Shown: piece by piece, positions 1 to 64,000 of the stretch
Numbering within the stretch: position 1 is the stretch's first letter
Layout of the letters: each line of letters opens with the position of its first letter
NCBI RefSeq assembly: GCF_005405585.1
Contig: NZ_BJEQ01000001.1
Location: 558,001 to 622,000 of the forward strand
DNA from: Agarivorans sp. Toyoura001
GTDB taxonomy: Bacteria; Pseudomonadota; Gammaproteobacteria; Enterobacterales; Celerinatantimonadaceae
DNA length: 64,000 nt
Reading direction: 5' to 3'
Translations under genes and position numbers: made by a program
The notes under the pieces: model-generated
Databases searched by the model: none
Told to the model about the DNA's origin: nothing
The model's input: only the letters and a program-made list of their open reading frames with translations

Positions 1-39
1 CACAAGCTAACACTTGGGCTCTTTCGCAGGAAGCGAATC

Positions 40-543
40 ATGTCCCCAGTCAGCTTGTCGCCACAGCAACAACTTAAGGAACGGATCCTTGATCAGGTAT
101 TGGCATTTTTGCTTGAAGGCGATTGGCAACAAATAGAAATGGGCAACATTGCTAGGCAGTGTGGCATTAGCCAAGCAGAACTCAATGAGTGCTTCCCTAC
201 CCTGCAATCTATTACTTCTGCGGTAAATAGCCGTTTAACTCAAAACTTTATCCAACATTTGGATTTAAGTTCACGCGAGAGTTTGCGGCTGACTTGGCTC
301 GACAGTTTAGAGTCCCCTCGGTTTCGCGCCATTGTGCATTTGTTTATTGATGCTTCGCAGCAAAAAAGCGTTGCCTGGCGCTTAGCCAATGTAGGTTGGA
401 GCCAATTTACCAACCATGTTGCTAGTCACTTAGGTTACCAAGCGGTAAACCAAGACTTACCGTGGCTATTGGGCAAATCGATGCTGAAGTTTATTAACCA
501 ACGCAGCCGCAGTAGCAGCACCTTAAAAAGTATCGACAATTAG
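40..543 (+). CDS. TetR-like transcriptional regulator
   Basis: A 167-aa protein whose first ~60 residues resemble a TetR-type DNA-binding domain: a helix with ILDQVLAFLLEGDW, then IARQCGISQAELNECF as the helix-turn-helix, then a helix that would start the ligand-binding part. The remaining ~105 residues are short for a TetR effector domain (whole family usually 190-220 aa), so this is a compact or divergent member. The ATG at 40 follows AGGAAG at 28-33 at good spacing. It converges on the acetyltransferase gene downstream with one base between the stop codons. Ligand and targets cannot be read from sequence. The family call rests on the N-terminus only. Confidence 0.6.
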   Translation: MSPVSLSPQQQLKERILDQVLAFLLEGDWQQIEMGNIARQCGISQAELNECFPTLQSITSAVNSRLTQNFIQHLDLSSRESLRLTWLDSLESPRFRAIVHLFIDASQQKSVAWRLANVGWSQFTNHVASHLGYQAVNQDLPWLLGKSMLKFINQRSRSSSTLKSIDN

Positions 544-544
544 C

Positions 545-1087
545 TTATTGCGGCGCGGCCAAGTCATCGGCGATCAATGAATAAATCGCTGCGTGGCAGG
601 GTTGGCCAAAATCAATAACTCGTGACCTAGCTAAGCTTTCGTAATGTGCGCCGGCTTTTTCAGCCACTCGACGGCTGGCAATGTTTTGCTCGGCAATCAC
701 TAATTCTAAGCGATTTAGCTGCAAGCCATTAAAAGCGTAATCGGCCATTAAACGCACCGCTTCGGTAGCAATACCTTTACCACTGGCACTGTCTCTTACC
801 CAATAGCCCAAATTAGCTGCGCGGTAATTCCACTCAATGCGGTTAATAGCAATAGCACCTAAAAACTGTCCACCTTGATTGGCAAAAATCCCCATATCAA
901 AAGCAATGTTTTTAGCTATCGCCGCTTGGCTCAGTGCTAGCCAAGATCGACTCTCTTCTTCTGGGTAATCTTCTTCCATCCAATCTAACCAGCGGTGCCC
1001 GCCAGCAGCGGTTTCACGCACGGCCTCAGCATGAGCAATGGCATCTTCTGGTAGGTAAGGTCTAATGAGTATTTGCTGGCCACGCAT
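545..1087 (-). CDS. GNAT family N-acetyltransferase (RimJ/RimL type)
   Basis: About 180 aa with the RimJ/RimL-like GNAT pattern: N-terminal ILIRPYLPEDA, central GAIAINRIEWNYRAANLGYWV, then the acetyl-CoA-binding stretch RDSASGKGIATEAVRLMADYAF (consensus Q/RxxGxG/A), and C-terminal IASRRVAEKAGAHYE. Such enzymes transfer acetyl from acetyl-CoA to protein N-termini or small amines; the substrate here is unknown. There are two adjacent ATGs (1090 and 1087). GGAG in AGGAGAGC is better spaced for the second, so 1087 is used. It lies 9 nt behind the DUF2956 gene on the same strand, probably one transcript. Confidence 0.85.
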   Translation of the reverse strand: MRGQQILIRPYLPEDAIAHAEAVRETAAGGHRWLDWMEEDYPEEESRSWLALSQAAIAKNIAFDMGIFANQGGQFLGAIAINRIEWNYRAANLGYWVRDSASGKGIATEAVRLMADYAFNGLQLNRLELVIAEQNIASRRVAEKAGAHYESLARSRVIDFGQPCHAAIYSLIADDLAAPQ

Positions 1088-1096
1088 CATGCTCTC

Positions 1097-1441
1097 CTAG
1101 CTTGGCGAATAACTATAAACATAGGCAGCAAAACCTAACCATGACAAGCCCAGTAACACCCAAGGCAATATAGATGGCTTAGTATTATCTTTAGCTTCTG
1201 CTAAGTGATCAGCACCAGCGCATTGCTCCGCGTTTTTACTCGATTGCTTTTTACGCTGTTTGTCGGCTTCGCGCATTTTGGCTTTGTGTTGCTTTTTATA
1301 CTGCTCAATGCCTTTTTGAATACCCGCCGAGATTAATTTGTTTTGCTCTTTAGTTTGGCCAGGGCGTTGGTTCGCCTTGGTTAAGGCGTCTGCCGTTGCC
1401 ACCACTTCATCAGAGACTTTATTCTTGTTTGCTTTAGCCAC
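1097..1441 (-). CDS. DUF2956 family membrane-anchored protein
   Basis: A 114-aa protein with a highly charged N-terminal part (TKANQRPGQTKEQNKLI, then Lys/Gln/Arg-rich helices to about residue 70) and one hydrophobic segment near the C-terminus (ILPWVLLGLSWLGFAAYVYSY), so probably a tail-anchored inner-membrane protein. This is the shape and opening sequence I associate with DUF2956, a gammaproteobacterial family of unknown function. An AGGAGG-like site lies just upstream of the ATG. It is divergent from the permease gene at 1614 and co-directional with the acetyltransferase. No function is claimed. Confidence 0.75.
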   Translation of the reverse strand: MAKANKNKVSDEVVATADALTKANQRPGQTKEQNKLISAGIQKGIEQYKKQHKAKMREADKQRKKQSSKNAEQCAGADHLAEAKDNTKPSILPWVLLGLSWLGFAAYVYSYSPS

Positions 1442-1613
1442 ATTACCTCCTAAGGTTTTCGATTACTTTGAACCAAACCGCTACATAAGTCTAAAAGATC
1501 GCGCAACTATAATAAAACAAAGACTTTTTTCTAGACTAAGCACCTTGATCATTTTTTTATCACGCCCTTCGGCTTACACTAGATGAATTTTTTTGTTCAG
1601 GGAGACAAAACGG

Positions 1614-2834
1614 ATGAACACCCCACTACTTGGTGCGCAAATGCTACTGGTTGCATTTGGTGCTACTACCTTGGTACCACTACTAACAGGCATTAGCCCT
1701 AACCTCGCCTTATTGGGTGCAGGTATAGGTACGCTAATCTTTCAGTTTTGTACGCGTCGCCAAATTCCTATTTTTCTGGGCAGCTCATTCGCCTTTATCG
1801 GACCAATTATTTTAGGTATTCAGCAGTTTGGTTTACCCGCGACCTTAAGTGGCCTAATGGCTGCAGGCCTTATGTTCATTATTATTAGTGCCATTGTAAA
1901 AGTACGCGGTGTTAAGGTTATTGAGCGCTTTTTACCGCCGGTAGTGGTTGGCCCAGTGATTATGGTCATTGGTTTAGGCTTAGCCCCGGTTGCTGTAAAT
2001 ATGGCCTTAGGTAAAACAGGCGATGGCTCGGCAGTTTTAGTAGAGCAAGACATCGCCTTGCTGATTTCTTTAGCATCGTTGTTTACCACCATTGTGGTAT
2101 CTATCTTTGCTAAAGGCATGCTCAAATTAATGCCTATTATCAGTGGTGTAGCTGTGGGCTATGTATTGAGTTTGTTCTTTGGTTTAGTTGACTTTAGTGC
2201 AGTAGCTAGTGCCGCATGGTTTGCGATACCAGAATTTGTTACGCCTGAATTCAACTGGCAGGCCATTTTGTTTATCGCGCCTATCGGCTTAATTGTTACT
2301 ATTGAACACTTTGGCGACATACTGGCTATTTCTAATGTGACTGGCAAAAACTTTGTGGAAAACCCAGGGATTCACCGCTCATTATTAGGCGACGGTTTAG
2401 CCACCATGACAGCCGCCAGCTTTGGTGCGCCACCGGTAGTAAGTTACGGCGAAGTAACCGGCGCGGTAAGCCTGCTTAAAACCTACAACCCTATCATCAT
2501 GACTTGGGCAGCAGTATTTGCCATTGGTTTAGCATTTATCGGCAAAACGGGTGCCTTGTTATTGTCTATTCCGGTGCCAGTAATGGGCGGCATTATGTGC
2601 CTGCTATTTGGTGCGATTGCAGCAATTGGCTTAAATACCCTAATTAACAAGCAAGTGGATTTGTCTATTCCACGTAACCTTGTGATTGTGTCAGTCACTT
2701 TAGTATTTGGTATTGGTGGCATGGCTGTTGGCCTCGGTGAATTTACTCTTAAAGGTGTTGGCCTGTGTGGCATTGTGGCCATTATTCTTAACTTGGTATT
2801 ACCTCACGAAGATAAAGCAGCTAAAGCCAAATAA
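1614..2834 (+). CDS. uraA: Uracil/xanthine permease, NCS2 family (UraA-like)
   Basis: A 406-aa polytopic membrane protein of the nucleobase:cation symporter-2 family, which imports uracil or a purine with protons. Recognisable blocks are FLGSSFAFIGPI, the TM8 segment with IEHFGD (the glutamate that binds base in E. coli UraA), SYGEVTGAV (the second key glutamate) and PVPVMGGIMCLLFG. A TTG at 1593 is in frame, but AGGGA at 1599-1603 points to the ATG at 1614. Length is close to E. coli UraA (429). It is monocistronic and ends at a strong terminator. The choice between uracil and xanthine cannot be made with certainty; overall likeness favours UraA. Confidence 0.85.
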   Translation: MNTPLLGAQMLLVAFGATTLVPLLTGISPNLALLGAGIGTLIFQFCTRRQIPIFLGSSFAFIGPIILGIQQFGLPATLSGLMAAGLMFIIISAIVKVRGVKVIERFLPPVVVGPVIMVIGLGLAPVAVNMALGKTGDGSAVLVEQDIALLISLASLFTTIVVSIFAKGMLKLMPIISGVAVGYVLSLFFGLVDFSAVASAAWFAIPEFVTPEFNWQAILFIAPIGLIVTIEHFGDILAISNVTGKNFVENPGIHRSLLGDGLATMTAASFGAPPVVSYGEVTGAVSLLKTYNPIIMTWAAVFAIGLAFIGKTGALLLSIPVPVMGGIMCLLFGAIAAIGLNTLINKQVDLSIPRNLVIVSVTLVFGIGGMAVGLGEFTLKGVGLCGIVAIILNLVLPHEDKAAKAK

Positions 2835-2875
2835 ACTTTATTTTGACCCGTCCTAAAATAGGTTGACGGTTTTTA

Positions 2876-2902
2876 GGCCAGCTCCAGTAGCTGGCCTTTT
2901 TT
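2876..2902 (+). terminator. Rho-independent terminator of the uracil permease gene
   Basis: Perfect 8-bp stem GGCCAGCT / AGCTGGCC with a 5-nt loop followed by TTTTTT, about 40 nt after the permease stop codon. Confidence 0.9.
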
Positions 2903-2919
2903 ATTACTTATGTAAGGTA

Positions 2920-4269
2920 TTAGCTAAACATCGAGAGATGAGTTTGATTAAAGTTACTTAGGCTTGGGAACAAGTCCAATACTTCACTATCACTCAAACC
3001 AAACCAGCGAGCCAAACTGGCAAAATATTGCTCATTGGCCACTTGTGGGATCATTCTGCCACCACCTACATCGTAAGCACTGTCTAAAGCCTGCTCGATA
3101 ACCGAACCGTAGATTTCGCCGCCGTTGACTGCACCGCCCATCACCAATTGGTTACCTGCCCAGCCGTGGTCAGTACCATCACCATTTGAACTCAAGGTTC
3201 GGCCAAAGTCCGACATGGTAAAGGTTGTCACTTGGTTTGATAAACCTAAGGTGCTCATAGCGCCATCAAACTCAGCCATGGCTTGTGAAAGCTGCATTAA
3301 TAAGTTCGGGTGATTCACATTTTGGTCGTCGTGAGTATCAAAGCCGCCCATGCCAACAAAGAATACTTGTCGGCCTACGCCAAACTGCGATTGCACCGAC
3401 AAGGTTTTCGCTACCGCTAATAGTTGCTTAGAGAGGTTGCTGTCGCTGAATACATCTGTAAATTCTGAGGCACTTTCTAACGCAGTATTGAGCTGCTCAG
3501 TATTGCCAATTGAGGTATCCAATTTGTCACTGTAGCTTTTGGCTAAAGGATGGCTTGCTTGGTTAAACATTTGCTCAAGCTGCTGACGCAAAGCTTGGGT
3601 GCGCGGCGATTCGCTATTATTGTAGGCATGAACCCGAGTAATACCTGATTTATTCATAGCAAAAGGAATCGCGTTAGGGCCAGTTTGCCAAAGGTTATTA
3701 CCCGACAACGAGATGTTAGAACCAAAGTTATTATTTTGATTAAGCAGCTCTAAAATACGTCCGCCCCAACCGTAGTTAATACTCTCTTTCTCGCGCCCCT
3801 GCATCCACGTTGATTGCTGGTCATTATGCGAGAACAAGTTATTAGGAATAGCCGCACTTTTTGCTTTGTATTGCTCCAAAGTGATCGGGGCCACTAAGCT
3901 ACCCACCCCAGAAACCACCGCCAAGTTTTGCGCGTTAAATAGCGGCGCTATTGGCGAGAGAGCAGGGTTAAGGCCTATTCCACCGTCTACCGCAGTAGTC
4001 GGGTTAATCGCAATAGCGTCACTTACCGCTAAGTTTTGGCGACTATTTAAATAGGCATCGAGCGGGTCACCACTTTGAGGGATCAGCATATTAAAGGAGT
4101 CATTGCCTCCTTTGAGAAAAATACACACCAACGCTTTAAAGTCGCCAGCGCTAGCGGCTGGCGTTGCCAAGCTAGTCATTGCTTTTAGCTGCATGCTGGT
4201 AAGCGCTGCCATTGATACGCCGCCTTTTAGGCACAGCGACAGAAACTCTCGCCTGTTTTTATAATTCAT
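2920..4269 (-). CDS. DUF1501 family protein, Tat-exported
   Basis: A 449-aa protein that begins with a twin-arginine export signal (NRREFLSLC followed by a hydrophobic stretch and an Ala-rich region) and continues with DUF1501 hallmarks: CIFLKGGNDSFNMLIP near residue 50, GGFDTHDDQN, TMSDFGRT and DHGWAGNQLVMGG. DUF1501 proteins belong to the alkaline-phosphatase/sulfatase-like fold, but the reaction is not established. It lies 9 nt downstream of the DUF1800 gene on the same strand, the usual arrangement for this pair, so the two are co-transcribed and probably act together in the periplasm. The function remains unknown. Confidence 0.88.
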   Translation of the reverse strand: MNYKNRREFLSLCLKGGVSMAALTSMQLKAMTSLATPAASAGDFKALVCIFLKGGNDSFNMLIPQSGDPLDAYLNSRQNLAVSDAIAINPTTAVDGGIGLNPALSPIAPLFNAQNLAVVSGVGSLVAPITLEQYKAKSAAIPNNLFSHNDQQSTWMQGREKESINYGWGGRILELLNQNNNFGSNISLSGNNLWQTGPNAIPFAMNKSGITRVHAYNNSESPRTQALRQQLEQMFNQASHPLAKSYSDKLDTSIGNTEQLNTALESASEFTDVFSDSNLSKQLLAVAKTLSVQSQFGVGRQVFFVGMGGFDTHDDQNVNHPNLLMQLSQAMAEFDGAMSTLGLSNQVTTFTMSDFGRTLSSNGDGTDHGWAGNQLVMGGAVNGGEIYGSVIEQALDSAYDVGGGRMIPQVANEQYFASLARWFGLSDSEVLDLFPSLSNFNQTHLSMFS

Positions 4270-4278
4270 CTCAGGCTC

Positions 4279-6171
4279 CTATAGCTGAATGACGTAGTCG
4301 GGTGAAACCGACACGGTAAATAACAAAAGCGCCACTTGGTGGTATAAACCCCAATCAGCATAAATATCTTGTACTTCACGCAAGGTTTGTCGCTGTGCCG
4401 TACTCATGGCACCGCTATAAAACAGGGTATCGTAATAGTCGAGTAAGGCTTCTAAACCTTGTAGTTCCAGTATATCTGCATGGTTTTGCATACTAAGCAA
4501 AATGCGTTTATCACTTGGCTCAGTAATCACCTCTTTAATATTCCATAAGAAGTTGCTGTATTGGTTATTAAACTGGCCAATTAACGCGGCATCGTTAGCA
4601 ATTTGTAACTCTGGTGCCACTATTCCTAATTCCAACAAATCAGCAGGCTGATAATCAGGTCTAAAGAAGTTAAATACCGAAGGAGAACCAAGAGGTGTTT
4701 GACCATGACTGTCGTTTAACGACCAAGTAAAGTACAAATTGGCAGGGCTGTTAGCATCCAGCTCACGCCAAAACTGTACAGTCCGCAACAAAGGCTCACG
4801 CACTTTGCCGTAATAGTTTAATACTCCAGAGGTTTGCCTTGCTTCTTCATCCAATAATATCGCGCTAACAACGGCTCCTAAATCGCCTCGTACACCACTG
4901 CCGTTGTCGTCAAAAACATTGGCAATACGCTCTACGTATTGTGGCGTTGGGTTAGAAGTGACCAAACGTTGGATTAATTGCTTTCCTATAAATGGACCAA
5001 CATTAGCGTGGTTAAACAAATTGTCTAATGCCGCGCTAAGATCATCCTCAGCGGATTGACCACCAGCTAATACTTCGCCATTTAACAATACCTTTTCTTT
5101 TTCTGAGTGGTAATCAGAATAGGCTTCCATGGGAATGGTGAAGTTACGGCTAGGTCGCTTCCAGCGAGCACTCGCGCCAAAGGTCCAGCCGGTAAAAACT
5201 CTGGCAAAACCTTCAATTTGATCTTGGCCGTAAGTGGCAATGGTGTTGCCTTCACCGTCAAGTTTAGGGCTACCATCTTGGTTCAACTCAGCTAAACCAA
5301 TGGTGAACAACTGCATCACTTCACGGGCATAGTTTTCATCTGGGCGAATGTTTAAAGCTTCATCGGCTTTCTCATTCCCCAAATGGCTTAAATACGTCCC
5401 CATTACTGGCGATAGCGTTACTTCTTCCAGTAGTTCTCGGTAATTACCAAAAGCATGTTTTAACAATATGTCTTGGTACTGCGCCATGCCCTCAGGCTCG
5501 CCGCGCAAGGCATTGTTGCTGTCAGACACCACTAAAATCTCGCTCAAGGCAAATGCCACTCTCTGGCGCAGTTGGTCCGGAGCATTCAGCGATGCTTTCC
5601 ACCATGCGTCAATGCGATTGATTTGGTTTGGTTCGTCTCTATCGGGATAGTTTTGTACTAAGGGTAAATGCTCGGTGATTGGCAGCTGCATTTGCTCGCT
5701 TAACCATTCTTCCTCACTGACTCCTGTAGCGTGAGTTATTTCGCTACCTTTTGGCCCAAGCGTGGCTTGATGCAGCAAACGCGCCGCTTGTGCCGAGCTC
5801 ATCGCCCGTTTAACTTCAAAGCTTAATTGCTGGCGAGTCACCTGTTGCTGGTCGTTAGTAATAGCAACTTCAAAAGTGTAACTATCGGCCGCTAACTCGG
5901 CGTTGCTGGCAGGTGTAATAGGCAACTCTAAGCTGTCGGTTTGCTCAAAACTAATGATAGGCCCAGCAACTTGGCGCCATTCAATTTTGTTAATGGTACC
6001 TACGCCAGAAGCTTTAGCGCGCAAAGTAACTGGTTGGCCTTTACGTGCGGTTTGGCTTAGCTCTACTTCAACACTGGGATTTTGCGGCTGGCTTGGGTTT
6101 GACTCATCTCCCCCACCTCCACCACAAGCAAACAGCGACAGAAATAAAGCGATAGTAACTAGATTTCGCAT
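4279..6171 (-). CDS. DUF1800 family lipoprotein with Ig-like N-terminal domain
   Basis: About 630 aa. The N-terminus is a lipoprotein signal (LFLSLFACGGGGGD, lipobox Cys followed by a Gly run). A ~90-residue Ig/PKD-like segment follows (VTLRAKASG, IEWRQVAGP, SYTFEVAI), then the DUF1800 domain (AARLLHQATLGP, RVAFALSEILVVSD, NYAREVMQLFTIGL, GFARVFTGWTF, FIGKQLIQRLVTSNP, PSVFNFFRPDYQP). DUF1800 has no assigned activity. In-frame ATGs occur at 6183 and 6171; the second is directly followed by the signal peptide and has GGA at suitable spacing, so it is preferred. It is first gene of the DUF1800-DUF1501 operon. Confidence 0.85.
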   Translation of the reverse strand: MRNLVTIALFLSLFACGGGGGDESNPSQPQNPSVEVELSQTARKGQPVTLRAKASGVGTINKIEWRQVAGPIISFEQTDSLELPITPASNAELAADSYTFEVAITNDQQQVTRQQLSFEVKRAMSSAQAARLLHQATLGPKGSEITHATGVSEEEWLSEQMQLPITEHLPLVQNYPDRDEPNQINRIDAWWKASLNAPDQLRQRVAFALSEILVVSDSNNALRGEPEGMAQYQDILLKHAFGNYRELLEEVTLSPVMGTYLSHLGNEKADEALNIRPDENYAREVMQLFTIGLAELNQDGSPKLDGEGNTIATYGQDQIEGFARVFTGWTFGASARWKRPSRNFTIPMEAYSDYHSEKEKVLLNGEVLAGGQSAEDDLSAALDNLFNHANVGPFIGKQLIQRLVTSNPTPQYVERIANVFDDNGSGVRGDLGAVVSAILLDEEARQTSGVLNYYGKVREPLLRTVQFWRELDANSPANLYFTWSLNDSHGQTPLGSPSVFNFFRPDYQPADLLELGIVAPELQIANDAALIGQFNNQYSNFLWNIKEVITEPSDKRILLSMQNHADILELQGLEALLDYYDTLFYSGAMSTAQRQTLREVQDIYADWGLYHQVALLLFTVSVSPDYVIQL

Positions 6172-6391
6172 TAATACGTCCATGTTCTAATTGACAAAAA
6201 AGTAGATTCTCTTGATTTGACTCATACAAATCAACAACTTGCTAACATGTGGTTTCCTTGCCCCTGTTAGCCAAGCTTTACACTAGCAGATTTGCCTCTT
6301 AATAAATGTGCTCAGAGGACAAGTTAACAACACGCTAACAAAATGCGGTACATTTAGGTATTGAGGCGCACACTCTTCGTTAAGGAAAGCC

Positions 6392-7312
6392 ATGAATCTC
6401 GCCGACTTCGATTTAAACCTTTTGAAGACCTTGTTGGTATTACTACAAGAAAAAAACACCCGTAAAGCCGCTGAACGCTTAGGTGTAAGCCAAGCAGCCG
6501 TTAGCCGAGCACTAGCAAAAATACGCGGTAGTTTTGACGACCCCTTATTTGTGCGCCAAGCGCGAGGCTTAAAACTCACCGATAAAGCGGTTGAGCTAGA
6601 ACAGCAGCTCCCTAAGGTATTGGGTTTGTTAGAGGCTACTTTACAAGGCGATGAGTTTAACCCTTCGACACTCACCGGCCGCTTTCGTTTAGCGATAAAT
6701 AGCTATTTGTCTGAAAGCCATGGGCTTAAAATTGCTCTGGCGATCATGCAAGATGCGCCTAACATTGAATTTGAGTTATATAGCTACAGCCCGACAACAG
6801 AGAGCCAACTGATCAACCAAGAGTTAGATGCGGGAATTAGCTTTTACCCCATTGAAGTCTCAAAAGAGCTGCGCCAGATCCCGGTTGCCAAAGCCATTGT
6901 TGGTGGAATATGTAATGCCAGCCACCAACTAGCAGGTAGCACCATTAAGCTCAACCAGTTACTTGATTATCCATTAGCAGGGATGATTTTACCCGGATAC
7001 AACAACCAGTTTATGCAAATCCAGCAGTTGTTTACTGAGGGTGTAAAACTGCAGCCCAAATTCCGAAGCCAGCAATTAAGTAATATTTTGAAATATACCT
7101 CACAAACTAATGCAGTATGTGTAGCGCCACACACCACTATGGAAGGCCTAGCTAAAGATGACTATGCCTTTATTCACTTTGAAGATCCTGAGCAGCGCTT
7201 AAACCTAGATATTTCACTGAACTTCAGTAACAACCAGCATCGTAGCGCTAAATATTTGTGGTTAGAAAAAGTAGTGAAAAGCTGTTTTTCATCGGCTAAC
7301 TCGCCACAATGA
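6392..7312 (+). CDS. LysR family transcriptional regulator
   Basis: A 306-aa LysR-type regulator. The winged helix-turn-helix spans about residues 5-62 (FDLNLLKTLLVLLQEKNTRKAAERL, then GVSQAAVSRALAKIR and DDPLFVRQARGLKLTD), and the remainder is the two-lobed effector-binding domain. The ATG at 6392 follows an AAGGAAAG ribosome site. It is convergent with the kinase gene at 7316, with 3 nt between stops. There is no divergent enzyme gene next door (the DUF1800 gene upstream runs away from it), so its target is only a guess. Confidence 0.9.
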   Translation: MNLADFDLNLLKTLLVLLQEKNTRKAAERLGVSQAAVSRALAKIRGSFDDPLFVRQARGLKLTDKAVELEQQLPKVLGLLEATLQGDEFNPSTLTGRFRLAINSYLSESHGLKIALAIMQDAPNIEFELYSYSPTTESQLINQELDAGISFYPIEVSKELRQIPVAKAIVGGICNASHQLAGSTIKLNQLLDYPLAGMILPGYNNQFMQIQQLFTEGVKLQPKFRSQQLSNILKYTSQTNAVCVAPHTTMEGLAKDDYAFIHFEDPEQRLNLDISLNFSNNQHRSAKYLWLEKVVKSCFSSANSPQ

Positions 7313-7315
7313 ACC

Positions 7316-8128
7316 CTAAACAAGTTGTTGGGCGATCTCTAAAGTTTGCGCTGCACTGGCAACAGGTAGCTTTTCAGACAGCCTTCCTGCAGCCACTATT
7401 GGCGTCCAAGTGCTGAGTTGATGGTTATTGGTGGAACACAATTGATGATAATGCTGCTGGTAAGCCGCTAAAAATTGTTGTTTCTTCAATTGGTAGGCTT
7501 GCTGCTCAGCGTGGCTGCCGGCTATTTGGCTAGTGGAAATCAACAGCACAGTTCGCGCTACGTCGCTAATTGGCAGCCCCTGAGTTGCGTCTACCCAATC
7601 AATAATCACCGGGCCATTGCTCGACAGCAATACATTTGCAGGATGAAAATCGCCATGACATAAGCGGCTATCTAAGGCTTGCAGATTAAGCTGGTTAATC
7701 GCCTTTAGCTTGAGTGGCTCTGCGATATTAGACCGCTGAATCTTTAAAGCCAAACGCTGTGATGTGGTGTCCAAAGGCTGAGCCTGACAGCGATGAACAT
7801 CTGCATGCAAACCAGCAAATAGCTCACCCATAGGCACAATGTCATTAGGGTGCTTGAGCAAGTAGCTATCTAAGCTTGGCCCTAAACACCTTTCAAGTAT
7901 TAGCGCTTGGCGAGATTCCACCTCCAGTACATCAATCACCTTTGGCGTAGGCAGGCCTTGCTGATAAGCAAACAGTGCTTTCGCCGCCTCATTCTCGGCT
8001 TCATCTTCCGGATACCCCGGAAAATACACTTTCAGCACCTTGCTATCTTCAAAGGCAAATACCTCGGCCGTATTCCCAGTGGCAATTCGGCTCAATGTAC
8101 TTAAGTTAATCAATCTGCCTCTAATCAC
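7316..8128 (-). CDS. Aminoglycoside phosphotransferase-like kinase (APH fold)
   Basis: A 270-aa protein-kinase-like phosphotransferase. It shows the nucleotide-binding N-lobe (SRIATGNTAEVFAFEDSKVLKVY, Lys in KVLKVY), the catalytic loop LCHGDFHPANVLL (HGDxxxxN) and the metal-binding IIDWVDA. APH-fold enzymes phosphorylate small molecules such as aminoglycosides, choline, homoserine or thiamine. Nothing here identifies the substrate, and calling it a resistance gene would be unjustified. It is convergent with the LysR gene and 32 nt downstream of the PEP-CTERM-like gene on the same strand. Confidence 0.8.
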   Translation of the reverse strand: MIRGRLINLSTLSRIATGNTAEVFAFEDSKVLKVYFPGYPEDEAENEAAKALFAYQQGLPTPKVIDVLEVESRQALILERCLGPSLDSYLLKHPNDIVPMGELFAGLHADVHRCQAQPLDTTSQRLALKIQRSNIAEPLKLKAINQLNLQALDSRLCHGDFHPANVLLSSNGPVIIDWVDATQGLPISDVARTVLLISTSQIAGSHAEQQAYQLKKQQFLAAYQQHYHQLCSTNNHQLSTWTPIVAAGRLSEKLPVASAAQTLEIAQQLV

Positions 8129-8160
8129 ATTAAACCTTCACCAAAACCCTTCATCAAACC

Positions 8161-8844
8161 CTAGGCTTTTATTGAAGAAGTCACTGTGAATTTTTTACGC
8201 TTTGACGCAATCCCCAACATACATAAACCAAACAGTGCAGCACTCACCGGTTCTGTAACCTTAACTACGTTTAATGATAACTGGTAACTCACTCGTTCTT
8301 GGCCAACGTACTCAGCCCAGCCGGGAAAAATATCAGCCGACCTGCCAGTGGCTTGAAAGCGAAACAAACCTTGGTTAGATACGCCTAAATCTAGACCTGA
8401 GTGCGTACGATCCCTAGATCCATATATTTCACTGTTAAAATCAGCGAAAGAGTATTGAGTAACTAGGTAACTATGGCCTCCTTGCACTAAAGCTTCTTGG
8501 CCCAAAATACTAAAGTTTATGCTGCTGATTTTGTAATTACTTTCAAGCTCGAATAGTACATCGAAGATATCGCCATCGTCATAAGCCAATGAGGAATAAT
8601 CAAAGCCCTCGGGACGTAAACGCCCATAGCCAATCGACTCCAAGTAAGCATCGTATTCAGCATCCAACTTAGTTATCGCTGAAGTAGCAAATGTCCCCGT
8701 AACTACATTTACCCCTCGCCCTAGCTGTAAAGTGCTTAACAGCTGCGTATTAAAATGACCATCTAACGCTTCGTCGTAGTGCAACACCCCAGCATTTGCC
8801 GACGCCATAACAACAAAAAGTAACAATCCAAGTATCTTTCTCAT
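8161..8844 (-). CDS. Exported protein with PEP-CTERM-like C-terminal sorting tail
   Basis: A 227-aa protein with an N-terminal signal peptide (MRKILGLLLFVVMASANAG) and a tripartite C-terminus: a TEPVS motif, a hydrophobic helix AALFGLCMLGIA, and a basic cluster SKRKK. That is the layout of PEP-CTERM sorting signals read by exosortases, although the motif is not a canonical VPEP and about ten residues follow the basic cluster. The middle is a predicted beta-rich secreted domain (VLFELESNYKISSINFSI) of no recognised family. No exosortase is visible in this window. It could instead simply be a single-pass anchored surface protein. Confidence 0.6.
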   Translation of the reverse strand: MRKILGLLLFVVMASANAGVLHYDEALDGHFNTQLLSTLQLGRGVNVVTGTFATSAITKLDAEYDAYLESIGYGRLRPEGFDYSSLAYDDGDIFDVLFELESNYKISSINFSILGQEALVQGGHSYLVTQYSFADFNSEIYGSRDRTHSGLDLGVSNQGLFRFQATGRSADIFPGWAEYVGQERVSYQLSLNVVKVTEPVSAALFGLCMLGIASKRKKFTVTSSIKA

Positions 8845-9026
8845 TACACAATCCTTGTAGTAAATAATTGCTTAGCCATAGGCCAGCTAAAGTAAAAACC
8901 CTATCAACTATTTACATAATTATTATTAAGGAAGATCAATAAGACAGGACTTAAGTTGGAAACTTAGCCTTAGTGAATTTACGCCAATAGACACTAAGGC
9001 TGAGCTAAATGGTTACAGGGAAAACA

Positions 9027-9620
9027 CTACACCCACAACAGCACTACGCAACCGGCTGTAAGAAAAGACATAGTGATATTAAATCGCTGCCTAGCAATAG
9101 GCGCACTTAACCAACGAGAGATGAACTTACCAAAACTTACCCAAATTGAGCCCGTAACCGGATTCACTAAAAAAAAGGTTAATACTAAGGCCCAAATTGA
9201 TTCCCAATAAGCCTCGCCCGGAATCGCAAAACTGGCGACTGCAGAAGAAGTCATCATCCACGCTTTAGGATTTAAGTACTGAAAGCCTAAGGATTCGAAA
9301 AAGCTCAGCGGTTTCGCCATTTCTTGTTTAGCCAGTTTGCTTTGACGCAAAATACGTAAGGCAAGATAAAGCAAATAGGCGCTGCCCAAGATTTTTAAGG
9401 CTAAATGCACGCTAGGGTATTGCTGAAAAACCCAACTTAAGCCTAATCCCATCAGCAGTATCATGGTGGCAATTCCTGTTGGGATCCCCGCCATCTGAGG
9501 CACCGAACGCTTATAACCAAAGTTGGCACCAGAAAAAGTTAGCAGCATGTTGTTAGGCCCAGGAGTACCAGCCATTACCACCCCAAACAAAATCATTGAT
9601 GAAAACAACGCAATATCCAT
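9027..9620 (-). CDS. LysE family amino-acid/metabolite exporter
   Basis: A 197-aa membrane protein with the LysE/RhtB signature near the start (GTPGPNNMLLTFSGANFG) and about six hydrophobic segments (for example ATMILLMGLGLSWVF, ILGSAYLLYLALRIL, LGFQYLNPKAWMM). This family exports amino acids such as lysine, threonine, homoserine or cysteine. It is divergent from the MocR-type regulator at 9738, with a perfect 14-bp palindrome next to its start, so the neighbour probably controls it. AGGAG lies just upstream of the ATG. The substrate is not known. Confidence 0.88.
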   Translation of the reverse strand: MDIALFSSMILFGVVMAGTPGPNNMLLTFSGANFGYKRSVPQMAGIPTGIATMILLMGLGLSWVFQQYPSVHLALKILGSAYLLYLALRILRQSKLAKQEMAKPLSFFESLGFQYLNPKAWMMTSSAVASFAIPGEAYWESIWALVLTFFLVNPVTGSIWVSFGKFISRWLSAPIARQRFNITMSFLTAGCVVLLWV

Positions 9621-9638
9621 ATCTACTCCTCCAAATAA

Positions 9639-9652
9639 TTGTATCGATACAA
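9639..9652. promoter_or_regulatory. Perfect 14-bp palindrome between lysE-type and mocR-type genes
   Basis: TTGTATCGATACAA is perfectly self-complementary and lies 18 nt upstream of the exporter start and 86 nt upstream of the regulator start. It is a plausible operator for the MocR regulator; this is inferred from position and symmetry only. Confidence 0.55.
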
Positions 9653-9737
9653 AATAGCCAAAAACGCAAAAAACCGTCTACAACTCACAATATTCACGCT
9701 AATATACTGTGTAGAAGAGATCAAAAGGTTTATTGTC

Positions 9738-11123
9738 ATGATGACAATTTGGCAAGTGTTAGAAAGCGAAGGCAACAAAGCCGCTCAAATTGTGGAACAA
9801 ATCAGAACACTGGTTGAGCAGCAACACCTACAGGCTGGCGATAAACTTCCGCCACAGCGGCATCTTGCCGAGCACTTAGCGGTCACCGTAGGCACCATTA
9901 GCCGAGCCTATGCTCAGGCAGAGCATCAGGGCTTAATTGAATCAAAAACCGGTAGCGGCAGTTACGTAAAAAGTCCCACCAATTATCAACAACAATGGGG
10001 AAGCTTAAAGGGCAATAGCCAACATATTGAGTTATGGCAAAACACCGCGTTTACTCAATCACGCGCCCAACACTTAACCCCCTTACTGCAAAGCTACAGC
10101 CTCGCCGGCGATCAGCTCGATACACTGTTAGATAACGACCACAGCCAAAACTTACCCAGCCAACGAGAAGCCGTTTGCCAATGGCTAAACCAACAAGGCA
10201 GCCACTTTAAGCCTGAACAACTTTTTTTTAGCTACGGCGCTCAACACGGTTTAAATCTATGTTTAATCGCTATGGAGTTAGTAGGCGAGCGGCTACTGTG
10301 TGAGGCCTTGTGTTACCCCGGCTTAATTACCTTAGCTAAACAGCTAAAAATAGAGCTAAAAGGCGTAACCTTAGATGATGACGGCATTTGCCCCAACAGC
10401 CTGCTTAATCACATTGAAAAATACCACCCTAAAGCCTTGTACCTCACCCCTACGCTGCAAAACCCCACCACAGCCATTATGTCGCAGCAACGCCGCCAGC
10501 AAATTATTGATATTTGCCAACAACACCAAGTGATTATTATTGAAGACGATGTATGTGGTTTACTGCCCGACCAACGCCCTAAAGCTTTTGTAGAACTGGC
10601 ACCAGAGCAAGTGATTTACCTAAACAGCTTTTCCAAAGGCGCTTTTAAGGGTTTACGCTTTGCTTACTTACACGCCCCACAGCACCTTCAAGTTGCCATA
10701 AACAGCGCAATTAGAGGCAGCACATGGAACATTAGCCCACTACTGGTTGATGTAGCCATTCAATGGATTCAAGCCGGATTAGCCGATAAAGCCCTGCTTG
10801 AACAGCGCAGATTAGTAGGCCAACGCGCCCAATTGCTGCATCACTACATGGCGGGTTTAGATTACACCTACCAAGAAGGTGGCTTGCATTGCTGGCTGCG
10901 TTTACCTGCCAGTTGGCGTTGCGCACAGTTTGTAGAAGCAGCGCAACAGCAAGGGGTTGAAGTGGCTTCGGCCGAACACTTTGTGGTAGACAATCAAGCC
11001 AGCCCTAATGCGGTAAGGATCTCGCTAGGACAAGCCGAATCGAATCAACAACTCGACCAAGGTTTAGCCATTTTAGCTAAGTTACTAAAAACAGCGCCGC
11101 AACCCAGCCAGCAGATTATTTAG
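9738..11123 (+). CDS. MocR-type regulator: GntR DNA-binding domain fused to aminotransferase-like domain
   Basis: A 461-aa protein. Residues ~1-75 form a GntR winged helix (KAAQIVEQIRTLVEQQHLQAGDKLPPQRHLAEHL, then VGTISRAYAQAEHQGLIESKTGSGSYV). The rest is a fold-type-I PLP aminotransferase-like domain with the PLP-lysine region YLNSFSKGAFKGLRFAYL and the preceding TPTLQNPTTAIM and IIEDDVCG. MocR proteins bind PLP and regulate vitamin B6, GABA, taurine or transport genes. An upstream in-frame ATG exists at 9639, but the AAAGG site and the true domain start point to the ATG at 9738. It is divergent from the LysE exporter, its most likely target. Confidence 0.88.
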   Translation: MMTIWQVLESEGNKAAQIVEQIRTLVEQQHLQAGDKLPPQRHLAEHLAVTVGTISRAYAQAEHQGLIESKTGSGSYVKSPTNYQQQWGSLKGNSQHIELWQNTAFTQSRAQHLTPLLQSYSLAGDQLDTLLDNDHSQNLPSQREAVCQWLNQQGSHFKPEQLFFSYGAQHGLNLCLIAMELVGERLLCEALCYPGLITLAKQLKIELKGVTLDDDGICPNSLLNHIEKYHPKALYLTPTLQNPTTAIMSQQRRQQIIDICQQHQVIIIEDDVCGLLPDQRPKAFVELAPEQVIYLNSFSKGAFKGLRFAYLHAPQHLQVAINSAIRGSTWNISPLLVDVAIQWIQAGLADKALLEQRRLVGQRAQLLHHYMAGLDYTYQEGGLHCWLRLPASWRCAQFVEAAQQQGVEVASAEHFVVDNQASPNAVRISLGQAESNQQLDQGLAILAKLLKTAPQPSQQII

Positions 11124-11360
11124 TCTCCCCAAAGAAGGTGAACTGTTTTTGCAGACTCTTAAGACGTTTATGCCCCACTTCTTGTTACAACCGTGTTCGT
11201 TCACAATTCCATTTTAGTTTGTTTGACTGATATTCTCTGAGTCGAGCATACTAATGACTTCATAGTAAATAATGACTAGGTTTATTTTCCGACCTAGCTC
11301 TTTACCAGATCACATCGAGATACGAACTGTACCTACTGATATTTATCGCGTGGAGTTAAG

Positions 11361-12851
11361 ATGCCTGAAACACTCTTCCAAACACTGCCATCACTGCCTT
11401 TTATCGTTGCAACTGGTGTACTTTTTATCGCTTTAGTAGTCGCTGTTGCAAAACTTAACTCTATAAAGAAGCAACTTTCATCGACTAAAGAGGAGACAGC
11501 CGCAAGTTATCAAGCCCTTGCAGATTACGAGCAAAAATTTTCAGGCGTTATTGATATAGATAAGGAAGTTGAGCTTCGAAAGAAACAGCTATCTGAGTAT
11601 CAAAAAGAAGCAGAACTTAAATATGCTCAAGTAAATGAAAATATCACTGACCTTCAAACTCAATACAAACAAAAGAAAACTATTTTTGATTCTCTAGTCC
11701 ATCAAATTGGCATTTACAATGATGATGTAGAATTACTCGAGTTAGGCTTTTATGAGTCTCATTTTGACTTCGAAACATCAGAGGCATTCAAGGGCGAGAT
11801 CCGTGAATGCAAGGAAGAGCAAAAGCAGTTACTTCGCGATAAGGAAATTACAGGAGCTATCTACTGCACAACTGAGTGGACAGTTGGCGATTCGAAGGCT
11901 GAAGGCCGCAAAATGACAAATCGAGGTATTCGCCTTACTGCTAGAGCATTCAATAACGAGTGTGAAGCGGCCATTGCGAATTGCACATGGAAAAATGCAG
12001 TTAAGATGGAAGCTCGTATCCAAAAAGCTTTTGAAGCCATTAATAATCTCAACGAATCAAATAGAGTCATTATTTCAGATGAGTACTTGAAGCAAAAGCT
12101 TAAGGAGCTTCGACTCACTCATGAGTACAAAGAGAAAAAGCAACGCGAAAAAGAAGAACAGGCTGAAATAAAGGCTCAGATGCGCGAGGAGGCTAAAATT
12201 GAAGCTGAGATTAAAAAGGCCGAACAGGAGGCTATCAAGGAAGAAGCTAGATATCAAAAAGCTCTTAAAGTCGCACAGAAGCAACTAGAGTCTGCGAGTG
12301 AGGAAGCCAAAGCTCAGCTAGAAGCACAAATTGCTCAACTTCAATCAGATCTAGAATCGGCGGAACAAAAACACCAGCGTGCGCAAAGTATGGCAGAGCA
12401 AACCAAGCAAGGACATGTGTATATTATTAGTAACATAGGCTCCTTTGGAGAGGACGTATATAAAATTGGTATGACACGCCGATTGGAACCAATGGATAGA
12501 GTTAAAGAGTTAGGTGATGCGTCAGTGCCATTCAGCTTCGATGTGCATGCAATGATTCATACTAAAGACGCTCCCTCATTGGAGAAAGGGCTGCATCGTC
12601 AATTCGATAACAAAAGGCTAAACATGGTCAATCGCCGTAAAGAATTTTTCAACGTAGACCTTGCTGAGATAAAACAAGCTGTTGAACAGTTTTCAAATGA
12701 AGAGGCTAGTTTCATTGAAACTGCTATAGCACAGGATTATTACGAAACAAAAGCTATGTTAAAGCAAGCGGAGTTAAAAGAAGCTTTACGCTCAGGTCAA
12801 ACGGTCATTGATACTGAATCTAAAGGTCCTGTATTTGCTGAATCCATCTGA
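11361..12851 (+). CDS. Membrane-anchored DUF4041 / GIY-YIG (T5orf172-like) nuclease
   Basis: A 496-aa protein. Residues ~10-30 form one transmembrane helix (FIVATGVLFIALVVAVAKL). A coiled coil follows, then a DUF4041-like central domain (~110-230, including LGFYESHFDF and NRGIRLTARAFNNECEAAI), a long charged coiled coil (~250-350), and a C-terminal GIY-YIG/T5orf172-type nuclease domain: GHVYIISN, VYKIGMTRR, DRVKEL, SLEKGLHRQF, NRRKEFF. The Tyr, Arg and Glu positions expected for GIY-YIG catalysis are present. The coding sequence and flanks look more AT-rich and Lys/Glu-rich than the neighbours, consistent with transfer. A cytoplasm-facing, membrane-tethered nuclease suggests a role against incoming DNA; this is inference. 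RBS GGAG precedes the ATG. Confidence 0.8.
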   Translation: MPETLFQTLPSLPFIVATGVLFIALVVAVAKLNSIKKQLSSTKEETAASYQALADYEQKFSGVIDIDKEVELRKKQLSEYQKEAELKYAQVNENITDLQTQYKQKKTIFDSLVHQIGIYNDDVELLELGFYESHFDFETSEAFKGEIRECKEEQKQLLRDKEITGAIYCTTEWTVGDSKAEGRKMTNRGIRLTARAFNNECEAAIANCTWKNAVKMEARIQKAFEAINNLNESNRVIISDEYLKQKLKELRLTHEYKEKKQREKEEQAEIKAQMREEAKIEAEIKKAEQEAIKEEARYQKALKVAQKQLESASEEAKAQLEAQIAQLQSDLESAEQKHQRAQSMAEQTKQGHVYIISNIGSFGEDVYKIGMTRRLEPMDRVKELGDASVPFSFDVHAMIHTKDAPSLEKGLHRQFDNKRLNMVNRRKEFFNVDLAEIKQAVEQFSNEEASFIETAIAQDYYETKAMLKQAELKEALRSGQTVIDTESKGPVFAESI

Positions 12852-12967
12852 CTCAAAAGCCCCAAAAGTGCTTCTGTTCAGACTTTATACGCTAGCTATC
12901 ACCTAATACTGCTATACGCTATTTCAGTACAATAAAGCTAACTAGATACCAAACAAAAGAGATATAA

Positions 12968-13693
12968 ATGAATACATTTAAATCTTCGGTTAAAAAAGTC
13001 GTTGAAACCAGAAGAACAAAGCTTGGTAAGCTATTTGATTCTTTCATCCAAGCACTGATTATCATTTCAATAATCACTTTTTCACTAGAAACCTTGCCTA
13101 GTTTAGCTCTGAGTGAAAGAACATACCTAAGATATATTGAGGTATTCTGTATTGCTGTTTTTACCTTGGAGTATCTGGCGCGACTTTGGGTGGCAGAAAA
13201 TAAGACAGCCTTCGTCACCTCTTTTTCTGGGGTAATCGATTTACTTGCAATCTTGCCGTTTTATCTATCACTTGGTCTGGACTTGAGATCGGTTAGGGTT
13301 TTCCGCCTTCTTCGTCTATTCAGGGTCTTAAAGCTCGCCAAATATAGTAATGCCCTAAAGCGTTTTCATATCGCTTTTCGGTTAGCCAAAGAAGAGCTAG
13401 TTCTATTCTTTTCTGTCACTATTATGTTGGTTTTTCTATCATCGGTCGGTATTTACTATTTCGAAAATGCAATGCAGCCGGAAGGCTTTTCGTCTATTTT
13501 TGATAGCTTGTGGTGGGCGGTAATCACACTGACGACCGTTGGTTACGGGGATATTTACCCAATTACAGTTGGCGGGCGAATTTTTACATTTGGAATACTT
13601 ATGATTGGACTGGGCGTCGTATCTATTCCAGCGGGAATTATCGCTTCCGCGTTGGGCAAAGCCAGAAAATTAGAAGCAAAAGGCAAGGAGTAA
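12968..13693 (+). CDS. Voltage-gated potassium channel (Kv-like, six TM)
   Basis: A 241-aa ion channel subunit with the full selectivity filter TTVGYGD at residues 189-195 and a voltage-sensor S4 helix with Arg at every third position (LRSVRVFRLLRLFRVLKLAKY). Six hydrophobic segments fit the S1-S6 plan of bacterial Kv channels, which assemble as tetramers in the inner membrane and let K+ out on depolarisation. It follows the GIY-YIG gene by 116 nt in an AT-rich stretch; the two may belong to the same acquired islet, but there is no evidence of a shared function. No cytoplasmic RCK domain is present. Confidence 0.92.
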   Translation: MNTFKSSVKKVVETRRTKLGKLFDSFIQALIIISIITFSLETLPSLALSERTYLRYIEVFCIAVFTLEYLARLWVAENKTAFVTSFSGVIDLLAILPFYLSLGLDLRSVRVFRLLRLFRVLKLAKYSNALKRFHIAFRLAKEELVLFFSVTIMLVFLSSVGIYYFENAMQPEGFSSIFDSLWWAVITLTTVGYGDIYPITVGGRIFTFGILMIGLGVVSIPAGIIASALGKARKLEAKGKE

Positions 13694-14066
13694 TACAAGT
13701 AGATTCAGATTTATAAAATACCTAAACTAAATTATTCAAAGATAAAGCTGGGCATTAACCTCTAACTCACCTTTGTCCAGTAACTTCTTAGTACACTTGG
13801 GTTAAATCAGGTCTGCACAAAAAAAGTTACATATAAATCAGCTTAATGTCCTCCTCTCATTTCTCATCAATAAATAAGCTAAATATACTCAAGGCTCTGC
13901 TCAACATTGCCTCGTTGTCAAAAACCGCTTTGCGATCTCGTTAGCAGATCATCTAAGCCGCTGCTTTATGCGGTTAAACTTGCATCTGCGCTGGTCTCTA
14001 CCTAGACTAGCGCAATATCGCCAGCCACTGCTGCGCGCCCTTTTCTATCAATATCGAGATAACACT
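13694..14066. other. 373-nt AT-rich intergenic region with stem-loops before rlmJ
   Basis: No convincing gene. The distal part holds an imperfect 10-bp inverted repeat, TGCGCTGGTC at 13987-13996 and GACTAGCGCA at 14005-14014 (one G-T pair), and a shorter CCGC/GCGG stem at 13958-13973. Both would sit in the rlmJ leader. Neither is followed by a T tract. Their role is unknown. Confidence 0.4.
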
Positions 14067-14909
14067 TTGCTAAGCTATCGCCACTCCTACCATGCGGGTA
14101 ATTTCGCCGATGTACTTAAACACCTAGTACAACAACGGATCATTTCTTACCTAACCCAAAAAGATAAGCCGCTTTGCTATATCGACACCCATGCTGGAGC
14201 AGGTGCTTACAGCCTAAATAGCCCAGAAGCGAAAAAGAAAAGTGAGTACGAAAACGGTATTGGTAAGCTGTGGGACGCCGATGATTTACCTCCTATATTA
14301 AAGAACTATCTCAAGCTGGTGAATCAAATTCATCCTGAGAAAACCCGCCAGCATTACCCTGGTTCACCGTGGATAGCCAAAATGATGCTACGCCGCGACG
14401 ACCGTTTGTTCTTGCACGAATTACACCCTAGCGAACAAGCCCCGCTTGCCAGTTTGTTTCAACGCGACCGCCGCTGCAAAATTCGCCAAGAGAATGGCCA
14501 CCAAAGCTGTGTAGGCTTGCTGCCACCAAAAGAACGCCGCGGTTTGGTGTTAATTGACCCTTCTTACGAAGTAAAAGACGAGTACCAAACAGTAGTAAAA
14601 ACGCTAGTTGAATCGCATAAGCGTTTTGCGTCTGGCACTTATGCATTATGGTACCCGGTTGTTGAGCGCTTCCGTATCGACAAACTTGAAAAAGCTCTGA
14701 TCCGCAGCGGCATAAGTAACATTCAACTGTTCGAGTTAGGTATTCAACACGACAGTGACGAATTTGGTATGACTGCCAGCGGTATGATTGTGATTAACCC
14801 TCCGTGGACATTAATGAAAGAGATGCAGGAAGTACTGCCTTACCTAGCAGAAACGTTAGGTGAAAACGGTGAAGGTAATTGGCGCGCCGAAATCTTAGCT
14901 GAAGAATAA
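14067..14909 (+). CDS. rlmJ: 23S rRNA (adenine-2030-N6)-methyltransferase RlmJ
   Basis: 280 aa from a TTG start, the same length as E. coli RlmJ, which methylates N6 of A2030 in 23S rRNA. The start is set by the conserved opening LLSYRHSYHAGNFADVLKH; a longer frame from 13968 adds 33 residues with no family likeness. Other family blocks are YIDTHAGAGAYSL (SAM-binding), YPGSPWIA, FLHELHPSE, TGTYALWYP-like SGTYALWYPVVERF, and GMTASGMIVINPPW. The catalytic motif, usually DPPY, reads DPSY here. It is convergent with the kinase gene at 14919. Confidence 0.93.
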   Translation: MLSYRHSYHAGNFADVLKHLVQQRIISYLTQKDKPLCYIDTHAGAGAYSLNSPEAKKKSEYENGIGKLWDADDLPPILKNYLKLVNQIHPEKTRQHYPGSPWIAKMMLRRDDRLFLHELHPSEQAPLASLFQRDRRCKIRQENGHQSCVGLLPPKERRGLVLIDPSYEVKDEYQTVVKTLVESHKRFASGTYALWYPVVERFRIDKLEKALIRSGISNIQLFELGIQHDSDEFGMTASGMIVINPPWTLMKEMQEVLPYLAETLGENGEGNWRAEILAEE

Positions 14910-14918
14910 GCTAAGCTG

Positions 14919-15761
14919 CTAAATTGAATTAGCTAAACCTTGCGCATTCAGCCATTGCTGAGTGCGCAAATGTAAACCCTGCCACTGTGGCTGATATTGC
15001 CAATACCAGGCTAAATCTAATAAGGCTACTGCAACAACTAGTAGCTCAAATTGCCCACTGTTTAAGTCCGATATTGCGATTAAATCTGCGCGCTGCTCAG
15101 CCGTTACCGGGCACCTTTGCGCAACACTGGCGGCATCCCAGCCTTGCATAGACGTTGCGGCATATTCCCAATCCAACACTAACAACTTTTGCTCGCTACT
15201 CAGCAGTAGATTATCAAGATGTAAGTCGTGGTGGTTAAACGCCTGTTGCTGCGGCCAATTTTGCTGCTTAATCCACTGCAAGGCTTGGCGTCTAAAGCTT
15301 GCAGCCTCGCTGGCACTAATGTCATTGACATAACGTTGTAGGTACTTGAGCATATCAAAATGCGGTAAGCCCTTACCGGCTGGAGGAAGTTGCTGCAATA
15401 CCTTTAATAATTGCGGCCAAAGCGTGGGTTGTTGCCATTGTGTAAGGCTTACTACTTCACCCTCTTGAAACTGATACAGCAAAAACTCACCGTTTAAGCT
15501 CAATGGATGCATGTTAATTACCCAAGGCAAGTGGTTAAGCTGTTGTAATACTTCTCTTTCGCGTTGATAATCCAAGCCATAACAAGGCTGTTGTTGATTT
15601 AAGCGTAATACCAAACGTTCTGTATTGGTTTCTAGCAACCAAGAATGCTGATGCCCTCCCGCTAAACGGTCTACCTTTAAGATGCATCCTAGGTGCCGCT
15701 CAAGGTAACTAAGTAGGTTTTTTTCTAGTGCGGAAGTAGGCAAAGCGAGTGATTCCATCAA
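14919..15761 (-). CDS. thiK: Thiamine kinase-like phosphotransferase
   Basis: A 280-aa APH/choline-kinase-fold enzyme: LAGGHQHSWLLETNTERLVLRLN (N-lobe with its Lys replaced by Arg in the LVLRLN strand), catalytic loop FNHHDLHLDNLLL (HxDxxxxN), and LLVLDWEYAA for metal binding. ThiK phosphorylates imported thiamine to thiamine monophosphate. The substrate assignment leans on context: the gene is divergent from and 31 nt away from the thiBPQ thiamine importer. A substrate such as choline is possible on sequence alone. The ATG at 15761 is close to the thiB ribosome site, so the two promoters must overlap or lie inside coding sequence. Confidence 0.65.
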   Translation of the reverse strand: MMESLALPTSALEKNLLSYLERHLGCILKVDRLAGGHQHSWLLETNTERLVLRLNQQQPCYGLDYQREREVLQQLNHLPWVINMHPLSLNGEFLLYQFQEGEVVSLTQWQQPTLWPQLLKVLQQLPPAGKGLPHFDMLKYLQRYVNDISASEAASFRRQALQWIKQQNWPQQQAFNHHDLHLDNLLLSSEQKLLVLDWEYAATSMQGWDAASVAQRCPVTAEQRADLIAISDLNSGQFELLVVAVALLDLAWYWQYQPQWQGLHLRTQQWLNAQGLANSI

Positions 15762-15792
15762 CGGTCATAAATCTATTATCAAGGAGTGTAAG

Positions 15793-16776
15793 ATGAAAAA
15801 TTTGCTATGGCTAGCATGCTGTGCGATGAGTGTTGTGGGCTTTAACAGCCAAGCGAACAGCGAGTTAACGGTGTACACCTACCAGAGTTTTGTATCCGAT
15901 TGGGGCCCGGGCCCAGCCTTAACTAAAAGCTTTGAGCAGCAATGTGACTGCACCATTGATTGGGTAGGTTTAGACGACGGCGTAGCCATTTTGAATCGCC
16001 TAAAATTAGAAGGTAAACGCAACAAAGCCGACGTAATTTTGGGCTTAGATACTAACCTCATTCCAGAGACTGAAGCGATTAACGCGGTTCAAGCCCACCA
16101 GCTTACCCTTCCAAAGCTCGCCATTGACTGGCAAGACAACAACTTTGTGCCCTTTGATTATGGTTACTTCGCGTTTATTTATAACACCGAAAAACTCAAA
16201 AACCCGCCAAGCTCGATGAAGCAGCTTGTAGAAGAATTTAACGGCAGCATTTTGTATCAAGATCCACGCACCAGTACGCCCGGCCAAGGTTTAATGTTGT
16301 GGGTTAAAGCCCTTTATGGTGATGATTCAAGCCAAGCTTGGAGCAAACTAAAAGATAAAACAGTCACCGTAACTAAAGGCTGGAGCGAAGCCTACGGCAT
16401 GTTCCTAAAAGGCGAAGCTGATTTGGTACTAAGCTACACCACCTCGCCGGCTTACCATATGGTGGCCGAGCAAGAAAACCGTTACCAGGCTGCTGAATTT
16501 AGCGAAGGCCACATGAGCCAAGTAGAGGTGGCCGCGATTAGTGCCACCAGCCAGCAAGTAGAACTTGCTCAGCAATTCCTCAGTTTTTTAGTGAGCGCAC
16601 CGGCGCAGAAAATTATAGCCACAACAAACTGGATGCTACCGGTTAATCCTGATGCCGAACTACCAGAAGCATTTTCTACGCTAGTGCAACCTAAGCCATT
16701 AAGTATTGAGCAACACACCGTTAGCCAACAGCGCCAGCAATGGACTAAAGAGTGGCGTAACGCGGTAAGTCAGTAA
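15793..16776 (+). CDS. thiB: Thiamine ABC transporter, periplasmic binding protein
   Basis: A 327-aa exported solute-binding protein with signal peptide MKNLLWLACCAMSVVGFNSQANS. It shows ThiB features: ELTVYTYQSFVSDWGPGP, CDCTIDWVGLDDGVAILNRLKLEG, DVILGLDTNLI, FVPFDYGYFAFIYN, and LVLSYTTSPAYHM. It captures thiamine/TMP/TPP in the periplasm and hands it to ThiP/ThiQ. AAGGAG lies just before the ATG. It is the first gene of thiBPQ, with 7 nt to thiP. The leader before thiB is only 31 nt long, so there is no room there for a TPP riboswitch. Confidence 0.93.
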   Translation: MKNLLWLACCAMSVVGFNSQANSELTVYTYQSFVSDWGPGPALTKSFEQQCDCTIDWVGLDDGVAILNRLKLEGKRNKADVILGLDTNLIPETEAINAVQAHQLTLPKLAIDWQDNNFVPFDYGYFAFIYNTEKLKNPPSSMKQLVEEFNGSILYQDPRTSTPGQGLMLWVKALYGDDSSQAWSKLKDKTVTVTKGWSEAYGMFLKGEADLVLSYTTSPAYHMVAEQENRYQAAEFSEGHMSQVEVAAISATSQQVELAQQFLSFLVSAPAQKIIATTNWMLPVNPDAELPEAFSTLVQPKPLSIEQHTVSQQRQQWTKEWRNAVSQ

Positions 16777-16783
16777 CTACTCA

Positions 16784-18355
16784 ATGATTAAGCCTGCCTC
16801 AATAGCCGGGTACTGCGCCAGCATATTTATAGCGCTAGTGGTAGCGGCAGCATTTTGGGGCTTGGCTGAACAAGCTCAAGTGCTAAGCTGGTCGGCGTTT
16901 AACGACCCTTACCTATGGCGCGTATTGCGCTTTAGTATTTGGCAGGCTTTATTATCGGCAAGCCTTGCTTGTATAGGAGGCGTGGCCATTGCTAGAGCTT
17001 GGTTTTATTTACAGCCTAAATCGATAAATTGGCAGCTGCGTTTGGCCAATTTATGTTTTGTAAGCCCAGTAATCTTGGTGGTGCTAGGCTGCGTAGGTAG
17101 TTTTGGCATTAACGGTTTTTGGCAGCAATTAAGTCCATTTTCGTGGAAGTTATACGGTTTACCCGGGATATTAATTGCCCACTGTTTTTTAAATATGCCA
17201 CTTATTGCTCGATATTGTTACTTGCAATATAACGATATTCCCGCCAGCTACTGGCGCCAAGCCAAGCAACTTGGTTTTAGCCAATCGCGTAGTTGGCAGA
17301 TAATTGAATGGCCCATGTTGCGCTCACGTTTAGCCGGACTTTTTGGCTTAGTATTTTTGCTGTGTTTTGGCAGTTTTACCGTTGTATTAGCGCTGGGTGG
17401 CGGGCCTAAAAGCACCACCCTTGAAGTGGCCATTTACCAAGCTCTACGCTACGACTTCGACCCATTATTTGCAATGCAATGTGCGGTGTTACAACTGCTG
17501 ATTGCAGTTAGCCTTGGTTGGTTGTTACTGGGCCGCGAACAACAAGAAGCAAAGCGCATTCAACAGAACATTCTTGTTCAACATCAACTCAGTAAAACTC
17601 AGCGGCGACTTCATCAAGCGGTGGTACTGGGTTACTACCTGTTTATAGGCTCCATTTTACTTGGCATATTCAGCCCACTTAGCCAACTTAATTGGCAGCA
17701 ACTACCTTGGGATAAATGGCTTAGTGGTATTGGCTGGTCATTGCTCATTGCCTTGCAAAGCACCTTGTGGGTAGTGATATTGGGCGGGGCTATTTTATGG
17801 CAATACAGTAGCAATGTTGTCAAACAACGGCGTATGTTAGCTGGCAGAGGCCAAGAGCTATTGGCCTCTATCATGTTGTTAGCGCCCGCGATGGTCATCA
17901 CCACTGGCTTGTTTTTCTTGCTGATCAGCCGAGCCGACATCAATGCCTACACCGCACCTTTGGTGGCACTAATTAACGCACTAATGAGCCTGCCGTTTTT
18001 TATTCGCAGCTTAAAACCGGCCTTAAGTGATGCCATTAAACAATACGCTAAGCTAAACCAAAGTTTAGATTTACCGGCAATCAGCCAATTGCATTTAATT
18101 TATTGGCCGCTTATCCGTCGGCCATTAGCACTAGCCATAAGTTTATGTATGGTCTTGTCTTTAGGTGACATGGGCGTAATTGCGCTGATTGGCAGTGTAG
18201 ACGTGGTAACCTTGCCGTTGCTGCTTTACCAACAACTAAGCACCTACCAATATGCTTTAGCCAGCGCTACCGGTTTAATTATGCTGCTGCTCTGCACGGT
18301 AATATTTTATTTGCTCGAACTTACCCTAGGACGCCACCATGTTAAGCATCTCTAA
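16784..18355 (+). CDS. thiP: Thiamine ABC transporter, permease
   Basis: A 523-aa inner-membrane permease with about twelve hydrophobic segments in two similar halves. Each half carries the ABC permease coupling loop (SYWRQAKQLGFSQSRSWQIIEWPMLR near residue 160; a second copy near LDLPAISQLHLIYWPLIRRP). The characteristic CFGSFTVVLALGGGPKSTTLEVAIYQ and LSLGDMGVIALIG blocks match ThiP. Length is in line with E. coli ThiP (536). It overlaps thiQ by 17 nt, implying translational coupling. Confidence 0.93.
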   Translation: MIKPASIAGYCASIFIALVVAAAFWGLAEQAQVLSWSAFNDPYLWRVLRFSIWQALLSASLACIGGVAIARAWFYLQPKSINWQLRLANLCFVSPVILVVLGCVGSFGINGFWQQLSPFSWKLYGLPGILIAHCFLNMPLIARYCYLQYNDIPASYWRQAKQLGFSQSRSWQIIEWPMLRSRLAGLFGLVFLLCFGSFTVVLALGGGPKSTTLEVAIYQALRYDFDPLFAMQCAVLQLLIAVSLGWLLLGREQQEAKRIQQNILVQHQLSKTQRRLHQAVVLGYYLFIGSILLGIFSPLSQLNWQQLPWDKWLSGIGWSLLIALQSTLWVVILGGAILWQYSSNVVKQRRMLAGRGQELLASIMLLAPAMVITTGLFFLLISRADINAYTAPLVALINALMSLPFFIRSLKPALSDAIKQYAKLNQSLDLPAISQLHLIYWPLIRRPLALAISLCMVLSLGDMGVIALIGSVDVVTLPLLLYQQLSTYQYALASATGLIMLLLCTVIFYLLELTLGRHHVKHL

Positions 18356-19040
18356 ACTATGCTGTGTTCGCCAGCAACAGCAGTTTCATTACCAACTGGA
18401 GGTGAACCCCGGTGAAGTGGTGGCATTGTTAGGCGCCAGTGGTTGCGGTAAAAGCACCCTGTTAGAGCTTATTGCAGGCTTTGTTCCTGCCAGCAGTGGC
18501 AGCTTGTCGTGGTTAGGTGAAGATTTATTAGACTTACCGATTAAGCAACGCCCCGTTACGAGCTTGTTTCAACAGCACAATTTGTTTCACCACTTAAGCA
18601 TTGAGCAAAACATTGCGCTGGGGCTTTCACCGTCATTGACACTTAATGCGCAACAGCGAGAGCAGCTTAGCCAAATTGCCAACAACTTAGGTATTGCAGG
18701 CTTACTAAATAAACGCCCCGACCAAGTCTCTGGCGGTCAACAGCAGCGTGCTGCGTTGGCCCGTTGTTTGGTCCGTCAGCAGCCTATTTTGTTGCTAGAC
18801 GAACCCTTTAGCGCCTTAGATCCCATGTTACGTTTAGAGTGCTTAGAGCTGGTTAAGCAATTGGCCGAAGAGTGGCAACTAGCGGTAATAATGGTCACTC
18901 ATCAATGGCAAGATGCCCAGCGTGTGGCCGAGCGAGTGGCATTTATTGAAGCCGGAACCACCCGTCAATTTGCTAGCCCAGCAGAGCTATTAGCCTCACC
19001 AAACAATGCCCACATTGCACGATATTTAGCCTGTAGTTAA
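18339..19040 (+). CDS. thiQ: Thiamine ABC transporter, ATP-binding protein
   Basis: A 233-aa ABC ATPase with every motif intact: Walker A GASGCGKSTLLE, Q-loop SLFQQHNLF, signature VSGGQQQRAALARCL, Walker B ILLLDEPFSALD, and H-loop VMVTHQWQDA. It powers ThiBP-mediated thiamine import. It starts inside the end of thiP. Length agrees with E. coli ThiQ (232). Confidence 0.93.
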   Translation: MLSISKLCCVRQQQQFHYQLEVNPGEVVALLGASGCGKSTLLELIAGFVPASSGSLSWLGEDLLDLPIKQRPVTSLFQQHNLFHHLSIEQNIALGLSPSLTLNAQQREQLSQIANNLGIAGLLNKRPDQVSGGQQQRAALARCLVRQQPILLLDEPFSALDPMLRLECLELVKQLAEEWQLAVIMVTHQWQDAQRVAERVAFIEAGTTRQFASPAELLASPNNAHIARYLACS

Positions 19041-19105
19041 AGATTAAATAATGCTGGCCGATAAACACTTAAGGCTGTGTTTTTTAACTTAAGGAGAGAA
19101 GACTT

Positions 19106-19444
19106 ATGCAGGTGAATAATAACCTTCAAGCTGCATCACTCGAATCAACTTATGCCGCTCGCCAACGCATAGAAAACAGCGCACCACGGCAAACCATTAC
19201 TGAATACACCGCGCAACGCCAAATGACCAACCCCGGTACGGCAGTGTTTGGCAATAACGACGTTCAACCAGGTTTAAGCGCCACTCAATTGCGCGATAGT
19301 GATGATGCTAAACAAGCCAATCGCAAAGCTATTCGCGAAGCAATGGGACGCAGCGTAGATCAATCAGCGACCCATATTCGTTTGTATTTTCAGTATATGG
19401 AAGAAAAAGGCACTCGCGGCCCACAGCTATTAGCAAGAGCCTAA
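19106..19444 (+). CDS. Unrecognised 112-aa polar protein
   Basis: Not recognised. It starts with ATG after AAGGAGAG (19091-19098). There is no signal peptide, membrane segment or cysteine. The first ~60 residues are rich in Gln, Asn, Thr and Ala and look disordered (for example RQTITEYTAQRQMTNPGTAV). The last ~45 look helical and charged (AKQANRKAIREAMGRS, IRLYFQYMEEKGTRG). It lies 65 nt behind thiQ and converges on the binding-protein gene with 4 nt between stops. The ribosome site and codon pattern make it a believable gene; the function is unknown. Confidence 0.65.
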   Translation: MQVNNNLQAASLESTYAARQRIENSAPRQTITEYTAQRQMTNPGTAVFGNNDVQPGLSATQLRDSDDAKQANRKAIREAMGRSVDQSATHIRLYFQYMEEKGTRGPQLLARA

Positions 19445-19448
19445 AAGC

Positions 19449-20207
19449 TTATTCTGCAATCGCTAAATCATAGTGACTCAATATGGCTTGCAACTCTCCA
19501 GATAAACTCAACTGCTTAAAGAAGAAATTTAACTGCTCAACACTTAACGAAGAATCAGCCCGTTGTAGAGCATGTAAGCTATGCACCGGACTAAAATGCG
19601 CAATGCTTTTTAGTGATTGAAGTAAACTCGGTTTTTGCCGAGTAAGGGGCAAATAAAAACTCTCGTTTACCATGGTGAAATCAGCCCGCCGCTTTACCAC
19701 TAACTTAATACAGTTCATGACATGGGAGCAGCTTTTTACCGCAAACCCTTCATCGGATAAATGCGGGCTTTGATAGGCAGCGTCAAACAGCACCACAGTA
19801 TAATTGTGTCCTGGTGCAAACAACTGCTCTTGCTCACTAAGGTTTTGCTGATGAGTGAGCAACAAATAATTGTCTAAGACCAATGGAAGGCTTTGCTGAA
19901 CATTGAGACTCTGCCAGCCCCACTCTAGGTTTTCAAACAAAATGAGGTCGAAACGTTTACGGATAAAAGCTGCATGGCGGTTATGCCGAGAAGTCGACAC
20001 AAATCGAAAGGTAAACTTGTCTTGAAGATGATTAAGCGCGCGAAGTATATCTAAACTCACCCCGCTGTAGCGGTTAGTTGAAACGTTGTGACTGACATAG
20101 GGAGGGAAGTCATAACCGCCAACTTTTATTTCAATGGGCGCGGCAAAAAGACCTATTGGCCACAGTAGTAAACACAAACACCATCCTTTTCTAGCCCATC
20201 GCAGCAT
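19449..20207 (-). CDS. Periplasmic substrate-binding protein, family 3-like
   Basis: A 252-aa exported protein (signal LCLLLWPIGLFAAP) of the SBP_bac_3 class: IEIKVGGYDFPPYVS, YSGVSLDILRALN, FDLILFENLEWGW, then lobe-2 blocks YTVVLFDAAYQSPHL and RRADFTMVNESFYL. Stand-alone members often act in sensing or amino-acid binding rather than transport, and no permease or ATPase is adjacent. An upstream in-frame ATG at 20237 was set aside because AAAGGA (on the minus strand, 20215-20220) is well placed for the ATG at 20207, which directly begins the signal peptide. The ligand is unknown. Confidence 0.75.
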   Translation of the reverse strand: MLRWARKGWCLCLLLWPIGLFAAPIEIKVGGYDFPPYVSHNVSTNRYSGVSLDILRALNHLQDKFTFRFVSTSRHNRHAAFIRKRFDLILFENLEWGWQSLNVQQSLPLVLDNYLLLTHQQNLSEQEQLFAPGHNYTVVLFDAAYQSPHLSDEGFAVKSCSHVMNCIKLVVKRRADFTMVNESFYLPLTRQKPSLLQSLKSIAHFSPVHSLHALQRADSSLSVEQLNFFFKQLSLSGELQAILSHYDLAIAE

Positions 20208-20473
20208 TTCAGGTTCCTTTGCTCTACACAGGGGCAATATAAAACAAACATCAAACCCGAAAAACCAATTAACACCACAAATGCTTGCTAAGGCACAGTT
20301 TTAGCTAACAATCTCGTAACAAAGCAAAGCCAAACACTAAATTAACAGCAAACAAAAATATAAAATAAAAGTGAAACCCATATTCAAAGGCAATGAATGG
20401 GCAATAAACGGTGCGAATATTGCTAATAAAGCGACAACAACAATATTTTGACTCGTAGTTTGAGGAAGCAGTA

Positions 20474-21973
20474 GTGAAAAAAGCCATATTACCCAGTTTA
20501 GTCGCCACTTTTTTGTTAAGCGGATGTGGGGGTAGCGATAGCTCATCACCTGGTCCTTCAACTCCACGTTATAACTGGCAGATCATTCAGTTACAAACAC
20601 TAAAAGAAAGCGATGTTAAATCGGGCTGTGTCATCTACGGAACCTCTGAGACCGACAACAGCCGAGTGATTACCGCGTCGATAGCGAATACAGGTTATAA
20701 CGTTTTATTTCACAATGCTGACGGTTCAATTATTGAAGAACACACCATTCAAGCTGCCGATGTACCAAGCAACGGTATCGTGAATTTTGATAGCGGATGG
20801 GTACCCGATGAAGGCTATGTTTCTCTAGAAGAAGTAGACCGTAACTTAAGCGGAGAGCCCGATGTATATATGTATAGCGTGCAGAAACAGTATTTAGGTA
20901 ACAAAGTACTAAATGTTCGCTCATCACAAACCGGTAGCAATTGTTATGCGGGTGAAGACTACCGTTCGGTCACCGATATTAGTGATACCGCAGCATTATC
21001 GGTACTGCAAGAAAGTAGCGTAAGCTACTATCAAACCAGTTACTCCGCTGATTTGGTTAGCGGCCATGATCTATCAGCTCACATCCCTGTACGCTCTCCC
21101 CTACCAGCAGTAAAAGACACACTAGTAACCGCCTTTTATTCCAGCCAAAACGGCCAACATACCGATTTAGCCTACTTCGGTTTTCTAGAACCTAGCTACG
21201 TTTACGATACCGATGAAAGTAACGACATCGTAGCCGCTAGCCTAAGTAACGCTGACCTAGAGCCAATGTATTGGCAAGTGGCTAGCAACTTAGCAGTAGA
21301 CGATGGTAGCTCTGTATTGGCCATTCACAACAACAATAGCTACCAGTGGCAAACCTTATACAAAGATGTAGACCAGTTCACCATTGCCCCTAATTACGAC
21401 CAAGTAAGCCATTGGGTTGGCTTGTTTTCAGGTACCACCAACGACAGTAATTGGCAGTTTAATAGCGTAATGGCCATTAACGCTGATAACGCGGCGTTAG
21501 ACCTAGAACTTGCAGAGTTAAACAGCATTGATAACTTAGATTTGATAGAGAACTGCTCGGTTGAACTTAGCCACGCTAATCATTGTATCGATAATGCTAA
21601 CAGCTTTAACAGCGGCGACTTTGCCTTACAACGCAGCCAAGTAAGATTGCGTTCACACAACAATAGTCGCACCTTTTATCAATCAATTTACGCTGCGCCT
21701 AAAGCTCAACAAGCCTTAATGCAAAGTAGTGCCCTAGAGCTAGCCACTAGCCAAATCGACAGTATTGAAATCGCCTTAATCGACAGCGAGCTTTCTGCAG
21801 ATCAGCAAGATTACTTTATGGCTAACTTCATCGACAGTCGCAGTATTGCTGAAACCGGAACGGTGACTCAGTATAGCGATGCGAATGGTCTCATTTTAAA
21901 CCCTACTGAGTATGAAGACTTATACTTAGAAATGTTGAAAGACAGCGCCACTATTGTTCAGAACGCGAAGTAA
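20474..21973 (+). CDS. Large uncharacterised lipoprotein
   Basis: A 499-aa protein from a GTG start behind GAGGAAG. The N-terminus is a lipoprotein signal (LPSLVATFLLSGCGGSDSSS, lipobox LSGC) followed by a Ser/Gly/Pro spacer. The mature part is acidic, rich in Ser/Asp/Asn/Tyr, and contains few Cys. No domain is recognised. Composition fits an extracytoplasmic, probably outer-membrane lipoprotein of a marine bacterium. It is monocistronic with its own strong terminator. Confidence 0.75.
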   Translation: MKKAILPSLVATFLLSGCGGSDSSSPGPSTPRYNWQIIQLQTLKESDVKSGCVIYGTSETDNSRVITASIANTGYNVLFHNADGSIIEEHTIQAADVPSNGIVNFDSGWVPDEGYVSLEEVDRNLSGEPDVYMYSVQKQYLGNKVLNVRSSQTGSNCYAGEDYRSVTDISDTAALSVLQESSVSYYQTSYSADLVSGHDLSAHIPVRSPLPAVKDTLVTAFYSSQNGQHTDLAYFGFLEPSYVYDTDESNDIVAASLSNADLEPMYWQVASNLAVDDGSSVLAIHNNNSYQWQTLYKDVDQFTIAPNYDQVSHWVGLFSGTTNDSNWQFNSVMAINADNAALDLELAELNSIDNLDLIENCSVELSHANHCIDNANSFNSGDFALQRSQVRLRSHNNSRTFYQSIYAAPKAQQALMQSSALELATSQIDSIEIALIDSELSADQQDYFMANFIDSRSIAETGTVTQYSDANGLILNPTEYEDLYLEMLKDSATIVQNAK

Positions 21974-21995
21974 GCCTTATTAGTTAGGTTTATCA

Positions 21996-22030
21996 CAAAG
22001 AACGCTAAACACTGTTTAGCGTTCTTTGTT
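21996..22030 (+). terminator. Rho-independent terminator after the 499-aa lipoprotein gene
   Basis: A 16-bp perfect inverted repeat (CAAAGAACGCTAAACA at 21996-22011 and its complement at 22013-22028) followed by a TTT-containing tract. Symmetry means it could also stop transcripts from the opposite strand. Confidence 0.85.
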
Positions 22031-22053
22031 TAACAACAGCCAAGCAAATGTGA

Positions 22054-22827
22054 TTAAGGGGATAATTGCTGAACCGCGTCTAAACGGTGCGCTAACAAGG
22101 TATCTGCGTTATCACCGTGCTCTGGGTAATAAGCCCAACCAATTTTAAGGCTATCTAAGGCCACGCCCTCTAACTGTCGTTGTAATTCGCCCGTAAGCTT
22201 TTTAGCAACGTTATCTGCCGCTGTGCGACTCGCTCCGTATAACAAAGCAATTAACTCACCCTCACTAAACTGAGCAATGCTGTCTGAACGGCGTAACTGT
22301 TGCTGAAGCACTTGGGCAACAATTGCGCAGACTAAGGACGAGTCATGGCTGGCGTAATGTAAGGTTAGAATCGCAAAGGGCTCGTGATTTCGCTTACTTA
22401 AGCGCATCGCTTGAATCAACAGCTCTCTAAACAATGGCGCCGACAGCAAACCGCTTTCTGGATCGCGAAGGTTAGTTTCATCGTTAATCACCGGCATGGT
22501 GAGTGGAAGCACACTGGCCAACAAATATTGCTGTTGTTGGATTTCAACCGGCATACCATGGATCCGCAACCATTCATCTTCGCTGTGGCAGTAGTGACAA
22601 AAAAACGCTTGGTTATTAGCTAAACTTGCGTGCATGGCTTGCTGAAAGGCAGCTCGACAGCGGGAATCAATACGCTCCAACCACTGCTCTAAATCAAGGT
22701 GTTCTGACTGTTGGTCTTGCCAAGGGTAACGCACCGAGACTTTGCCATTTTCTGGCTGCAATAACCAATAGCCACTATCGGCCTCAACAATTCCATGGAA
22801 AAAACTGACTAGATCTAGCTCTGCCAC
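22054..22827 (-). CDS. Degenerate GGDEF-domain protein
   Basis: A 257-aa soluble protein. Residues ~1-110 look like a PAS-type sensor half (GYWLLQPENGKVSVRYPW). The C-terminal ~140 residues follow the GGDEF layout (RDPESGLLSAPLFRELL as the D-x-LTGL start; KIGWAYYPEHGDNADTLL as the end), but the catalytic GGDEF loop reads SEGEL, and the usual FDxFKxIND metal-binding strand reads LHYASHDSS. It should therefore lack diguanylate cyclase activity and may bind nucleotide or act by protein contact. It is monocistronic and convergent with the lipoprotein gene. Confidence 0.7.
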   Translation of the reverse strand: MAELDLVSFFHGIVEADSGYWLLQPENGKVSVRYPWQDQQSEHLDLEQWLERIDSRCRAAFQQAMHASLANNQAFFCHYCHSEDEWLRIHGMPVEIQQQQYLLASVLPLTMPVINDETNLRDPESGLLSAPLFRELLIQAMRLSKRNHEPFAILTLHYASHDSSLVCAIVAQVLQQQLRRSDSIAQFSEGELIALLYGASRTAADNVAKKLTGELQRQLEGVALDSLKIGWAYYPEHGDNADTLLAHRLDAVQQLSP

Positions 22828-22925
22828 AACACATCCCTTTAGTTTGCGTAAACTTAACTATAGCAAAGTTAAATCATAGGCTTAGCTTAAGTCAGCCAAG
22901 CAGCATGCGGGAAAAAGCTAAGTTA

Positions 22926-22952
22926 ATAAAAAGGCCGAGCAAGCTCGGCCTT
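22926..22952 (-). terminator. Rho-independent terminator of dapA
   Basis: A 10-bp stem AAGGCCGAGC / GCTCGGCCTT with a 2-nt centre, followed on the minus strand by TTTTTA. It sits 20 nt past the dapA stop codon. Confidence 0.9.
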
Positions 22953-22971
22953 ATAAACAAAAACAATAATA

Positions 22972-23844
22972 TTAGATTAACTCTAAACTCTGCATAACAT
23001 TGCGAATACGCGTTTTGGTAGAGTCCGACAATTCGGTAACTGGCAAGCGACATTCTGCTCGACACTTGTTCAGTAAAGACATCGCATATTTAGCGCCAGC
23101 TGGGCTTGGCTCAGCAAACATTGCTTGGTGCAGAGGAATCAACTTATCTTGAATCTCGCTAGCTTTAGCGTAGTCACCGTCTAAAGTGGCTTGTTGCATT
23201 TGCGCACACAGTTTAGGGGCTACGTTCGCCGTTACAGAGATACAACCTTGGCCGCCGCTAATATTGTAAGAAACCGCAGTGGCGTCTTCCCCACTTAACC
23301 AGCAGAAGTCTTGCTCAATCAATTGGCGTTCAAATAGTGGGCGAGACAAATCGCCGGTAGCGTCCTTCACACCAACAATACGCGGTAACTGCGCCAGTTT
23401 AGCAATGGTTACCGGGCTTAAATCTACCACCGCGCGTGGTGGAATGTTGTAAAGCACAATCGGAATATCGGTGGCGTCGTGCAACATCTTAAAGTGTTGA
23501 AATAAACCATCTTGATTAGGGCGGTTGTAATAACCCGCTACATGCAAAGTTGCATCGGCACCCACTTGTTGGGCAGCCTTGGTGTACTCGATAGCTTCAA
23601 TAGGGTTGTTTGAGCCAGCACCCGCGATAACAGGCACACGCCCTTTAGCTTGCTCTACTACCGTTTTCACTACAGCAATATGCTCATCGTGAGTTAGGGT
23701 TGGGCTTTCGCCAGTAGTTCCCACTGGCACAATGCCATGAGTCCCTTGGCCAATGTGCCATTCAACTAACTCGCGAATCGCCGCATAATCAACCTCACCT
23801 TCAATAAAGGGAGTAACCAACGCTACTATCGATCCTTTAAACAT
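22972..23844 (-). CDS. dapA: 4-hydroxy-tetrahydrodipicolinate synthase
   Basis: 290 aa. It condenses pyruvate with aspartate semialdehyde, the first step dedicated to lysine and diaminopimelate. The Schiff-base lysine is K160 (IVGVKDATG) and the proton-relay tyrosine Y132 (LYNIPPRA). GTTGESPTL binds pyruvate. Residues matching the E. coli lysine-inhibition site (two His in the THDEH segment, Asn in GAGSNN, Glu in IEAIE, Tyr in AGYYN) appear kept, so feedback inhibition is likely. One oddity is VAGYYN where the family usually has VTPYYN. The gene is preceded by a leader with a terminator hairpin and a lysine-rich leader peptide, suggesting attenuation. Confidence 0.95.
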
Positions 23845-23876
23845 GCCCGCTCCATCACTTACTTCTAAAATAAAAA

Positions 23877-23899
23877 AACCCGGTCACAGTGGCCGGGTT
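23877..23899 (-). terminator. Attenuator-type terminator hairpin in the dapA leader
   Basis: On the minus strand a 7-bp stem AACCCGG / CCGGGTT, extended inward by CAC/GTG-type pairs, is followed at once by seven T. It lies 33 nt before the dapA ATG and after the leader peptide gene. No complete gene ends immediately upstream on this strand, so it is best read as a leader attenuator. Its 5' arm can pair instead with 23926-23933 (GGCTGGGT with ACCCGGCC, 8 pairs, one G-U). Confidence 0.7.
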
Positions 23900-23917
23900 C
23901 AAAAATACTATTTCGAT

Positions 23918-23995
23918 TTAGTTGCACCCAGCCGTTAACCACCCGCGTTTTAATTCGGGCCGTTTATATTTCTTTAACTTTAAAGAAATCGACAT
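23918..23995 (-). CDS. Putative dapA leader peptide, 25 aa, five Lys
   Basis: A short frame in the dapA leader: ATG at 23995, TAA at 23918-23920, with AAGGA ten bases upstream of the ATG. It encodes 25 residues, five of them Lys (positions 6, 8, 9, 11, 16), with a dense cluster at 6-11 and two Arg. An AT-only hairpin (ATTTCTTTAA / TTAAAGAAAT, 23968-23989) covers the Lys codons. The 3' end of the frame contains the GGCTGGGT segment that can form an antiterminator. Ribosome stalling at Lys codons would leave that segment free, while a ribosome at the stop codon would cover it. Codon and structure fit attenuation by lysine supply; this is inferred. Confidence 0.55.
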   Translation of the reverse strand: MSISLKLKKYKRPELKRGWLTAGCN

Positions 23996-24161
23996 CACAG
24001 ATGTGTCCTTAACAAACGAAATTCTTGCTAGCTAGTTTCCTTAGCACGCACTAAAAGTCAAGTAACCTTAAAAATAAATACTTAGAAGCGGCGATGAGAT
24101 AGCCTTTTCAACGAAAACTTTCTATTATTGCAGCCAATTATGACCGCGATAAAGCCCTATT

Positions 24162-25193
24162 ATGAACACCTCGCTACACGCTACCAGCCAAGTACTCGCC
24201 CGCCACGACCAACTGTTTGCCGATCGGCATTTAGTGGTAGCTGGCCAACTCGCCGACAACTACCCGCTTAGCCTGCTTGAGCAAGTCGCGTCGTTGCAAA
24301 TTTGCTGTAGTCATTACGGTCACTTTACCCACTTTAAGAAAACGGATGATGACAAACTCTCTTGTCAGTTTTCAGTTGAGCCTCGGTTAGCCAAAAACAG
24401 CAATGCGCTGCTGTTTTTTATGCCTAAAGCAAAGCAAGAAGCCGCCTACTTGTTTGCCAGCATATTGCCGCAACTAAGTGATGATACCGACATATTTGTG
24501 GTGGGAGAAAACCGTGGTGGAGTTAAAAGCTGCGAAAAACTGCTCGCGGAGTTTGGCATTAAAATGAACAAAATCGACAGTGCTCGACGCTGCGGTTTAT
24601 ATTTTGGTTCTCTCACTAAAGCGGCTCCCGCCTTTCAGCCTGAACAGTGGTTAAGCCAATTTGAAGTCGCTCTGCCAAGTACTCGCTTGCAAGTGATGTC
24701 ACTGCCTGGTGTATTTAACCACGGTAAACTAGACGACGGTAGTCAACTGCTATTAGATAATTTGCCTGCCTTGCACGGTAGCGTGCTCGACTTTGGGTGT
24801 GGTGCGGGCATTATTGGTGCAAGCCAAGCCTTGTTACACAAAGTAGACATTACTCTGCTCGATGTAAGTGCATACGCTGTGACTAGCACTAAAGCCACGC
24901 TAAAACAAAACCAGTTGAATGGAACAGTAATTGCTTCTGATGGATTAAGCGAAGTAAACCAACGCTTTGATTTCATCGTGAGTAATCCACCATTTCATGC
25001 TGGAATAGATACTCAGTACGAAACCACTGAAACGTTTCTTGCCCAAGCCAAACAGCACTTAAATGCCCAAGGCGAATTATGGTTGGTTGCCAATAGCTTC
25101 CTGCAGTACGAAGCATTAATAAAGCAACACTTCGCGCGCTACGAAAGCATACTCGACAACAAAAAATTTAAGATTTTGCGTTGTTGTGTTTAG
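24162..25193 (+). CDS. rsmC: 16S rRNA (guanine-1207-N2)-methyltransferase RsmC
   Basis: 343 aa, the expected length for RsmC, which has two tandem methyltransferase-like halves: a degenerate N-terminal one for substrate handling and an active C-terminal one. The active half shows VLDFGCGAGIIGA (SAM-binding), LLDVSAYAV, and the NPPF motif in FIVSNPPFHAGIDTQYETT. It modifies G1207 of 16S rRNA in the 30S subunit. It is divergent from the dapA leader, so promoters for both lie around 24000-24160. Confidence 0.94.
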   Translation: MNTSLHATSQVLARHDQLFADRHLVVAGQLADNYPLSLLEQVASLQICCSHYGHFTHFKKTDDDKLSCQFSVEPRLAKNSNALLFFMPKAKQEAAYLFASILPQLSDDTDIFVVGENRGGVKSCEKLLAEFGIKMNKIDSARRCGLYFGSLTKAAPAFQPEQWLSQFEVALPSTRLQVMSLPGVFNHGKLDDGSQLLLDNLPALHGSVLDFGCGAGIIGASQALLHKVDITLLDVSAYAVTSTKATLKQNQLNGTVIASDGLSEVNQRFDFIVSNPPFHAGIDTQYETTETFLAQAKQHLNAQGELWLVANSFLQYEALIKQHFARYESILDNKKFKILRCCV

Positions 25194-25230
25194 CAAGAAC
25201 ATTATTTTTATTGTGGATTTAATAAAACCC

Positions 25231-25271
25231 TAGTTTCTGCTATTTACATTAAGGTAAATATCTGGAAACTA
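25231..25271. repeat. Interrupted 14-bp inverted repeat in the glgC leader
   Basis: TAGTTTC-tgc-TATTTAC, a 6-nt centre, then GTAAATA-tctg-GAAACTA: two stacked 7-bp arms separated by small internal loops. It lies 62 nt before the glgC ATG and 37 nt after the rsmC stop. There is no T tract, so it is not a typical terminator; it could be an RNA stem or a protein-binding site. Confidence 0.45.
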
Positions 25272-25333
25272 AGCCAAGCCACTTTGAAAACGATTTCACG
25301 AAACTGACATAATTATTAGAGGTACAAAGTCCC

Positions 25334-26554
25334 ATGGCAGGTATATTAACGATGATTCTCGCCGGTGGTGAAGGCACACGCCTTTATCCACTTACCGACA
25401 GCCGTACTAAGCCCGCGGTTCCATTTGGAGGCAGTTATAGGCTAATCGACTTTGCCTTAAACAACTTTGTGAACTCAGATTTTCTTAAGATCTATGTACT
25501 TACCCAATTTAAGTCGCAATCACTCAATATTCACCTTCGCCAAGCTTGGCATTTATCCGGCATTACCGACCGCTTTATTGATGCAGTGCCGGCACAAATG
25601 CGCGTAGGTAAACGCTGGTATGACGGTACGGCTGATGCGATTTATCAAAACGCTCGGTTCATTGAGATTAACGAACCTGACCATGTTTGTATTTTTGGTA
25701 GTGACCACATCTACAAAATGGATGTGCGCCAGATGGTTGATAACCATAAACATAACGAAGCTGACCTCACCGTTGCTGCGATTAAAGTGCCTAAAGACCA
25801 AGCCGATCAGTTTGGTATTATCGAGGTTGATACCGAAGGCCGAATGATAGGCTTTGAGGAAAAACCTAAGGTAAACCCGAAAACAATTCCCGGTGATCCA
25901 GACCACGTACTCGCCTCTATGGGTAACTACGTATTTGAACGAAAAGTTCTACTGGATGCGCTGCACGATGATGCCAAAGAAGATGATTCTAGCCACGATT
26001 TTGGTAACGACATTATTCCTAAGCTTTATCCCAAAGGTAAAGTGTTCGCTTATGACTTCACTCAAAACAATATTCCAGGTGAAACCGCCAGCGGTTATTG
26101 GCGCGACGTAGGTACGCTAGATGCGTACTGGGCCGCTCATATGGATTTGTTAGACGAAGAACCTGCGTTCTCGTTGTACAACCCCAAGTTTCCATTACAC
26201 ACCCATTACCCACCACTTCCGCCAGCCACCTTTAAAGATGTTGGCGACAAAAAAGTGAGTGTGAGCCAATCATTGATTTCTGCAGGAAGCTTTATTTTAG
26301 GCTCAGAAGTGAATCGCAGTGTATTGGGTTTCAGAAGTCACGTACGCCCAGGCTCAGTAGTCAGTGAGTCGGTATTAATTGGCAACTGTAGAATTGGTGA
26401 AGGCTGTCAGATTCGCCGCACCATTATTGATAAAAACGCTGAAATTGCTCCAGGCACCATCATTGGTGAAAACTTGGAAGAAGATCGCAAGCGCTTTACG
26501 GTATCTCCAGAAGGAATTGTAGTGATACCGAAAAACGCCAAGGTTGGTTTCTAG
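25334..26554 (+). CDS. glgC: Glucose-1-phosphate adenylyltransferase
   Basis: 406 aa. It makes ADP-glucose from ATP and glucose 1-phosphate, the committed step of glycogen synthesis. Visible motifs are the nucleotide-binding LAGGEGTRLYPLT and KPAVPFGG, the catalytic GSDHIYKMD, the glucose-1-phosphate site IGFEEKP, GYWRDVGTLDAYW, and a C-terminal left-handed beta-helix (VLIGNCRIGEGCQIRRTIID). It is followed after 92 nt by glgA. The enzyme family is allosterically controlled by fructose 1,6-bisphosphate, AMP or pyruvate; which applies here cannot be read. Confidence 0.95.
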   Translation: MAGILTMILAGGEGTRLYPLTDSRTKPAVPFGGSYRLIDFALNNFVNSDFLKIYVLTQFKSQSLNIHLRQAWHLSGITDRFIDAVPAQMRVGKRWYDGTADAIYQNARFIEINEPDHVCIFGSDHIYKMDVRQMVDNHKHNEADLTVAAIKVPKDQADQFGIIEVDTEGRMIGFEEKPKVNPKTIPGDPDHVLASMGNYVFERKVLLDALHDDAKEDDSSHDFGNDIIPKLYPKGKVFAYDFTQNNIPGETASGYWRDVGTLDAYWAAHMDLLDEEPAFSLYNPKFPLHTHYPPLPPATFKDVGDKKVSVSQSLISAGSFILGSEVNRSVLGFRSHVRPGSVVSESVLIGNCRIGEGCQIRRTIIDKNAEIAPGTIIGENLEEDRKRFTVSPEGIVVIPKNAKVGF

Positions 26555-26607
26555 GCATTAAATTGCCTTGATAACACATAAGCAATTACTCTAATATTGA
26601 ACCATAT

Positions 26608-26627
26608 AAGGCACCCTTTGGTGCCTT
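26608..26627 (+). other. Hairpin between glgC and glgA
   Basis: A perfect 8-bp stem AAGGCACC / GGTGCCTT with loop CTTT. It is followed by only TTAATCGTT, so it is a weak terminator at best; it may set the relative level of glgA or protect the glgC 3' end. Confidence 0.5.
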
Positions 26628-26646
26628 AATCGTTAAGGAGTTCTCT

Positions 26647-28125
26647 GTGACAGCCCATCCTGTCAGGATATTGTTTTTAGCCTCAGAAGTTGAAAGCCTC
26701 GCAAAAACTGGCGGCTTAGCCGACGTAGCTAAAGCCTTACCGCTTGCCCTAAAGGAACACGGACAAGACGTAAGAATTATTATGCCGTTTTATAAAACCA
26801 TAAAACGCCACGACGAAGCCGAGAAGATTCTCGATTTACGCTTACCTACAGCAGAAGGCTGTGCCGATATAGATTATGCGGTTTACCGCTTAATGCTGGA
26901 AGATGTGCCCGTTTACCTGATTCAGCATAATGACTATTTCGAGCGCGACCAACTCTACAGTGAAGGCGAGTTTGCTTATGATGATAATGGCGAACGTTTC
27001 ACCTTTTTTTCTCGCGTTGTATTTCAAGTAGCTGAAGCTTTAGACTTCAGACCTGACGTATTCCACTGTAACGATTGGCACACCGCTTTAGTGCCTTACT
27101 TACTCAAGCAAAAATACGCCCATCATCCATTTTTTTGCAACAGTAAATCAGTTCTTACGATTCACAATGCGGCCTTCCAAGGCATTTTTGAGAAGCATCA
27201 ATTCCAGTTACTAGAAGGTTTAGCTGATGGCTTAGTGGATCAGATTCTAGATGGCTATAACTGCATCAACCTGCTGAAAGCAGGGATTCGATTTGCCGAC
27301 AAAATTAACGCGGTAAGCCCTAATTACGCCCAAGAGTTGCTCACCCGTTTAGGCTCTCACGGTTTGTGTGATTACTTTGAACAGCGGCGCTCTGATTTAG
27401 TGGGGATCTTAAATGGCTGTGAATATGCCGATTGGGATCCCGAAACCGACAAGCTAATTCCTGCCAACTACTCAAGTAGTGACTTAAGCGGAAAAACCGT
27501 TTGTCGGCAAGCTCTGCAATTAGAGACTCAACTCGCGCAAATTGATGTGCCAATATTTGGCATGGTATGTCGCTTAACCGAGCAGAAAGGGTTTTATCTT
27601 TTACTACCGGCACTGCAACAATTTTTGCGTCACAACGTACAGGTGGTGATTGTAGGTACTGGCGACAGCGGTATTGTTACCGAACTAGAAGCCTTACAAC
27701 AGCAATGGCCAGACAAACTGCGCTTTATTCACGCCTACAGCAACGAGCTTGCTCACTTAGTAGAAGCAGGGGCAGACTTTTTCTTAATGCCATCATTGTT
27801 TGAGCCTTGCGGCTTAAATCAGATGTACAGCCTAGCTTATGCCACTTTACCTATTGTGCGCGGCGTTGGTGGGTTACGAGATACGGTTTCAGATTATGAT
27901 GAAGATCCTAGCCAAGCCACTGGCCATATTTTTTATGATCCTGAACCCAGCGATTTACTGAATATTTTGCGCCGAGCGCTGTTGTTGTATCTAGAGCACC
28001 CAGAGGAATTTCAAGCGATGCGTCGTCGCGCCATGCAATCTAGATTTCACTGGCAACAATCGGTTTGGCAATACGAAGCTTTATACAATGACGCCTTAAA
28101 TGTGAATCCGGTTCAACAACAATAA
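26647..28125 (+). CDS. glgA: Glycogen synthase (ADP-glucose, GT5)
   Basis: 492 aa from a GTG start behind TAAGGAG. It extends alpha-1,4-glucan chains from ADP-glucose. Motifs include the N-terminal ADP-glucose-binding KTGGLADV, FHCNDWHTALVP, NAVSPNYAQEL, GMVCRLTEQKGF and the catalytic EPCGLNQMYSLAYATLPIVRGVGGLRDTV. Length is close to other bacterial GlgA (about 480). It is second in the glgC-glgA unit and is followed by an imperfect hairpin (28134-28154) and a ComFB-like gene. Branching and degrading enzymes (GlgB, GlgX, GlgP) are not in this window. Confidence 0.95.
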   Translation: MTAHPVRILFLASEVESLAKTGGLADVAKALPLALKEHGQDVRIIMPFYKTIKRHDEAEKILDLRLPTAEGCADIDYAVYRLMLEDVPVYLIQHNDYFERDQLYSEGEFAYDDNGERFTFFSRVVFQVAEALDFRPDVFHCNDWHTALVPYLLKQKYAHHPFFCNSKSVLTIHNAAFQGIFEKHQFQLLEGLADGLVDQILDGYNCINLLKAGIRFADKINAVSPNYAQELLTRLGSHGLCDYFEQRRSDLVGILNGCEYADWDPETDKLIPANYSSSDLSGKTVCRQALQLETQLAQIDVPIFGMVCRLTEQKGFYLLLPALQQFLRHNVQVVIVGTGDSGIVTELEALQQQWPDKLRFIHAYSNELAHLVEAGADFFLMPSLFEPCGLNQMYSLAYATLPIVRGVGGLRDTVSDYDEDPSQATGHIFYDPEPSDLLNILRRALLLYLEHPEEFQAMRRRAMQSRFHWQQSVWQYEALYNDALNVNPVQQQ

Positions 28126-28202
28126 CAATAATGACCCAGAGAGTGGCGACTCTGGCTATTCTTATATAACCTGAATGTATACATTTATTTGAGGGATATT
28201 AC

Positions 28203-28481
28203 ATGCGCTTATCAGAGGAAATTCATAACTTTACTGAGTTCCTAGTGGGTGAACAACTGCATGCTTTAGGAATTCACAAGCGCTGTGATTTAGATACTCT
28301 ACAGGATTTATGCTGCTTGGTGCTTAACCGCTTGCCGCCACGTTACATAAGACACGATGTAGACGTACTCAGTGCTATTAGCGACGCCGAACGTGAGCAA
28401 CTAGTAGAGAAAACTAAAGTTGCTATTGAAGAGTGTTTACAGTTTCTAGAGCAAGACCGCCGCCAAGGACCTCGCAACTAG
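28203..28481 (+). CDS. ComFB-like (late competence protein) domain protein
   Basis: A 92-aa protein matching the ComFB family: short helical N-terminus (NFTEFLVGEQLHAL), then the diagnostic LCCLVLNRLPPRY segment, and a charged helical C-terminus. ComFB-type proteins are small, often dimeric; cyanobacterial homologues have been reported to bind cyclic dinucleotides. RBS GAGGG precedes the ATG. It sits 77 nt behind glgA on the same strand, with 1 base between its stop and that of the convergent zinc-ribbon gene. Whether it links nucleotide signalling to glycogen is speculation. Confidence 0.8.
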   Translation: MRLSEEIHNFTEFLVGEQLHALGIHKRCDLDTLQDLCCLVLNRLPPRYIRHDVDVLSAISDAEREQLVEKTKVAIEECLQFLEQDRRQGPRN

Positions 28482-28482
28482 C

Positions 28483-28695
28483 TTACTTAGGTAAAGATAT
28501 TTCTAATTCAATAGCGGTACAGCCCTTGGTGCAATAAACACCTGGGGCTTTTTCTTGCCCAGGCAATACCACAAACAAGGCTTGCTTGCAGCTTTCACAC
28601 TGTTTTGGTTTCCCTGCCAATACTTGCTTAATCAATTGGCGTTGCTGCTGATAAGAGTTAGCACTGCGTTTATTCAGCTCTTTAAATCCAGACAT
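28483..28695 (-). CDS. Small zinc-ribbon-like protein, 70 aa
   Basis: A 70-aa protein with four cysteines spaced as a zinc site: C33-x2-C36 and C55-x3-C59 (QCESCKQ and VYCTKGC). The N-terminal half is basic and Gln-rich and probably helical. A longer frame reaches 28752, but the paired ATGs at 28698/28695 follow AAGAGA, so a short form is preferred. It is 77 nt downstream of the EamA gene on the same strand. No named family is recognised; a nucleic-acid or metal role is possible but not shown. Confidence 0.65.
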   Translation of the reverse strand: MSGFKELNKRSANSYQQQRQLIKQVLAGKPKQCESCKQALFVVLPGQEKAPGVYCTKGCTAIELEISLPK

Positions 28696-28772
28696 CATAA
28701 AATCTCTTGGTAACAATAGCGCCACTTTAGAGCCTAGCGCCCTCGCTTTCAATTGCTATTTAGTGCAACAAC

Positions 28773-29645
28773 TCATCGCGCTAAACGAGCGCGTAATTTT
28801 GCGCCAAATACACAGCATATTAATCCCAATAATACCAAGCTAGTTCCCGCACATTCGCTCCCTGTTAAACGCTCTTCAAAAGCCAAACTTGCGGTAAACA
28901 TTCCCACCACGGGCACTAACAAAGCAAAAGGAGTAACCGTGGCTGCGCTGTATTTAGCCAGTAAACGCCCCCACCATGCGAAAGCCAACAACGTAGAGAT
29001 AAAGCCTACATAGGCTAATGCCAGCCAAGTAGTTCCGCTTGCATTCAGCAGTAGTTGTAGCGGCTGGTCATTTTCAAAATGGTAAGAAAACAGCAACAAA
29101 GGCAGAGGTGGAATTAAACTCACCCACACCATAAAGTGCAATACATTTACTCCGCCCGCTTGCTTCATAAATAGGTTAGACACTGCCCAAGATAACCCCG
29201 CCAGCAGCAGTAATAACAAGGCAGTTAAACTTAAGTTTTCTGAGCTAGCGGTAAAAAACAGCAAGAAACCCGTACAAGCAATGAGGATCCCGATAAGCTG
29301 ATATTTAGTCACCTTCTCTTTAAACCAAACAGCGCTAAGCACAATGGTAAACATGACCTGAGCTTGCAGCAGCAGTGACGAAAGCCCGGCTGACGCTCCC
29401 ACTTTCATCGCGACAAACAGTAAACTAAATTTAATGACGCCGAGGAAAAAGCCCACCGCTAGAACATTACGCCAAGCTGTTTTGGGAAAAGGCACTAGCA
29501 AAACAGCCGGAATAGCAACAATGGCAAAACGTAACGCGGAAAACAGCACCGGCGGAAGCTCTAACAAGCCAAGCTTTATCACCGAGAAATTTACGCCCCA
29601 AATACTGGCAACAAGCAGAGCAAACACGATGTCTAGCGGTTTCAT
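28773..29645 (-). CDS. eamA: EamA-type cysteine/O-acetylserine exporter-like transporter
   Basis: A 290-aa drug/metabolite transporter with ten hydrophobic segments in two EamA repeats. It aligns well by eye with E. coli EamA: ALLVASIWGVNFSVIKLGL, LPPVLFSALRF, SAGLSSLLLQAQ, WGRLLAKYSAATVTPFALLVPVVGM, and FEERLTG. EamA exports O-acetylserine and cysteine pathway metabolites. It is divergent from an AraC-type gene at 29901; that region has an 11-bp inverted repeat that could be a shared operator. The substrate is inferred from resemblance only. Confidence 0.8.
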   Translation of the reverse strand: MKPLDIVFALLVASIWGVNFSVIKLGLLELPPVLFSALRFAIVAIPAVLLVPFPKTAWRNVLAVGFFLGVIKFSLLFVAMKVGASAGLSSLLLQAQVMFTIVLSAVWFKEKVTKYQLIGILIACTGFLLFFTASSENLSLTALLLLLLAGLSWAVSNLFMKQAGGVNVLHFMVWVSLIPPLPLLLFSYHFENDQPLQLLLNASGTTWLALAYVGFISTLLAFAWWGRLLAKYSAATVTPFALLVPVVGMFTASLAFEERLTGSECAGTSLVLLGLICCVFGAKLRARLAR

Positions 29646-29823
29646 ACAGTCCTTGATGGTGAACCAACTTACTTGTAACCAGCCTACCCTGAGTAAAACC
29701 CGTGGTCAAAGCACTGCCTTATTAGCCATTCGAGCAAAAAATATGACCAGACTCATCCTCTCGATTTTTACATTTAACTATCCCTGCGCCCAGGGCTTGT
29801 CGAGAGTTGAAAATATCCGTATA

Positions 29824-29872
29824 AAGTACACTTTGAGTGCATATCTATAAAATATTGATTTAAAGTGTACTT
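29824..29872. promoter_or_regulatory. Inverted repeat upstream of the AraC gene (candidate operator)
   Basis: AAGTACACTTT at 29824-29834 and its exact complement AAAGTGTACTT at 29862-29872, 27 nt apart, 29 nt before the AraC-type start codon. The wide spacing argues against a terminator and suits paired regulator half-sites; no T tract follows. Confidence 0.5.
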
Positions 29873-29900
29873 ATATTAACGATAAAAAGAGCAGGGCTTG

Positions 29901-30914
29901 ATGAAAGACATTAACATTTCGTTTATACGACTGAATTTTATCAAGCCTATTATTGATGGCTTGCAAGCCGAGTTCGCTATTACTAGCCAAGATTTAGGCA
30001 TTCCTAATAAGCTTTTAGAAGAGCCTCTATCAATCATTCCTGTCACCATTTTGAACCGCTGGTTAGAAAGAGCTGAGCAACTCACTAACGACCCCTTATT
30101 TATGCTCAAACTGGTTGATTATTTACGCTTTGAAAACATTCAGTACTTTAGTAATTGGGTCTACTTCACTCCAGATCTGGCCATTACTTTTCGTCGAGTG
30201 AATTACGGCACCTCTTGCTTACAATCGGGTTCCACCTTCCACGGTTTACAATCGGGTCACATTATTAAGTGGTGTTACAACAACCCATACTTGAACAAAC
30301 AGGGACGGCTGCACGACAGTATTCGTATCGCATTGATGATGGTAAACATGCTGACTTATTATCACGGAGATAACTATGTCCCCTTGCAAATCAACCTTAC
30401 TGGCCCGAGTAGCAACCAAGCCAAGCTAGAGGCGTTTTTTGGTTGTAAGGTGAACGTCTCCAGCGCGCAAACCGAGGTGTGGATTAACGCCTCGGTAGTA
30501 GAGCCGAGTGATAATAATCAATGGAAAAAACAATCTCCTTTGCGACTTAACGATGCTCAGCTAGACGACCTAATCAATATTCCTCAACCCCATGATATTG
30601 CCAAATCTCTTTATTCATTGGTGAATTTCTCTCGATATTATGGCCGACCTACAGTGGATTTTTTAGCCGATTGCTTGGGTATGTCACGGCAACAGTTACA
30701 GCGTCGTTTATTAGTTCACGGCTGGAACTTTTCCTCAATGACCAGCTATGTGCTGAGTAATGAAGCCATACAATATATGTTTAAAGGCTACTCCATTAGT
30801 GCCATTGCAGAGCTTTTAGCTTACAGCAATGAACAAAGCTTCTCGCGAGCCTTTAAACGACTGCGAGGCATTACGCCGAACCAATACCAACAAAAGCTAA
30901 ATAATAAAGGCTAA
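29901..30914 (+). CDS. AraC family regulator (OruR/ArgR-like, with arabinose-binding-type N-domain)
   Basis: A 337-aa regulator. The N-terminal ~200 residues resemble the Arabinose_bd domain found in OruR-like AraC proteins (FIKPIIDGLQAEFAI, IIPVTILNRWLERAEQL). The C-terminus has the two-HTH AraC domain (VDFLADCLGMSRQQLQRRL, then YSISAIAELLAYSNEQSFSRAFKRLRGITPNQYQ). TTG at 29898 is directly before ATG at 29901, which is preferred given the AGG six bases upstream. It is divergent from eamA. Effector and targets are unknown. Confidence 0.88.
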   Translation: MKDINISFIRLNFIKPIIDGLQAEFAITSQDLGIPNKLLEEPLSIIPVTILNRWLERAEQLTNDPLFMLKLVDYLRFENIQYFSNWVYFTPDLAITFRRVNYGTSCLQSGSTFHGLQSGHIIKWCYNNPYLNKQGRLHDSIRIALMMVNMLTYYHGDNYVPLQINLTGPSSNQAKLEAFFGCKVNVSSAQTEVWINASVVEPSDNNQWKKQSPLRLNDAQLDDLINIPQPHDIAKSLYSLVNFSRYYGRPTVDFLADCLGMSRQQLQRRLLVHGWNFSSMTSYVLSNEAIQYMFKGYSISAIAELLAYSNEQSFSRAFKRLRGITPNQYQQKLNNKG

Positions 30915-31004
30915 GGAAGTAAGCGACTGAGCGTTTTCTCTACCCACTACAAACGCCTCCATGGTATTAGGCGCAACTCATACTTGTAAAAAAGCTAACG
31001 GAAT

Positions 31005-31412
31005 TTACTCTCTGCCCTCTTTAAACTGAGGCAAGTGATCGGTAATGTCGTGCCAACAGGCTTTGTATTCCACAAAAATATGCGCGTCGGGTTTTAGCGT
31101 AACCTCGCTGTCTAAGCTTGCTAAGCTAAATTCAATAAACTCGCCACTATCATTCGCTGGCGCAAAGGTTAGGCTTGAACCGCAATGACCACAAAACTGT
31201 CTCACAGTGCCGTTTTCGGCTTGGTATTGCTGCAATTTGCTTTGACCACTTAACCAATGAAAATTTTCAGCTTTCGCTTCGCCATAAGTGGCAAAAGCAG
31301 CACCATGAAATTTTCTGCACATACTGCAATGGCAATGCCCCATTCTAGGCTCTAAGTGATCGACTCGGTAAGAGACTTGACCGCATAAACACTGTCCGGT
31401 GTATCCATCCAT
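31005..31412 (-). CDS. GFA/CENP-V family zinc protein
   Basis: A 135-aa protein with the GFA (glutathione-dependent formaldehyde-activating enzyme-like) zinc pattern: CLCGQVSY near the start, CHCSMCRKFHGAAFATY, and CGHCGSSLTF. Proteins of this fold bind two zinc ions, and most are of unknown physiological role despite the name. Length (about 130) is normal. A GAGGAAT site precedes the ATG at 31412. It is monocistronic. Confidence 0.88.
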   Translation of the reverse strand: MDGYTGQCLCGQVSYRVDHLEPRMGHCHCSMCRKFHGAAFATYGEAKAENFHWLSGQSKLQQYQAENGTVRQFCGHCGSSLTFAPANDSGEFIEFSLASLDSEVTLKPDAHIFVEYKACWHDITDHLPQFKEGRE

Positions 31413-31567
31413 GTTAATTCCTCTTCGCTAATGCTAACGCTGCACATCTATACACCCTACACCCAAAACAAGCATTTGTTGAGTGAAGGTAATTGTGCCA
31501 CCATATTGCCAATTATTTGCTCGTGCTGAATACCGCACAGACACCATAATAAATAGGACTATTTTCG

Positions 31568-32038
31568 ATGTTGAAAATCATCAGTACTAAGGACTTTGCA
31601 AACTTTAGTGATAATGCCAAAGCCGCGCCGCGCCAGCGCAGCCACCACAACCTCCACGACACTCTCGATGCCAACGTACAGCGCTTGTTTATTGCTACTG
31701 AGCCAAATACCTATATGCGCCCTCACCGCCACAGTGAAGCGCATAAATGGGAGCTTTTTTTGGTATTACAAGGGCAATTAGATTTACTTATTTTTAATGA
31801 TGAAGGCGAGCTAATCCAGCGCCATAGCCTTTCGCCCGACACTAACCGCGCTATCGAAATTCCACCCAAGACTTGGCATGGTTACGCCTGCATGCAACCA
31901 GGAACAGTTGGCTTAGAGATAAAAGAAGGTGCTTACGTACCAACACCAAACGACGACTTTGCGCCTTGGTCTCCCGCCGAAGGTGAAGAAGGGGCAGACC
32001 AGTATCGTGAATGGATGCGTCAGGCCGAAGTAAAATAG
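31568..32038 (+). CDS. WbuC-type cupin metalloprotein
   Basis: A 156-aa cupin. The metal-binding motif RPHRHSEAHKWELFLVLQGQ and the second cupin motif IEIPPKTWHGYACMQPGTVGLEIKEGAYVP match the WbuC family, first described next to O-antigen genes, but with no proven reaction. No polysaccharide genes are nearby here. It ends at a strong terminator, so it is its own transcription unit. Confidence 0.83.
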   Translation: MLKIISTKDFANFSDNAKAAPRQRSHHNLHDTLDANVQRLFIATEPNTYMRPHRHSEAHKWELFLVLQGQLDLLIFNDEGELIQRHSLSPDTNRAIEIPPKTWHGYACMQPGTVGLEIKEGAYVPTPNDDFAPWSPAEGEEGADQYREWMRQAEVK

Positions 32039-32050
32039 AGCAAAGCGCAG

Positions 32051-32089
32051 TTAAAAACGTTAAGTGCCACGATCACTTAACGTTTTTAA
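32051..32089 (+). terminator. Terminator after the WbuC-type cupin gene
   Basis: A 16-bp perfect inverted repeat (32051-32066 and 32074-32089) with loop ccacgat; the 3' arm ends in TTTTTAA. It lies 13 nt past the stop codon. Confidence 0.85.
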
Positions 32090-32191
32090 ACAAAACACGC
32101 TGTCCTTAAAGAGTTTATTTCGTAATGAGTAAAAAGCCGCTAATATCAAAGCACTATTCTCACTTTGCTTAATGGAGCACTTGCAAAATTG

Positions 32192-33313
32192 ATGCGTCTG
32201 CTTGTTTTACTTGCCTGTAGTCTTATGTTTAGCTCTTGTTTAAGTGCAGAAGATGAGCCGGCAACCCCACCTGAAGATATTCCCTCAGTGAGCGAGCAGT
32301 TTCAACAGGACTATTTTAGTGCTTTAGACTTAGATGAAGACAAAGACTGGATCCAGTTAGATTCTGGTGAAGTGATTCAAGGTGAACTCGAAGAGCTTTA
32401 TCAGAAAAAAGCCTTATTCGACAGTGACGAGCTAGATGACTTATCCATCGACATTGAAGATATTCAGCGACTGCGCACAGCTAAATGGTTTCAAGTAAAT
32501 CTACGAGGATTAGGCGTGGTTCGAGGCCGCTTAATGGTAGATGAAGAAAAAGTCACCATAGTAGGTAAAGATACCCACTTTGCCTCACGTTACGACGTTA
32601 TCTCGGTCTATCAAGTGGCAGAAAGCGAAGCCGACCGATGGGAAAACAAAGCCACGCTGAGTGCAAACATTGCCAGCGGCAATACCAATACCCTCGAAAT
32701 TAACGGAAAATTAAACAGCGAACGCAAAACCGCCCTAAGTCGTACCATTATTACTTACCTAGGCGTTGTGTCGGAATCAAACGATGAAACCACGGCACGC
32801 AATCACCGTGTTACGTTATCTCACGATTTATACAAGCACCAAGATTGGTTCTTTCGCCCGGTATTAGCCGACTTTTATCACGCTCCCCTTAAAAACATTA
32901 AGTTACAAAGCCAACTCGCTTCTCAAGTGGGTTACATTGCCGTTGAGGATGATGACAAAAAGTGGGAGTTATCGGTGGGTCCGTCATGGCAACAAACCCG
33001 TTTTGAAGAAGTGACCGCTGGCACCTCTAATAAAGAAAGCAGTTTAGGTTTATCTTTTGGTTCCAACTTTGAAATCGATATAACGAAAGATATTGAGCTC
33101 AACCATGATTATCAAATGACCTTATCACAAACCAAAACTGGTGGTTATCAACACCATAATCTCCTCAATTTTGCGATAGATATTACCGACGATTTAGATT
33201 TAGATATCGATTTTATTTGGGATTACACTGCCTCCCCCACGCCGGATGCAGATGACATTACGCCAGAAAAAAATGACTACCGGGTAGTTATTGGCATAGG
33301 CCTCGATTTTTAA
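32192..33313 (+). CDS. DUF481 outer-membrane beta-barrel protein
   Basis: About 373 aa. The N-terminal signal is LVLLACSLMFSSCLSAED, which looks lipoprotein-like, though a normal signal peptidase site is possible. An acidic region of ~110 residues follows (WIQLDSGEVIQGELEELYQKK), then the DUF481 domain: alternating beta strands with LSANIASGNTNTLEINGKLNSE, TYLGVVSESND, RPVLADFYHAPLKN, ending in YRVVIGIGLDF with a terminal Phe as in outer-membrane barrels. TTG starts at 32165 and 32189 are also in frame; GGAG at 32174-32177 leaves this open. The function is unknown. Confidence 0.82.
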   Translation: MRLLVLLACSLMFSSCLSAEDEPATPPEDIPSVSEQFQQDYFSALDLDEDKDWIQLDSGEVIQGELEELYQKKALFDSDELDDLSIDIEDIQRLRTAKWFQVNLRGLGVVRGRLMVDEEKVTIVGKDTHFASRYDVISVYQVAESEADRWENKATLSANIASGNTNTLEINGKLNSERKTALSRTIITYLGVVSESNDETTARNHRVTLSHDLYKHQDWFFRPVLADFYHAPLKNIKLQSQLASQVGYIAVEDDDKKWELSVGPSWQQTRFEEVTAGTSNKESSLGLSFGSNFEIDITKDIELNHDYQMTLSQTKTGGYQHHNLLNFAIDITDDLDLDIDFIWDYTASPTPDADDITPEKNDYRVVIGIGLDF

Positions 33314-33316
33314 TCA

Positions 33317-33344
33317 CAAAAAAGCCCCTTAAAGTTAAGAGGCT
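33317..33344 (-). terminator. Terminator after the 242-aa lipoprotein gene
   Basis: A 10-bp stem with one mismatch (AGCCCCTTAA / TTAAGAGGCT), followed on the minus strand by TTTTTT. It lies between two convergent genes. Confidence 0.75.
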
Positions 33345-33353
33345 GTAGAGGTA

Positions 33354-34082
33354 TTACAAAGTTGTAGAATCAGCTTCGCTCTGCAGTTGTTTAGCTTTTA
33401 CGCTACTTGCATTGGTATCGTCGTTTAGCTTAGCCATATTACGAATATGCGCGACACAAAACTCAACCGAACGTGCCAGCTCCTGTTTCAATCCATCACC
33501 ATTTTGAAGATCGATATAAGATGGAGCCAATTCTGTATCTGCATATTCAGGCAAATTTCCGCATGCTTCTTCGGCAATAACACTGCCTTTTTCCCTATCA
33601 ATTAAACGAGCATGCACTTGATAGCTCACGCGGTAGTTATCCCAATCGCTAGTGTAATAAATCGATCCCCAGCCTAGAGTTCGAACATCCAAAATATAGT
33701 CATAGTCACCGTATAATTGGATGATGTGTGGAATCTCCGGGCTGGTTAGGCTTTTTGATGCATCATCAACCACCTTAACCTTATAACTATTGCTTAAACC
33801 ACTGGCTAACTCTCGAGCAATATCTAGCGCGGGGTCTTCTACTTTGTTATCTACAATCATCGCGTTACCGTTAGATATAGCCGTGGCTAAACCTAACAAA
33901 CCAAATTGAACATTAGCGGCAGTTTGCGCAGTAAAATCAGGTAGTGACTCATAGCGAGTATAAACGAGGGTTTTATCGGCCAGCGATAGCGACTCACTGG
34001 CTTCAAGTTGATCTGTTTTAATACTTGAACAAGCGCTAAGCGAGGCCGCGACTAATACAAATAATAGCCTTATAAACAACAT
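33354..34082 (-). CDS. Uncharacterised lipoprotein, 242 aa
   Basis: The lipoprotein signal LLFVLVAASLSACSS has a good lipobox (LSAC). The mature protein has a segment FGLLGLATAISNGN near residue 60 and a strand-rich body (IIQLYGDYDYILDVRTLGWGSIYY, YQVHARLIDREKGSVIAEEACGNLP). No family is recognised; the layout recalls outer-membrane lipoproteins with a lipocalin- or curli-assembly-like beta domain, but I cannot support a name. It is convergent with the DUF481 gene and monocistronic, downstream of the glcB terminator. Confidence 0.75.
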   Translation of the reverse strand: MLFIRLLFVLVAASLSACSSIKTDQLEASESLSLADKTLVYTRYESLPDFTAQTAANVQFGLLGLATAISNGNAMIVDNKVEDPALDIARELASGLSNSYKVKVVDDASKSLTSPEIPHIIQLYGDYDYILDVRTLGWGSIYYTSDWDNYRVSYQVHARLIDREKGSVIAEEACGNLPEYADTELAPSYIDLQNGDGLKQELARSVEFCVAHIRNMAKLNDDTNASSVKAKQLQSEADSTTL

Positions 34083-34258
34083 GTTAATCCTTTATTCTTT
34101 CTACATTACGGCATATCCATGCCTAATCGTTGATGTGAGCTATTACTGGTTAAATAGCGCCGCTACGATACCATTATTTGTTTTTGAGTCTAGTATTCTA
34201 TTTATCTTATATTGATAATAATCAATAGATTAAATGCAGAGTGGGCCGATTAAATATA

Positions 34259-34288
34259 AAAAAAGCACCCTTAGGTGCTTTTTTATTA
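34259..34288 (-). terminator. Bidirectional terminator downstream of glcB
   Basis: The stem GCACC / GGTGC with loop CTTA lies between an A tract and TTTTTT, so it can stop transcripts from either strand. It is 13 nt past the glcB stop codon. Confidence 0.9.
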
Positions 34289-34300
34289 CCAAGTTCTAAT

Positions 34301-36499
34301 TTAGCTAGCTTTAAACTTGCGTCGCCAGGCATGTAACAAAGGTTCGGTATAACCGCTAGGCTGCTCACACCCTTTAAACACCAAATCTAAAGCTGCTTGA
34401 TAAGCAAAACTACTCTGCGCCTTACCAGCCATATTTAAATACAGCGGATCACCTGCATTTTGCTGGTCAACCAAGTTAGCAATAACTTCAAAACGCTGCT
34501 TAACTAAACTTTCACTCACCACCCCATGCTTTAACCAGTTAGCCACATGCTGGCTAGAGATACGCAAGGTGGCTCGGTCTTCCATTAGGCCCACACCGTT
34601 AATGTCTGGCACTTTTGAGCACCCCACACCTTGCTCAACCCAGCGAACCACATAACCCAAAATACCTTGTATATTGTTATCTAGTTCTGCAATAAGCTGT
34701 TGTTCAGACCAATCTGTTTGCTCGGCCAATGGCGGAGTCAGTAAATCAGCTAGGCGCTGAGTACTGTGTTGTTCTAGATGCTGGGCAAGTTGCTGCTGAA
34801 CAGAAAACACATCCACCTGATGATAGTGAATCGCATGTAAAGTTGCTGCAGTAGGCGACGGTACCCAAGCGGTGCTAGCACCACTTTGTGGGTGAGCTTG
34901 CTTAGCTTGCATCATAGCGGCCATCATTTCAGGCATCGCCCACATACCTTTACCTATTTGTGCTTTACCTTGTAAACCGCATGCTAAACCTGCTTCTACG
35001 TTGTTTAACTCGTAAGCTTTAATCCAAGCGCTTTCTTTAATCTCACCTTTTGGCACCATCGCTGCTGCGTGCATACTGGTATGAATTTCATCACCGGTTC
35101 TGTCTAGGAAACCGGTATTAATAAATACCACCCGTTGGTTTGCCTCGGCAATACATGCCCGTAAGTTTACGCTGGTGCGGCGCTCTTCATCCATAATGCC
35201 AAGTTTGATGGTATTAGTCGCTAAACCTAAAAACTCCTCAACCGCGCCAAATACCTGATTACTAAAAGCGACTTCTTCAGGGCCATGCATTTTAGGTTTT
35301 ACAATATAAATAGAGCCTTCGCGCGAGTTGCGATAAGGGCTATTACCAAGCAAATCATGTTTACCAATTAAGCTAGTAAATACGGCGTCAAGCAGCCCTT
35401 CTGGCACTTCATTACCATCGGCGTCGAGCAGTAAATCACTATTCATTAAATGGCCAACATTGCGCACAAACATAAGTGAGCGGCCACTTAAGCTAAAACC
35501 GTGGCCTTGGCTGTTAACATAGTGGCGATTTGGCTCTAACTCTCTAGTGATGGTTTGGCCATTTTTACTGAGGGATTCACGTAAACTGCCACGCATTAAT
35601 CCTAGCCAGTTTTTATATACCTCGACTTTATCTTCAGCATCAACCGCCGCGATAGAATCTTCACAGTCCATAATAGTGGTTAGCGCGGATTCTAAAACGA
35701 TATCTTTAACATTGGCACTATCTTGCTCACCAATTTGATGCTCAGCATCAAATTGAATTTCAATATGAAGGCCATGATGTTGCAACAAAATAACACTTGG
35801 CTGTTCAGCATCTCCCTGAAAACCCGCTAATTGAGACGCTTCAGCTAAGGTAGTGTTAGAGCCATCTTTTAGGCTCACTAACAAGCCGCCTGATAATACA
35901 CTGTAGCGTGTGGCGTCGGCATGGCTACCGTGAGCAAGCGGGCAATGTTGGTCGAGCAAAGCGCGACCATAAGCAATAACGGCGGCACCGCGTTGTGAGT
36001 TATAACTGCTACCAGGTGCCAACTCCCCGCTTCGGTCAATAGCGTCTGTACCGTACAGTGCGTCGTATAAACTCCCCCAACGAGCATTGGCTGCATTAAG
36101 GGCATAACGCGCATTCATAACCGGCACCACTAATTGAGGGCCGGCTAACAAGGCTAATTCTCGGTCGACTTTTGAGGTGCTTAGGGTCACATTTTCAGGA
36201 GCATCAACTAAATAGGCAATATCGCTTAAAAACTGTTGATAAAGGTTGGCATCAAACGGGGCTGGATGCTGTTGGTGCCATTGGTCTATTTGGGCTTGTA
36301 GCTGTTCACGCTTAGCAAGCAAAGACTTGTTTTTAGGTATGAAGTGTTGCAGATAGCTTTCTAAACTTGACCAAAACGAGGCTTGGTCAACACCGGTTTC
36401 TGGCAGTACGTCCTGGTTAATAAACTGGTACAGCAAGTTAGATACTTGGAAGTGTTCCAGCTTGTGGTAGCTTGATGCCGCAGTGGTCGGTTTAGTCAT
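34301..36499 (-). CDS. glcB: Malate synthase G
   Basis: 732 aa, in line with E. coli malate synthase G (723). It condenses glyoxylate with acetyl-CoA to malate, letting cells grow on glycolate, acetate or allantoin-derived glyoxylate. Diagnostic segments include [86 protein letters not shown] and [11 protein letters not shown]. No isocitrate lyase is adjacent, so the gene is separate from a classic aceBA unit. It is monocistronic with its own terminator. Confidence 0.95.
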
Positions 36500-36794
36500 C
36501 CAATTGTCCCTTATTTTATAGTTATTATGTGTTGCACGATGGATTCAACCTCGCGCTTTAATTCATGTTACCCTTAGTTTCTTGCAGCAGGTTCGAAGCT
36601 CGACCTACAATAATTGTCAGATTAGCATCCCATATAAGGGCCTAGATAAACAATTGGCCAAACGTAGCATTTGCAATCATACAACTCTTTGATAGTATTT
36701 TTCAAACACTTGTTTGAACTGAATTACCAATTACAGTTTAATAATGTAAACCAGAGTAAACAGGGCTTAGTTTACCTATTAAAGAGGCAAGGAT

Positions 36795-37712
36795 TTGCTG
36801 GCATTTATTTCTCGATTCTCAACACAGTTACTGGCTAGCTGCGTATTAGTAGGTTTTGCCCTACCTAACTTTTCAAATGCTTTATTACCCTTATTACCCG
36901 CGGTATTGTTTTTTCTGATGCTGCTCACCATTGTTAGCCTCAACATTAAAACTCTGGTAACCGACTTAGCTCAAGCCTCTGTTTGGTTGTACGCTGTTTG
37001 GCATACGTTTGGCGTTACCATTTTGATCATGACGTTAGCGTGGTTACTTAATATTGATAGCAAACTCTACCTCGCCATTGCCGCTACTTGCGCAACCGGT
37101 TCCTTATTTGCCAGCCCGGCTATTGTGCGGTCCTTAGGGTTAGATGCGCAGCGCTGTATGGCCATGACCATTGCCTCAACCTTGCTGATGCCTTTGGTAT
37201 TGCTACTCAACGGCTGGCTGTTTAGTCGCTTTAACGGCAATGAGCAGTTACAGCTTGATATGCAAACCTATAGTCTGCGTTTAGCTATCTTTATTGTTTT
37301 GCCCATCATGATCAGTTTGTTAGTCCACAAGCTACTAAAACAAAGTTTGATTGAACAAGCTTTAAAGCAAATTCGCCCGTTTACCATCGTGTTAGTGTTT
37401 TTCTTTCCTTTAGGTTTGATGGGAGCTTTTAGAGAAATATTCGATGAAACTCCCAGTAAAGCACTGGAATATTTGCTCATTGCCAGCGGGGTGTGCCTAG
37501 TATTGTTTATCAGTAGTTTTTTGCTGTATTACCGACAAGGAAAAAACCTAGCGATTATCAGTGCCATTACCGCAACCAACCGCAATGTATTGCTAACCTA
37601 CAGCATTACTGGCAGCTTTTTAGGCTTAGAATACATGATATACATGGGCGCAATTCAATTGCCTATTTATCTCTTGCCAATGCTGGTGAAACTGGCAGTT
37701 CACCCCAGCTAA
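36795..37712 (+). CDS. Bile acid:sodium symporter (BASS)-like membrane protein
   Basis: A 305-aa protein from a TTG start behind AAGAGG, with about nine to ten hydrophobic segments (LLPLLPAVLFFLMLLTIVSL, WHTFGVTILIMTLAWLL, LAIAATCATGSLFASPAIV, FTIVLVFFFPLGLMG). Overall shape and the CATGSLFASPAIV and AITATNRNVLLTYS segments resemble the BASS superfamily of sodium-coupled importers. Likeness is moderate, and the AEC family is an alternative. It is 40 nt upstream of phhB on the same strand; a functional link is not evident. Confidence 0.6.
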   Translation: MLAFISRFSTQLLASCVLVGFALPNFSNALLPLLPAVLFFLMLLTIVSLNIKTLVTDLAQASVWLYAVWHTFGVTILIMTLAWLLNIDSKLYLAIAATCATGSLFASPAIVRSLGLDAQRCMAMTIASTLLMPLVLLLNGWLFSRFNGNEQLQLDMQTYSLRLAIFIVLPIMISLLVHKLLKQSLIEQALKQIRPFTIVLVFFFPLGLMGAFREIFDETPSKALEYLLIASGVCLVLFISSFLLYYRQGKNLAIISAITATNRNVLLTYSITGSFLGLEYMIYMGAIQLPIYLLPMLVKLAVHPS

Positions 37713-37752
37713 TCTAGGCTAAATAGAAGTGTGATTGATTTAGGAAGATACT

Positions 37753-38052
37753 ATGAGTGATGAACAAGCCTTAAGTCCTTCGGCTATTCAAATGGCATTA
37801 AAACATTTACCTGACTGGCAATTTAACAACAATAGCATTGAAAACAGCTACCGTTTTAAAGATTTTGTACAAGCATTTGAGTTTATGGGCCATGTCGCTG
37901 ACTACGCCGAACAACAAAACCATCATCCGGATTGGAGTAATTGCTACAACCGCGTCAATATCGCACTCACCACTCATGAGTTAGGCGGAGTAAGCGAGCG
38001 AGATTTTAAATTGGCCACATTGATCGAAGAGCTTTACCAAAAATATTATTGA
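37753..38052 (+). CDS. phhB: Pterin-4a-carbinolamine dehydratase
   Basis: 99 aa. It dehydrates 4a-hydroxytetrahydrobiopterin, recycling the pterin cofactor of phenylalanine hydroxylase. The family signature is HHPDWSNCYNRVNIALTTHE, with the catalytic His pair and Trp, followed by GGVSERDFKLA. Length is typical. Phenylalanine hydroxylase (phhA) is not in this window, so the gene may act alone or serve a distant phhA. The stop codon lies inside a hairpin shared with the convergent YHS gene. Confidence 0.92.
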   Translation: MSDEQALSPSAIQMALKHLPDWQFNNNSIENSYRFKDFVQAFEFMGHVADYAEQQNHHPDWSNCYNRVNIALTTHELGGVSERDFKLATLIEELYQKYY

Positions 38053-38083
38053 GCCATCGAAGTGCTGGGCTTCAATGGCTCAA
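38049..38083 (-). terminator. Hairpin between phhB and the YHS gene
   Basis: TTGAGCCAT (38049-38057) pairs with ATGGCTCAA (38075-38083), with GAA/TTC pairs inside. On the minus strand it is followed by an AT-rich tract ATAATATTTTT. Probably ends the YHS transcript. Confidence 0.55.
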
Positions 38084-38089
38084 AAAAGA

Positions 38090-38563
38090 TTATAGTTTGG
38101 CAGCATCAATCGGCTTAATCTCTGGCCAATGTTGATTAGCATCCACAATCAGCTCGTTAGTATTTTCTAACCAACGTTGTTGCACTTTTTTATCTAAGTT
38201 TAGATAAAGCTTTCCATCAACAATTTTCCAGGCCGTAGGGTCAGTTTCAAACTTTTTCTCCATGGCTACACCAAAGGCACAGTAACCACCATACTGAGGC
38301 GCGAATTTAGCAGGGTCTTCTTTAAATGCGTCCCGATTGCTAGCGCTAGCAAAATGGTAAATAGCATTGTTATGACTCGCAGTAAAATCACCAGAACCTT
38401 GAGTTGGTTGGCCACTAACAAAGTATGCAACGGGGTCGTAACCTTGTATCGCTAAATCGTTGCTATCTACGCTCATTCCAATATCTGCAGCTGCGCTCAC
38501 GCCACTAAATGCCAATGCTGTTACTAAGGTGGTATTTCTGATTAGGGCTTTCAAACTGTTCAT
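38090..38563 (-). CDS. Exported YHS domain protein
   Basis: A 157-aa protein with a signal peptide (LVTALAFSGVSAAAD) and a YHS domain: DLAIQGYDPVAYFVSGQPTQGS, IYHFASASNRDAFKEDPAKFAPQYGGYCAFGVAMEKKFETDPTAW. YHS domains are thought to bind metal, and similar proteins are periplasmic. The Cys in GGYCAFG and the Tyr/His residues are kept. It is divergent from an AraC gene at 38678, which may control it. Confidence 0.88.
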   Translation of the reverse strand: MNSLKALIRNTTLVTALAFSGVSAAADIGMSVDSNDLAIQGYDPVAYFVSGQPTQGSGDFTASHNNAIYHFASASNRDAFKEDPAKFAPQYGGYCAFGVAMEKKFETDPTAWKIVDGKLYLNLDKKVQQRWLENTNELIVDANQHWPEIKPIDAAKL

Positions 38564-38677
38564 TTTATTTCTCCATAAATTAACCGCTAACTGCGATAGT
38601 GAAAATTTAACCGCTTAGTCCGGTCTGTTGGGATACAATCGTCCGCTTGTTGGTGCGAAAAGTACGGAGTGTTATTG

Positions 38678-39517
38678 ATGGACCAATTATCTGGCTTGCT
38701 AAGGCAGTTCTCTGTTACTGCTGGTGTTTTTTATTCAGGCCAATTATGTGGCTTATCTGATGTGGAAACCGGTGATGACTTAGTGGGTCATATTCATGTG
38801 TTGAACCAAGGTAAATTAAGCATTCTGCAAGCCAATAAAAAAATCGAAGTGACTCAGCCCAGTTTGGTGTTTTTTCCTAAACCGCTTGCACATCGTTTAT
38901 TGGTTGATTCAGAACAACCCGCAGAACTAGTGTGCGCAACCATAAGATATGGGAATGCTAACAGTAGCCCTTTAGCCAACGCCCTCCCAAAGCAAATAGT
39001 ATTGCCGCTAGCTGAACACCCACAGTTTTCAAAAACTATCGATTTACTATTTAGTGAAGCCTTTCAGCCTGCCGATGGCTCATTGGTGATTATGGACCGC
39101 TTAGTAGAGGTGCTAATTAGCTTATTGCTGCGCTACAGCGTTAATAAGCAAAACCTTGATACTGGCCTATTAGCCGGGTTAATACATCCTAAGCTCAGCC
39201 TAGCATTGGCTTTATTACATGAAGACCCAAGTAAAACGTATCCCTTAGAGACTCTATCCCACGCTGCAGCCATGTCTCGCACTAGCTTCATTGAAACCTT
39301 TACTAAAGTAATTGGCAGCTCACCGGGGGATTACCTGGTAGATTGGAAGATTCACCACGCTCAGCAACTACTAAAACAAGGTAAAAGCATAGCGTGGGTA
39401 GCATCGTCTGTTGGCTACCAAAGCTTATCGGGATTTAACCGAGCTTTTCGCAGTAAAACCCAAATGTCACCTAAACAATGGTTAGACGGCCAAAATCTCA
39501 AGCATGCTGCTAGCTAA
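38678..39517 (+). CDS. AraC family regulator with cupin sensor domain
   Basis: A 279-aa protein. The N-terminal cupin-like domain (HIHVLNQGKLSILQANKKIEV, LVFFPKPLAHRLL) resembles the AraC-binding-like cupin_6 group. The C-terminal AraC domain has LETLSHAAAMSRTSFIETFTKVIGSSPGDYL and SIAWVASSVGYQSLSGFNRAFRSKTQMSPKQWL. In-frame GTG (38669) and TTG (38675) precede the ATG, but ACGGAG at 38664-38669 is best spaced for the ATG at 38678. It overlaps the convergent uracil-DNA glycosylase-like gene by 8 nt at the 3' end. Related regulators often control a neighbouring oxidoreductase; the YHS gene is the divergent neighbour here. Confidence 0.87.
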   Translation: MDQLSGLLRQFSVTAGVFYSGQLCGLSDVETGDDLVGHIHVLNQGKLSILQANKKIEVTQPSLVFFPKPLAHRLLVDSEQPAELVCATIRYGNANSSPLANALPKQIVLPLAEHPQFSKTIDLLFSEAFQPADGSLVIMDRLVEVLISLLLRYSVNKQNLDTGLLAGLIHPKLSLALALLHEDPSKTYPLETLSHAAAMSRTSFIETFTKVIGSSPGDYLVDWKIHHAQQLLKQGKSIAWVASSVGYQSLSGFNRAFRSKTQMSPKQWLDGQNLKHAAS

Positions 39518-40109
39518 GCGCCAGCTTTGCTAGTGCATTTTGTAACTGAGGAACTAAAGACTGCTCAAACCAAGGGTTGTTCGCTATCCAATGCCGGTTG
39601 CGTGGTGAAGGATGGGGCAAAGGCCATAAGGCCTGCTTATTGTAATATGCAAAATTAGCCACATTTTCGGTTAACGATGTTTTACTGGGTGTATTCAAAT
39701 ACAAGGCTTGCGCATATTGGCCAATTAATAAGGTAAGTTCTATATTAGGCAGCTCTGCCAATACCCGTTTATGCCAAGTGTCAAAACACAGTTTAGGTGG
39801 CGGTAAATCACCTTGTTTTCCTTTCCCCGGATAACAAAATGCAGCCGGAACAATAGCCACCTTTTGGGGGTTGTAGAATATCTCTTTATCTAGGTTAAGC
39901 CACTGGCGTAGTCGATCACCACTCATATCATCCCAAGGTATGCCACTTCTATGAACCTTGCTGCCCGGTGCCTGACCAATGATCAACAAACGAGCTTCAG
40001 GACTCGCTTGAATAACTGGCCGAGGATCAAGCTGAGCTTTACACAAGGTGCAGGCCCTTACTTGCTCAAGTAAAGGCACCAAGTTATTTTTTCGATCAGC
40101 GCTGATCAT
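39510..40109 (-). CDS. Uracil-DNA glycosylase superfamily protein
   Basis: About 199 aa with the UDG fold motifs: LLIIGQAPGSKVHRSGIPWDD (motif A, GQAPG) and LPHPSPRNRHW (motif B, HPSPRN). The N-terminal CTLCKAQL carries a CxxC but not the complete four-Cys iron-sulfur set of family 4. This matches the group annotated as uracil-DNA glycosylase family protein whose real substrate is often untested. A GTG at 40118 is in frame; the ATG at 40109 is preferred for its spacing to AGGTGA. It follows tas by about 12 nt on the same strand, likely co-transcribed. Confidence 0.78.
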   Translation of the reverse strand: MISADRKNNLVPLLEQVRACTLCKAQLDPRPVIQASPEARLLIIGQAPGSKVHRSGIPWDDMSGDRLRQWLNLDKEIFYNPQKVAIVPAAFCYPGKGKQGDLPPPKLCFDTWHKRVLAELPNIELTLLIGQYAQALYLNTPSKTSLTENVANFAYYNKQALWPLPHPSPRNRHWIANNPWFEQSLVPQLQNALAKLALS

Positions 40110-40121
40110 CTCACTCACCTA

Positions 40122-41165
40122 TTAAGGACAAGGAATACGAAACTCGTCGCCAATTTCCTGAAGGCGCCGCTCAAGTTCATCAGAGATCACTACTTGAGTG
40201 CTCGATAAGTTTTCTTTTAACTGCGCTAAGGAAGTGGCACCAATAATGTTAGAACCAACAAAGCTACGCTGATTAACAAATGCCAGTGCGAGTTGAACGG
40301 GGCTTAACTTAAACTCACGTGCCACATCTACATAACACTGAATAGCCCCTTCGGCGATATCGCTTCCGTAACGGGCAAAACGTTTATAAATAGTTAAACG
40401 CGCCCCCTCTGGCCACTGATTATTTAAATATTTACCGCTTAGTGCACCAAATGCTAATGGCGAATAAGCCAATAGAGGTAAGTTTTCACGGTGAGAGACT
40501 TCAGCCAAGTTGATTTCGAAACTACGATTTAGCAAATTATAAGGGTTCTGGATCGACACGATCTTAGGCAGGTTGTGCTTCTCAGCTAGCTGAACATATC
40601 GCATTGCTCCCCAAGGCGTTTCGTTTGAGATCCCCAAATATCTTACCTTGCCGGATTTAACGAGATCAGCCAAAGCCTCTAAGGTTTCGATGATCGGTGT
40701 TTGAGCGGCGTCTTCTTGGTGTTGATAATTCAGTTGACCAAAAAAGTTAGTCGCGCGATCTGGCCAATGCACCTGATATAAATCTAAATAATCTGTCTGT
40801 AGTCGGTTTAATGAATCTTCTACTGCTTGGTGAATACCATTCCAAGTTAAGCTCATATCGTTGCGAATGTAGCCACCGCGGTCACTCTTAGAGGGGGCAG
40901 CCACTTTAGATGCCAAAACAACCTCATCTCGGCAATCCCGTTGAGCGAAGTATTTGCCAATCATGGTTTCCGTAGCACCTTGAGTGCTTTGCTGCGGAGG
41001 AACCGGATACATCTCAGCAGTGTCGATAAAATTAACACCATTTGCTAAGGCGTAATCCAACTGAGCAAAGGCATCAGCTTGAGAATTTTGCTCACCCCAG
41101 GTCATGGTTCCTAGGCATATTTCACTCACATTTAAATTTGAGTCGCCGAGTTGACGATATTTCAT
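40122..41165 (-). CDS. tas: Aldo/keto reductase Tas
   Basis: 347 aa, close to E. coli Tas (346), an NADP(H)-dependent aldo-keto reductase of (beta/alpha)8 fold whose natural substrate is unknown. Catalytic tetrad positions are visible: Asp and Tyr in NFIDTAEMYPVPP, Lys in VVLASKVAAP and His in YLDLYQVHWPD. Also visible are the Tas-type GNxxQ-like FFGQLNYQHQED, and NIIGATSLAQLKENL for the cofactor. An upstream ATG at 41222 adds 19 residues, but AGAGGAAC is correctly spaced for the ATG at 41165, which opens with the family start MKYRQLGDSNLNVSEI. Confidence 0.92.
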   Translation of the reverse strand: MKYRQLGDSNLNVSEICLGTMTWGEQNSQADAFAQLDYALANGVNFIDTAEMYPVPPQQSTQGATETMIGKYFAQRDCRDEVVLASKVAAPSKSDRGGYIRNDMSLTWNGIHQAVEDSLNRLQTDYLDLYQVHWPDRATNFFGQLNYQHQEDAAQTPIIETLEALADLVKSGKVRYLGISNETPWGAMRYVQLAEKHNLPKIVSIQNPYNLLNRSFEINLAEVSHRENLPLLAYSPLAFGALSGKYLNNQWPEGARLTIYKRFARYGSDIAEGAIQCYVDVAREFKLSPVQLALAFVNQRSFVGSNIIGATSLAQLKENLSSTQVVISDELERRLQEIGDEFRIPCP

Positions 41166-41377
41166 AGTTTGTTCCTCTAAAGATCTTACCCATTGCTTTC
41201 TTGCAATTTTTATCAACAGCAAAAACTGTCTTTTTTTTGTACAAAAATCTACTGCAATTGGAGCTAGGTCAATTTTTCTTTAAAATTTAACACCATATTG
41301 GTGATCTAGTTGCTACTTCTTTACTGTTTTTTTAGTTACTATGGCGTTATGCGACTTAACAAGTTAATGGAGTAATT

Positions 41378-42745
41378 GTGCAAAGAGCATCAATATTTAT
41401 ATTACTTTTCTGGTGTGTGAGTACAGTTGCCACTGCGGCCAACGTCACAGTGCATTATAAAAGTATCACTAACAACTATGATGGTTGGGGTCTTCACATC
41501 TGGGCTGGCGAAGAAATGGTTAATGGCAAAGAAGTAGGTGCCAGAACCGATTTTCGCTTGCGTAAAGGTACAACCCCTGCCGATCCACTAATGCCAAGCA
41601 AGTTTGACGACTTCGGTGTGGCATTTACTATTCCTGTTCGCCCTGATGCGAAACAGTTTTCTTACACTTTAACTAACGGTGAACTTCACCATATGAAAGT
41701 TGAAGAGTGGAAGTGGATTAAAAGTAAACACGGTATGGATATTTGGATTGTAGAAAAAGATCCAAAAATCTACACGGGTCTTCCTAGACAATTCGCTAAT
41801 AATGCTAAAACAGCGACAGCGAAAAAGACCACTACCCCACCTAAAGCTAAAACTGTGTTGCCGCCACCGGTACCTAAAGTAAAAGCAACAACGACTACCG
41901 CTAAAGCTAAAGTAGCGCCAAAACCAAAACCGAAAGCAAAATCAGTAGCTAAGAGTTCTGGTCCAAGCCCTGAAATGAAGCGCACGTTAGCGGTATTAAA
42001 AGACGATTTAACGAAAAAGAATCGTAGTATTAATAAGTTGCAATCGGCACTTAATGATACTCAAAAAATCAACCAACGTTTGCAGAATGACTTAAATAGC
42101 AAACTAATTGATTACCAAGCGTTGTTACAGCTTAACGATAAGATCAGTAATGAGAACCGTACTTTAACTGCATCTAACCAAAGTTTGTACAGCCAAGTAG
42201 AGCAAGCTGGTAGCAGTAATGCTGAAGCTCAACTACTTGAGCGTAACCAACAGCTAGAGAATCAACTGGCTGGTGTAAACGAGCAAATATTAGGTCTTCA
42301 AAAAACAATTTCTGAGAATACTGGTAATTCAGAGCAACAGAAACAGTTACAAGACCAATTCAACCAAATGCAGACTCAGCGTGACGAATTACGTGACCAA
42401 AACAATAAGCTAAGTGCTCATATTGTTGAATTGGTGCAACGTACCGAAGACGCAGGTCAACCAGAACAATCAGGCATTGCCTGGTGGTTATTTGGCGCTG
42501 TGGTTGCGGTATTAGTAGCACTTATAGGTTTAGTATTCTTTGCCACAAGCAAACGCCATAAAGATCTTCAGTTAGATATGGAAGATGCGTTAAAACGTAA
42601 AGAAGAAGAAATTAAAACAGAGAAAATCTACGCAGCAGCCGCTAACGAAAAACTTCGTAAGGTATTGCATGGAGAAGCTCAGCAACGCAGTTGGTCACCG
42701 TTACCTGACAGCTTGCCAGAGAATCTCAAGAAAGACTCTGCATAA
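41378..42745 (+). CDS. CBM41-like domain on a coiled-coil, single-pass membrane protein
   Basis: A 455-aa protein from a GTG start. Residues 1-20 are a signal peptide (ending ATA). Residues ~22-115 resemble a CBM41/pullulanase-type starch-binding domain (NVTVHYKSITNNYDGWGLHIW). Residues ~115-190 form an Ala/Lys/Pro/Thr linker, ~190-345 a long coiled coil, 367-390 a transmembrane helix (WWLFGAVVAVLVALIGLVFFA), and the last 65 a charged helical cytoplasmic tail. There is no catalytic domain. It would hold an alpha-glucan-binding domain in the periplasm on a long stalk with a cytoplasmic tail, which suggests sensing or scaffolding. It is monocistronic with a terminator. The function is unknown. 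Confidence 0.8.
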   Translation: MQRASIFILLFWCVSTVATAANVTVHYKSITNNYDGWGLHIWAGEEMVNGKEVGARTDFRLRKGTTPADPLMPSKFDDFGVAFTIPVRPDAKQFSYTLTNGELHHMKVEEWKWIKSKHGMDIWIVEKDPKIYTGLPRQFANNAKTATAKKTTTPPKAKTVLPPPVPKVKATTTTAKAKVAPKPKPKAKSVAKSSGPSPEMKRTLAVLKDDLTKKNRSINKLQSALNDTQKINQRLQNDLNSKLIDYQALLQLNDKISNENRTLTASNQSLYSQVEQAGSSNAEAQLLERNQQLENQLAGVNEQILGLQKTISENTGNSEQQKQLQDQFNQMQTQRDELRDQNNKLSAHIVELVQRTEDAGQPEQSGIAWWLFGAVVAVLVALIGLVFFATSKRHKDLQLDMEDALKRKEEEIKTEKIYAAAANEKLRKVLHGEAQQRSWSPLPDSLPENLKKDSA

Positions 42746-42751
42746 TCAATC

Positions 42752-42778
42752 AAGGCCAGCTTAGCTGGCCTTTTCTTT
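42752..42778 (+). terminator. Terminator after the CBM41-like membrane protein gene
   Basis: A 9-bp perfect stem AAGGCCAGC / GCTGGCCTT with loop TTA, then TTTTCTTT. Confidence 0.9.
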
Positions 42779-42862
42779 ATCTGCTTCACCCAATATCATT
42801 GAGCCTCCCCAACAATTTATCTAGCATGGCAATTAGCAGCCTTGAAAATGGAAGACGTTTGA

Positions 42863-43519
42863 GTGGACTTACATATATTTGATTTAGACGATACCCTTAT
42901 AGCGGGTGATAGTGGAGTGTTGTGGCACCAGTATCTAGTAGAACAAGGTATTGTCACTCAAGCTGGTTTCTTAGCGCAGGATGCCGCAATGATGGAGCAG
43001 TACGCCCAGGGAGAGCTGGCACTTGAAGAATACATCCGTTTTAGCCTCAGTCCTATTCAATCACTTAGCTGTAGTCAAATAGATCAGTTAGTCGAAGACT
43101 TTATACAACAACACATTCGACAGATTATTTACCCTGAAGGTCAAAAGCTAATCGATGCTCTCCTTTATCAGCAACATCAGGTGCTTATTATCTCTGCAAC
43201 GGTAAGCTTTATTGTCAAACAAGTCGCCAAGCAGCTAAGCGTAAAAGACTTTCTAGGGGTAGATTTAAAGCTTAAAAATGGCAGCTATAGCGAACATATA
43301 GACGGTGTTGCCAGCTTTAGAGAAGGTAAAGTAATTCGTTTACTAGAATGGCAGGAAAACAAGCCACAAGCTTACCAGCGTAGCTACTTTTATTCTGATT
43401 CTATTAACGACCGAGCGCTATTGGAACATGTAGACAAGGCCTATGTGGTAAACCCCTGCCCTAAACTAAAACGACTTGCTATGGAGAAATCGTGGTCAAT
43501 GTTGAGTTGGCAACTATAG
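42863..43519 (+). CDS. HAD family phosphatase (HAD-IB, SerB-like)
   Basis: 218 aa from a GTG start behind GGAAGA. It shows all HAD motifs: DLDDTLIAGDSG (motif I, nucleophile Asp and acid Asp), IISATVSFIV (motif II), the Lys in EGKVIRLLEW, and FYSDSINDRALLEHV (motif III/IV). The C1 cap helices and length fit the HAD-IB subgroup with SerB-like phosphatases. The substrate is not identifiable. It is convergent with the bacterioferritin operon. Confidence 0.88.
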   Translation: MDLHIFDLDDTLIAGDSGVLWHQYLVEQGIVTQAGFLAQDAAMMEQYAQGELALEEYIRFSLSPIQSLSCSQIDQLVEDFIQQHIRQIIYPEGQKLIDALLYQQHQVLIISATVSFIVKQVAKQLSVKDFLGVDLKLKNGSYSEHIDGVASFREGKVIRLLEWQENKPQAYQRSYFYSDSINDRALLEHVDKAYVVNPCPKLKRLAMEKSWSMLSWQL

Positions 43520-43541
43520 AAAACATAGTAATGAAACATAC

Positions 43542-43571
43542 AAAAAAGCCGAAAGCATCTGCATTCGGCTT
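43542..43571 (-). terminator. Terminator of the bacterioferritin operon
   Basis: An 8-bp stem AAGCCGAA / TTCGGCTT with a 10-nt loop, followed on the minus strand by TTTTTT; 20 nt past the second bacterioferritin stop. Confidence 0.85.
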
Positions 43572-43590
43572 CTAAATAAAACCAGTAATT

Positions 43591-44058
43591 TTATAGCTGG
43601 CTTTGCATATAATTTTGTAATCCAATCTTATTAATTAAACCAAGCTGTTGTTCCAGCCAGTAAGCATGGTCCATTTCTGTATCGTCAATTAAAGTTTGTA
43701 GCATATTACGCGTTACGTAGTCTTGTTTAGTTTCGCACAAGGCCATCGTTTCTTTCAGCAAGGCGTCGACCTCATATTCAACTTTAAGGTCGTTCTCCAG
43801 CATACTTGGTACATCTTTACCAATGCGTAAAGGCTCACGCTGACTTAAATCAGGAGTACCTTCCAAAAACAAAATTCTCTGGATCAACAACGAAGCATGA
43901 CCTTTCTCATCATCAAACTCATGGTCGATTCGCTCATAGAGCTTATTTAGTCCCCAATCTTCGTACATACGAGAGTGGATAAAGTATTGATCCATTGCTG
44001 TTAGTTCATTCATTAACAGGCGATTTAACGCGTCAATTACTTCACTATTACCCTTCAT
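43591..44058 (-). CDS. bfr: Bacterioferritin subunit with ferroxidase centre, no haem Met
   Basis: 155 aa. By hand alignment with E. coli Bfr, all ferroxidase ligands are present: Glu18 (MNELTAMDQYF), Glu51 and His54 (DDEKGHAS), Glu94 (LLKETMAL) and Glu127/His130 (EMDHAYW). The haem-ligating Met52 is Lys here. It therefore should oxidise Fe(II) in the 24-mer iron store but not bind haem. It overlaps the preceding bfr gene by one base (TAATG), so translation is coupled and the two subunits are likely co-assembled. Confidence 0.9.
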   Translation of the reverse strand: MKGNSEVIDALNRLLMNELTAMDQYFIHSRMYEDWGLNKLYERIDHEFDDEKGHASLLIQRILFLEGTPDLSQREPLRIGKDVPSMLENDLKVEYEVDALLKETMALCETKQDYVTRNMLQTLIDDTEMDHAYWLEQQLGLINKIGLQNYMQSQL

Positions 44059-44537
44059 TAGTCGTCTCCTTCAGTAATTTGAGCAGCTAAGTAATTTTCA
44101 ATGCCCATCTTATCAATTTGATATTGCTGAGTTTCAATCCAATCAACATGATCTTCTTCGTAATCTAGAATTTCTTCTAATAAATCACGACTTACAAAAT
44201 CTTTGGCAGCTTCACAACTGGCAATAGCATCTTTTAGTACCGGAAGCTGCTCAAGCTGAAAGTCCATATCGCATTGCAACATCTCTTCCGTTGATTCACC
44301 AATCCGCAATGTACCCAACATATGAGCATGAGGTAAGCCTTCAAGGAACAATATGCGTTCCATAATTTTGTCGGCTTGTTTCATATCTTTAATCGACTTT
44401 TTATAGTTCTTCTCATTGAGCGCTTCTAAGCCCCAATTGCGGTACATTCTGGCGTGTAAAAAGTACTGATTTATTGATGTGAGTTCGGTAGTTAACACCT
44501 TATTTAGTAAGGCTATTATGCTCGGATCGGCTTTCAT
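44058..44537 (-). CDS. bfr: Bacterioferritin subunit with haem Met, defective ferroxidase site
   Basis: 159 aa. Against E. coli Bfr it keeps Glu18, Met52 (KDMKQAD) and Glu127/His130 (EEDHVDW), but Glu51 is Asp, His54 is Gln and Glu94 is Asp. It should bind haem at subunit pairs yet have a poor or absent ferroxidase site. The ATG at 44537 is chosen over one at 44558 because GGAG lies eight bases before it and the family start MKADPSIIALLN begins there. First gene of the operon. In the AT-rich upstream region an ATAAC-aagc-GTTAT element (44639-44652) is at most a weak Fur-box candidate. Confidence 0.9.
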   Translation of the reverse strand: MKADPSIIALLNKVLTTELTSINQYFLHARMYRNWGLEALNEKNYKKSIKDMKQADKIMERILFLEGLPHAHMLGTLRIGESTEEMLQCDMDFQLEQLPVLKDAIASCEAAKDFVSRDLLEEILDYEEDHVDWIETQQYQIDKMGIENYLAAQITEGDD

Positions 44538-44851
44538 TTCTTCACTCCATACTGCCATTTAAGCTATCGAAAAAGTATACACCTATCCAAATAATTTCGC
44601 ATATTATATTTACATTTCATTAACTTACGATAAAAGTAATAACAAGCGTTATCATTTAGATTTAAATCACAATAAGTAATAGTGTCACATTTAACCCCTT
44701 ATGAGTTAACGATCACAGTGTTATTAATCGTACAAAAAAACAGCAGAAAAAATTGATCTAAGACAAGTTGGTAAGTTCAGTATTCACTGGCACTTGAGTA
44801 TAATTATTAGTGAATTATTTCCAAGGATGGCTAAACACAAGTGAGGTCATT
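44538..44851. other. Intergenic region between the bfr operon and the 41-aa gene
   Basis: 314 nt, AT-rich. It must hold the bfr promoter (minus strand) and a promoter for the 41-aa gene (plus strand). Apart from the weak ATAAC/GTTAT repeat I see no gene, RNA or strong hairpin. Confidence 0.5.
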
Positions 44852-44977
44852 ATGTTCATCGGATTCCTAAAAACACTGTCTAAAGCTACTCTCATTTCTT
44901 TATCGATTTTCTTAATTTTGCTGGCGCTTAAGTTGTCGTCGCAGTTCGCTATAGGTTTGTACCAGGCAGCCTTATAA
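44852..44977 (+). CDS. 41-aa single-span membrane protein
   Basis: Short frame with ATG at 44852, TAA at 44975-44977, and GAGG six bases before the ATG (GTGAGGTCATTATG). The product has a basic N-terminal stretch (FLKTLSKA), one hydrophobic segment (TLISLSIFLILLALKL) and a short polar end (SSQFAIGLYQAAL). It ends 2 nt before the convergent mtgA stop. Ribosome site, clean membrane helix and tight packing against mtgA make it credible. Nothing in the window points to a function, and I do not recognise a family. Confidence 0.5.
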   Translation: MFIGFLKTLSKATLISLSIFLILLALKLSSQFAIGLYQAAL

Positions 44978-44979
44978 CG

Positions 44980-45669
44980 TTACTTTGTAAAATTGAGGTA
45001 TGCGCCACCTAGCTGGCGCATTTGCTGTTGAATCCAGGTAACTCGCTTTTGCATGTATGGCGTTTTTGGCCACAAACTGTAACGATAGGGACTTGGTAAT
45101 AAGGCAGCCAAACTAGCAGATTGATAATGGCTTAATCTGGCAGCAGGCAGCTTAAAGTAATGTTTGCTGGCAGCTTCTACTCCGTAGATACCAGGTCCAA
45201 ACTCGGCCACATTGAGATAAATTTCAAGTATTCGTTGTTTGGGTAAACTCAACTCAAGCAGCAGACTAAAGCCAGCTTCAAAAGCTTTTCGCCAATAGCT
45301 CTGAGCGGGCCACAACCAAAGGTTCTTAGCGGTTTGTTGGGTTATGGTACTCGCGCCACGCAACTTGCCACCTTGCTGATTATTCTTAAACGCCATCATG
45401 ATAGCGGAATAATCCACACCCCAATGCTGGGGGAAACGCTGATCCTCTGCCGCCACCACAGCTAACACCATACTTGGCGAAATCGCATTCAGGTTTCGCC
45501 ATTGATGAGCAACATCCTCCGGATAACTGCTGGGTGGGTATAAGCTTCGATGCAATCGCCAAGACCACATCGGGGGATCAATCCAGCGTAAGCTCAATAC
45601 CAGTAATTCAGCAGTCACCATGAGTATAAGTAAACCGTAGCCAATCTTAGCCGCTATTTTTTTCAGCAT
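44980..45669 (-). CDS. mtgA: Monofunctional peptidoglycan glycosyltransferase MtgA
   Basis: 229 aa. It polymerises lipid II into glycan strands at the inner membrane. It has an N-terminal membrane anchor (IGYGLLILMVTAELLVL) and a GT51 domain with the catalytic glutamate in VAAEDQRFPQHWGVD, GASTITQQTAKNLWLWP, KQRILEIYLNVAEFGPGIYGVEAASKHYF and AALLPSPYRYS. Length is near E. coli MtgA (242). It is monocistronic and convergent with the 41-aa gene. Confidence 0.94.
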   Translation of the reverse strand: MLKKIAAKIGYGLLILMVTAELLVLSLRWIDPPMWSWRLHRSLYPPSSYPEDVAHQWRNLNAISPSMVLAVVAAEDQRFPQHWGVDYSAIMMAFKNNQQGGKLRGASTITQQTAKNLWLWPAQSYWRKAFEAGFSLLLELSLPKQRILEIYLNVAEFGPGIYGVEAASKHYFKLPAARLSHYQSASLAALLPSPYRYSLWPKTPYMQKRVTWIQQQMRQLGGAYLNFTK

Positions 45670-45738
45670 ATTGTTTACATATAGTCTTCAGTCAACTCAT
45701 CACCTTAGTATACCTAAATGGTCTTAGGTTCCACCTGT

Positions 45739-46920
45739 TTAAGTCTTCATTAACTGCTTTTTCTTACTAACAGCTTGCGTGAAATAATGCACCAACATGC
45801 CTAAGCTTAACCCCCAAAATGCGCTGCCAATACCAAAGAAACTCACAGAAGAAGCAGTTAACAAAAAGGTGCATATCGCCGCTTCCCTACCCTCTGCATC
45901 AGCCAGTGCACCAGCCAAACTATTGGCAATAGTGCTTAATAGCGCTAAACCAGCCACTGCTGTTACTAGCTCTTGAGGAAATGCCGCGAATAAACTCACC
46001 ACCGTTGCTCCCAACAAGCCAATAGCGATATAGAAAATACCAGCCCAAATAGACGCTAGGTAACGCTTACTTGGATCACTATCGGCTTCCTTACCCATGC
46101 AAATAGACGCAGTAATGGCTGAAAGATTAAACGCGAAACCTCCAAAGGGTGCTAGAACCAAGCCAGTAACGCCAGTCCAAGCGATGATAGGTGAAATGGC
46201 AGGGCGATAGCCATTACCGTGCAAAGCCGCTATTCCCGGCATATTTTGTGAAGCCATGGTCACAACAAACAAAGGTAAACCAACGCCAATCAGCGCCTGC
46301 CAAGAAAAATCTGGGCTAACCCATTCGGGCTTAGCAAGCTGAAAACTCACTGATGACAAATCTAACAAACCTAGTTGATAAGCTACGCCACATCCCACCA
46401 ACAAAGTTAGCAACATGACATAACGCGGAGCAATATGGCGACCAATGAGATAACACGCAATCATAGCCACTACCAAGATTAACTGGCTCTCTAAAGCACT
46501 AAACAATTGCAAACTAAACTGCAGTAATACCCCGGCTAGCATGGCCGAAGCTAAAGACTGGGGGATCCAGCGAATCAACTTATCGATAAAGCCACTCAAT
46601 CCACTCAGAGTTATCAGCAAAGAACTAAACAAAAATGCGCCAATCGCTTCGTTAATCGACAATCCTTGTAAACTAGTTACCAGCAAGGCTGCTCCAGGCG
46701 TGGACCAGGCAGTAAGAATTGGCTTTTTGCTATACCAAGATAAGCCAATGCTGCTCAGTCCCATGCCCACTCCCAAGGCCCATAACCAAGAGCTTATTTG
46801 CTGCTCACTGGCTCCTGCCGCAGCAGCAGCTTGAAACACAATCACCGCGGAACTGGTATAGCCAACCAACACCACAATAAAACCCGCTGAAACACGGGAA
46901 GCAACAAACCAGTCACGCAT
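45739..46920 (-). CDS. benE: Benzoate/H+ symporter BenE family protein
   Basis: A 393-aa inner-membrane transporter with about twelve hydrophobic segments. The BenE signature blocks are present: RVSAGFIVVLVGYTSSAVIVFQAA, AWSTPGAALLVTS, LFVVTMASQNMPGIAALHGNGYRP and GGFAFNLSAITASICMGKEADSDP. Benzoate is the named substrate of the family founder, but relatives may carry other aromatic acids. An upstream ATG (46968) is set aside because AAGGAG sits before the ATG at 46920. It is divergent from an XRE-cupin regulator, with two 16-bp palindromes in between. Confidence 0.87.
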   Translation of the reverse strand: MRDWFVASRVSAGFIVVLVGYTSSAVIVFQAAAAAGASEQQISSWLWALGVGMGLSSIGLSWYSKKPILTAWSTPGAALLVTSLQGLSINEAIGAFLFSSLLITLSGLSGFIDKLIRWIPQSLASAMLAGVLLQFSLQLFSALESQLILVVAMIACYLIGRHIAPRYVMLLTLLVGCGVAYQLGLLDLSSVSFQLAKPEWVSPDFSWQALIGVGLPLFVVTMASQNMPGIAALHGNGYRPAISPIIAWTGVTGLVLAPFGGFAFNLSAITASICMGKEADSDPSKRYLASIWAGIFYIAIGLLGATVVSLFAAFPQELVTAVAGLALLSTIANSLAGALADAEGREAAICTFLLTASSVSFFGIGSAFWGLSLGMLVHYFTQAVSKKKQLMKT

Positions 46921-46952
46921 TGTTAAGCACTCCTTTTGCTCGTTAACCTTGT

Positions 46953-46968
46953 GTGCGCTATAGCGCAC
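46953..46968. promoter_or_regulatory. Perfect 16-bp palindrome, site 1 between benE and XRE gene
   Basis: GTGCGCTATAGCGCAC, fully self-complementary, 33 nt upstream of the benE ATG. It matches site 2 in 14 of 16 positions. Probable operator of the divergent XRE-cupin regulator. Confidence 0.65.
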
Positions 46969-46990
46969 GGTGTGGACAAGCCTAGCACCT

Positions 46991-47006
46991 GTGCGTTATA
47001 ACGTAC
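46991..47006. promoter_or_regulatory. 16-bp palindrome, site 2 between benE and XRE gene
   Basis: GTGCGTTATAACGTAC, palindromic except at one symmetric pair, 38 bp centre-to-centre from site 1 and 31 nt before the regulator start. Together the two give a consensus GTGCGyTATArCGyAC. Confidence 0.65.
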
Positions 47007-47037
47007 AAATTATTTTTTGAATTCATTAGGTGGCTAA

Positions 47038-47607
47038 TTGCACGCACTCAACCAATACCTCGCTCAAGCCTTAAAAACACAACGTCAACAAAAAAAGTGG
47101 AGCTTAGACACCGCAGCCAAACAAACTGGCGTGAGTAAAGCTATGCTAGGCCAAATAGAACGTGGGGAATCTAGCCCTACTATTGCCACCTTGTGGAAAA
47201 TAGCGGGAGGCTTTTCTACTTCACTGTCTACCTTTTTAGAGCCCAGTATCAGTGAACAAAGTTCGCTACAAATAAGAACTGCTGACCAGCTTCGTCAACA
47301 ACCTGCCAGCGACAACATGCTAGTAGCGACTCTCTTTCCCTATGAAGAAAAATACGGCTTTGAGATGTACGAGCTCACCCTATTAACGGGTTATCAACGC
47401 GTATCCGAGCCTCACGAACCGGGTGTGAGCGAGCATATCATTGTAATAAGTGGAGAAATGGAAGTACTGGTTAACGGGCTATGGCTAAGCTTGCAAAAAG
47501 GCCAAGCGCTTCGCTTTGCAGCAGATCAAGAACATGGTTATAGAAATTTGCACCCGCAAACAGCGGTGTTTCACGACATCATTCATTATCCAAATACAGG
47601 CAACTAA
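47038..47607 (+). CDS. XRE-type regulator with C-terminal cupin
   Basis: 189 aa from a TTG start with AGGTGG upstream. The N-terminal HTH_3 domain (LDTAAKQTGVSKAMLGQIERGESSPTIATLWKIA) binds DNA. The C-terminal cupin (EHIIVISGEMEVLVNGLWLSLQKGQALRFAADQEHGYRN) senses a small ligand. This layout is like SutR/PuuR-type regulators, which typically control a nearby transporter or enzyme. The divergent benE gene is the likely target, with the two palindromes as operators. Confidence 0.9.
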   Translation: MHALNQYLAQALKTQRQQKKWSLDTAAKQTGVSKAMLGQIERGESSPTIATLWKIAGGFSTSLSTFLEPSISEQSSLQIRTADQLRQQPASDNMLVATLFPYEEKYGFEMYELTLLTGYQRVSEPHEPGVSEHIIVISGEMEVLVNGLWLSLQKGQALRFAADQEHGYRNLHPQTAVFHDIIHYPNTGN

Positions 47608-47638
47608 GGTGTCATTATTTTCCAAGGGACGGAAATGA

Positions 47639-47666
47639 AAAAAGCCTGCTAAAAAGCAGGCTTTTA
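47639..47666. terminator. Bidirectional terminator between XRE gene and tRNA-Phe
   Basis: An 11-bp stem AAAAGCCTGCT / AGCAGGCTTTT with loop aaaa. A-rich and T-rich ends on both sides would stop the regulator mRNA (plus) and the tRNA transcript (minus). Confidence 0.9.
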
Positions 47667-47671
47667 AAAGG

Positions 47672-47747
47672 TGGTGCCCGGAGGCGGAATCGAACCACCG
47701 ACACGAGGATTTTCAATCCTCTGCTCTACCGACTGAGCTATCCGGGC
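47672..47747 (-). tRNA. tRNA-Phe (anticodon GAA)
   Basis: A 76-nt tRNA on the minus strand: acceptor stem GCCCGGA / TCCGGGC, D arm AGCTCAGTCGGTAGAGC, anticodon stem-loop GGATTGAAAATCC with GAA, T arm with GGTTCGATTCC, discriminator A and encoded CCA (47672-47674). No integrated element or duplicated 3' end is visible next to it. Confidence 0.97.
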
Positions 47748-47757
47748 AACGGCGGCT

Positions 47758-47786
47758 ATTAAACGTTTTTAGCCTAAACAAGTCAA
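47758..47786 (-). promoter_or_regulatory. Sigma70 promoter of tRNA-Phe
   Basis: On the minus strand: TTGACT (47786-47781), a 17-nt spacer, then TTTAAT (47763-47758), followed by a GC-rich discriminator AGCCGCCG. That is the form of a strong, stringently controlled stable-RNA promoter; it places transcription start very near the tRNA 5' end. Confidence 0.8.
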
Positions 47787-48046
47787 CCGCTTTTTCCAAA
47801 ATTAGTGTTGAGTGACCACAAAGCGAGCAAAGCTTCTAAAAATCCACCAATCTAAGCCACCTTTATTAAATATTTACGCATTCTAAGTCTGTTTAGCGTA
47901 AAACCCTCAAAAATCAGTTTACCGAATCACGCTTTCTCATTACCCTAGGCGCCGCTATTCACTAGCCATAAATTGTAGCCACCAGCCGTTTTACCCTTTA
48001 AGGCTTAAAACCGCCTGATCCTATAGATTTATCAGCTAATTTTTGG
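47787..48046 (+). promoter_or_regulatory. Structured 5' leader region of sdaA (unassigned)
   Basis: A long gap with no ATG-initiated frame on the plus strand. Its distal half can fold: AGGCG (47946-47950) with CGCCT (48012-48016) enclosing GTTTTA/TAAAAC and AGCC/GGCT stems, then CTGAT/ATCAG (48015-48034), and it leads into a terminator hairpin just before sdaA. It looks like a cis-acting RNA. The ligand or trigger is unknown. It contains ACCCTTT and CCTGATC, as TPP riboswitches do, but lacks the CTGAGA arm. Confidence 0.4.
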
Positions 48047-48075
48047 GGCAGAAGTCACGTGCTTCTGCCTTTTTT
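48047..48075 (+). terminator. Terminator hairpin directly upstream of sdaA
   Basis: An 8-bp perfect stem GGCAGAAG / CTTCTGCC with loop tcacgtg, then TTTTTT. It ends 14 nt before the sdaA ATG. The nearest upstream plus-strand gene already has a terminator at 47639, so this one probably regulates sdaA by premature termination. Confidence 0.75.
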
Positions 48076-48089
48076 ATTCGAGAGAATTG

Positions 48090-49457
48090 ATGCTTAGTAT
48101 TTTTGATGTGTTTAAGGTGGGTATAGGCCCATCTAGCTCACACACCGTTGGGCCGATGATTGCCGCTCATAACTTTATTCAACAGTTAACCCAAGCCAAG
48201 ATACTTAAACAAGTAGATAGCATTACCGTTGATGTATATGGATCCTTGTCGTTAACAGGCAAAGGCCACCACACTGACACAGCCATTATTATGGGTTTAG
48301 CAGGAAATCTACCCCACAATGTAGATATCGATGCTATTGCGGGCTTTGTACAACACTTAGAACAAACCGCAATACTTAAGGTAGCCAACAATCAACACCA
48401 AGTGGCGTTTCCTGCTAAGGCATTAACTTTTCATTCCACTTGTTTGCCGTTACACGAAAACGGCATGGTGATTCATGCTTGGCAAGGCAACCAGAACATC
48501 AAATCGATAACCTACTACTCTACTGGCGGTGGCTTTGTAGTAGAAGAACAACACTTTGGCCAAACAAACACTCAAACAATTAGCGTGCCTTTTCCTTATA
48601 ATTCAGCAGCATCCTTGTTGGAGCAATGCCGCGAAAACGGAATGTCGATAAGTGGTTTAGTTCGAGCCAATGAACGAGCATTTAACTCCCAAACCATCAT
48701 CAACCAACAAACCAGCACACTTTGGCAAACCATGTCACAAGCCATCGACCGAGGTTGCAAAACCGAAGGCATACTGGCGGGTCCATTACGCGTGCCACGG
48801 CGAGCAGCTTCTTTGCTACGCCAACTAAAAGGGCGCGGTTCAATGAGCAAAGACCCTATGGACATTATTGATTGGGTGAATTTGTTTGCTTTAGCAGTCA
48901 GTGAAGAAAACGCCGCTGGCGGCAGAGTGGTAACCGCCCCCACCAATGGCGCAGCGGGTATAATCCCCGCGGTTTTGGCTTACTATAACAAGTTCATCGA
49001 ACCCTTAAATGAAGAAACCGTTCAACGTTTTTTGATGTGTTCAGGTGCCATTGGCATTTTGTATAAAACCAATGCGTCGGTATCGGGTGCAGAAGTTGGT
49101 TGCCAAGGCGAAGTGGGTGTTGCCTGCTCCATGGCTGCCGCGGGTTTAGCAGAGCTACTTGGTGGTAGCCCAATGCAAGTCTGTGAAGCGGCCGAAATTG
49201 GTATGGAACACAATTTGGGCCTAACCTGCGATCCAGTGGCTGGCCAAGTACAAGTGCCGTGTATTGAGCGTAACGCGATTGCCGCAGTAAAAGCGATTAA
49301 CTCAAGCCGCATGGCGTTGAGGCGAACCATCGAGTCTCGCGTATCCCTCGATAGAGTCATCGAAACCATGTATGCCACCGGTAAAGACATGAACGCCAAA
49401 TATCGCGAAACTTCACAAGGTGGTTTAGCGATTAAAGTGGCGATGACATGTAGCTAA
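48090..49457 (+). CDS. sdaA: L-serine ammonia-lyase (iron-sulfur, SdaA/SdaB type)
   Basis: 455 aa. It deaminates L-serine to pyruvate and ammonia using a [4Fe-4S] cluster. It has the N-terminal beta domain (SIFDVFKVGIGPSSSHTVGPM) and the catalytic alpha domain (GAAGIIPAVLAYYNKF, CSGAIGILYKTNASVSGAEVGCQGEVGVACSMAAAGLAELLGG, CDPVAGQVQVPCIERNAIAAVKAI), including the clustered cysteines. Length is the same as E. coli SdaA/SdaB (454-455). ATG at 48090 directly follows a TTG; GAGAGA lies upstream. It is monocistronic, controlled through a terminator-bearing leader. Confidence 0.95.
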   Translation: MLSIFDVFKVGIGPSSSHTVGPMIAAHNFIQQLTQAKILKQVDSITVDVYGSLSLTGKGHHTDTAIIMGLAGNLPHNVDIDAIAGFVQHLEQTAILKVANNQHQVAFPAKALTFHSTCLPLHENGMVIHAWQGNQNIKSITYYSTGGGFVVEEQHFGQTNTQTISVPFPYNSAASLLEQCRENGMSISGLVRANERAFNSQTIINQQTSTLWQTMSQAIDRGCKTEGILAGPLRVPRRAASLLRQLKGRGSMSKDPMDIIDWVNLFALAVSEENAAGGRVVTAPTNGAAGIIPAVLAYYNKFIEPLNEETVQRFLMCSGAIGILYKTNASVSGAEVGCQGEVGVACSMAAAGLAELLGGSPMQVCEAAEIGMEHNLGLTCDPVAGQVQVPCIERNAIAAVKAINSSRMALRRTIESRVSLDRVIETMYATGKDMNAKYRETSQGGLAIKVAMTCS

Positions 49458-49561
49458 ACAACGACGGTTTTTAATCCAGCCTTTACAAAGACTTAAATAC
49501 TGAGCTAACAATCACAAACAGCCCTTTCAATAGGGCTTGTAGCTTGCTAAACCACGACCAA

Positions 49562-49575
49562 TGTTATAATGTAAC
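49562..49575 (+). promoter_or_regulatory. Zur-box-like palindrome over an extended -10 at zur
   Basis: GTTATAATGTAAC (49563-49575) is a near-perfect palindrome (GTTAyA-n-TrTAAC) resembling the Zur operator core. It contains an extended -10 TGTTATAAT (49562-49570). The overlap suggests zinc-dependent autorepression. Confidence 0.6.
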
Positions 49576-49636
49576 GCTCAAATTTTGAGGGTGTTCACAG
49601 CTCCCCTCGCTAACCCTTGTTTTTACTCGGTATTTC

Positions 49637-50086
49637 ATGATTACTGCTAATTATATACAACGCGTAAATGATTACTGTCATCAGCAGAAACTCAAGCTCA
49701 CTCCTAATCGTGCCGCCGTGTTAGCCATTTTACATAAACAAAATGCACCTCTTAGCGCCTACGACGTGCTCGCAGAGCTGCAACAGCAGCAGCCTAAAAC
49801 CAAACCGCCAACGGTTTATCGAGCTCTAGAATTTTTAATTCAGCATCACTTCATTCAGCATATTGAATCTACAAGTCGTTACTTAGTAAGCCAGCAGCAA
49901 GAGAGCTTTGCACCGCACCCCTTACTTATATGTACCGATTGTAAAAGTGTGACTCAAATGAATTTATCCAGTGAGCTAAAGCTAGAGTTAGATCATTTTG
50001 CAGGGCAACAAGGGTTTAGTCTGCATCCTCAAAGTTACGAATTTCAAGGCTTGTGCGCCAGCTGCCAACCTAGACAGAGCGCATGA
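49637..50086 (+). CDS. zur: Zinc uptake regulator Zur (Fur family)
   Basis: 149 aa. A Fur-family winged helix (KLKLTPNRAAVLAILHKQNAPLSAYDVLAELQQQQPKTKPPTVYRALEFLI) and a metal-binding dimerisation domain with HPLLICTDCKSV and LCASC, the two CxxC pairs of the structural zinc site. Zur-type features rather than Fur are the opening and the TVYRALEFL region. It represses zinc importers when zinc is ample. It sits directly upstream of a MepM-type zinc peptidase gene; E. coli mepM also neighbours znu genes, but no znuABC is present here. Confidence 0.87.
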   Translation: MITANYIQRVNDYCHQQKLKLTPNRAAVLAILHKQNAPLSAYDVLAELQQQQPKTKPPTVYRALEFLIQHHFIQHIESTSRYLVSQQQESFAPHPLLICTDCKSVTQMNLSSELKLELDHFAGQQGFSLHPQSYEFQGLCASCQPRQSA

Positions 50087-50173
50087 ATATAGCACTGATT
50101 ATGGCAACCATAGCCACTAAAAATACTATAACAACAGCTGCATTAAGACAGCGTTTAATAGGTAAAAGACACT

Positions 50174-51619
50174 ATGTTTAACAGTAAAGCCCAACTGTTT
50201 GGCCGCCCAAGCAGGCTGCCCAACAAACATTGGCAACTCATTTTGGCCTGCGGAGCCGTTATCACCATCGCAAGCTTTTGGCCCTCGTCAAAAACCACCA
50301 CTTCAAGTGCGGGTTCTCGCCAACTGATCGAGCTGCCACAAAACAGCTTCACTAAACAAAACGATGGTTTAGTTTTCGACTTAAGCAGTAGCTCACGTGA
50401 AGCCATTGATTTAGTTAAACAAAAACCTCGCCCAGAACCCAGTTCAGCGCAGTTTAAACAGTCAGCAGTAAACACTAGCAAGCAACAAGCTGACTCAGCA
50501 GTTCAATCGCCAGAGTCCACTACCGCGTCAAACAGCGAGCCACTAGTTGGCGGCGTACGCAGTTACCAGTACACCATCAAAGAAGGTGATACTTTAGGTA
50601 AGATTTTCACCCGTTTCGAGATAACGCAAACCACAATGTATCAAGTATTAGAAGCTGACATCTCGGTGTTGGCACTTGATACTCTAAGCCCAGGGCATGA
50701 ACTTACCTTTACTATCGATCACGACAAACAGGAGCTACAAGCTCTACAACTGGCTTTTAACCCTGCTCAACAAATTGTCTTTAAACGTGTCGACCCTACT
50801 ACCTTTGAATACGAAACCGTTAGCATTGAAGGTCAATGGCAAAAACAAGCCATTAGCGGCACCATTGAAGGCAGCTTTTACGTATCTGCCCGTAAAGCCG
50901 GATTAAGCCCAAGTGAAGTGGAACAAGTGGCCACCATGTTCAAAGACAAAATTCGTTTTTCACGTGATTTTCGAGCGGGTGATGTATTCCAAGTGGTAAG
51001 AAACCGCCAATACATTGATGATGAGTTAACCGGTCAGAGCGAAATTAGCGCGGTGCGCATGTTTAATCGTGGCAATGAATATAGCGCTTACCTATTTAGT
51101 AACGGCAACTACTACGATAAAGATGGTGAAAGCCTTGCACGAGCCTTTATGCGGGTACCATTAAAACGCGCCCAACGAGTTAGCTCCGGGTTTAACCCTC
51201 GTCGCAAGCACCCGGTAACAGGGCGAATATCCCCGCACAACGGTACAGATTTCCCGGTAGCCATTGGCACCCCGGTTCTCGCAGCAGGCGATGGTGTGGT
51301 GACGCGAATAGAAAACCACCCTTATGCCGGTAAATACTTAGTGATTCAACACGGCGGCAAATATCGCTCGCGCTATCTGCACTTAAATAAATTTAAAGTG
51401 CGAAAAGGTCAGCGAGTCACACGCGGTCAAATCATAGCAGAGTCTGGTAATACCGGACGTTCTACCGGCCCTCACCTACATTATGAGTTTCATATAAATG
51501 GCCGTGCGGTAAACGCAATGACAGCTAAAATCCCGCTGGCATCGGCAATTGATAAACAAGAGCTAACAGCCTTTAATAAGCTAGTGAAAGATATGAATCA
51601 GTTAATTAAAACCGGCTAA
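50174..51619 (+). CDS. mepM: Murein DD-endopeptidase MepM-like (M23, LysM/OapA domains)
   Basis: A 481-aa membrane-anchored peptidase. One N-terminal transmembrane helix (LILACGAVITIASFW) is followed by a low-complexity Ser/Thr/Gln region to ~125 and a LysM-like segment (YQYTIKEGDTLGKIFTRFEI). A second cap domain follows, then a C-terminal M23 domain with the zinc ligands His and Asp in HNGTDFPVAIGTPV and the HLHYEFH motif. M23 enzymes of this kind cut D,D-crosslinks to let the wall expand. It follows zur by 87 nt on the same strand and ends at a terminator. Confidence 0.92.
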   Translation: MFNSKAQLFGRPSRLPNKHWQLILACGAVITIASFWPSSKTTTSSAGSRQLIELPQNSFTKQNDGLVFDLSSSSREAIDLVKQKPRPEPSSAQFKQSAVNTSKQQADSAVQSPESTTASNSEPLVGGVRSYQYTIKEGDTLGKIFTRFEITQTTMYQVLEADISVLALDTLSPGHELTFTIDHDKQELQALQLAFNPAQQIVFKRVDPTTFEYETVSIEGQWQKQAISGTIEGSFYVSARKAGLSPSEVEQVATMFKDKIRFSRDFRAGDVFQVVRNRQYIDDELTGQSEISAVRMFNRGNEYSAYLFSNGNYYDKDGESLARAFMRVPLKRAQRVSSGFNPRRKHPVTGRISPHNGTDFPVAIGTPVLAAGDGVVTRIENHPYAGKYLVIQHGGKYRSRYLHLNKFKVRKGQRVTRGQIIAESGNTGRSTGPHLHYEFHINGRAVNAMTAKIPLASAIDKQELTAFNKLVKDMNQLIKTG

Positions 51620-51643
51620 ATAAGCTAGCTGAACAATAAACTT

Positions 51644-51670
51644 AAAACGGAGCGTAATGCTCCGTTTTTT
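51644..51670 (+). terminator. Terminator after mepM
   Basis: A 10-bp stem AAAACGGAGC / GCTCCGTTTT, loop GTAAT, then T-rich tract. It lies between two convergent genes, and the A-rich 5' side makes it bidirectional. Confidence 0.9.
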
Positions 51671-51697
51671 ATTTCAGATTTACCATACATTTAAGCG

Positions 51698-52807
51698 CTA
51701 CCATGCTGAGCCGAACTGCAAATACACAGCGGTATCGTTTTTGTGCTGCGCAATATCAATACCCCACTTCAAGCCTAATTGGCGAGCGATTAAGTGTCTA
51801 AACCCACCACCATAAATAGTTTGTAACTCGCTATCTTGGCCTTAATTATAAGCCGAGCCTGCGCCCGTAAAACCAATCAATTCCCAGCGCGAATTTAGCG
51901 CGTAGGCAAGTTCTACTTCTGCAGACGCTACCTGTTCACCTTGATAGCGCATCGCCGGGATACCGCGAATATCGATAAATGGAAGCTCCCAAGCAGGCGC
52001 CCCCTCACTAACTGCGGTAGCAACCACACGGCCAGAGACTCGCCACTTATCCGACAACGTTTGATAAGCATTAATGTACGAGTTAAATCGAGTAAAATCG
52101 TGGTCGCCTCCAGCATAGCTGCCGTGTTCAGATACTTTTACGCGAGCCTTAATACCGTTGTTTGGAGAGAACTGGTTGTCTAAGGATTCGTACAGCAAGC
52201 CATAAGAAAAAGCCGCATCTCTAGACTCCGTTTTACCCACACCTTCAAAGTTTAGATCTCCACCACTCAGCTTGTAGCCCCCATTCACAAACCAGTTACT
52301 GTTGGCGATACGAATATCTAGGTCATGCTGAGTAAGAAATCCATCGGCAGTCATTTTTACCGGATCTCCCGCGCCGTAAAAATCAATGTTGATTAAGCCT
52401 TGGAATATGCCCCCTTCATAACGAATGCCATCGTTGAGCCAGTTACCAGAGTGGAAAGCCCCAAAAAACTGGGTACCATTGTTGGTACCGCCACCCACAA
52501 TGCCAGAAACGCTCGGCGAGATAGTTGTTGCAGTATTCGTTCGCCGGCGTTCCTCTTTTTGCTCTTCTGTTTCGTGGAAAAAAATGGCACCTAATAGCCC
52601 GCCATTTCCAATAGCTGGATCGGTAATTAGCGCCGGAAACAGTAAAAAGCCGTGGGCATTTTCTAAAGCCCACTCAGAGACATCTAGCTTACCATCTAAG
52701 GGGTCACGAAATTGATCCCAGGTCGATTTAGCGCTAATCGTTCCCGCTAGCAGGGCTAAGGTCCAAACGTATTTTTTTAACATACGGACACACTCTGAAG
52801 GGGGCAT
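51698..52807 (-). pseudogene. Omp85/BamA-like surface antigen gene interrupted by an in-frame TAA
   Basis: An outer-membrane barrel protein (Omp85/surface-antigen type) with signal peptide (YVWTLALLAGTISAKS after Met9 at 52783), PLDGKLDVSEW, FPALITDPAIGNGGLLGAIFF, and many amphipathic strands. The frame meets TAA at 51842-51844 after 321 codons. Without any frame change it then continues for 47 more codons (YGGGFRHLIARQLGLKWG; ending YLQFGSAW) to TAG at 51698-51700. That end is a barrel C-terminus with the aromatic last residue BAM needs. So a single nonsense change (for example from CAA or AAA), or a readthrough site or sequencing error, splits a ~369-aa gene. Confidence 0.8.
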
Positions 52808-52840
52808 TGAACGCAGGCCTTAAAAAGGCTAATCATTAAC

Positions 52841-53194
52841 TTACTCACCGTAAATAAGTTCTGCGTCAATCTCATCATCTAAATGCTGCTGGTAGATATC
52901 TTCAGCCATTGCATCTTCAACAAACTCGCGTTCATAACGGGCACACTCTTCTTCATCATAAGCGCCAGCAATCACCCCAGCCCCAGCGCCTATGGCCGCT
53001 CCATTGCCAGCATTGCCTACAATAGCCCCCGCTACACCACCAATAATCGCGCCATCTACCGCATCAGTAATCACATTGCCATCACAGGGATTAGCGCTAA
53101 CTAACGCAGTATTAAACACACCGAACACTAAAGCGGCCGCCACAAATACACGCTGTGAAGGTGGCTGTTTACGCTGTTTGTTACTCTTTCTCAT
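52841..53194 (-). CDS. Glycine-zipper exported protein
   Basis: A 117-aa protein. The signal sequence FVAAALVFGVFNTALVSA is followed by a glycine-zipper repeat (DGAIIGGVAGAIVGNAGNGAAIGAGAGVIAG) and an acidic tail ending in DDEIDAELIYGE. Glycine-zipper segments pack helices in membranes; related small proteins are often outer-membrane or periplasmic. A longer frame starts at 53230; AGAGAAG is spaced for the ATG at 53194. It is 33 nt upstream of the broken Omp85-type gene on the same strand. Confidence 0.75.
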   Translation of the reverse strand: MRKSNKQRKQPPSQRVFVAAALVFGVFNTALVSANPCDGNVITDAVDGAIIGGVAGAIVGNAGNGAAIGAGAGVIAGAYDEEECARYEREFVEDAMAEDIYQQHLDDEIDAELIYGE

Positions 53195-53485
53195 GAGACT
53201 TCTCTTAAGTAATTGATTTTTATGGCACAAGTGTGGCGATAAGTAAGAGAAATGGAAAATGAGCAGGTGTAAGCGGAGCTTATAGGAATAAATATTTTGC
53301 TACATCAAAAGCTGAACACGAATAGCTGAAGCACCGAAAAACGATAAAAAAAGGACTACGAAGAACCCAAAATCAACAAATAAAGTAGCCTTGAGTGGGC
53401 TAAGCGGGACTTGTTCACGTTAATTTATGAATGGAATTGCCGTTTACGCGGTCTAATGTAATGTAGGTAGCAAGAGGTCGCCTTT
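53195..53485. other. 291-nt intergenic region
   Basis: AT-rich. It should contain the promoters of the divergent glycine-zipper and 42-aa genes. No RNA gene, repeat or strong hairpin seen. Confidence 0.4.
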
Positions 53486-53614
53486 ATGAACAGAATTACT
53501 CTTACTATATTGCTATTGATCCCAATAGCCTTGAGCATTGCGGTAGGTATTAAAGTGAGTCATGGCATTTCGCTAAACTCGCCGTTAGTTGTGCAGAGTA
53601 AAGCTAACGCTTAG
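53486..53614 (+). CDS. 42-aa membrane/exported peptide
   Basis: A short frame with ATG at 53486, TAG at 53612-53614, and AGAGG (53473-53477) eight bases upstream. The product has a short basic start (MNR), a hydrophobic core (ITLTILLLIPIALSIAVGI) and a polar tail ending VQSKANA. It could be a signal-anchor miniprotein or an exported peptide. It is convergent with edd, 72 nt away. No family is recognised; support is the ribosome site and the clean hydrophobic segment. Confidence 0.45.
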   Translation: MNRITLTILLLIPIALSIAVGIKVSHGISLNSPLVVQSKANA

Positions 53615-53686
53615 CTCCGCACAGCGTGCCGACACAAGCCAAACAATGGTGTTGGCTAAGCCGTCTCACCTTCTTACTAATATTAA

Positions 53687-55492
53687 CTAATCAAACAATA
53701 CACTAGCGCCATTTTCGGCACTGCCAATTAAGCGGCGGAATGGTTCAAATAGCTCTCTGCCGGTGCCAAAGTGCTGCAGAGTTTTGCTGTCTTGCTCAAT
53801 CTCTCTCGCACTTAACTGCTGCTGATCTAATTGGCAGTTAAGAGTGCCATTTATTGCATCGAGCTGAATCAAATCTCCATCGCGTAACTTCGCCAATATA
53901 CCACCTTTAGCTGTTTCAGGACTTAAATGTAAGGCAGAGGGTATTTTTCCTGAAGCACCCGACAAACGACCATCTGTTACCAATGCCACTTTAAACCCTT
54001 GTTTCTGAAGGTTACCCAGTATCGGCATCAACTTGTGCAGTTCTGGCATGCCATTGGCTGCAGGCCCGTTATAACGAACCACTACCACCACATCTTGATT
54101 CAATAGACCTTGTTGGTAAGCTTCTACCACTTGATGCTGGCAATCAAAGATTTTAGCGGGCGCTGTAATTATTTGCTGGCTCACGGCTACAGCGCTGGTT
54201 TTAATCACTGCCCTGCCTAGGTTACCGCTGAGTAATTGTAAGCCACCGTTTTCGGCAAACTGATGCTTGTCAGCGGCAATCACGCTGCTATTTAGGCTTT
54301 CACTTGCACTGCGCCAACATAGCTCGCCATTCTCCAAATAAGGAGATTGTAAGTAATCACTAAGCTGGCCATAAATGGTATTCGCGTCCATATGCAACAA
54401 ACCGCGTTGCGCTAACAAACGCAATAGGCAAGGTACCCCGCCCGCATGCTCAAAAGCATTAATATCGGCTGGGCCATTAGGATACATACTTGAGAGTTGC
54501 GGCACTGCTTTAGCCAGTTGCGCAAAATCATCCCAGGTTAATATCAACCCTGCAGCACGGGCTATCGCTATCATATGCAGGGTGTGGTTAGTGCTGCCGC
54601 CCGATGCCATTAGCGCAACCAAACCATTCACCAAAGCCTTTTCGTCAAGCACTCGATACAAAGGCTGATAATTGGGGCTGCCCATGGCAATTTTTACCAT
54701 GTGTTTAGCAAGCTGCTCGGTGAGTTTTTCTCGAAGAGGTGAATTCACTTCAACAAAGGCGCTGCCCGGTAGCATTAATCCCATGGCTTCAAATACCAAT
54801 TGGTTAGTATTCGCAGTGCCATAAAAGGTACAAGTGCCGGGTGCGTGGTAAGCTTTATTTTCGGTCTCTTGTAAGGCTGATTTATCCAGCTCACCCGCTG
54901 CGTATAGCTGACGAACAGCCACTTTTTGCTCGTTTGAGATGCCGCTAGGCATTGGTCCACTCGGTACAAAAGCCGTAGGTAAGTGACCAAAAGACAGGGC
55001 GCCCATCAGTTGGCCAGGCGCTATTTTGTCACACACTCCTAACAGCAAACACCCATCAAAGCCTTGGTGACTTAAGCCAATAGCGGTACTTTGAGCAATT
55101 AGATCACGTGAATACAAAGACAAATCCATGCCTTCTTGACCTTGGGTAACCCCATCACACATTGCTGGCACGCCACCCGCCACTTGAGCACTGTGGCCCA
55201 AGCTCGCCAAGTAATGCTGAATCTTTTGCGGGTATACCGCATACGGTTGATGTGCGCTTAACATGTCGTTATAAGCACTAATAATCGCAATATTAACCCG
55301 AGTAAAATCTAGCAAGCGCCCTTTTTGCTGCTCACTACAGGCAGCCACAGCATGTGCTAAATTACCGCAACTTAAACGCGCCCTAGAGCTGCCTTTTGCG
55401 GCTTGCTGCTGCATTCGTTGCACATAATCATTACGTAAGGTTTTGCTGCGCTGGCGAATGGTTTGAGTCACTTGCTGAATAATCGAGTTCAT
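53687..55492 (-). CDS. edd: Phosphogluconate dehydratase
   Basis: 601 aa, near the E. coli length (603). It dehydrates 6-phosphogluconate to 2-keto-3-deoxy-6-phosphogluconate, first step of the Entner-Doudoroff pathway, with an iron-sulfur cluster. ILVD/EDD family blocks are present: VNIAIISAYNDMLSAHQPY, VAGGVPAMCDGVTQGQEGMDLSLYSRD, GCLLLGVCDKIAPG, GTCTFYGTANTNQ, ASGGSTNHTLH, RYNGPAANGMPELHKL and VTDGRLSGASGKIPSALHLSPE. It overlaps gntK by 4 nt as the last gene of a LacI-GH94-gntK-edd operon. KDPG aldolase (eda) is not in this window. Confidence 0.95.
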   Translation of the reverse strand: MNSIIQQVTQTIRQRSKTLRNDYVQRMQQQAAKGSSRARLSCGNLAHAVAACSEQQKGRLLDFTRVNIAIISAYNDMLSAHQPYAVYPQKIQHYLASLGHSAQVAGGVPAMCDGVTQGQEGMDLSLYSRDLIAQSTAIGLSHQGFDGCLLLGVCDKIAPGQLMGALSFGHLPTAFVPSGPMPSGISNEQKVAVRQLYAAGELDKSALQETENKAYHAPGTCTFYGTANTNQLVFEAMGLMLPGSAFVEVNSPLREKLTEQLAKHMVKIAMGSPNYQPLYRVLDEKALVNGLVALMASGGSTNHTLHMIAIARAAGLILTWDDFAQLAKAVPQLSSMYPNGPADINAFEHAGGVPCLLRLLAQRGLLHMDANTIYGQLSDYLQSPYLENGELCWRSASESLNSSVIAADKHQFAENGGLQLLSGNLGRAVIKTSAVAVSQQIITAPAKIFDCQHQVVEAYQQGLLNQDVVVVVRYNGPAANGMPELHKLMPILGNLQKQGFKVALVTDGRLSGASGKIPSALHLSPETAKGGILAKLRDGDLIQLDAINGTLNCQLDQQQLSAREIEQDSKTLQHFGTGRELFEPFRRLIGSAENGASVLFD

Positions 55493-56028
55493 GGTTTGCT
55501 CGCCTCAGCGAGATGACTCGCCGCATGAATACAACGCTGCATAACCATATCAAAACGCCCGGTTATCGAAACATTCACTACATCGTGCTCCGCAGCTGTA
55601 GGTAACTCTAAGTCTTGGTATTGGCTGCTTAACAAATCACTGGGCATAAAATGCTGCTCTCGTTGTCGCAAGCGGGTTTCAATTAAAGCTTGCGTGCCAA
55701 CTAAATGAATAAAGCCCACTGTGCCAGACATCTCTCTCAATTTATCGCGATAGGCTTTTTTTAAGGCTGAGCATACAATCACAACGCTTTGCCCACGCTG
55801 GCTAAACGAAGCTGCAGATAGGGTCACTTGTTCTAACCAAGGCCAGCGGTCTTGATCATCAAGTGGCTGGCCGCTTTTCATTTTTTCAATATTACTGGTG
55901 GGGTGTAAATCGTCTGCATCTACAAACTGAAAACCCAAACATTCCGCCAGTGCTTTACCAACACTAGACTTTCCAGACCCGGATACGCCCATAATAATAT
56001 AGATAATAGGGGGCTTAATGTTCGTCAT
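55489..56028 (-). CDS. gntK: Gluconokinase
   Basis: 179 aa. It phosphorylates D-gluconate to 6-phosphogluconate. The P-loop is MGVSGSGKSSVG, followed by FVDADDLHPTSNIEKMKSGQPLDDQDRWPWL, the gluconate-kinase hallmark, and VVIVCSALKKAYRDKLR. Several in-frame starts exist; the ATG at 56028 follows AAGG and begins just before the P-loop as in the family. It overlaps the GH94 gene by 14 nt and edd by 4 nt. Its place between a disaccharide phosphorylase and edd shows how the released gluconate would be used. Confidence 0.94.
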   Translation of the reverse strand: MTNIKPPIIYIIMGVSGSGKSSVGKALAECLGFQFVDADDLHPTSNIEKMKSGQPLDDQDRWPWLEQVTLSAASFSQRGQSVVIVCSALKKAYRDKLREMSGTVGFIHLVGTQALIETRLRQREQHFMPSDLLSSQYQDLELPTAAEHDVVNVSITGRFDMVMQRCIHAASHLAEASKP

Positions 56029-58480
56029 ATTCAACCTTTTCCGCACGTGTTGTTTGAGCCGAAAGTTCTGTCTCTATACCGCTTAGTGTTACCGTTAGCG
56101 AGTAATGCTCACCTGGTGTGAATCCACTGATTAGCAGTGTATTGGTGCTTTTATTCGAGAGGGTAAGTGTAGTACTTTGCGAAACGTTAGCACTTACTGA
56201 AATACACTTCTGTATAGCGTTTTCTGACAGAGCTTGTTGCACAAACTCAATATCAAATGTCGCGCCGCGAAACTTGCGTTGAGCCGAGGCATGTAACCAT
56301 TCTTTGGGTAACTGCGGGCTTACCAGCAAGCCTTCGCTGCAACCGCGCATGCCAAATAACTGTTCAACCAGTAATTGATAAAACCAAGCACTGGTTCCTG
56401 TATTAAACAAGTTACTAGAGCGACCAGCAGTACGCGGGTATTGGTAGTAAGCACCACGATAATAATTTGGCAAATACACCGGAAGCTGACCACGAATACT
56501 TAAATCCTCATTCTCATTGGAGGGGATCATTTTTCGCAATACCTTAAACGCGCGTTCACCCAGACCATTGGCGTACAGCGATGCCGCATAAAACGCCGCC
56601 GCATGGTTATACACCGAACCATTCTCTGCGCTGCCGGGCCACTTTTGGGTCACTCGGCCAACATCATCGCGCATTTGGGTATATGCAGGAGCGCTCACCA
56701 TTACCCCAAAAGGCGTGTCGAGCTGCTCGTCAATCGCTGCCACCATTTGTTGGCTTTGCTGCTGATTAGCGGCTCCACATAATAAGGCCCAGCTTTGAGC
56801 ATTAAGAAAAATACGCCCTTCAACATCCTTACTTACGCCAAATAATACGCCTTTATCGGTAATCCCTCGGCCATACCACTGCCCGTCCCAAAAATACTGA
56901 TTAATACGCTGATTAAGTTGTGTGGCATGTTGCTCAAATTGGTTTGCTAGCTGAGTTTGCTCAAGCTTATGGCAAACTGGTACCCACAACTGTAAGGCAT
57001 AAGAAATGGCTTCAGCTAACCAACCCGACACCCCTTTGCCTTGGTAACCCACCATATTCATTGGGTCGCACCAATCACCTTGAGCAATATACGGTAAACC
57101 TCGCTCATCATTAGCCTCGCATAAAAACTGCATCGCCTTAGAAACATGTTCAAATACACTGCTCTGCATTGCTTGGTCTGCCCACGCTAAAGGCAGCTCC
57201 AACAGACTGTAATCATTGGTTTCTTGAAGGTAGGCACTTAATACAATAGCTAGCCAAACGGGGTGATCGGTATGCGGCACCTGATTGATGTATTTCAGCT
57301 CAGCTTGTTCACTAAGCAAAATGCCATCAGGCATTTCACCACTAAATTTCTGTTGTTGAAGCGCCGTGATTATGGCCTTTTTACAGGCTTGGGGGTTGAG
57401 ATACACCATGCCCATGGCGTCTTGCAGGTAGTTACGTGTTTGCGGGTCGGTAGTAAGGCGATTGCTATCGCCATGATAAAACACCTGTCGAGGTAACCAA
57501 TTATTCACAAAGTGATTAAACTGCTGATCGGGTGTGTTCACTTTCATGCAGCCTTGCGCCTGCGAGAAATAATCTTCAGATTCCGCTTTTATTTGCTGCT
57601 CATCACTCTGCAAATAGCGTTGATTAAGTTTTTGAATTTCAGGCTTATCTTTAGCGGGCCCAAAACATAAACGCAAACTGTCGCTAGCTTTAGGCGCTAA
57701 CAAATATTGAAACTGCATAATAGCCGCAGGCAATTCATAATGGGCCTCACCGTTAGCAAGGTTACCGCCATGTTGAAGGCTACTAGGGTTATGTAAGCCT
57801 CCTTCGCCTTCAAAGGCAGCTTGCGATACTTCATAATAATCAGGAATTCGACTAGCAGACAAAAACGTCAGATCTTTTAGGTGTTGATTTTTGAAGTAAT
57901 CATCTACTTTCTGATAAGGGGTTACGCTGCTACACACAATCGCATTTAGCTCAGTGTTGTATTGCCCTCCCATATTCATCCACGAGGCATAACCCACCGG
58001 GAAATAGGGTATAAGCGAAATGTCTCTAAGGTGGTTACTTACATTAACCACGCGTATTTGCCAGAGCTCTAGTACATCATTCGCTGCCAAACTAAGCGTA
58101 ATAGTGAGCTCAATATCCAGTTTTTCAATTTTCCAGCGAATATCTGCCAAGCCAGGTTCAAATGCATAAGCATCTAAACTTACCCGCATCGGCTCATAAG
58201 GTGCCGAAAACATCTCGCCCGTTTGGTTATCTCTTAAATAAAAAAAGCGCCCTGGATGATGACTAAAATAAGGCTGCTCGGGCTGCATAAAGCTTTGCGC
58301 AGCTAAGTTAGGTACATGGGTGTATTGTCGTGGTTCAGGATCCATATATTGACTCACTGCATAACCACGACAGTTCATATGCAGCATCATTTTTTTGTTC
58401 CACAAATAAGCGGCGCTATTCGGCGCTATGCATGGGTCGTCAAGCTGATAACGCGTTCCGTCTTCAATAAACTTAGCCAT
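56015..58480 (-). CDS. GH94 glycoside phosphorylase, probable cellobionate (aldobionate) phosphorylase
   Basis: 821 aa of the GH94 type: N-terminal beta-sandwich (HVPNLAAQSFMQPEQPYFSHHPGRFFY) and catalytic (alpha/alpha)6 barrel with DAMGMVYLNP, the general-acid motif DWCD at 469-472 (family DWND; D472 is the expected acid), GYQGKGVSGWLAEAISYAL, and NGSVYNHAAAFY for phosphate binding. GH94 enzymes split beta-glucosides with phosphate to give alpha-glucose 1-phosphate. Co-transcription with gluconokinase and edd points to a gluconate-containing disaccharide such as cellobionate, as in known cellobionic acid phosphorylases. Cellobiose or laminaribiose would be alternatives. It follows the LacI gene by 33 nt. 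Confidence 0.82.
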   Translation of the reverse strand: MAKFIEDGTRYQLDDPCIAPNSAAYLWNKKMMLHMNCRGYAVSQYMDPEPRQYTHVPNLAAQSFMQPEQPYFSHHPGRFFYLRDNQTGEMFSAPYEPMRVSLDAYAFEPGLADIRWKIEKLDIELTITLSLAANDVLELWQIRVVNVSNHLRDISLIPYFPVGYASWMNMGGQYNTELNAIVCSSVTPYQKVDDYFKNQHLKDLTFLSASRIPDYYEVSQAAFEGEGGLHNPSSLQHGGNLANGEAHYELPAAIMQFQYLLAPKASDSLRLCFGPAKDKPEIQKLNQRYLQSDEQQIKAESEDYFSQAQGCMKVNTPDQQFNHFVNNWLPRQVFYHGDSNRLTTDPQTRNYLQDAMGMVYLNPQACKKAIITALQQQKFSGEMPDGILLSEQAELKYINQVPHTDHPVWLAIVLSAYLQETNDYSLLELPLAWADQAMQSSVFEHVSKAMQFLCEANDERGLPYIAQGDWCDPMNMVGYQGKGVSGWLAEAISYALQLWVPVCHKLEQTQLANQFEQHATQLNQRINQYFWDGQWYGRGITDKGVLFGVSKDVEGRIFLNAQSWALLCGAANQQQSQQMVAAIDEQLDTPFGVMVSAPAYTQMRDDVGRVTQKWPGSAENGSVYNHAAAFYAASLYANGLGERAFKVLRKMIPSNENEDLSIRGQLPVYLPNYYRGAYYQYPRTAGRSSNLFNTGTSAWFYQLLVEQLFGMRGCSEGLLVSPQLPKEWLHASAQRKFRGATFDIEFVQQALSENAIQKCISVSANVSQSTTLTLSNKSTNTLLISGFTPGEHYSLTVTLSGIETELSAQTTRAEKVEYDEH

Positions 58481-58513
58481 GGTTTAACTCTTGTTAGTGA
58501 TTATCAAAGGACT

Positions 58514-59509
58514 CTAAGGTGTGCTAGCACGTGCGATAAAACGAGGTGATTCCACTTTAGGAATCGTTAACTGCAAATCGTAAGCCATGTTGAGTACTCG
58601 CCGACAGGCAGCACTGGCCATTTGCTCTATAGGAATGCTAATGGTGCTTAAGGGCGGAGAAGCATAAGCAGCAAAGTCGACATTGTCGTAACCCAATACC
58701 GCCACTTGTTGAGGTACCTTAATGCCGGCACTTTGCAGCATTGATAACGCCACTAACGCCACCTTGTCGTTACCACAAAACAATGCGTCAAACGCGAGGC
58801 CACTGCTTAACAATTGATGAATGGCTGCTCTGCACTCTTCAAAATCAAAGCTACCTTCAATAACCAACCTGGGATTAATTGGGCGGTCTTGTCTGGCTAA
58901 CTCATTCACAAAGCCCTGCTGGCGCTGCTGGGCATCTTGGGCGCTTAATCGCCCAGTGATACAGGCAATGTTTTGGTGGCCCTGTTCAAGTAACGCGATG
59001 GCAGCTAATCTGCCCCCCAAGTAATGATCAACACTAAAAGACTCTGCAGACAGTAAATCTACCGAATGATTAATAAAGACTAACGGCGGGTAGCTGGCTT
59101 GTGCGCTAAGCAAGTCGGATACAGCCATTTCTGGACATACCATTAATACCCCATCACAGTCGCGACGAATTAAGTAATCGAGGTGCTGTAAGCAAGCTTC
59201 ATTGCTGCCTGCACCTTCGGCATTGGCCAAAATGAGGTGTTTATCGTGACGTCGTAGCTCTAACTCTATGGCGTGCAATATATGCTGGTGAAAAGAGCCA
59301 GATAAAGAAGGTAACCACACGCCAATAATATTGGAACGCTGTGTTGATAAGGCGCGAGCAAAGCTATTAGGCCGATAATTTAGTTGGAGCATGGCTTGGC
59401 TAATTCGCTGTTGTGCTTTAGCCGATACTCCACCATTTCCCGACAAGGAACGCGATACCGTGCCTACGCCAACCTCGGCTAATTTTGCCACATCTTTAAT
59501 GGTCGCCAT
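58514..59509 (-). CDS. LacI family regulator of the GH94-gntK-edd operon
   Basis: 331 aa. The LacI N-terminal HTH (TIKDVAKLAEVGVGTVSRSLSG), hinge helix (RPNSFARALSTQRSNIIGVWLP) and periplasmic-binding-protein-like sensor (DALFCGNDKVALVALSML, VAVLGYDNVDFAAYASPPLSTI) are all intact. It is first gene of the operon, so it probably controls its own transcription through the operator at 59590. The effector is likely gluconate, 6-phosphogluconate or the disaccharide acid; this is inferred from the enzymes it precedes. Confidence 0.93.
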   Translation of the reverse strand: MATIKDVAKLAEVGVGTVSRSLSGNGGVSAKAQQRISQAMLQLNYRPNSFARALSTQRSNIIGVWLPSLSGSFHQHILHAIELELRRHDKHLILANAEGAGSNEACLQHLDYLIRRDCDGVLMVCPEMAVSDLLSAQASYPPLVFINHSVDLLSAESFSVDHYLGGRLAAIALLEQGHQNIACITGRLSAQDAQQRQQGFVNELARQDRPINPRLVIEGSFDFEECRAAIHQLLSSGLAFDALFCGNDKVALVALSMLQSAGIKVPQQVAVLGYDNVDFAAYASPPLSTISIPIEQMASAACRRVLNMAYDLQLTIPKVESPRFIARASTP

Positions 59510-59589
59510 TTGCTCGCTCTGCTTTGCTCATTGCTGTTACAACCAGCATGAGCACCAGCCAGGCTAGCCTCAAGCATCAAAAACGCAAA

Positions 59590-59605
59590 ATGGAACCGAT
59601 TCCAT
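59590..59605. promoter_or_regulatory. LacI-type operator upstream of the GH94 operon
   Basis: ATGGAACCGATTCCAT is a 16-bp near-perfect palindrome with a central CG, the standard shape of LacI/GalR operators, 81 nt before the LacI-family start codon. Confidence 0.7.
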
Positions 59606-59692
59606 ATATTTATGAAACAAATAGCAAGCGCTTAGAATAATTTCATCAAGGCAATAAAAAGAGCGCTCTTTTTTGCTGCTAGCTTAAGTTAA

Positions 59693-60634
59693 CTATACCT
59701 GTTCGCTGGCGAGCTCATCATCACAACTGTCACAGCAAGGGTTTAAGACTCGTTCGGCACAATTAAACGGCTCAATGTGAATAATTACATCCACCACTTC
59801 ATCTAACTCTTGCATCAAATGATCTTTAAACTCTTCACTAATGGTATGTGCTTTATCCACACTCATGTCTGGGTCAACCAATAAGTGAAAGTCTACCAAA
59901 ATGGCACTGCCCACGCGGCGATTGCGAATCGCATGTACTTCTTTTATCTCATCATTACTAACCGCATGATGCTGAATTTTCTGCTCTAACTTTTCATCTG
60001 CTTCTTTTTCGGTAATCTCTTGCATAGCCGGCCATATAATTTCCCACGCGGCCTTTAGAATCATCGCTGTAACCAATAAAGCAGCAATTTGATCCAAATA
60101 ATGCAAATGCGGAAAGAAGTAGTTGGCCAATACCGCTACTGCAACCGGTAACGAACTTAGGGCATCACTGCGATGATGCCAAGCGTTGGCGTGCAAAGCG
60201 CGGCTGTTAACACGTTTGGCTTGAATTAGTGTCCAACGGTACAACACTTCTTTTACGACTATCGACACCAATGCAGCCGCTAAGGCTAATACCCCAGGGT
60301 TACTGGTTTCATTGGCGGTTAAGGAATTTATCGAATCCCAAGCAATGCCAACGCCGACCAATATTAACAATGCACCAATAAAAATATTAGTGAGCGTTTC
60401 AAAACGACCATGACCATAGGGGTGTTCTTTATCGGCAGGGGCAGCCCAATAACGAGAGCCAATTAAAATAGCAGCATCGGTGACTAAATCAGAAAAACTG
60501 TGTACTCCATCGGCGACCAGCGCTTGGCTACCAGTAAGCTTGCCCACACCAATCTTAAGAATCGCCAAAAACACATTGGCAATAGAGCCAATCCATGTTG
60601 CTTTGCGAACAGTTTTAACCACTTGCTGTTGCAT
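59693..60634 (-). CDS. Cation diffusion facilitator transporter
   Basis: 313 aa. Six transmembrane segments with CDF metal-site motifs (LVADGVHSFSDLVTD in TM2, HHRSDALSS in TM5), KEHPYGHGRFE, and a cytoplasmic C-terminal domain (VHAIRNRRVGSAILVDFHLLVDPDMSVDKAH, VIIHIEPF). CDF proteins exchange Zn, Fe, Mn or Co for protons. The tail adds a Cys-rich end (CCDSCDDE), a possible extra metal site. A longer frame to 60748 lacks family likeness; the ATG at 60634 has GGA eight bases upstream. The metal is not determined. Confidence 0.88.
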   Translation of the reverse strand: MQQQVVKTVRKATWIGSIANVFLAILKIGVGKLTGSQALVADGVHSFSDLVTDAAILIGSRYWAAPADKEHPYGHGRFETLTNIFIGALLILVGVGIAWDSINSLTANETSNPGVLALAAALVSIVVKEVLYRWTLIQAKRVNSRALHANAWHHRSDALSSLPVAVAVLANYFFPHLHYLDQIAALLVTAMILKAAWEIIWPAMQEITEKEADEKLEQKIQHHAVSNDEIKEVHAIRNRRVGSAILVDFHLLVDPDMSVDKAHTISEEFKDHLMQELDEVVDVIIHIEPFNCAERVLNPCCDSCDDELASEQV

Positions 60635-60919
60635 GATGAGTCCGTCTACCACTAAAAAATGAGCACATAGTCTACCCAGTTCAGACCCAGAAAACGAGCC
60701 TAGGCTACCGACATCTATTATCTTTAAGTGATTGAAAATAAATATCATCTAGATTCAAGAGAGCAGAGATAAGATAAACGCTTGAAGCGCTTAACTATCT
60801 GCACTTAGCCACTGATAGCTTTTTAATCAATTAAAGCCACTAAACTATAGCGATAGGCTCCACTTGCTTCTATGCTATAGCTGAATTTGCCCTTGTTGTA
60901 GCTAAAAAGGATTGCCTCA

Positions 60920-61552
60920 ATGATTACTTTGTATGGCTCGCCACGCACTCGCTCTTTGCGCGTATCGTGGATGCTGGAAGAATTACAACTCGAATGGAGT
61001 TATCACTACCTTAACCTTCAAGCCGGTGAACACCGCAGCGAAGAATATTTAAGCATTAATCCCTGCGGTAAAGTGCCTGCATTAAAAGATGGCGAGCTAG
61101 TCTTTAATGAATCTGCCGCAATTTGCCTTTATTTAGCCGAGAAATACGGCCCGCACTTTTTGCCCACTCCGGGCAGTGATCAATCCGCTCTACATCATCG
61201 CTGGGTAAGCTTTACTATTTGCGAATTAGAGCAAGCACTTTGGAGCATGGGCAAACATCGCTTTGCTTTACCTGAAGAACTACGCGTACCAGAAATGCTA
61301 GAAACCGCTACTTGGGAATTTAATAAAGCGGCTGCCATTGCCGAGCTTTGGGTGCCAGAAGAAGGCTACCTATGCGGCGAGCAGTTTACCGTGGCAGATG
61401 TTTTACTCTGTCACACCCTAAATTGGGCAATGAGCTTTCAACAACAACTTCCCCCAAAGTTAATGGCATACCGTAAACGCACCAGCCAGCGCTCGGCCTT
61501 AAATACCGGCCTTGAAAAAGAAATGAACGGCAAGGCCATGAGCAATTTGTAA
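60920..61552 (+). CDS. Glutathione S-transferase family protein
   Basis: 210 aa. The thioredoxin-like N-domain (ITLYGSPRTRSLRVSWMLEELQLEW, CGKVPALKDGELVFNESAAICLYLAEKYG with the glutathione-binding VPAL and ES residues) and the helical C-domain (FTVADVLLCHTLNWAM) are clear. The likely catalytic Ser is in YGSPRTRS. The substrate is unknown. RBS AAAAGGA precedes the ATG. It is upstream of rlmI on the same strand but separated by 172 nt. Confidence 0.9.
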   Translation: MITLYGSPRTRSLRVSWMLEELQLEWSYHYLNLQAGEHRSEEYLSINPCGKVPALKDGELVFNESAAICLYLAEKYGPHFLPTPGSDQSALHHRWVSFTICELEQALWSMGKHRFALPEELRVPEMLETATWEFNKAAAIAELWVPEEGYLCGEQFTVADVLLCHTLNWAMSFQQQLPPKLMAYRKRTSQRSALNTGLEKEMNGKAMSNL

Positions 61553-61724
61553 GCCGCTTCATCTTAGTGAGTAGTTAATAAAGCTAAGCCCTAAAGCTTG
61601 GCTTTTTCGATTTCGGCTTAAGCCACTAAAAACGCCCGCTTTTGCTGAATAAAGCCAGACTATACTTGGGTTTTGCCAAGCAAGACGCTTATAATGCGCG
61701 GCATTACCAATTAGGAAGCAAAAC

Positions 61725-62915
61725 ATGAGCGGCATCATTACCCTTAAAGCCAAACGCGACAAAGCATTGTTGCGTCGCCATCCGTGGATTTTCTCTAACG
61801 GCATTCATAAAGTGTCGGGCAAGCCGCTCTCCGGTGAAACGGTTGAAGTATACAGTGCTGAGGGGAAATACTTAGCCACCGCCGCTTACTCGCCTGATTC
61901 TCAAATTCGCGCACGAGTATGGAGCTTTGATCAACAGCAACAAATTGATAAGCAGTACTTTATTCAGCGCTTACAAGATGCCGATGCTGCTCGTAGCATT
62001 TTGCCAGAATTTGCCGATACCAATGCTTACCGCTTAGTCGCTGGCGAAAACGATGGCTTACCGGGTATTACTATTGACCGCTATGCCAATGTATTGGTTT
62101 TGCAGCTATTAAGCGCTGGCGCAGAGTTTCAACGCGCTAACTTAGTAGAGGCCCTAAAACACTGCTTCCCAGACGATGTTATTTACGAACGTTCAGATGT
62201 AGCTGTGCGCAAAAAAGAAGGCCTAGAACAAACCCAAGGTCTCATTCATGGTGAGCTTCCAGCTCAACCGATGGAAATAGAAGAAAACGGCCTGCGCTTG
62301 TTAATTAACGTAGAAACTGGTCACAAAACCGGTTACTACCTTGATCAGCGTAATAACCGCAAACTAGTTGGCCAACTGGCCAAGGGCAAAAAGATCCTCA
62401 ACTGCTTTTGTTACACTGGTGGTTTTGGCACCTATGCCTTAGCTGGCGGCGCGAAAAAAGTAGTAAACATTGACGTGTCTGATGCGGCCTTAGAGATTGC
62501 CAATCAAAATGTTGAGCTAAATGGTTTAGATGCAAACAAGATTACTCAGTTAAATGCTGATGTATTTAAGCAGCTGCGCGCTTACCGCGACTGTGACGAG
62601 CAATTCGACATGATAGTGCTAGACCCACCAAAATTTGTTGACAGTAAAGCCAGCTTAAACCGCGCTAGCCGTGGTTACAAAGACATCAACATGCTGGCCA
62701 TGCAAATGCTTCGTCCGGGTGGAATATTACTCACGTACTCGTGTTCTGGCCTTATGCCAACTAGCTTGTTCCAAAAAATCGTGGCCGATGCAGCCATTGA
62801 TGCCAAACGAGAAATGCAATTTTTGAAAACCCTAGAGCAAGCGGAAGATCACCCCGTAGGCGGCCCCTACCCAGAAGGCCACTACCTAAAAGGCTTTTTG
62901 TGCCGAGTTAAGTAA
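61725..62915 (+). CDS. rlmI: 23S rRNA (cytosine-1962-C5)-methyltransferase RlmI
   Basis: 396 aa, the E. coli length. It methylates C5 of C1962 in 23S rRNA. An N-terminal PUA domain ([21 protein letters not shown]), an EEHEE-like middle domain ([26 protein letters not shown]), and a Rossmann methyltransferase follow: [15 protein letters not shown] (SAM), [18 protein letters not shown] and TYSCSG with the catalytic Cys. It is monocistronic with a strong terminator. Confidence 0.95.
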
Positions 62916-62941
62916 GCCACGCTCAAACGTCTTAGAACGAT

Positions 62942-62971
62942 AAAAAACCGCAGGCTAGCCTGCGGTTTTTT
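62942..62971. terminator. Perfect palindromic bidirectional terminator after rlmI
   Basis: A 30-bp perfect palindrome: A6-CCGCAGGCT followed by AGCCTGCGG-T6. It would stop rlmI (plus) and the small membrane protein transcript (minus). Confidence 0.92.
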
Positions 62972-63024
62972 ATTGCTTAATCAGCAGCAAACAACTGGCC
63001 TTCAGCCAGAATAAAAGCACACGG

Positions 63025-63405
63025 CTATGCTGTTTTCTGCAGTAATTGATACTGTTGGTTAAGCTCTATTTCTTGCTTGCTCAAGCGGTAAACGGCAATA
63101 AATACTAAGGCAGTAATTGGGTTTAAAAATGGAATAATTTGAATACCGATAAGTGCCAATAGCTGGCCAGTTTTCCTTTTAGCAATAGCGCTGTGAATCC
63201 AATATACATACGACATAGCGCCGGCTGTCATAACCAACAAATAGGAAATAGAAAAGCCTAATTCTTCTCCCATTATATTCGGGAAGAAAAGCCAAACTGC
63301 ACAACCTAAACTGAGTATCGCTACGATAGCCCAGCAAGCGATAAGAAAAAGTTTTCTAAACATCCCTAAAGAAGAAAACGACAATTGATAGTTGTTAATG
63401 TCCAT
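63025..63405 (-). CDS. Small multi-span membrane protein, 126 aa
   Basis: Three or four hydrophobic segments (LFLIACWAIVAILSLGCAVWLFF, FSISYLLVMTAGAMSYVYWI, LLALIGIQIIPFLNPITALVFIAVYRL) and a short polar C-terminus (KQEIELNQQYQLLQ). No domain is recognised. An internal ATG at codon 15 (MFRKLF) is an alternative start. It lies alone between the rlmI terminator and a 307-nt gap. Real coding status is likely from the membrane pattern; the function is unknown. Confidence 0.6.
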   Translation of the reverse strand: MDINNYQLSFSSLGMFRKLFLIACWAIVAILSLGCAVWLFFPNIMGEELGFSISYLLVMTAGAMSYVYWIHSAIAKRKTGQLLALIGIQIIPFLNPITALVFIAVYRLSKQEIELNQQYQLLQKTA

Positions 63406-63712
63406 ACAAATTTAAAACCTGATTATTCTCTTTCACGTTTACGATGGCAAAGAGGCTTAGCGCATTCTCGGCACTGGAATGGCAGAGATGCTAGCATGTT
63501 TTAATCATATTCTTCGTGAAATTAAACACGAATGCTGGAACAAAACCCCGTCATTAAAGACCTATTTGTTACATTCCAAATCATGCCCAAACTCAAAACA
63601 GTCAACAGCTTTTAGGTTATCAATAAGTAGAATCAGTGTTTAAAGGGCCCCCGCCCATGTTCAAACAACTACGGTAATAGGCGTTGGTGCTTTTCAGCTA
63701 AGACTTTCAAGC
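63406..63712. other. 307-nt intergenic region
   Basis: No gene, RNA, repeat or clear terminator recognised. It should carry the promoter of the 126-aa membrane protein gene (minus strand) and the 3' end of the 91-aa protein transcript. Confidence 0.4.
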
Positions 63713-63988
63713 TCAAGCACTCGGTTTTGAGGATGCATCAGCCAAAACACCAGCCGCCTGCTCGCCCTGCAAGCTATTCCATAGTTTTAAGCAGTAATAA
63801 ATCGGCATATGATCGGTAAAGCTTATGGAGGTATCACCATGCAAACGCTTAAGATTGTCACGCCATTCTTTAAAAGAATCCAAAAGGTGCTGGTTTATTT
63901 CTGCTAGGTCTATGCTCAGGCTTTTACGGCGTGCTTCTTGGGCCTGAAAAGTACTTACAATCAGTTCCTTATATTGTTCCGAACTCAT
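63713..63988 (-). CDS. Uncharacterised 91-aa helical protein
   Basis: A soluble, mostly helical protein without signal or membrane segments. It is charged in the N-terminal half (QAQEARRKSLSIDLAEINQHLLDSFKEW) with LKRLHGDTSISFTDHMPIYYCLKLWNSL after it. No family is recognised. It starts 12 nt from the window edge, so its upstream neighbours cannot be seen; a purine-rich CCAGAG precedes the ATG. It could be part of an operon outside the window. Confidence 0.55.
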   Translation of the reverse strand: MSSEQYKELIVSTFQAQEARRKSLSIDLAEINQHLLDSFKEWRDNLKRLHGDTSISFTDHMPIYYCLKLWNSLQGEQAAGVLADASSKPSA

Positions 63989-64000
63989 CTCTGGCCGTTG

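Follow-up and report, generated by a model that had tools for sequence, protein, structure and literature searches.

A candidate lysine-specific leader-peptide attenuator upstream of dapA in Agarivorans and related Gammaproteobacteria

How is dapA regulated when no lysine-binding RNA can be recognized in front of it? Leader-peptide attenuators are textbook regulators for trp, his, thr, leu, ilv and phe, and lysine is known as an amino acid of riboswitches or T-boxes. In the window, that is, the whole stretch of 64,000 nucleotides from Agarivorans sp. Toyoura001 analyzed here, a gene that we take to be dapA from its resemblance to DapA is preceded by a short Lys-rich frame and a terminator hairpin, and an earlier note proposed that these elements follow the logic of the classical attenuators, with lysine as the signal. 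The comparison with relatives supports this proposal, since the frame, its Lys codons and a competing pairing are conserved in them, though the peptides have diverged beyond recognition. We consider it very likely, from comparative sequence evidence, that dapA is under the control of a lysine-specific transcription attenuator that works through the translating ribosome. The elements of the locus are the following:

22972-23844, minus strand: dapA, 4-hydroxy-tetrahydrodipicolinate synthase, 290 aa, with its ATG at 23844
23872-23899, minus strand: intrinsic terminator, AACCCGG (23899-23893), CCGGGTT (23883-23877) and seven T (23878-23872)
23891-23898, minus strand: ACCCGGCC, used by the 5' arm of the terminator and also as the 3' strand of the antiterminator
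23918-23998, minus strand: leader peptide frame (V)MSISLKLKKYKRPELKRGWLTAGCN, start at GTG 23998 or ATG 23995, stop TAA at 23920-23918
23926-23933, minus strand: antiterminator 5' strand GGCTGGGT, within the last codons of the leader frame
24006-24010, minus strand: Shine-Dalgarno-like AAGGA of the leader frame, 7 nt before the GTG and 10 nt before the ATG
24033-24061, minus strand: predicted dapA promoter, found by eye, TTGACT (24061-24056), 17-nt spacer, AAACTA (24038-24033)
24162, on the other side of the dapA gap: start of a divergent neighbouring ORF, an rRNA methyltransferase by eye

The gene itself is widespread, with DapA homologues (E<=0.001) in 192 of the 197 genomes of the order. 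Its ATG lies 32 nt past the hairpin and 27 nt past the T run. The 25-codon frame with five Lys codons, the AAGGA ten bases before the ATG and the hairpin with its T run had been reported in the earlier note, and all of them could be read directly, with the coordinates right. Transcription would start near 24026, as judged from the predicted promoter. A TTGAC(A/T) box is found at the matching place in leaders of the family, Aeromonas, Tolumonas and g28 (a member of group f25, see below), and a consensus promoter/terminator scanner reported neither the dapA promoter pair nor the dapA terminator. As the second promoter box is poor and the scanner was silent, we only infer this promoter and its start site.

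Counted from ATG 23995, MSISLKLKKYKRPELKRGWLTAGCN has 25 codons, with Lys at codons 6, 8, 9, 11 and 16. An in-frame GTG (23998-23996) stands directly 5' of this ATG. Since a start codon (GTG, TTG or ATG) occupies the GTG position in 7/7 members of the genus and the ATG is unique to the window genome, the true leader probably starts at GTG 23998 and comprises 26 codons. All seven genus genomes searched retain the frame, and six carry AAGGA or AAAGGA in the corresponding position, the seventh (L007) being without it. The start-to-stop distance is constant in every leader compared from the genus (7/7), Aeromonas (13/13) and Moritella (10/10), and AAA and AAG are exchanged among the Lys codons in the genus and Aeromonas sets. 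The variation by codon position gave no clear coding signature (third positions made up 9/20, 11/24, 4/14 and 19/45 of the variable sites), in a script that counts back a set number of codons from a common motif and is therefore by itself blind to upstream indels. The short frame with a ribosome-binding site that characterizes attenuators is present upstream of dapA, and its translation is predicted from the sequence.

Regarding the RNA structure, the note had also indicated an eight-pair alternative that excludes the terminator, and this was borne out: GGCTGGGT (23933-23926) and ACCCGGCC (23898-23891) can form 8 pairs, one of them G-U. Folded alone, the antiterminator stretch reaches -17.4 kcal/mol versus -12.4 kcal/mol for the terminator, and both make use of ACCCGGCC, so that the two pairings are mutually exclusive. 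The antiterminator fold was matched by 0/200 shuffles, and the duplex by itself (-17.0 kcal/mol) has p = 0.012 against shuffles; the terminator has a z of -2.9, and for the leader as a whole the advantage in folding over shuffles is only slight (z -1.8, 10/200). No convincing protector hairpin was found in the window, where the CCCG/CGGG pairing within the frame did not exceed shuffles (z +0.65). On reaching the stop codon, a ribosome would cover the antiterminator strand, and one stalled at the upstream Lys codons would leave it free.

Could such a frame appear by chance in this genome? A blind screen of 2,058,571 bases of the 4.65 Mb yielded 1740 ORFs, 148 of them with a terminator-like site upstream, and 104 candidate short frames ending near such a site. 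The dapA leader ranks 6th among the 104. The leaders of two genes presumed from resemblance to be thrA and pheA, which serve as positive controls, rank 2nd (MSVHFVYTTTGTITRITTCGSGWL, G000:C9 near 148629) and 3rd (MKLLNTRFLFGFFFTPPF, G000:C1 near 317127), and the frames in 1st, 4th and 5th place have no evident meaning, the 4th being also Lys-rich. The per-frame p of 1.4e-4 for the dapA leader is uncorrected for 20 residues x 104 frames and does not survive that correction. Four or more Lys in 12 codons are reached by 3/104 frames, the dapA leader included, and against its own shuffles the window leader has a Lys p of 0.010. In a previous screen of 464 kb, dapA was 5th of 47 frames and the first place was, by eye, the end of the ffh gene; the larger screen used a distance of 60 instead of 90 nt and left out frames ending at the stop of a called gene. 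The evidence from the window genome alone is thus only suggestive of something beyond chance, and the case rests on the relatives. In the same genome, a Lys-rich frame LKLFKAKKALKLKT with a terminator-like hairpin (G000:C2:223207-223672, minus strand) lies upstream of an unnamed 154-aa ORF; it outranks dapA in the blind screen and is possibly due to chance.

For the comparison, dapA genes of 53% identity or more were taken as window type. They came from the genus (7/7 genomes), the family (12/12), samples of the order and class, the best 80 dapA loci among the matches listed for a named genome collection, and group searches at E<=1e-95 with hits in 3/63 genomes of the family f95, 17/48 of the order of f161 and 11/194 of the order of Marinomonas. 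Of our family labels, f1 holds Celerinatantimonas, f2 is Moritella, f25 comprises the Aeromonas/Tolumonas loci and f161 holds a Granulosicoccaceae record. Leaders were oriented by tblastn, and the start codons of the listed peptides were picked by eye. There are a few duplicates: L013 and L055 are the same sequence, L077 and L135 the same leader, and G330 and G566 are apparently a single genome.

A Lys-rich frame precedes dapA in Celerinatantimonas, Aeromonas, Tolumonas, Moritella, Marinomonas, f161 and f95. In the genus the peptide is SLKLKKYKRPELKRGW or a near variant, and 5/7 members have Glu in place of the first Lys; elsewhere in the family it is VTNLVSFKLKRKLPK (L010), MGFPSISTEKKTLPKKALKLL (L013) or MVKKIQAKVMIKKMIAFILR (L014); hairpin and T run are retained in these three loci and in 7/7 genus members. 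Aeromonas has MRFNGLKRKHKKSL, g28 of f25 MSVIVKRKPVKLLKRKAVLFFA, Tolumonas MNKWIITRKPSKPDSKPGAYVFA, Moritella MLTLKRKQDKQGKLKPA, Marinomonas MNNNILNKRNGDKRKAKKLCGADVWN, the Granulosicoccaceae record MFCNVPVKVKVKKRFLCGMARWFVAE, other f161 members frames such as MNSALHAKKPTKPVSNKQVAKDARK, and f95 MFNFATHSVKKSKRRSLCGSG. Between families, these peptides have Lys in common and little else. In the Lys cases, the hairpin begins 15-46 nt after the leader stop, and 6/15 f161 leaders fail the terminator rule.

The arrangement does not extend to all the relatives. The dapA leader of a close relative within the family (G007, L012) has a different hairpin and no Lys frame, taken here as a natural loss of the Lys leader. 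No convincing Lys leader was found at the loci of f3 (probably Succinivibrionaceae, with Ruminobacter among those named) or at the alphaproteobacterial dapA loci, where the one Lys-rich frame seen (L112, p = 0.017) lacks a terminator. An E. coli-type dapA is present as well in some genomes of f25, f95 and f161. In f25 genomes with two dapA each (e.g., G075, G056 and G189) the Lys leader is on the window-type copy, and the leaders read for the E. coli-type second copies (L045, L046 and L051) have no Lys frame. At the aspartokinase loci of 12 genomes (21 loci, with gene starts roughly placed) no convincing Lys leader was seen either; at least three Lys in 12 codons occur at 2/21 (L243 and L264), neither convincing.

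To quantify the enrichment, we merged leaders alike at 80% identity, which reduced 186 to 122, of which 87 are of window type and 35 of E. coli type. The set excludes L001, L009, L015, L016, L164-L210, leaders shorter than 200 nt and weak or late tblastn matches, and the short stretches L035-L054 were placed in an identity class by hand. In each leader, and for each residue, we took the 12 consecutive codons richest in that residue in short frames close to dapA and set them against 300 dinucleotide shuffles. Among the window-type leaders Lys is enriched (20/87 at p<=0.05, Fisher 4.9e-9), with the other 19 residues at 0.99 or above; among the E. coli-type leaders Lys gave 2/35 at p<=0.01 and Fisher 0.94, and no residue is enriched overall. 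A terminator rule that ignores the leader frame was passed by 32/87 window-type and 2/35 E. coli-type leaders. When a terminator is present (32 window-type leaders), enrichment is confined to Lys among the 20 residues (14/32 at p<=0.05, Fisher 2e-13), and the 55 without one gave 6/55 and Fisher 0.2. Because relatedness persists among the leaders that remain, these Fisher values are overstated. Some Lys leaders are not significant by themselves, for example the Moritella representative (L035, p = 0.458).

The Lys frame with its terminator recurs within a single lineage of the enzyme. In a midpoint-rooted DapA tree of 95 rows (113 intended, 112 proteins found, E. coli-type rows thinned), the Lys-leader label changes 6 times versus 29 expected, and all 36 Lys-leader rows fall within one clade of 49 (support 100/98, with the bootstrap not settled). 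The labels were set by hand, including the weak cases L072, L073, L217, L226 and L238. One gain followed by a few losses would be the simplest reading of this distribution.

The competing pairing was evaluated in the same leaders. The segment that begins 36 nt ahead of the stop and runs up to the hairpin was paired with the hairpin 5' arm, and the outcome was compared with dinucleotide shuffles. The test comprised 28 of the 32 leaders, since L012, L031, L032 and L071, which have no Lys frame, were removed by hand. Overall, this pairing beats the shuffles (Fisher 1.4e-6, 9/28 at p<=0.05), and 19/28 leaders individually fail. In Aeromonadaceae the antiterminator helix (GCGTAACC/GGTTACGC) spans the leader stop codon, as GCG-TAA/TGA-CC with GGTTACGC or GGTTGCGC, and over 21 sequences 91.7% of its cells are paired, versus 20-40% for slid partners. 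The earlier note had proposed to look in related genera for a conserved Lys-rich frame with covarying terminator and antiterminator arms. The Lys-rich frame, the terminator and the alternate pairing are indeed kept; such covariation did not appear in the antiterminator pairs of those 21 Aeromonadaceae sequences (score reached by 195/500 shuffles, one two-sided change), and some relatives have no such system. For the terminator stem the covariation score was reached by 5/500 shuffles, with just one pair changed on both sides. The switch logic proposed in the note recurs in other families with a different sequence.

Marinomonas presents a variant. Its dapA leaders (L080, L084, L086, L087, L089, L092, L104, L230-L233 and L235-L237) carry a Lys-rich frame of the NGDKRKAKK type, and the hairpin after it has no good T run and fails the terminator rule. 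The ribosome-binding site of dapA is paired in 3/4 of the leaders folded. With this site paired and the T run poor, control may act on translation, and a shift to translation-start control in Marinomonas is possible.

Another candidate is a lysine-binding riboswitch, the kind of leader control described for lysine genes in Gammaproteobacteria and located there mainly ahead of lysC according to the accessible part of PMC5584792. The window genome does have one elsewhere, its only match being at G000:C22:25366-25537 (L001), ahead of an antiporter-like gene. However, the family RF00168 has no match in the window at the gathering score, none in the leader at E<=5 and none in 16 related dapA loci, so that we give almost no credence to a riboswitch as the regulator of dapA. 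No other Rfam family reaches its threshold in the window leader or in the 16 loci; the best sub-threshold hits in the window leader were anti-hemB (E 0.0058, 21.9 bits versus a gathering score of 49.5) and Trp_leader (E 0.15, 19.6 versus 41). The alternative that dapA is controlled by masking of its ribosome-binding site, with the Lys codons as the sensor and no termination, would suit Marinomonas, with its poor T run and its site paired in 3/4 of the leaders. It is very improbable as the general mechanism, as a hairpin with T run stands 15-46 nt after the leader stop in the window, Celerinatantimonas, Aeromonadaceae, Moritella, f95 and 9/15 f161 leaders.

The remaining explanations concern the frame itself. 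Were it a chance ORF in AT-rich intergenic DNA with an unrelated hairpin, the 3/104 comparable frames of this genome (dapA leader included) and the lack of a coding signature in the codon-position test would be in keeping with it. Nevertheless, the enrichment of Lys alone over dinucleotide shuffles in relatives with a terminator (Fisher 2e-13), the start-stop distance kept in 7/7 genus members and the absence of enrichment in the 35 E. coli-type leaders (Fisher 0.94) make this very hard to sustain. Somewhat less remote, and still improbable, is that the basic nascent peptide itself stalls the ribosome, as an arrest peptide or a gauge of translation speed, and works the same terminator/antiterminator switch. 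The leader peptides are Lys-rich, often with Arg, and basic stretches can slow translation. Against this, they share little beyond Lys across families, unlike the known arrest peptides; Arg shows no enrichment relative to shuffles (Fisher 1.0); and the product of the downstream gene makes a lysine precursor. We therefore keep a lysine-specific attenuator as the preferred reading.

This attenuator resembles those of Thr (thrA) and Phe (pheA), and also of His, Trp, Leu and Ilv, in its short frame rich in codons for the end product. The Thr and Phe systems, whose kind of frames occur in the same genome as the dapA leader, likewise have a terminator soon after the frame stop and a competing antiterminator; they differ in that the dapA leader uses Lys codons and that no clear protector hairpin is seen in the window. 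The lysine riboswitch shares its physiological input, but it binds free lysine, needs no reading frame and gave no match in the dapA leaders tested. SEP5, a proposed leader peptide of S. meliloti with six Thr and three Lys codons, likewise puts Lys codons in a short frame in front of a gene of the aspartate family; it is described in the available text of PMC10117765 as lying ahead of an aspartate dehydrogenase gene and conserved only in Sinorhizobium. SEP5 differs from the dapA leader in being mainly a Thr peptide, in being alphaproteobacterial and in preceding an aspartate dehydrogenase gene instead of dapA. The ilvB-II attenuator of Corynebacterium also senses product amino acids through a uORF with terminator and antiterminator; in the accessible part of PMC11109978 it uses branched-chain codons, is restricted to Corynebacterium and lies upstream of ilvB. 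Our literature search found no lysine or dapA leader peptide, SEP5 coming closest and the older key work on priority being outside its coverage, and there is none in the portions available of PMC2965389, PMC10117765, PMC11109978, PMC8632094, PMC2659441, PMC5343134 and PMC5584792. The element is taken here as a real Lys-specific leader-peptide attenuator, apparently undescribed.

In the proposed mechanism, transcription would begin some 180 nt ahead of dapA, and the leader of 25-26 codons would be translated by a ribosome following the RNA polymerase. With ample lysyl-tRNA, the ribosome would reach the stop codon and cover GGCTGGGT, the AACCCGG/CCGGGTT terminator would form, and an RNA of roughly 155 nt would be released. 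When lysyl-tRNA is short, the ribosome would stall in the Lys cluster and leave GGCTGGGT free to pair with the terminator 5' arm, so that dapA would be transcribed. Since relatives in several families keep this arrangement, dapA is probably switched on when lysine-loaded tRNA is short.

A lysine riboswitch is also present elsewhere in many of these genomes. It was matched in 21 of the 29 genome handles tested, including every one from f1, f2 and f25, and thus in tested genomes of the Celerinatantimonas family, Moritella and Aeromonadaceae; the eight handles without a match are one f3 genome and seven of Marinomonas, f161 and f95, with G330 and G566 apparently one genome. In G075 (f25) an aspartokinase match follows the end of the riboswitch at a distance of about 100 nt. 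The gene after the riboswitch of the window genome encodes at least 480 aa and is NhaC-like by eye, not biosynthetic. With the riboswitch present elsewhere in Lys-leader genomes, several lineages appear to read lysine twice, and some of those lacking a match perhaps sense lysine only through the dapA attenuator.

Taken as a whole, the evolutionary picture is one to which we assign about even chances. In it, the lysine attenuator would have arisen once, in one gammaproteobacterial DapA clade, with peptide and stems almost completely rewritten and the Lys codons, the stop-to-terminator spacing and the logic kept; the Marinomonas frame would have moved to translation-start control, and Aeromonas and its relatives would read lysine twice, as free lysine through the riboswitch and as charged tRNA through the dapA attenuator. 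If true, a recurring Lys-codon attenuator would fill a gap among the amino acids of leader peptides and would be a natural sensor of lysyl-tRNA charging. It would also account for how dapA can keep pace with the availability of lysine in Aeromonadaceae, Moritella, Marinomonas and others, where the dapA loci tested carry no riboswitch, and within a single cell two RNA mechanisms would read the same nutrient.
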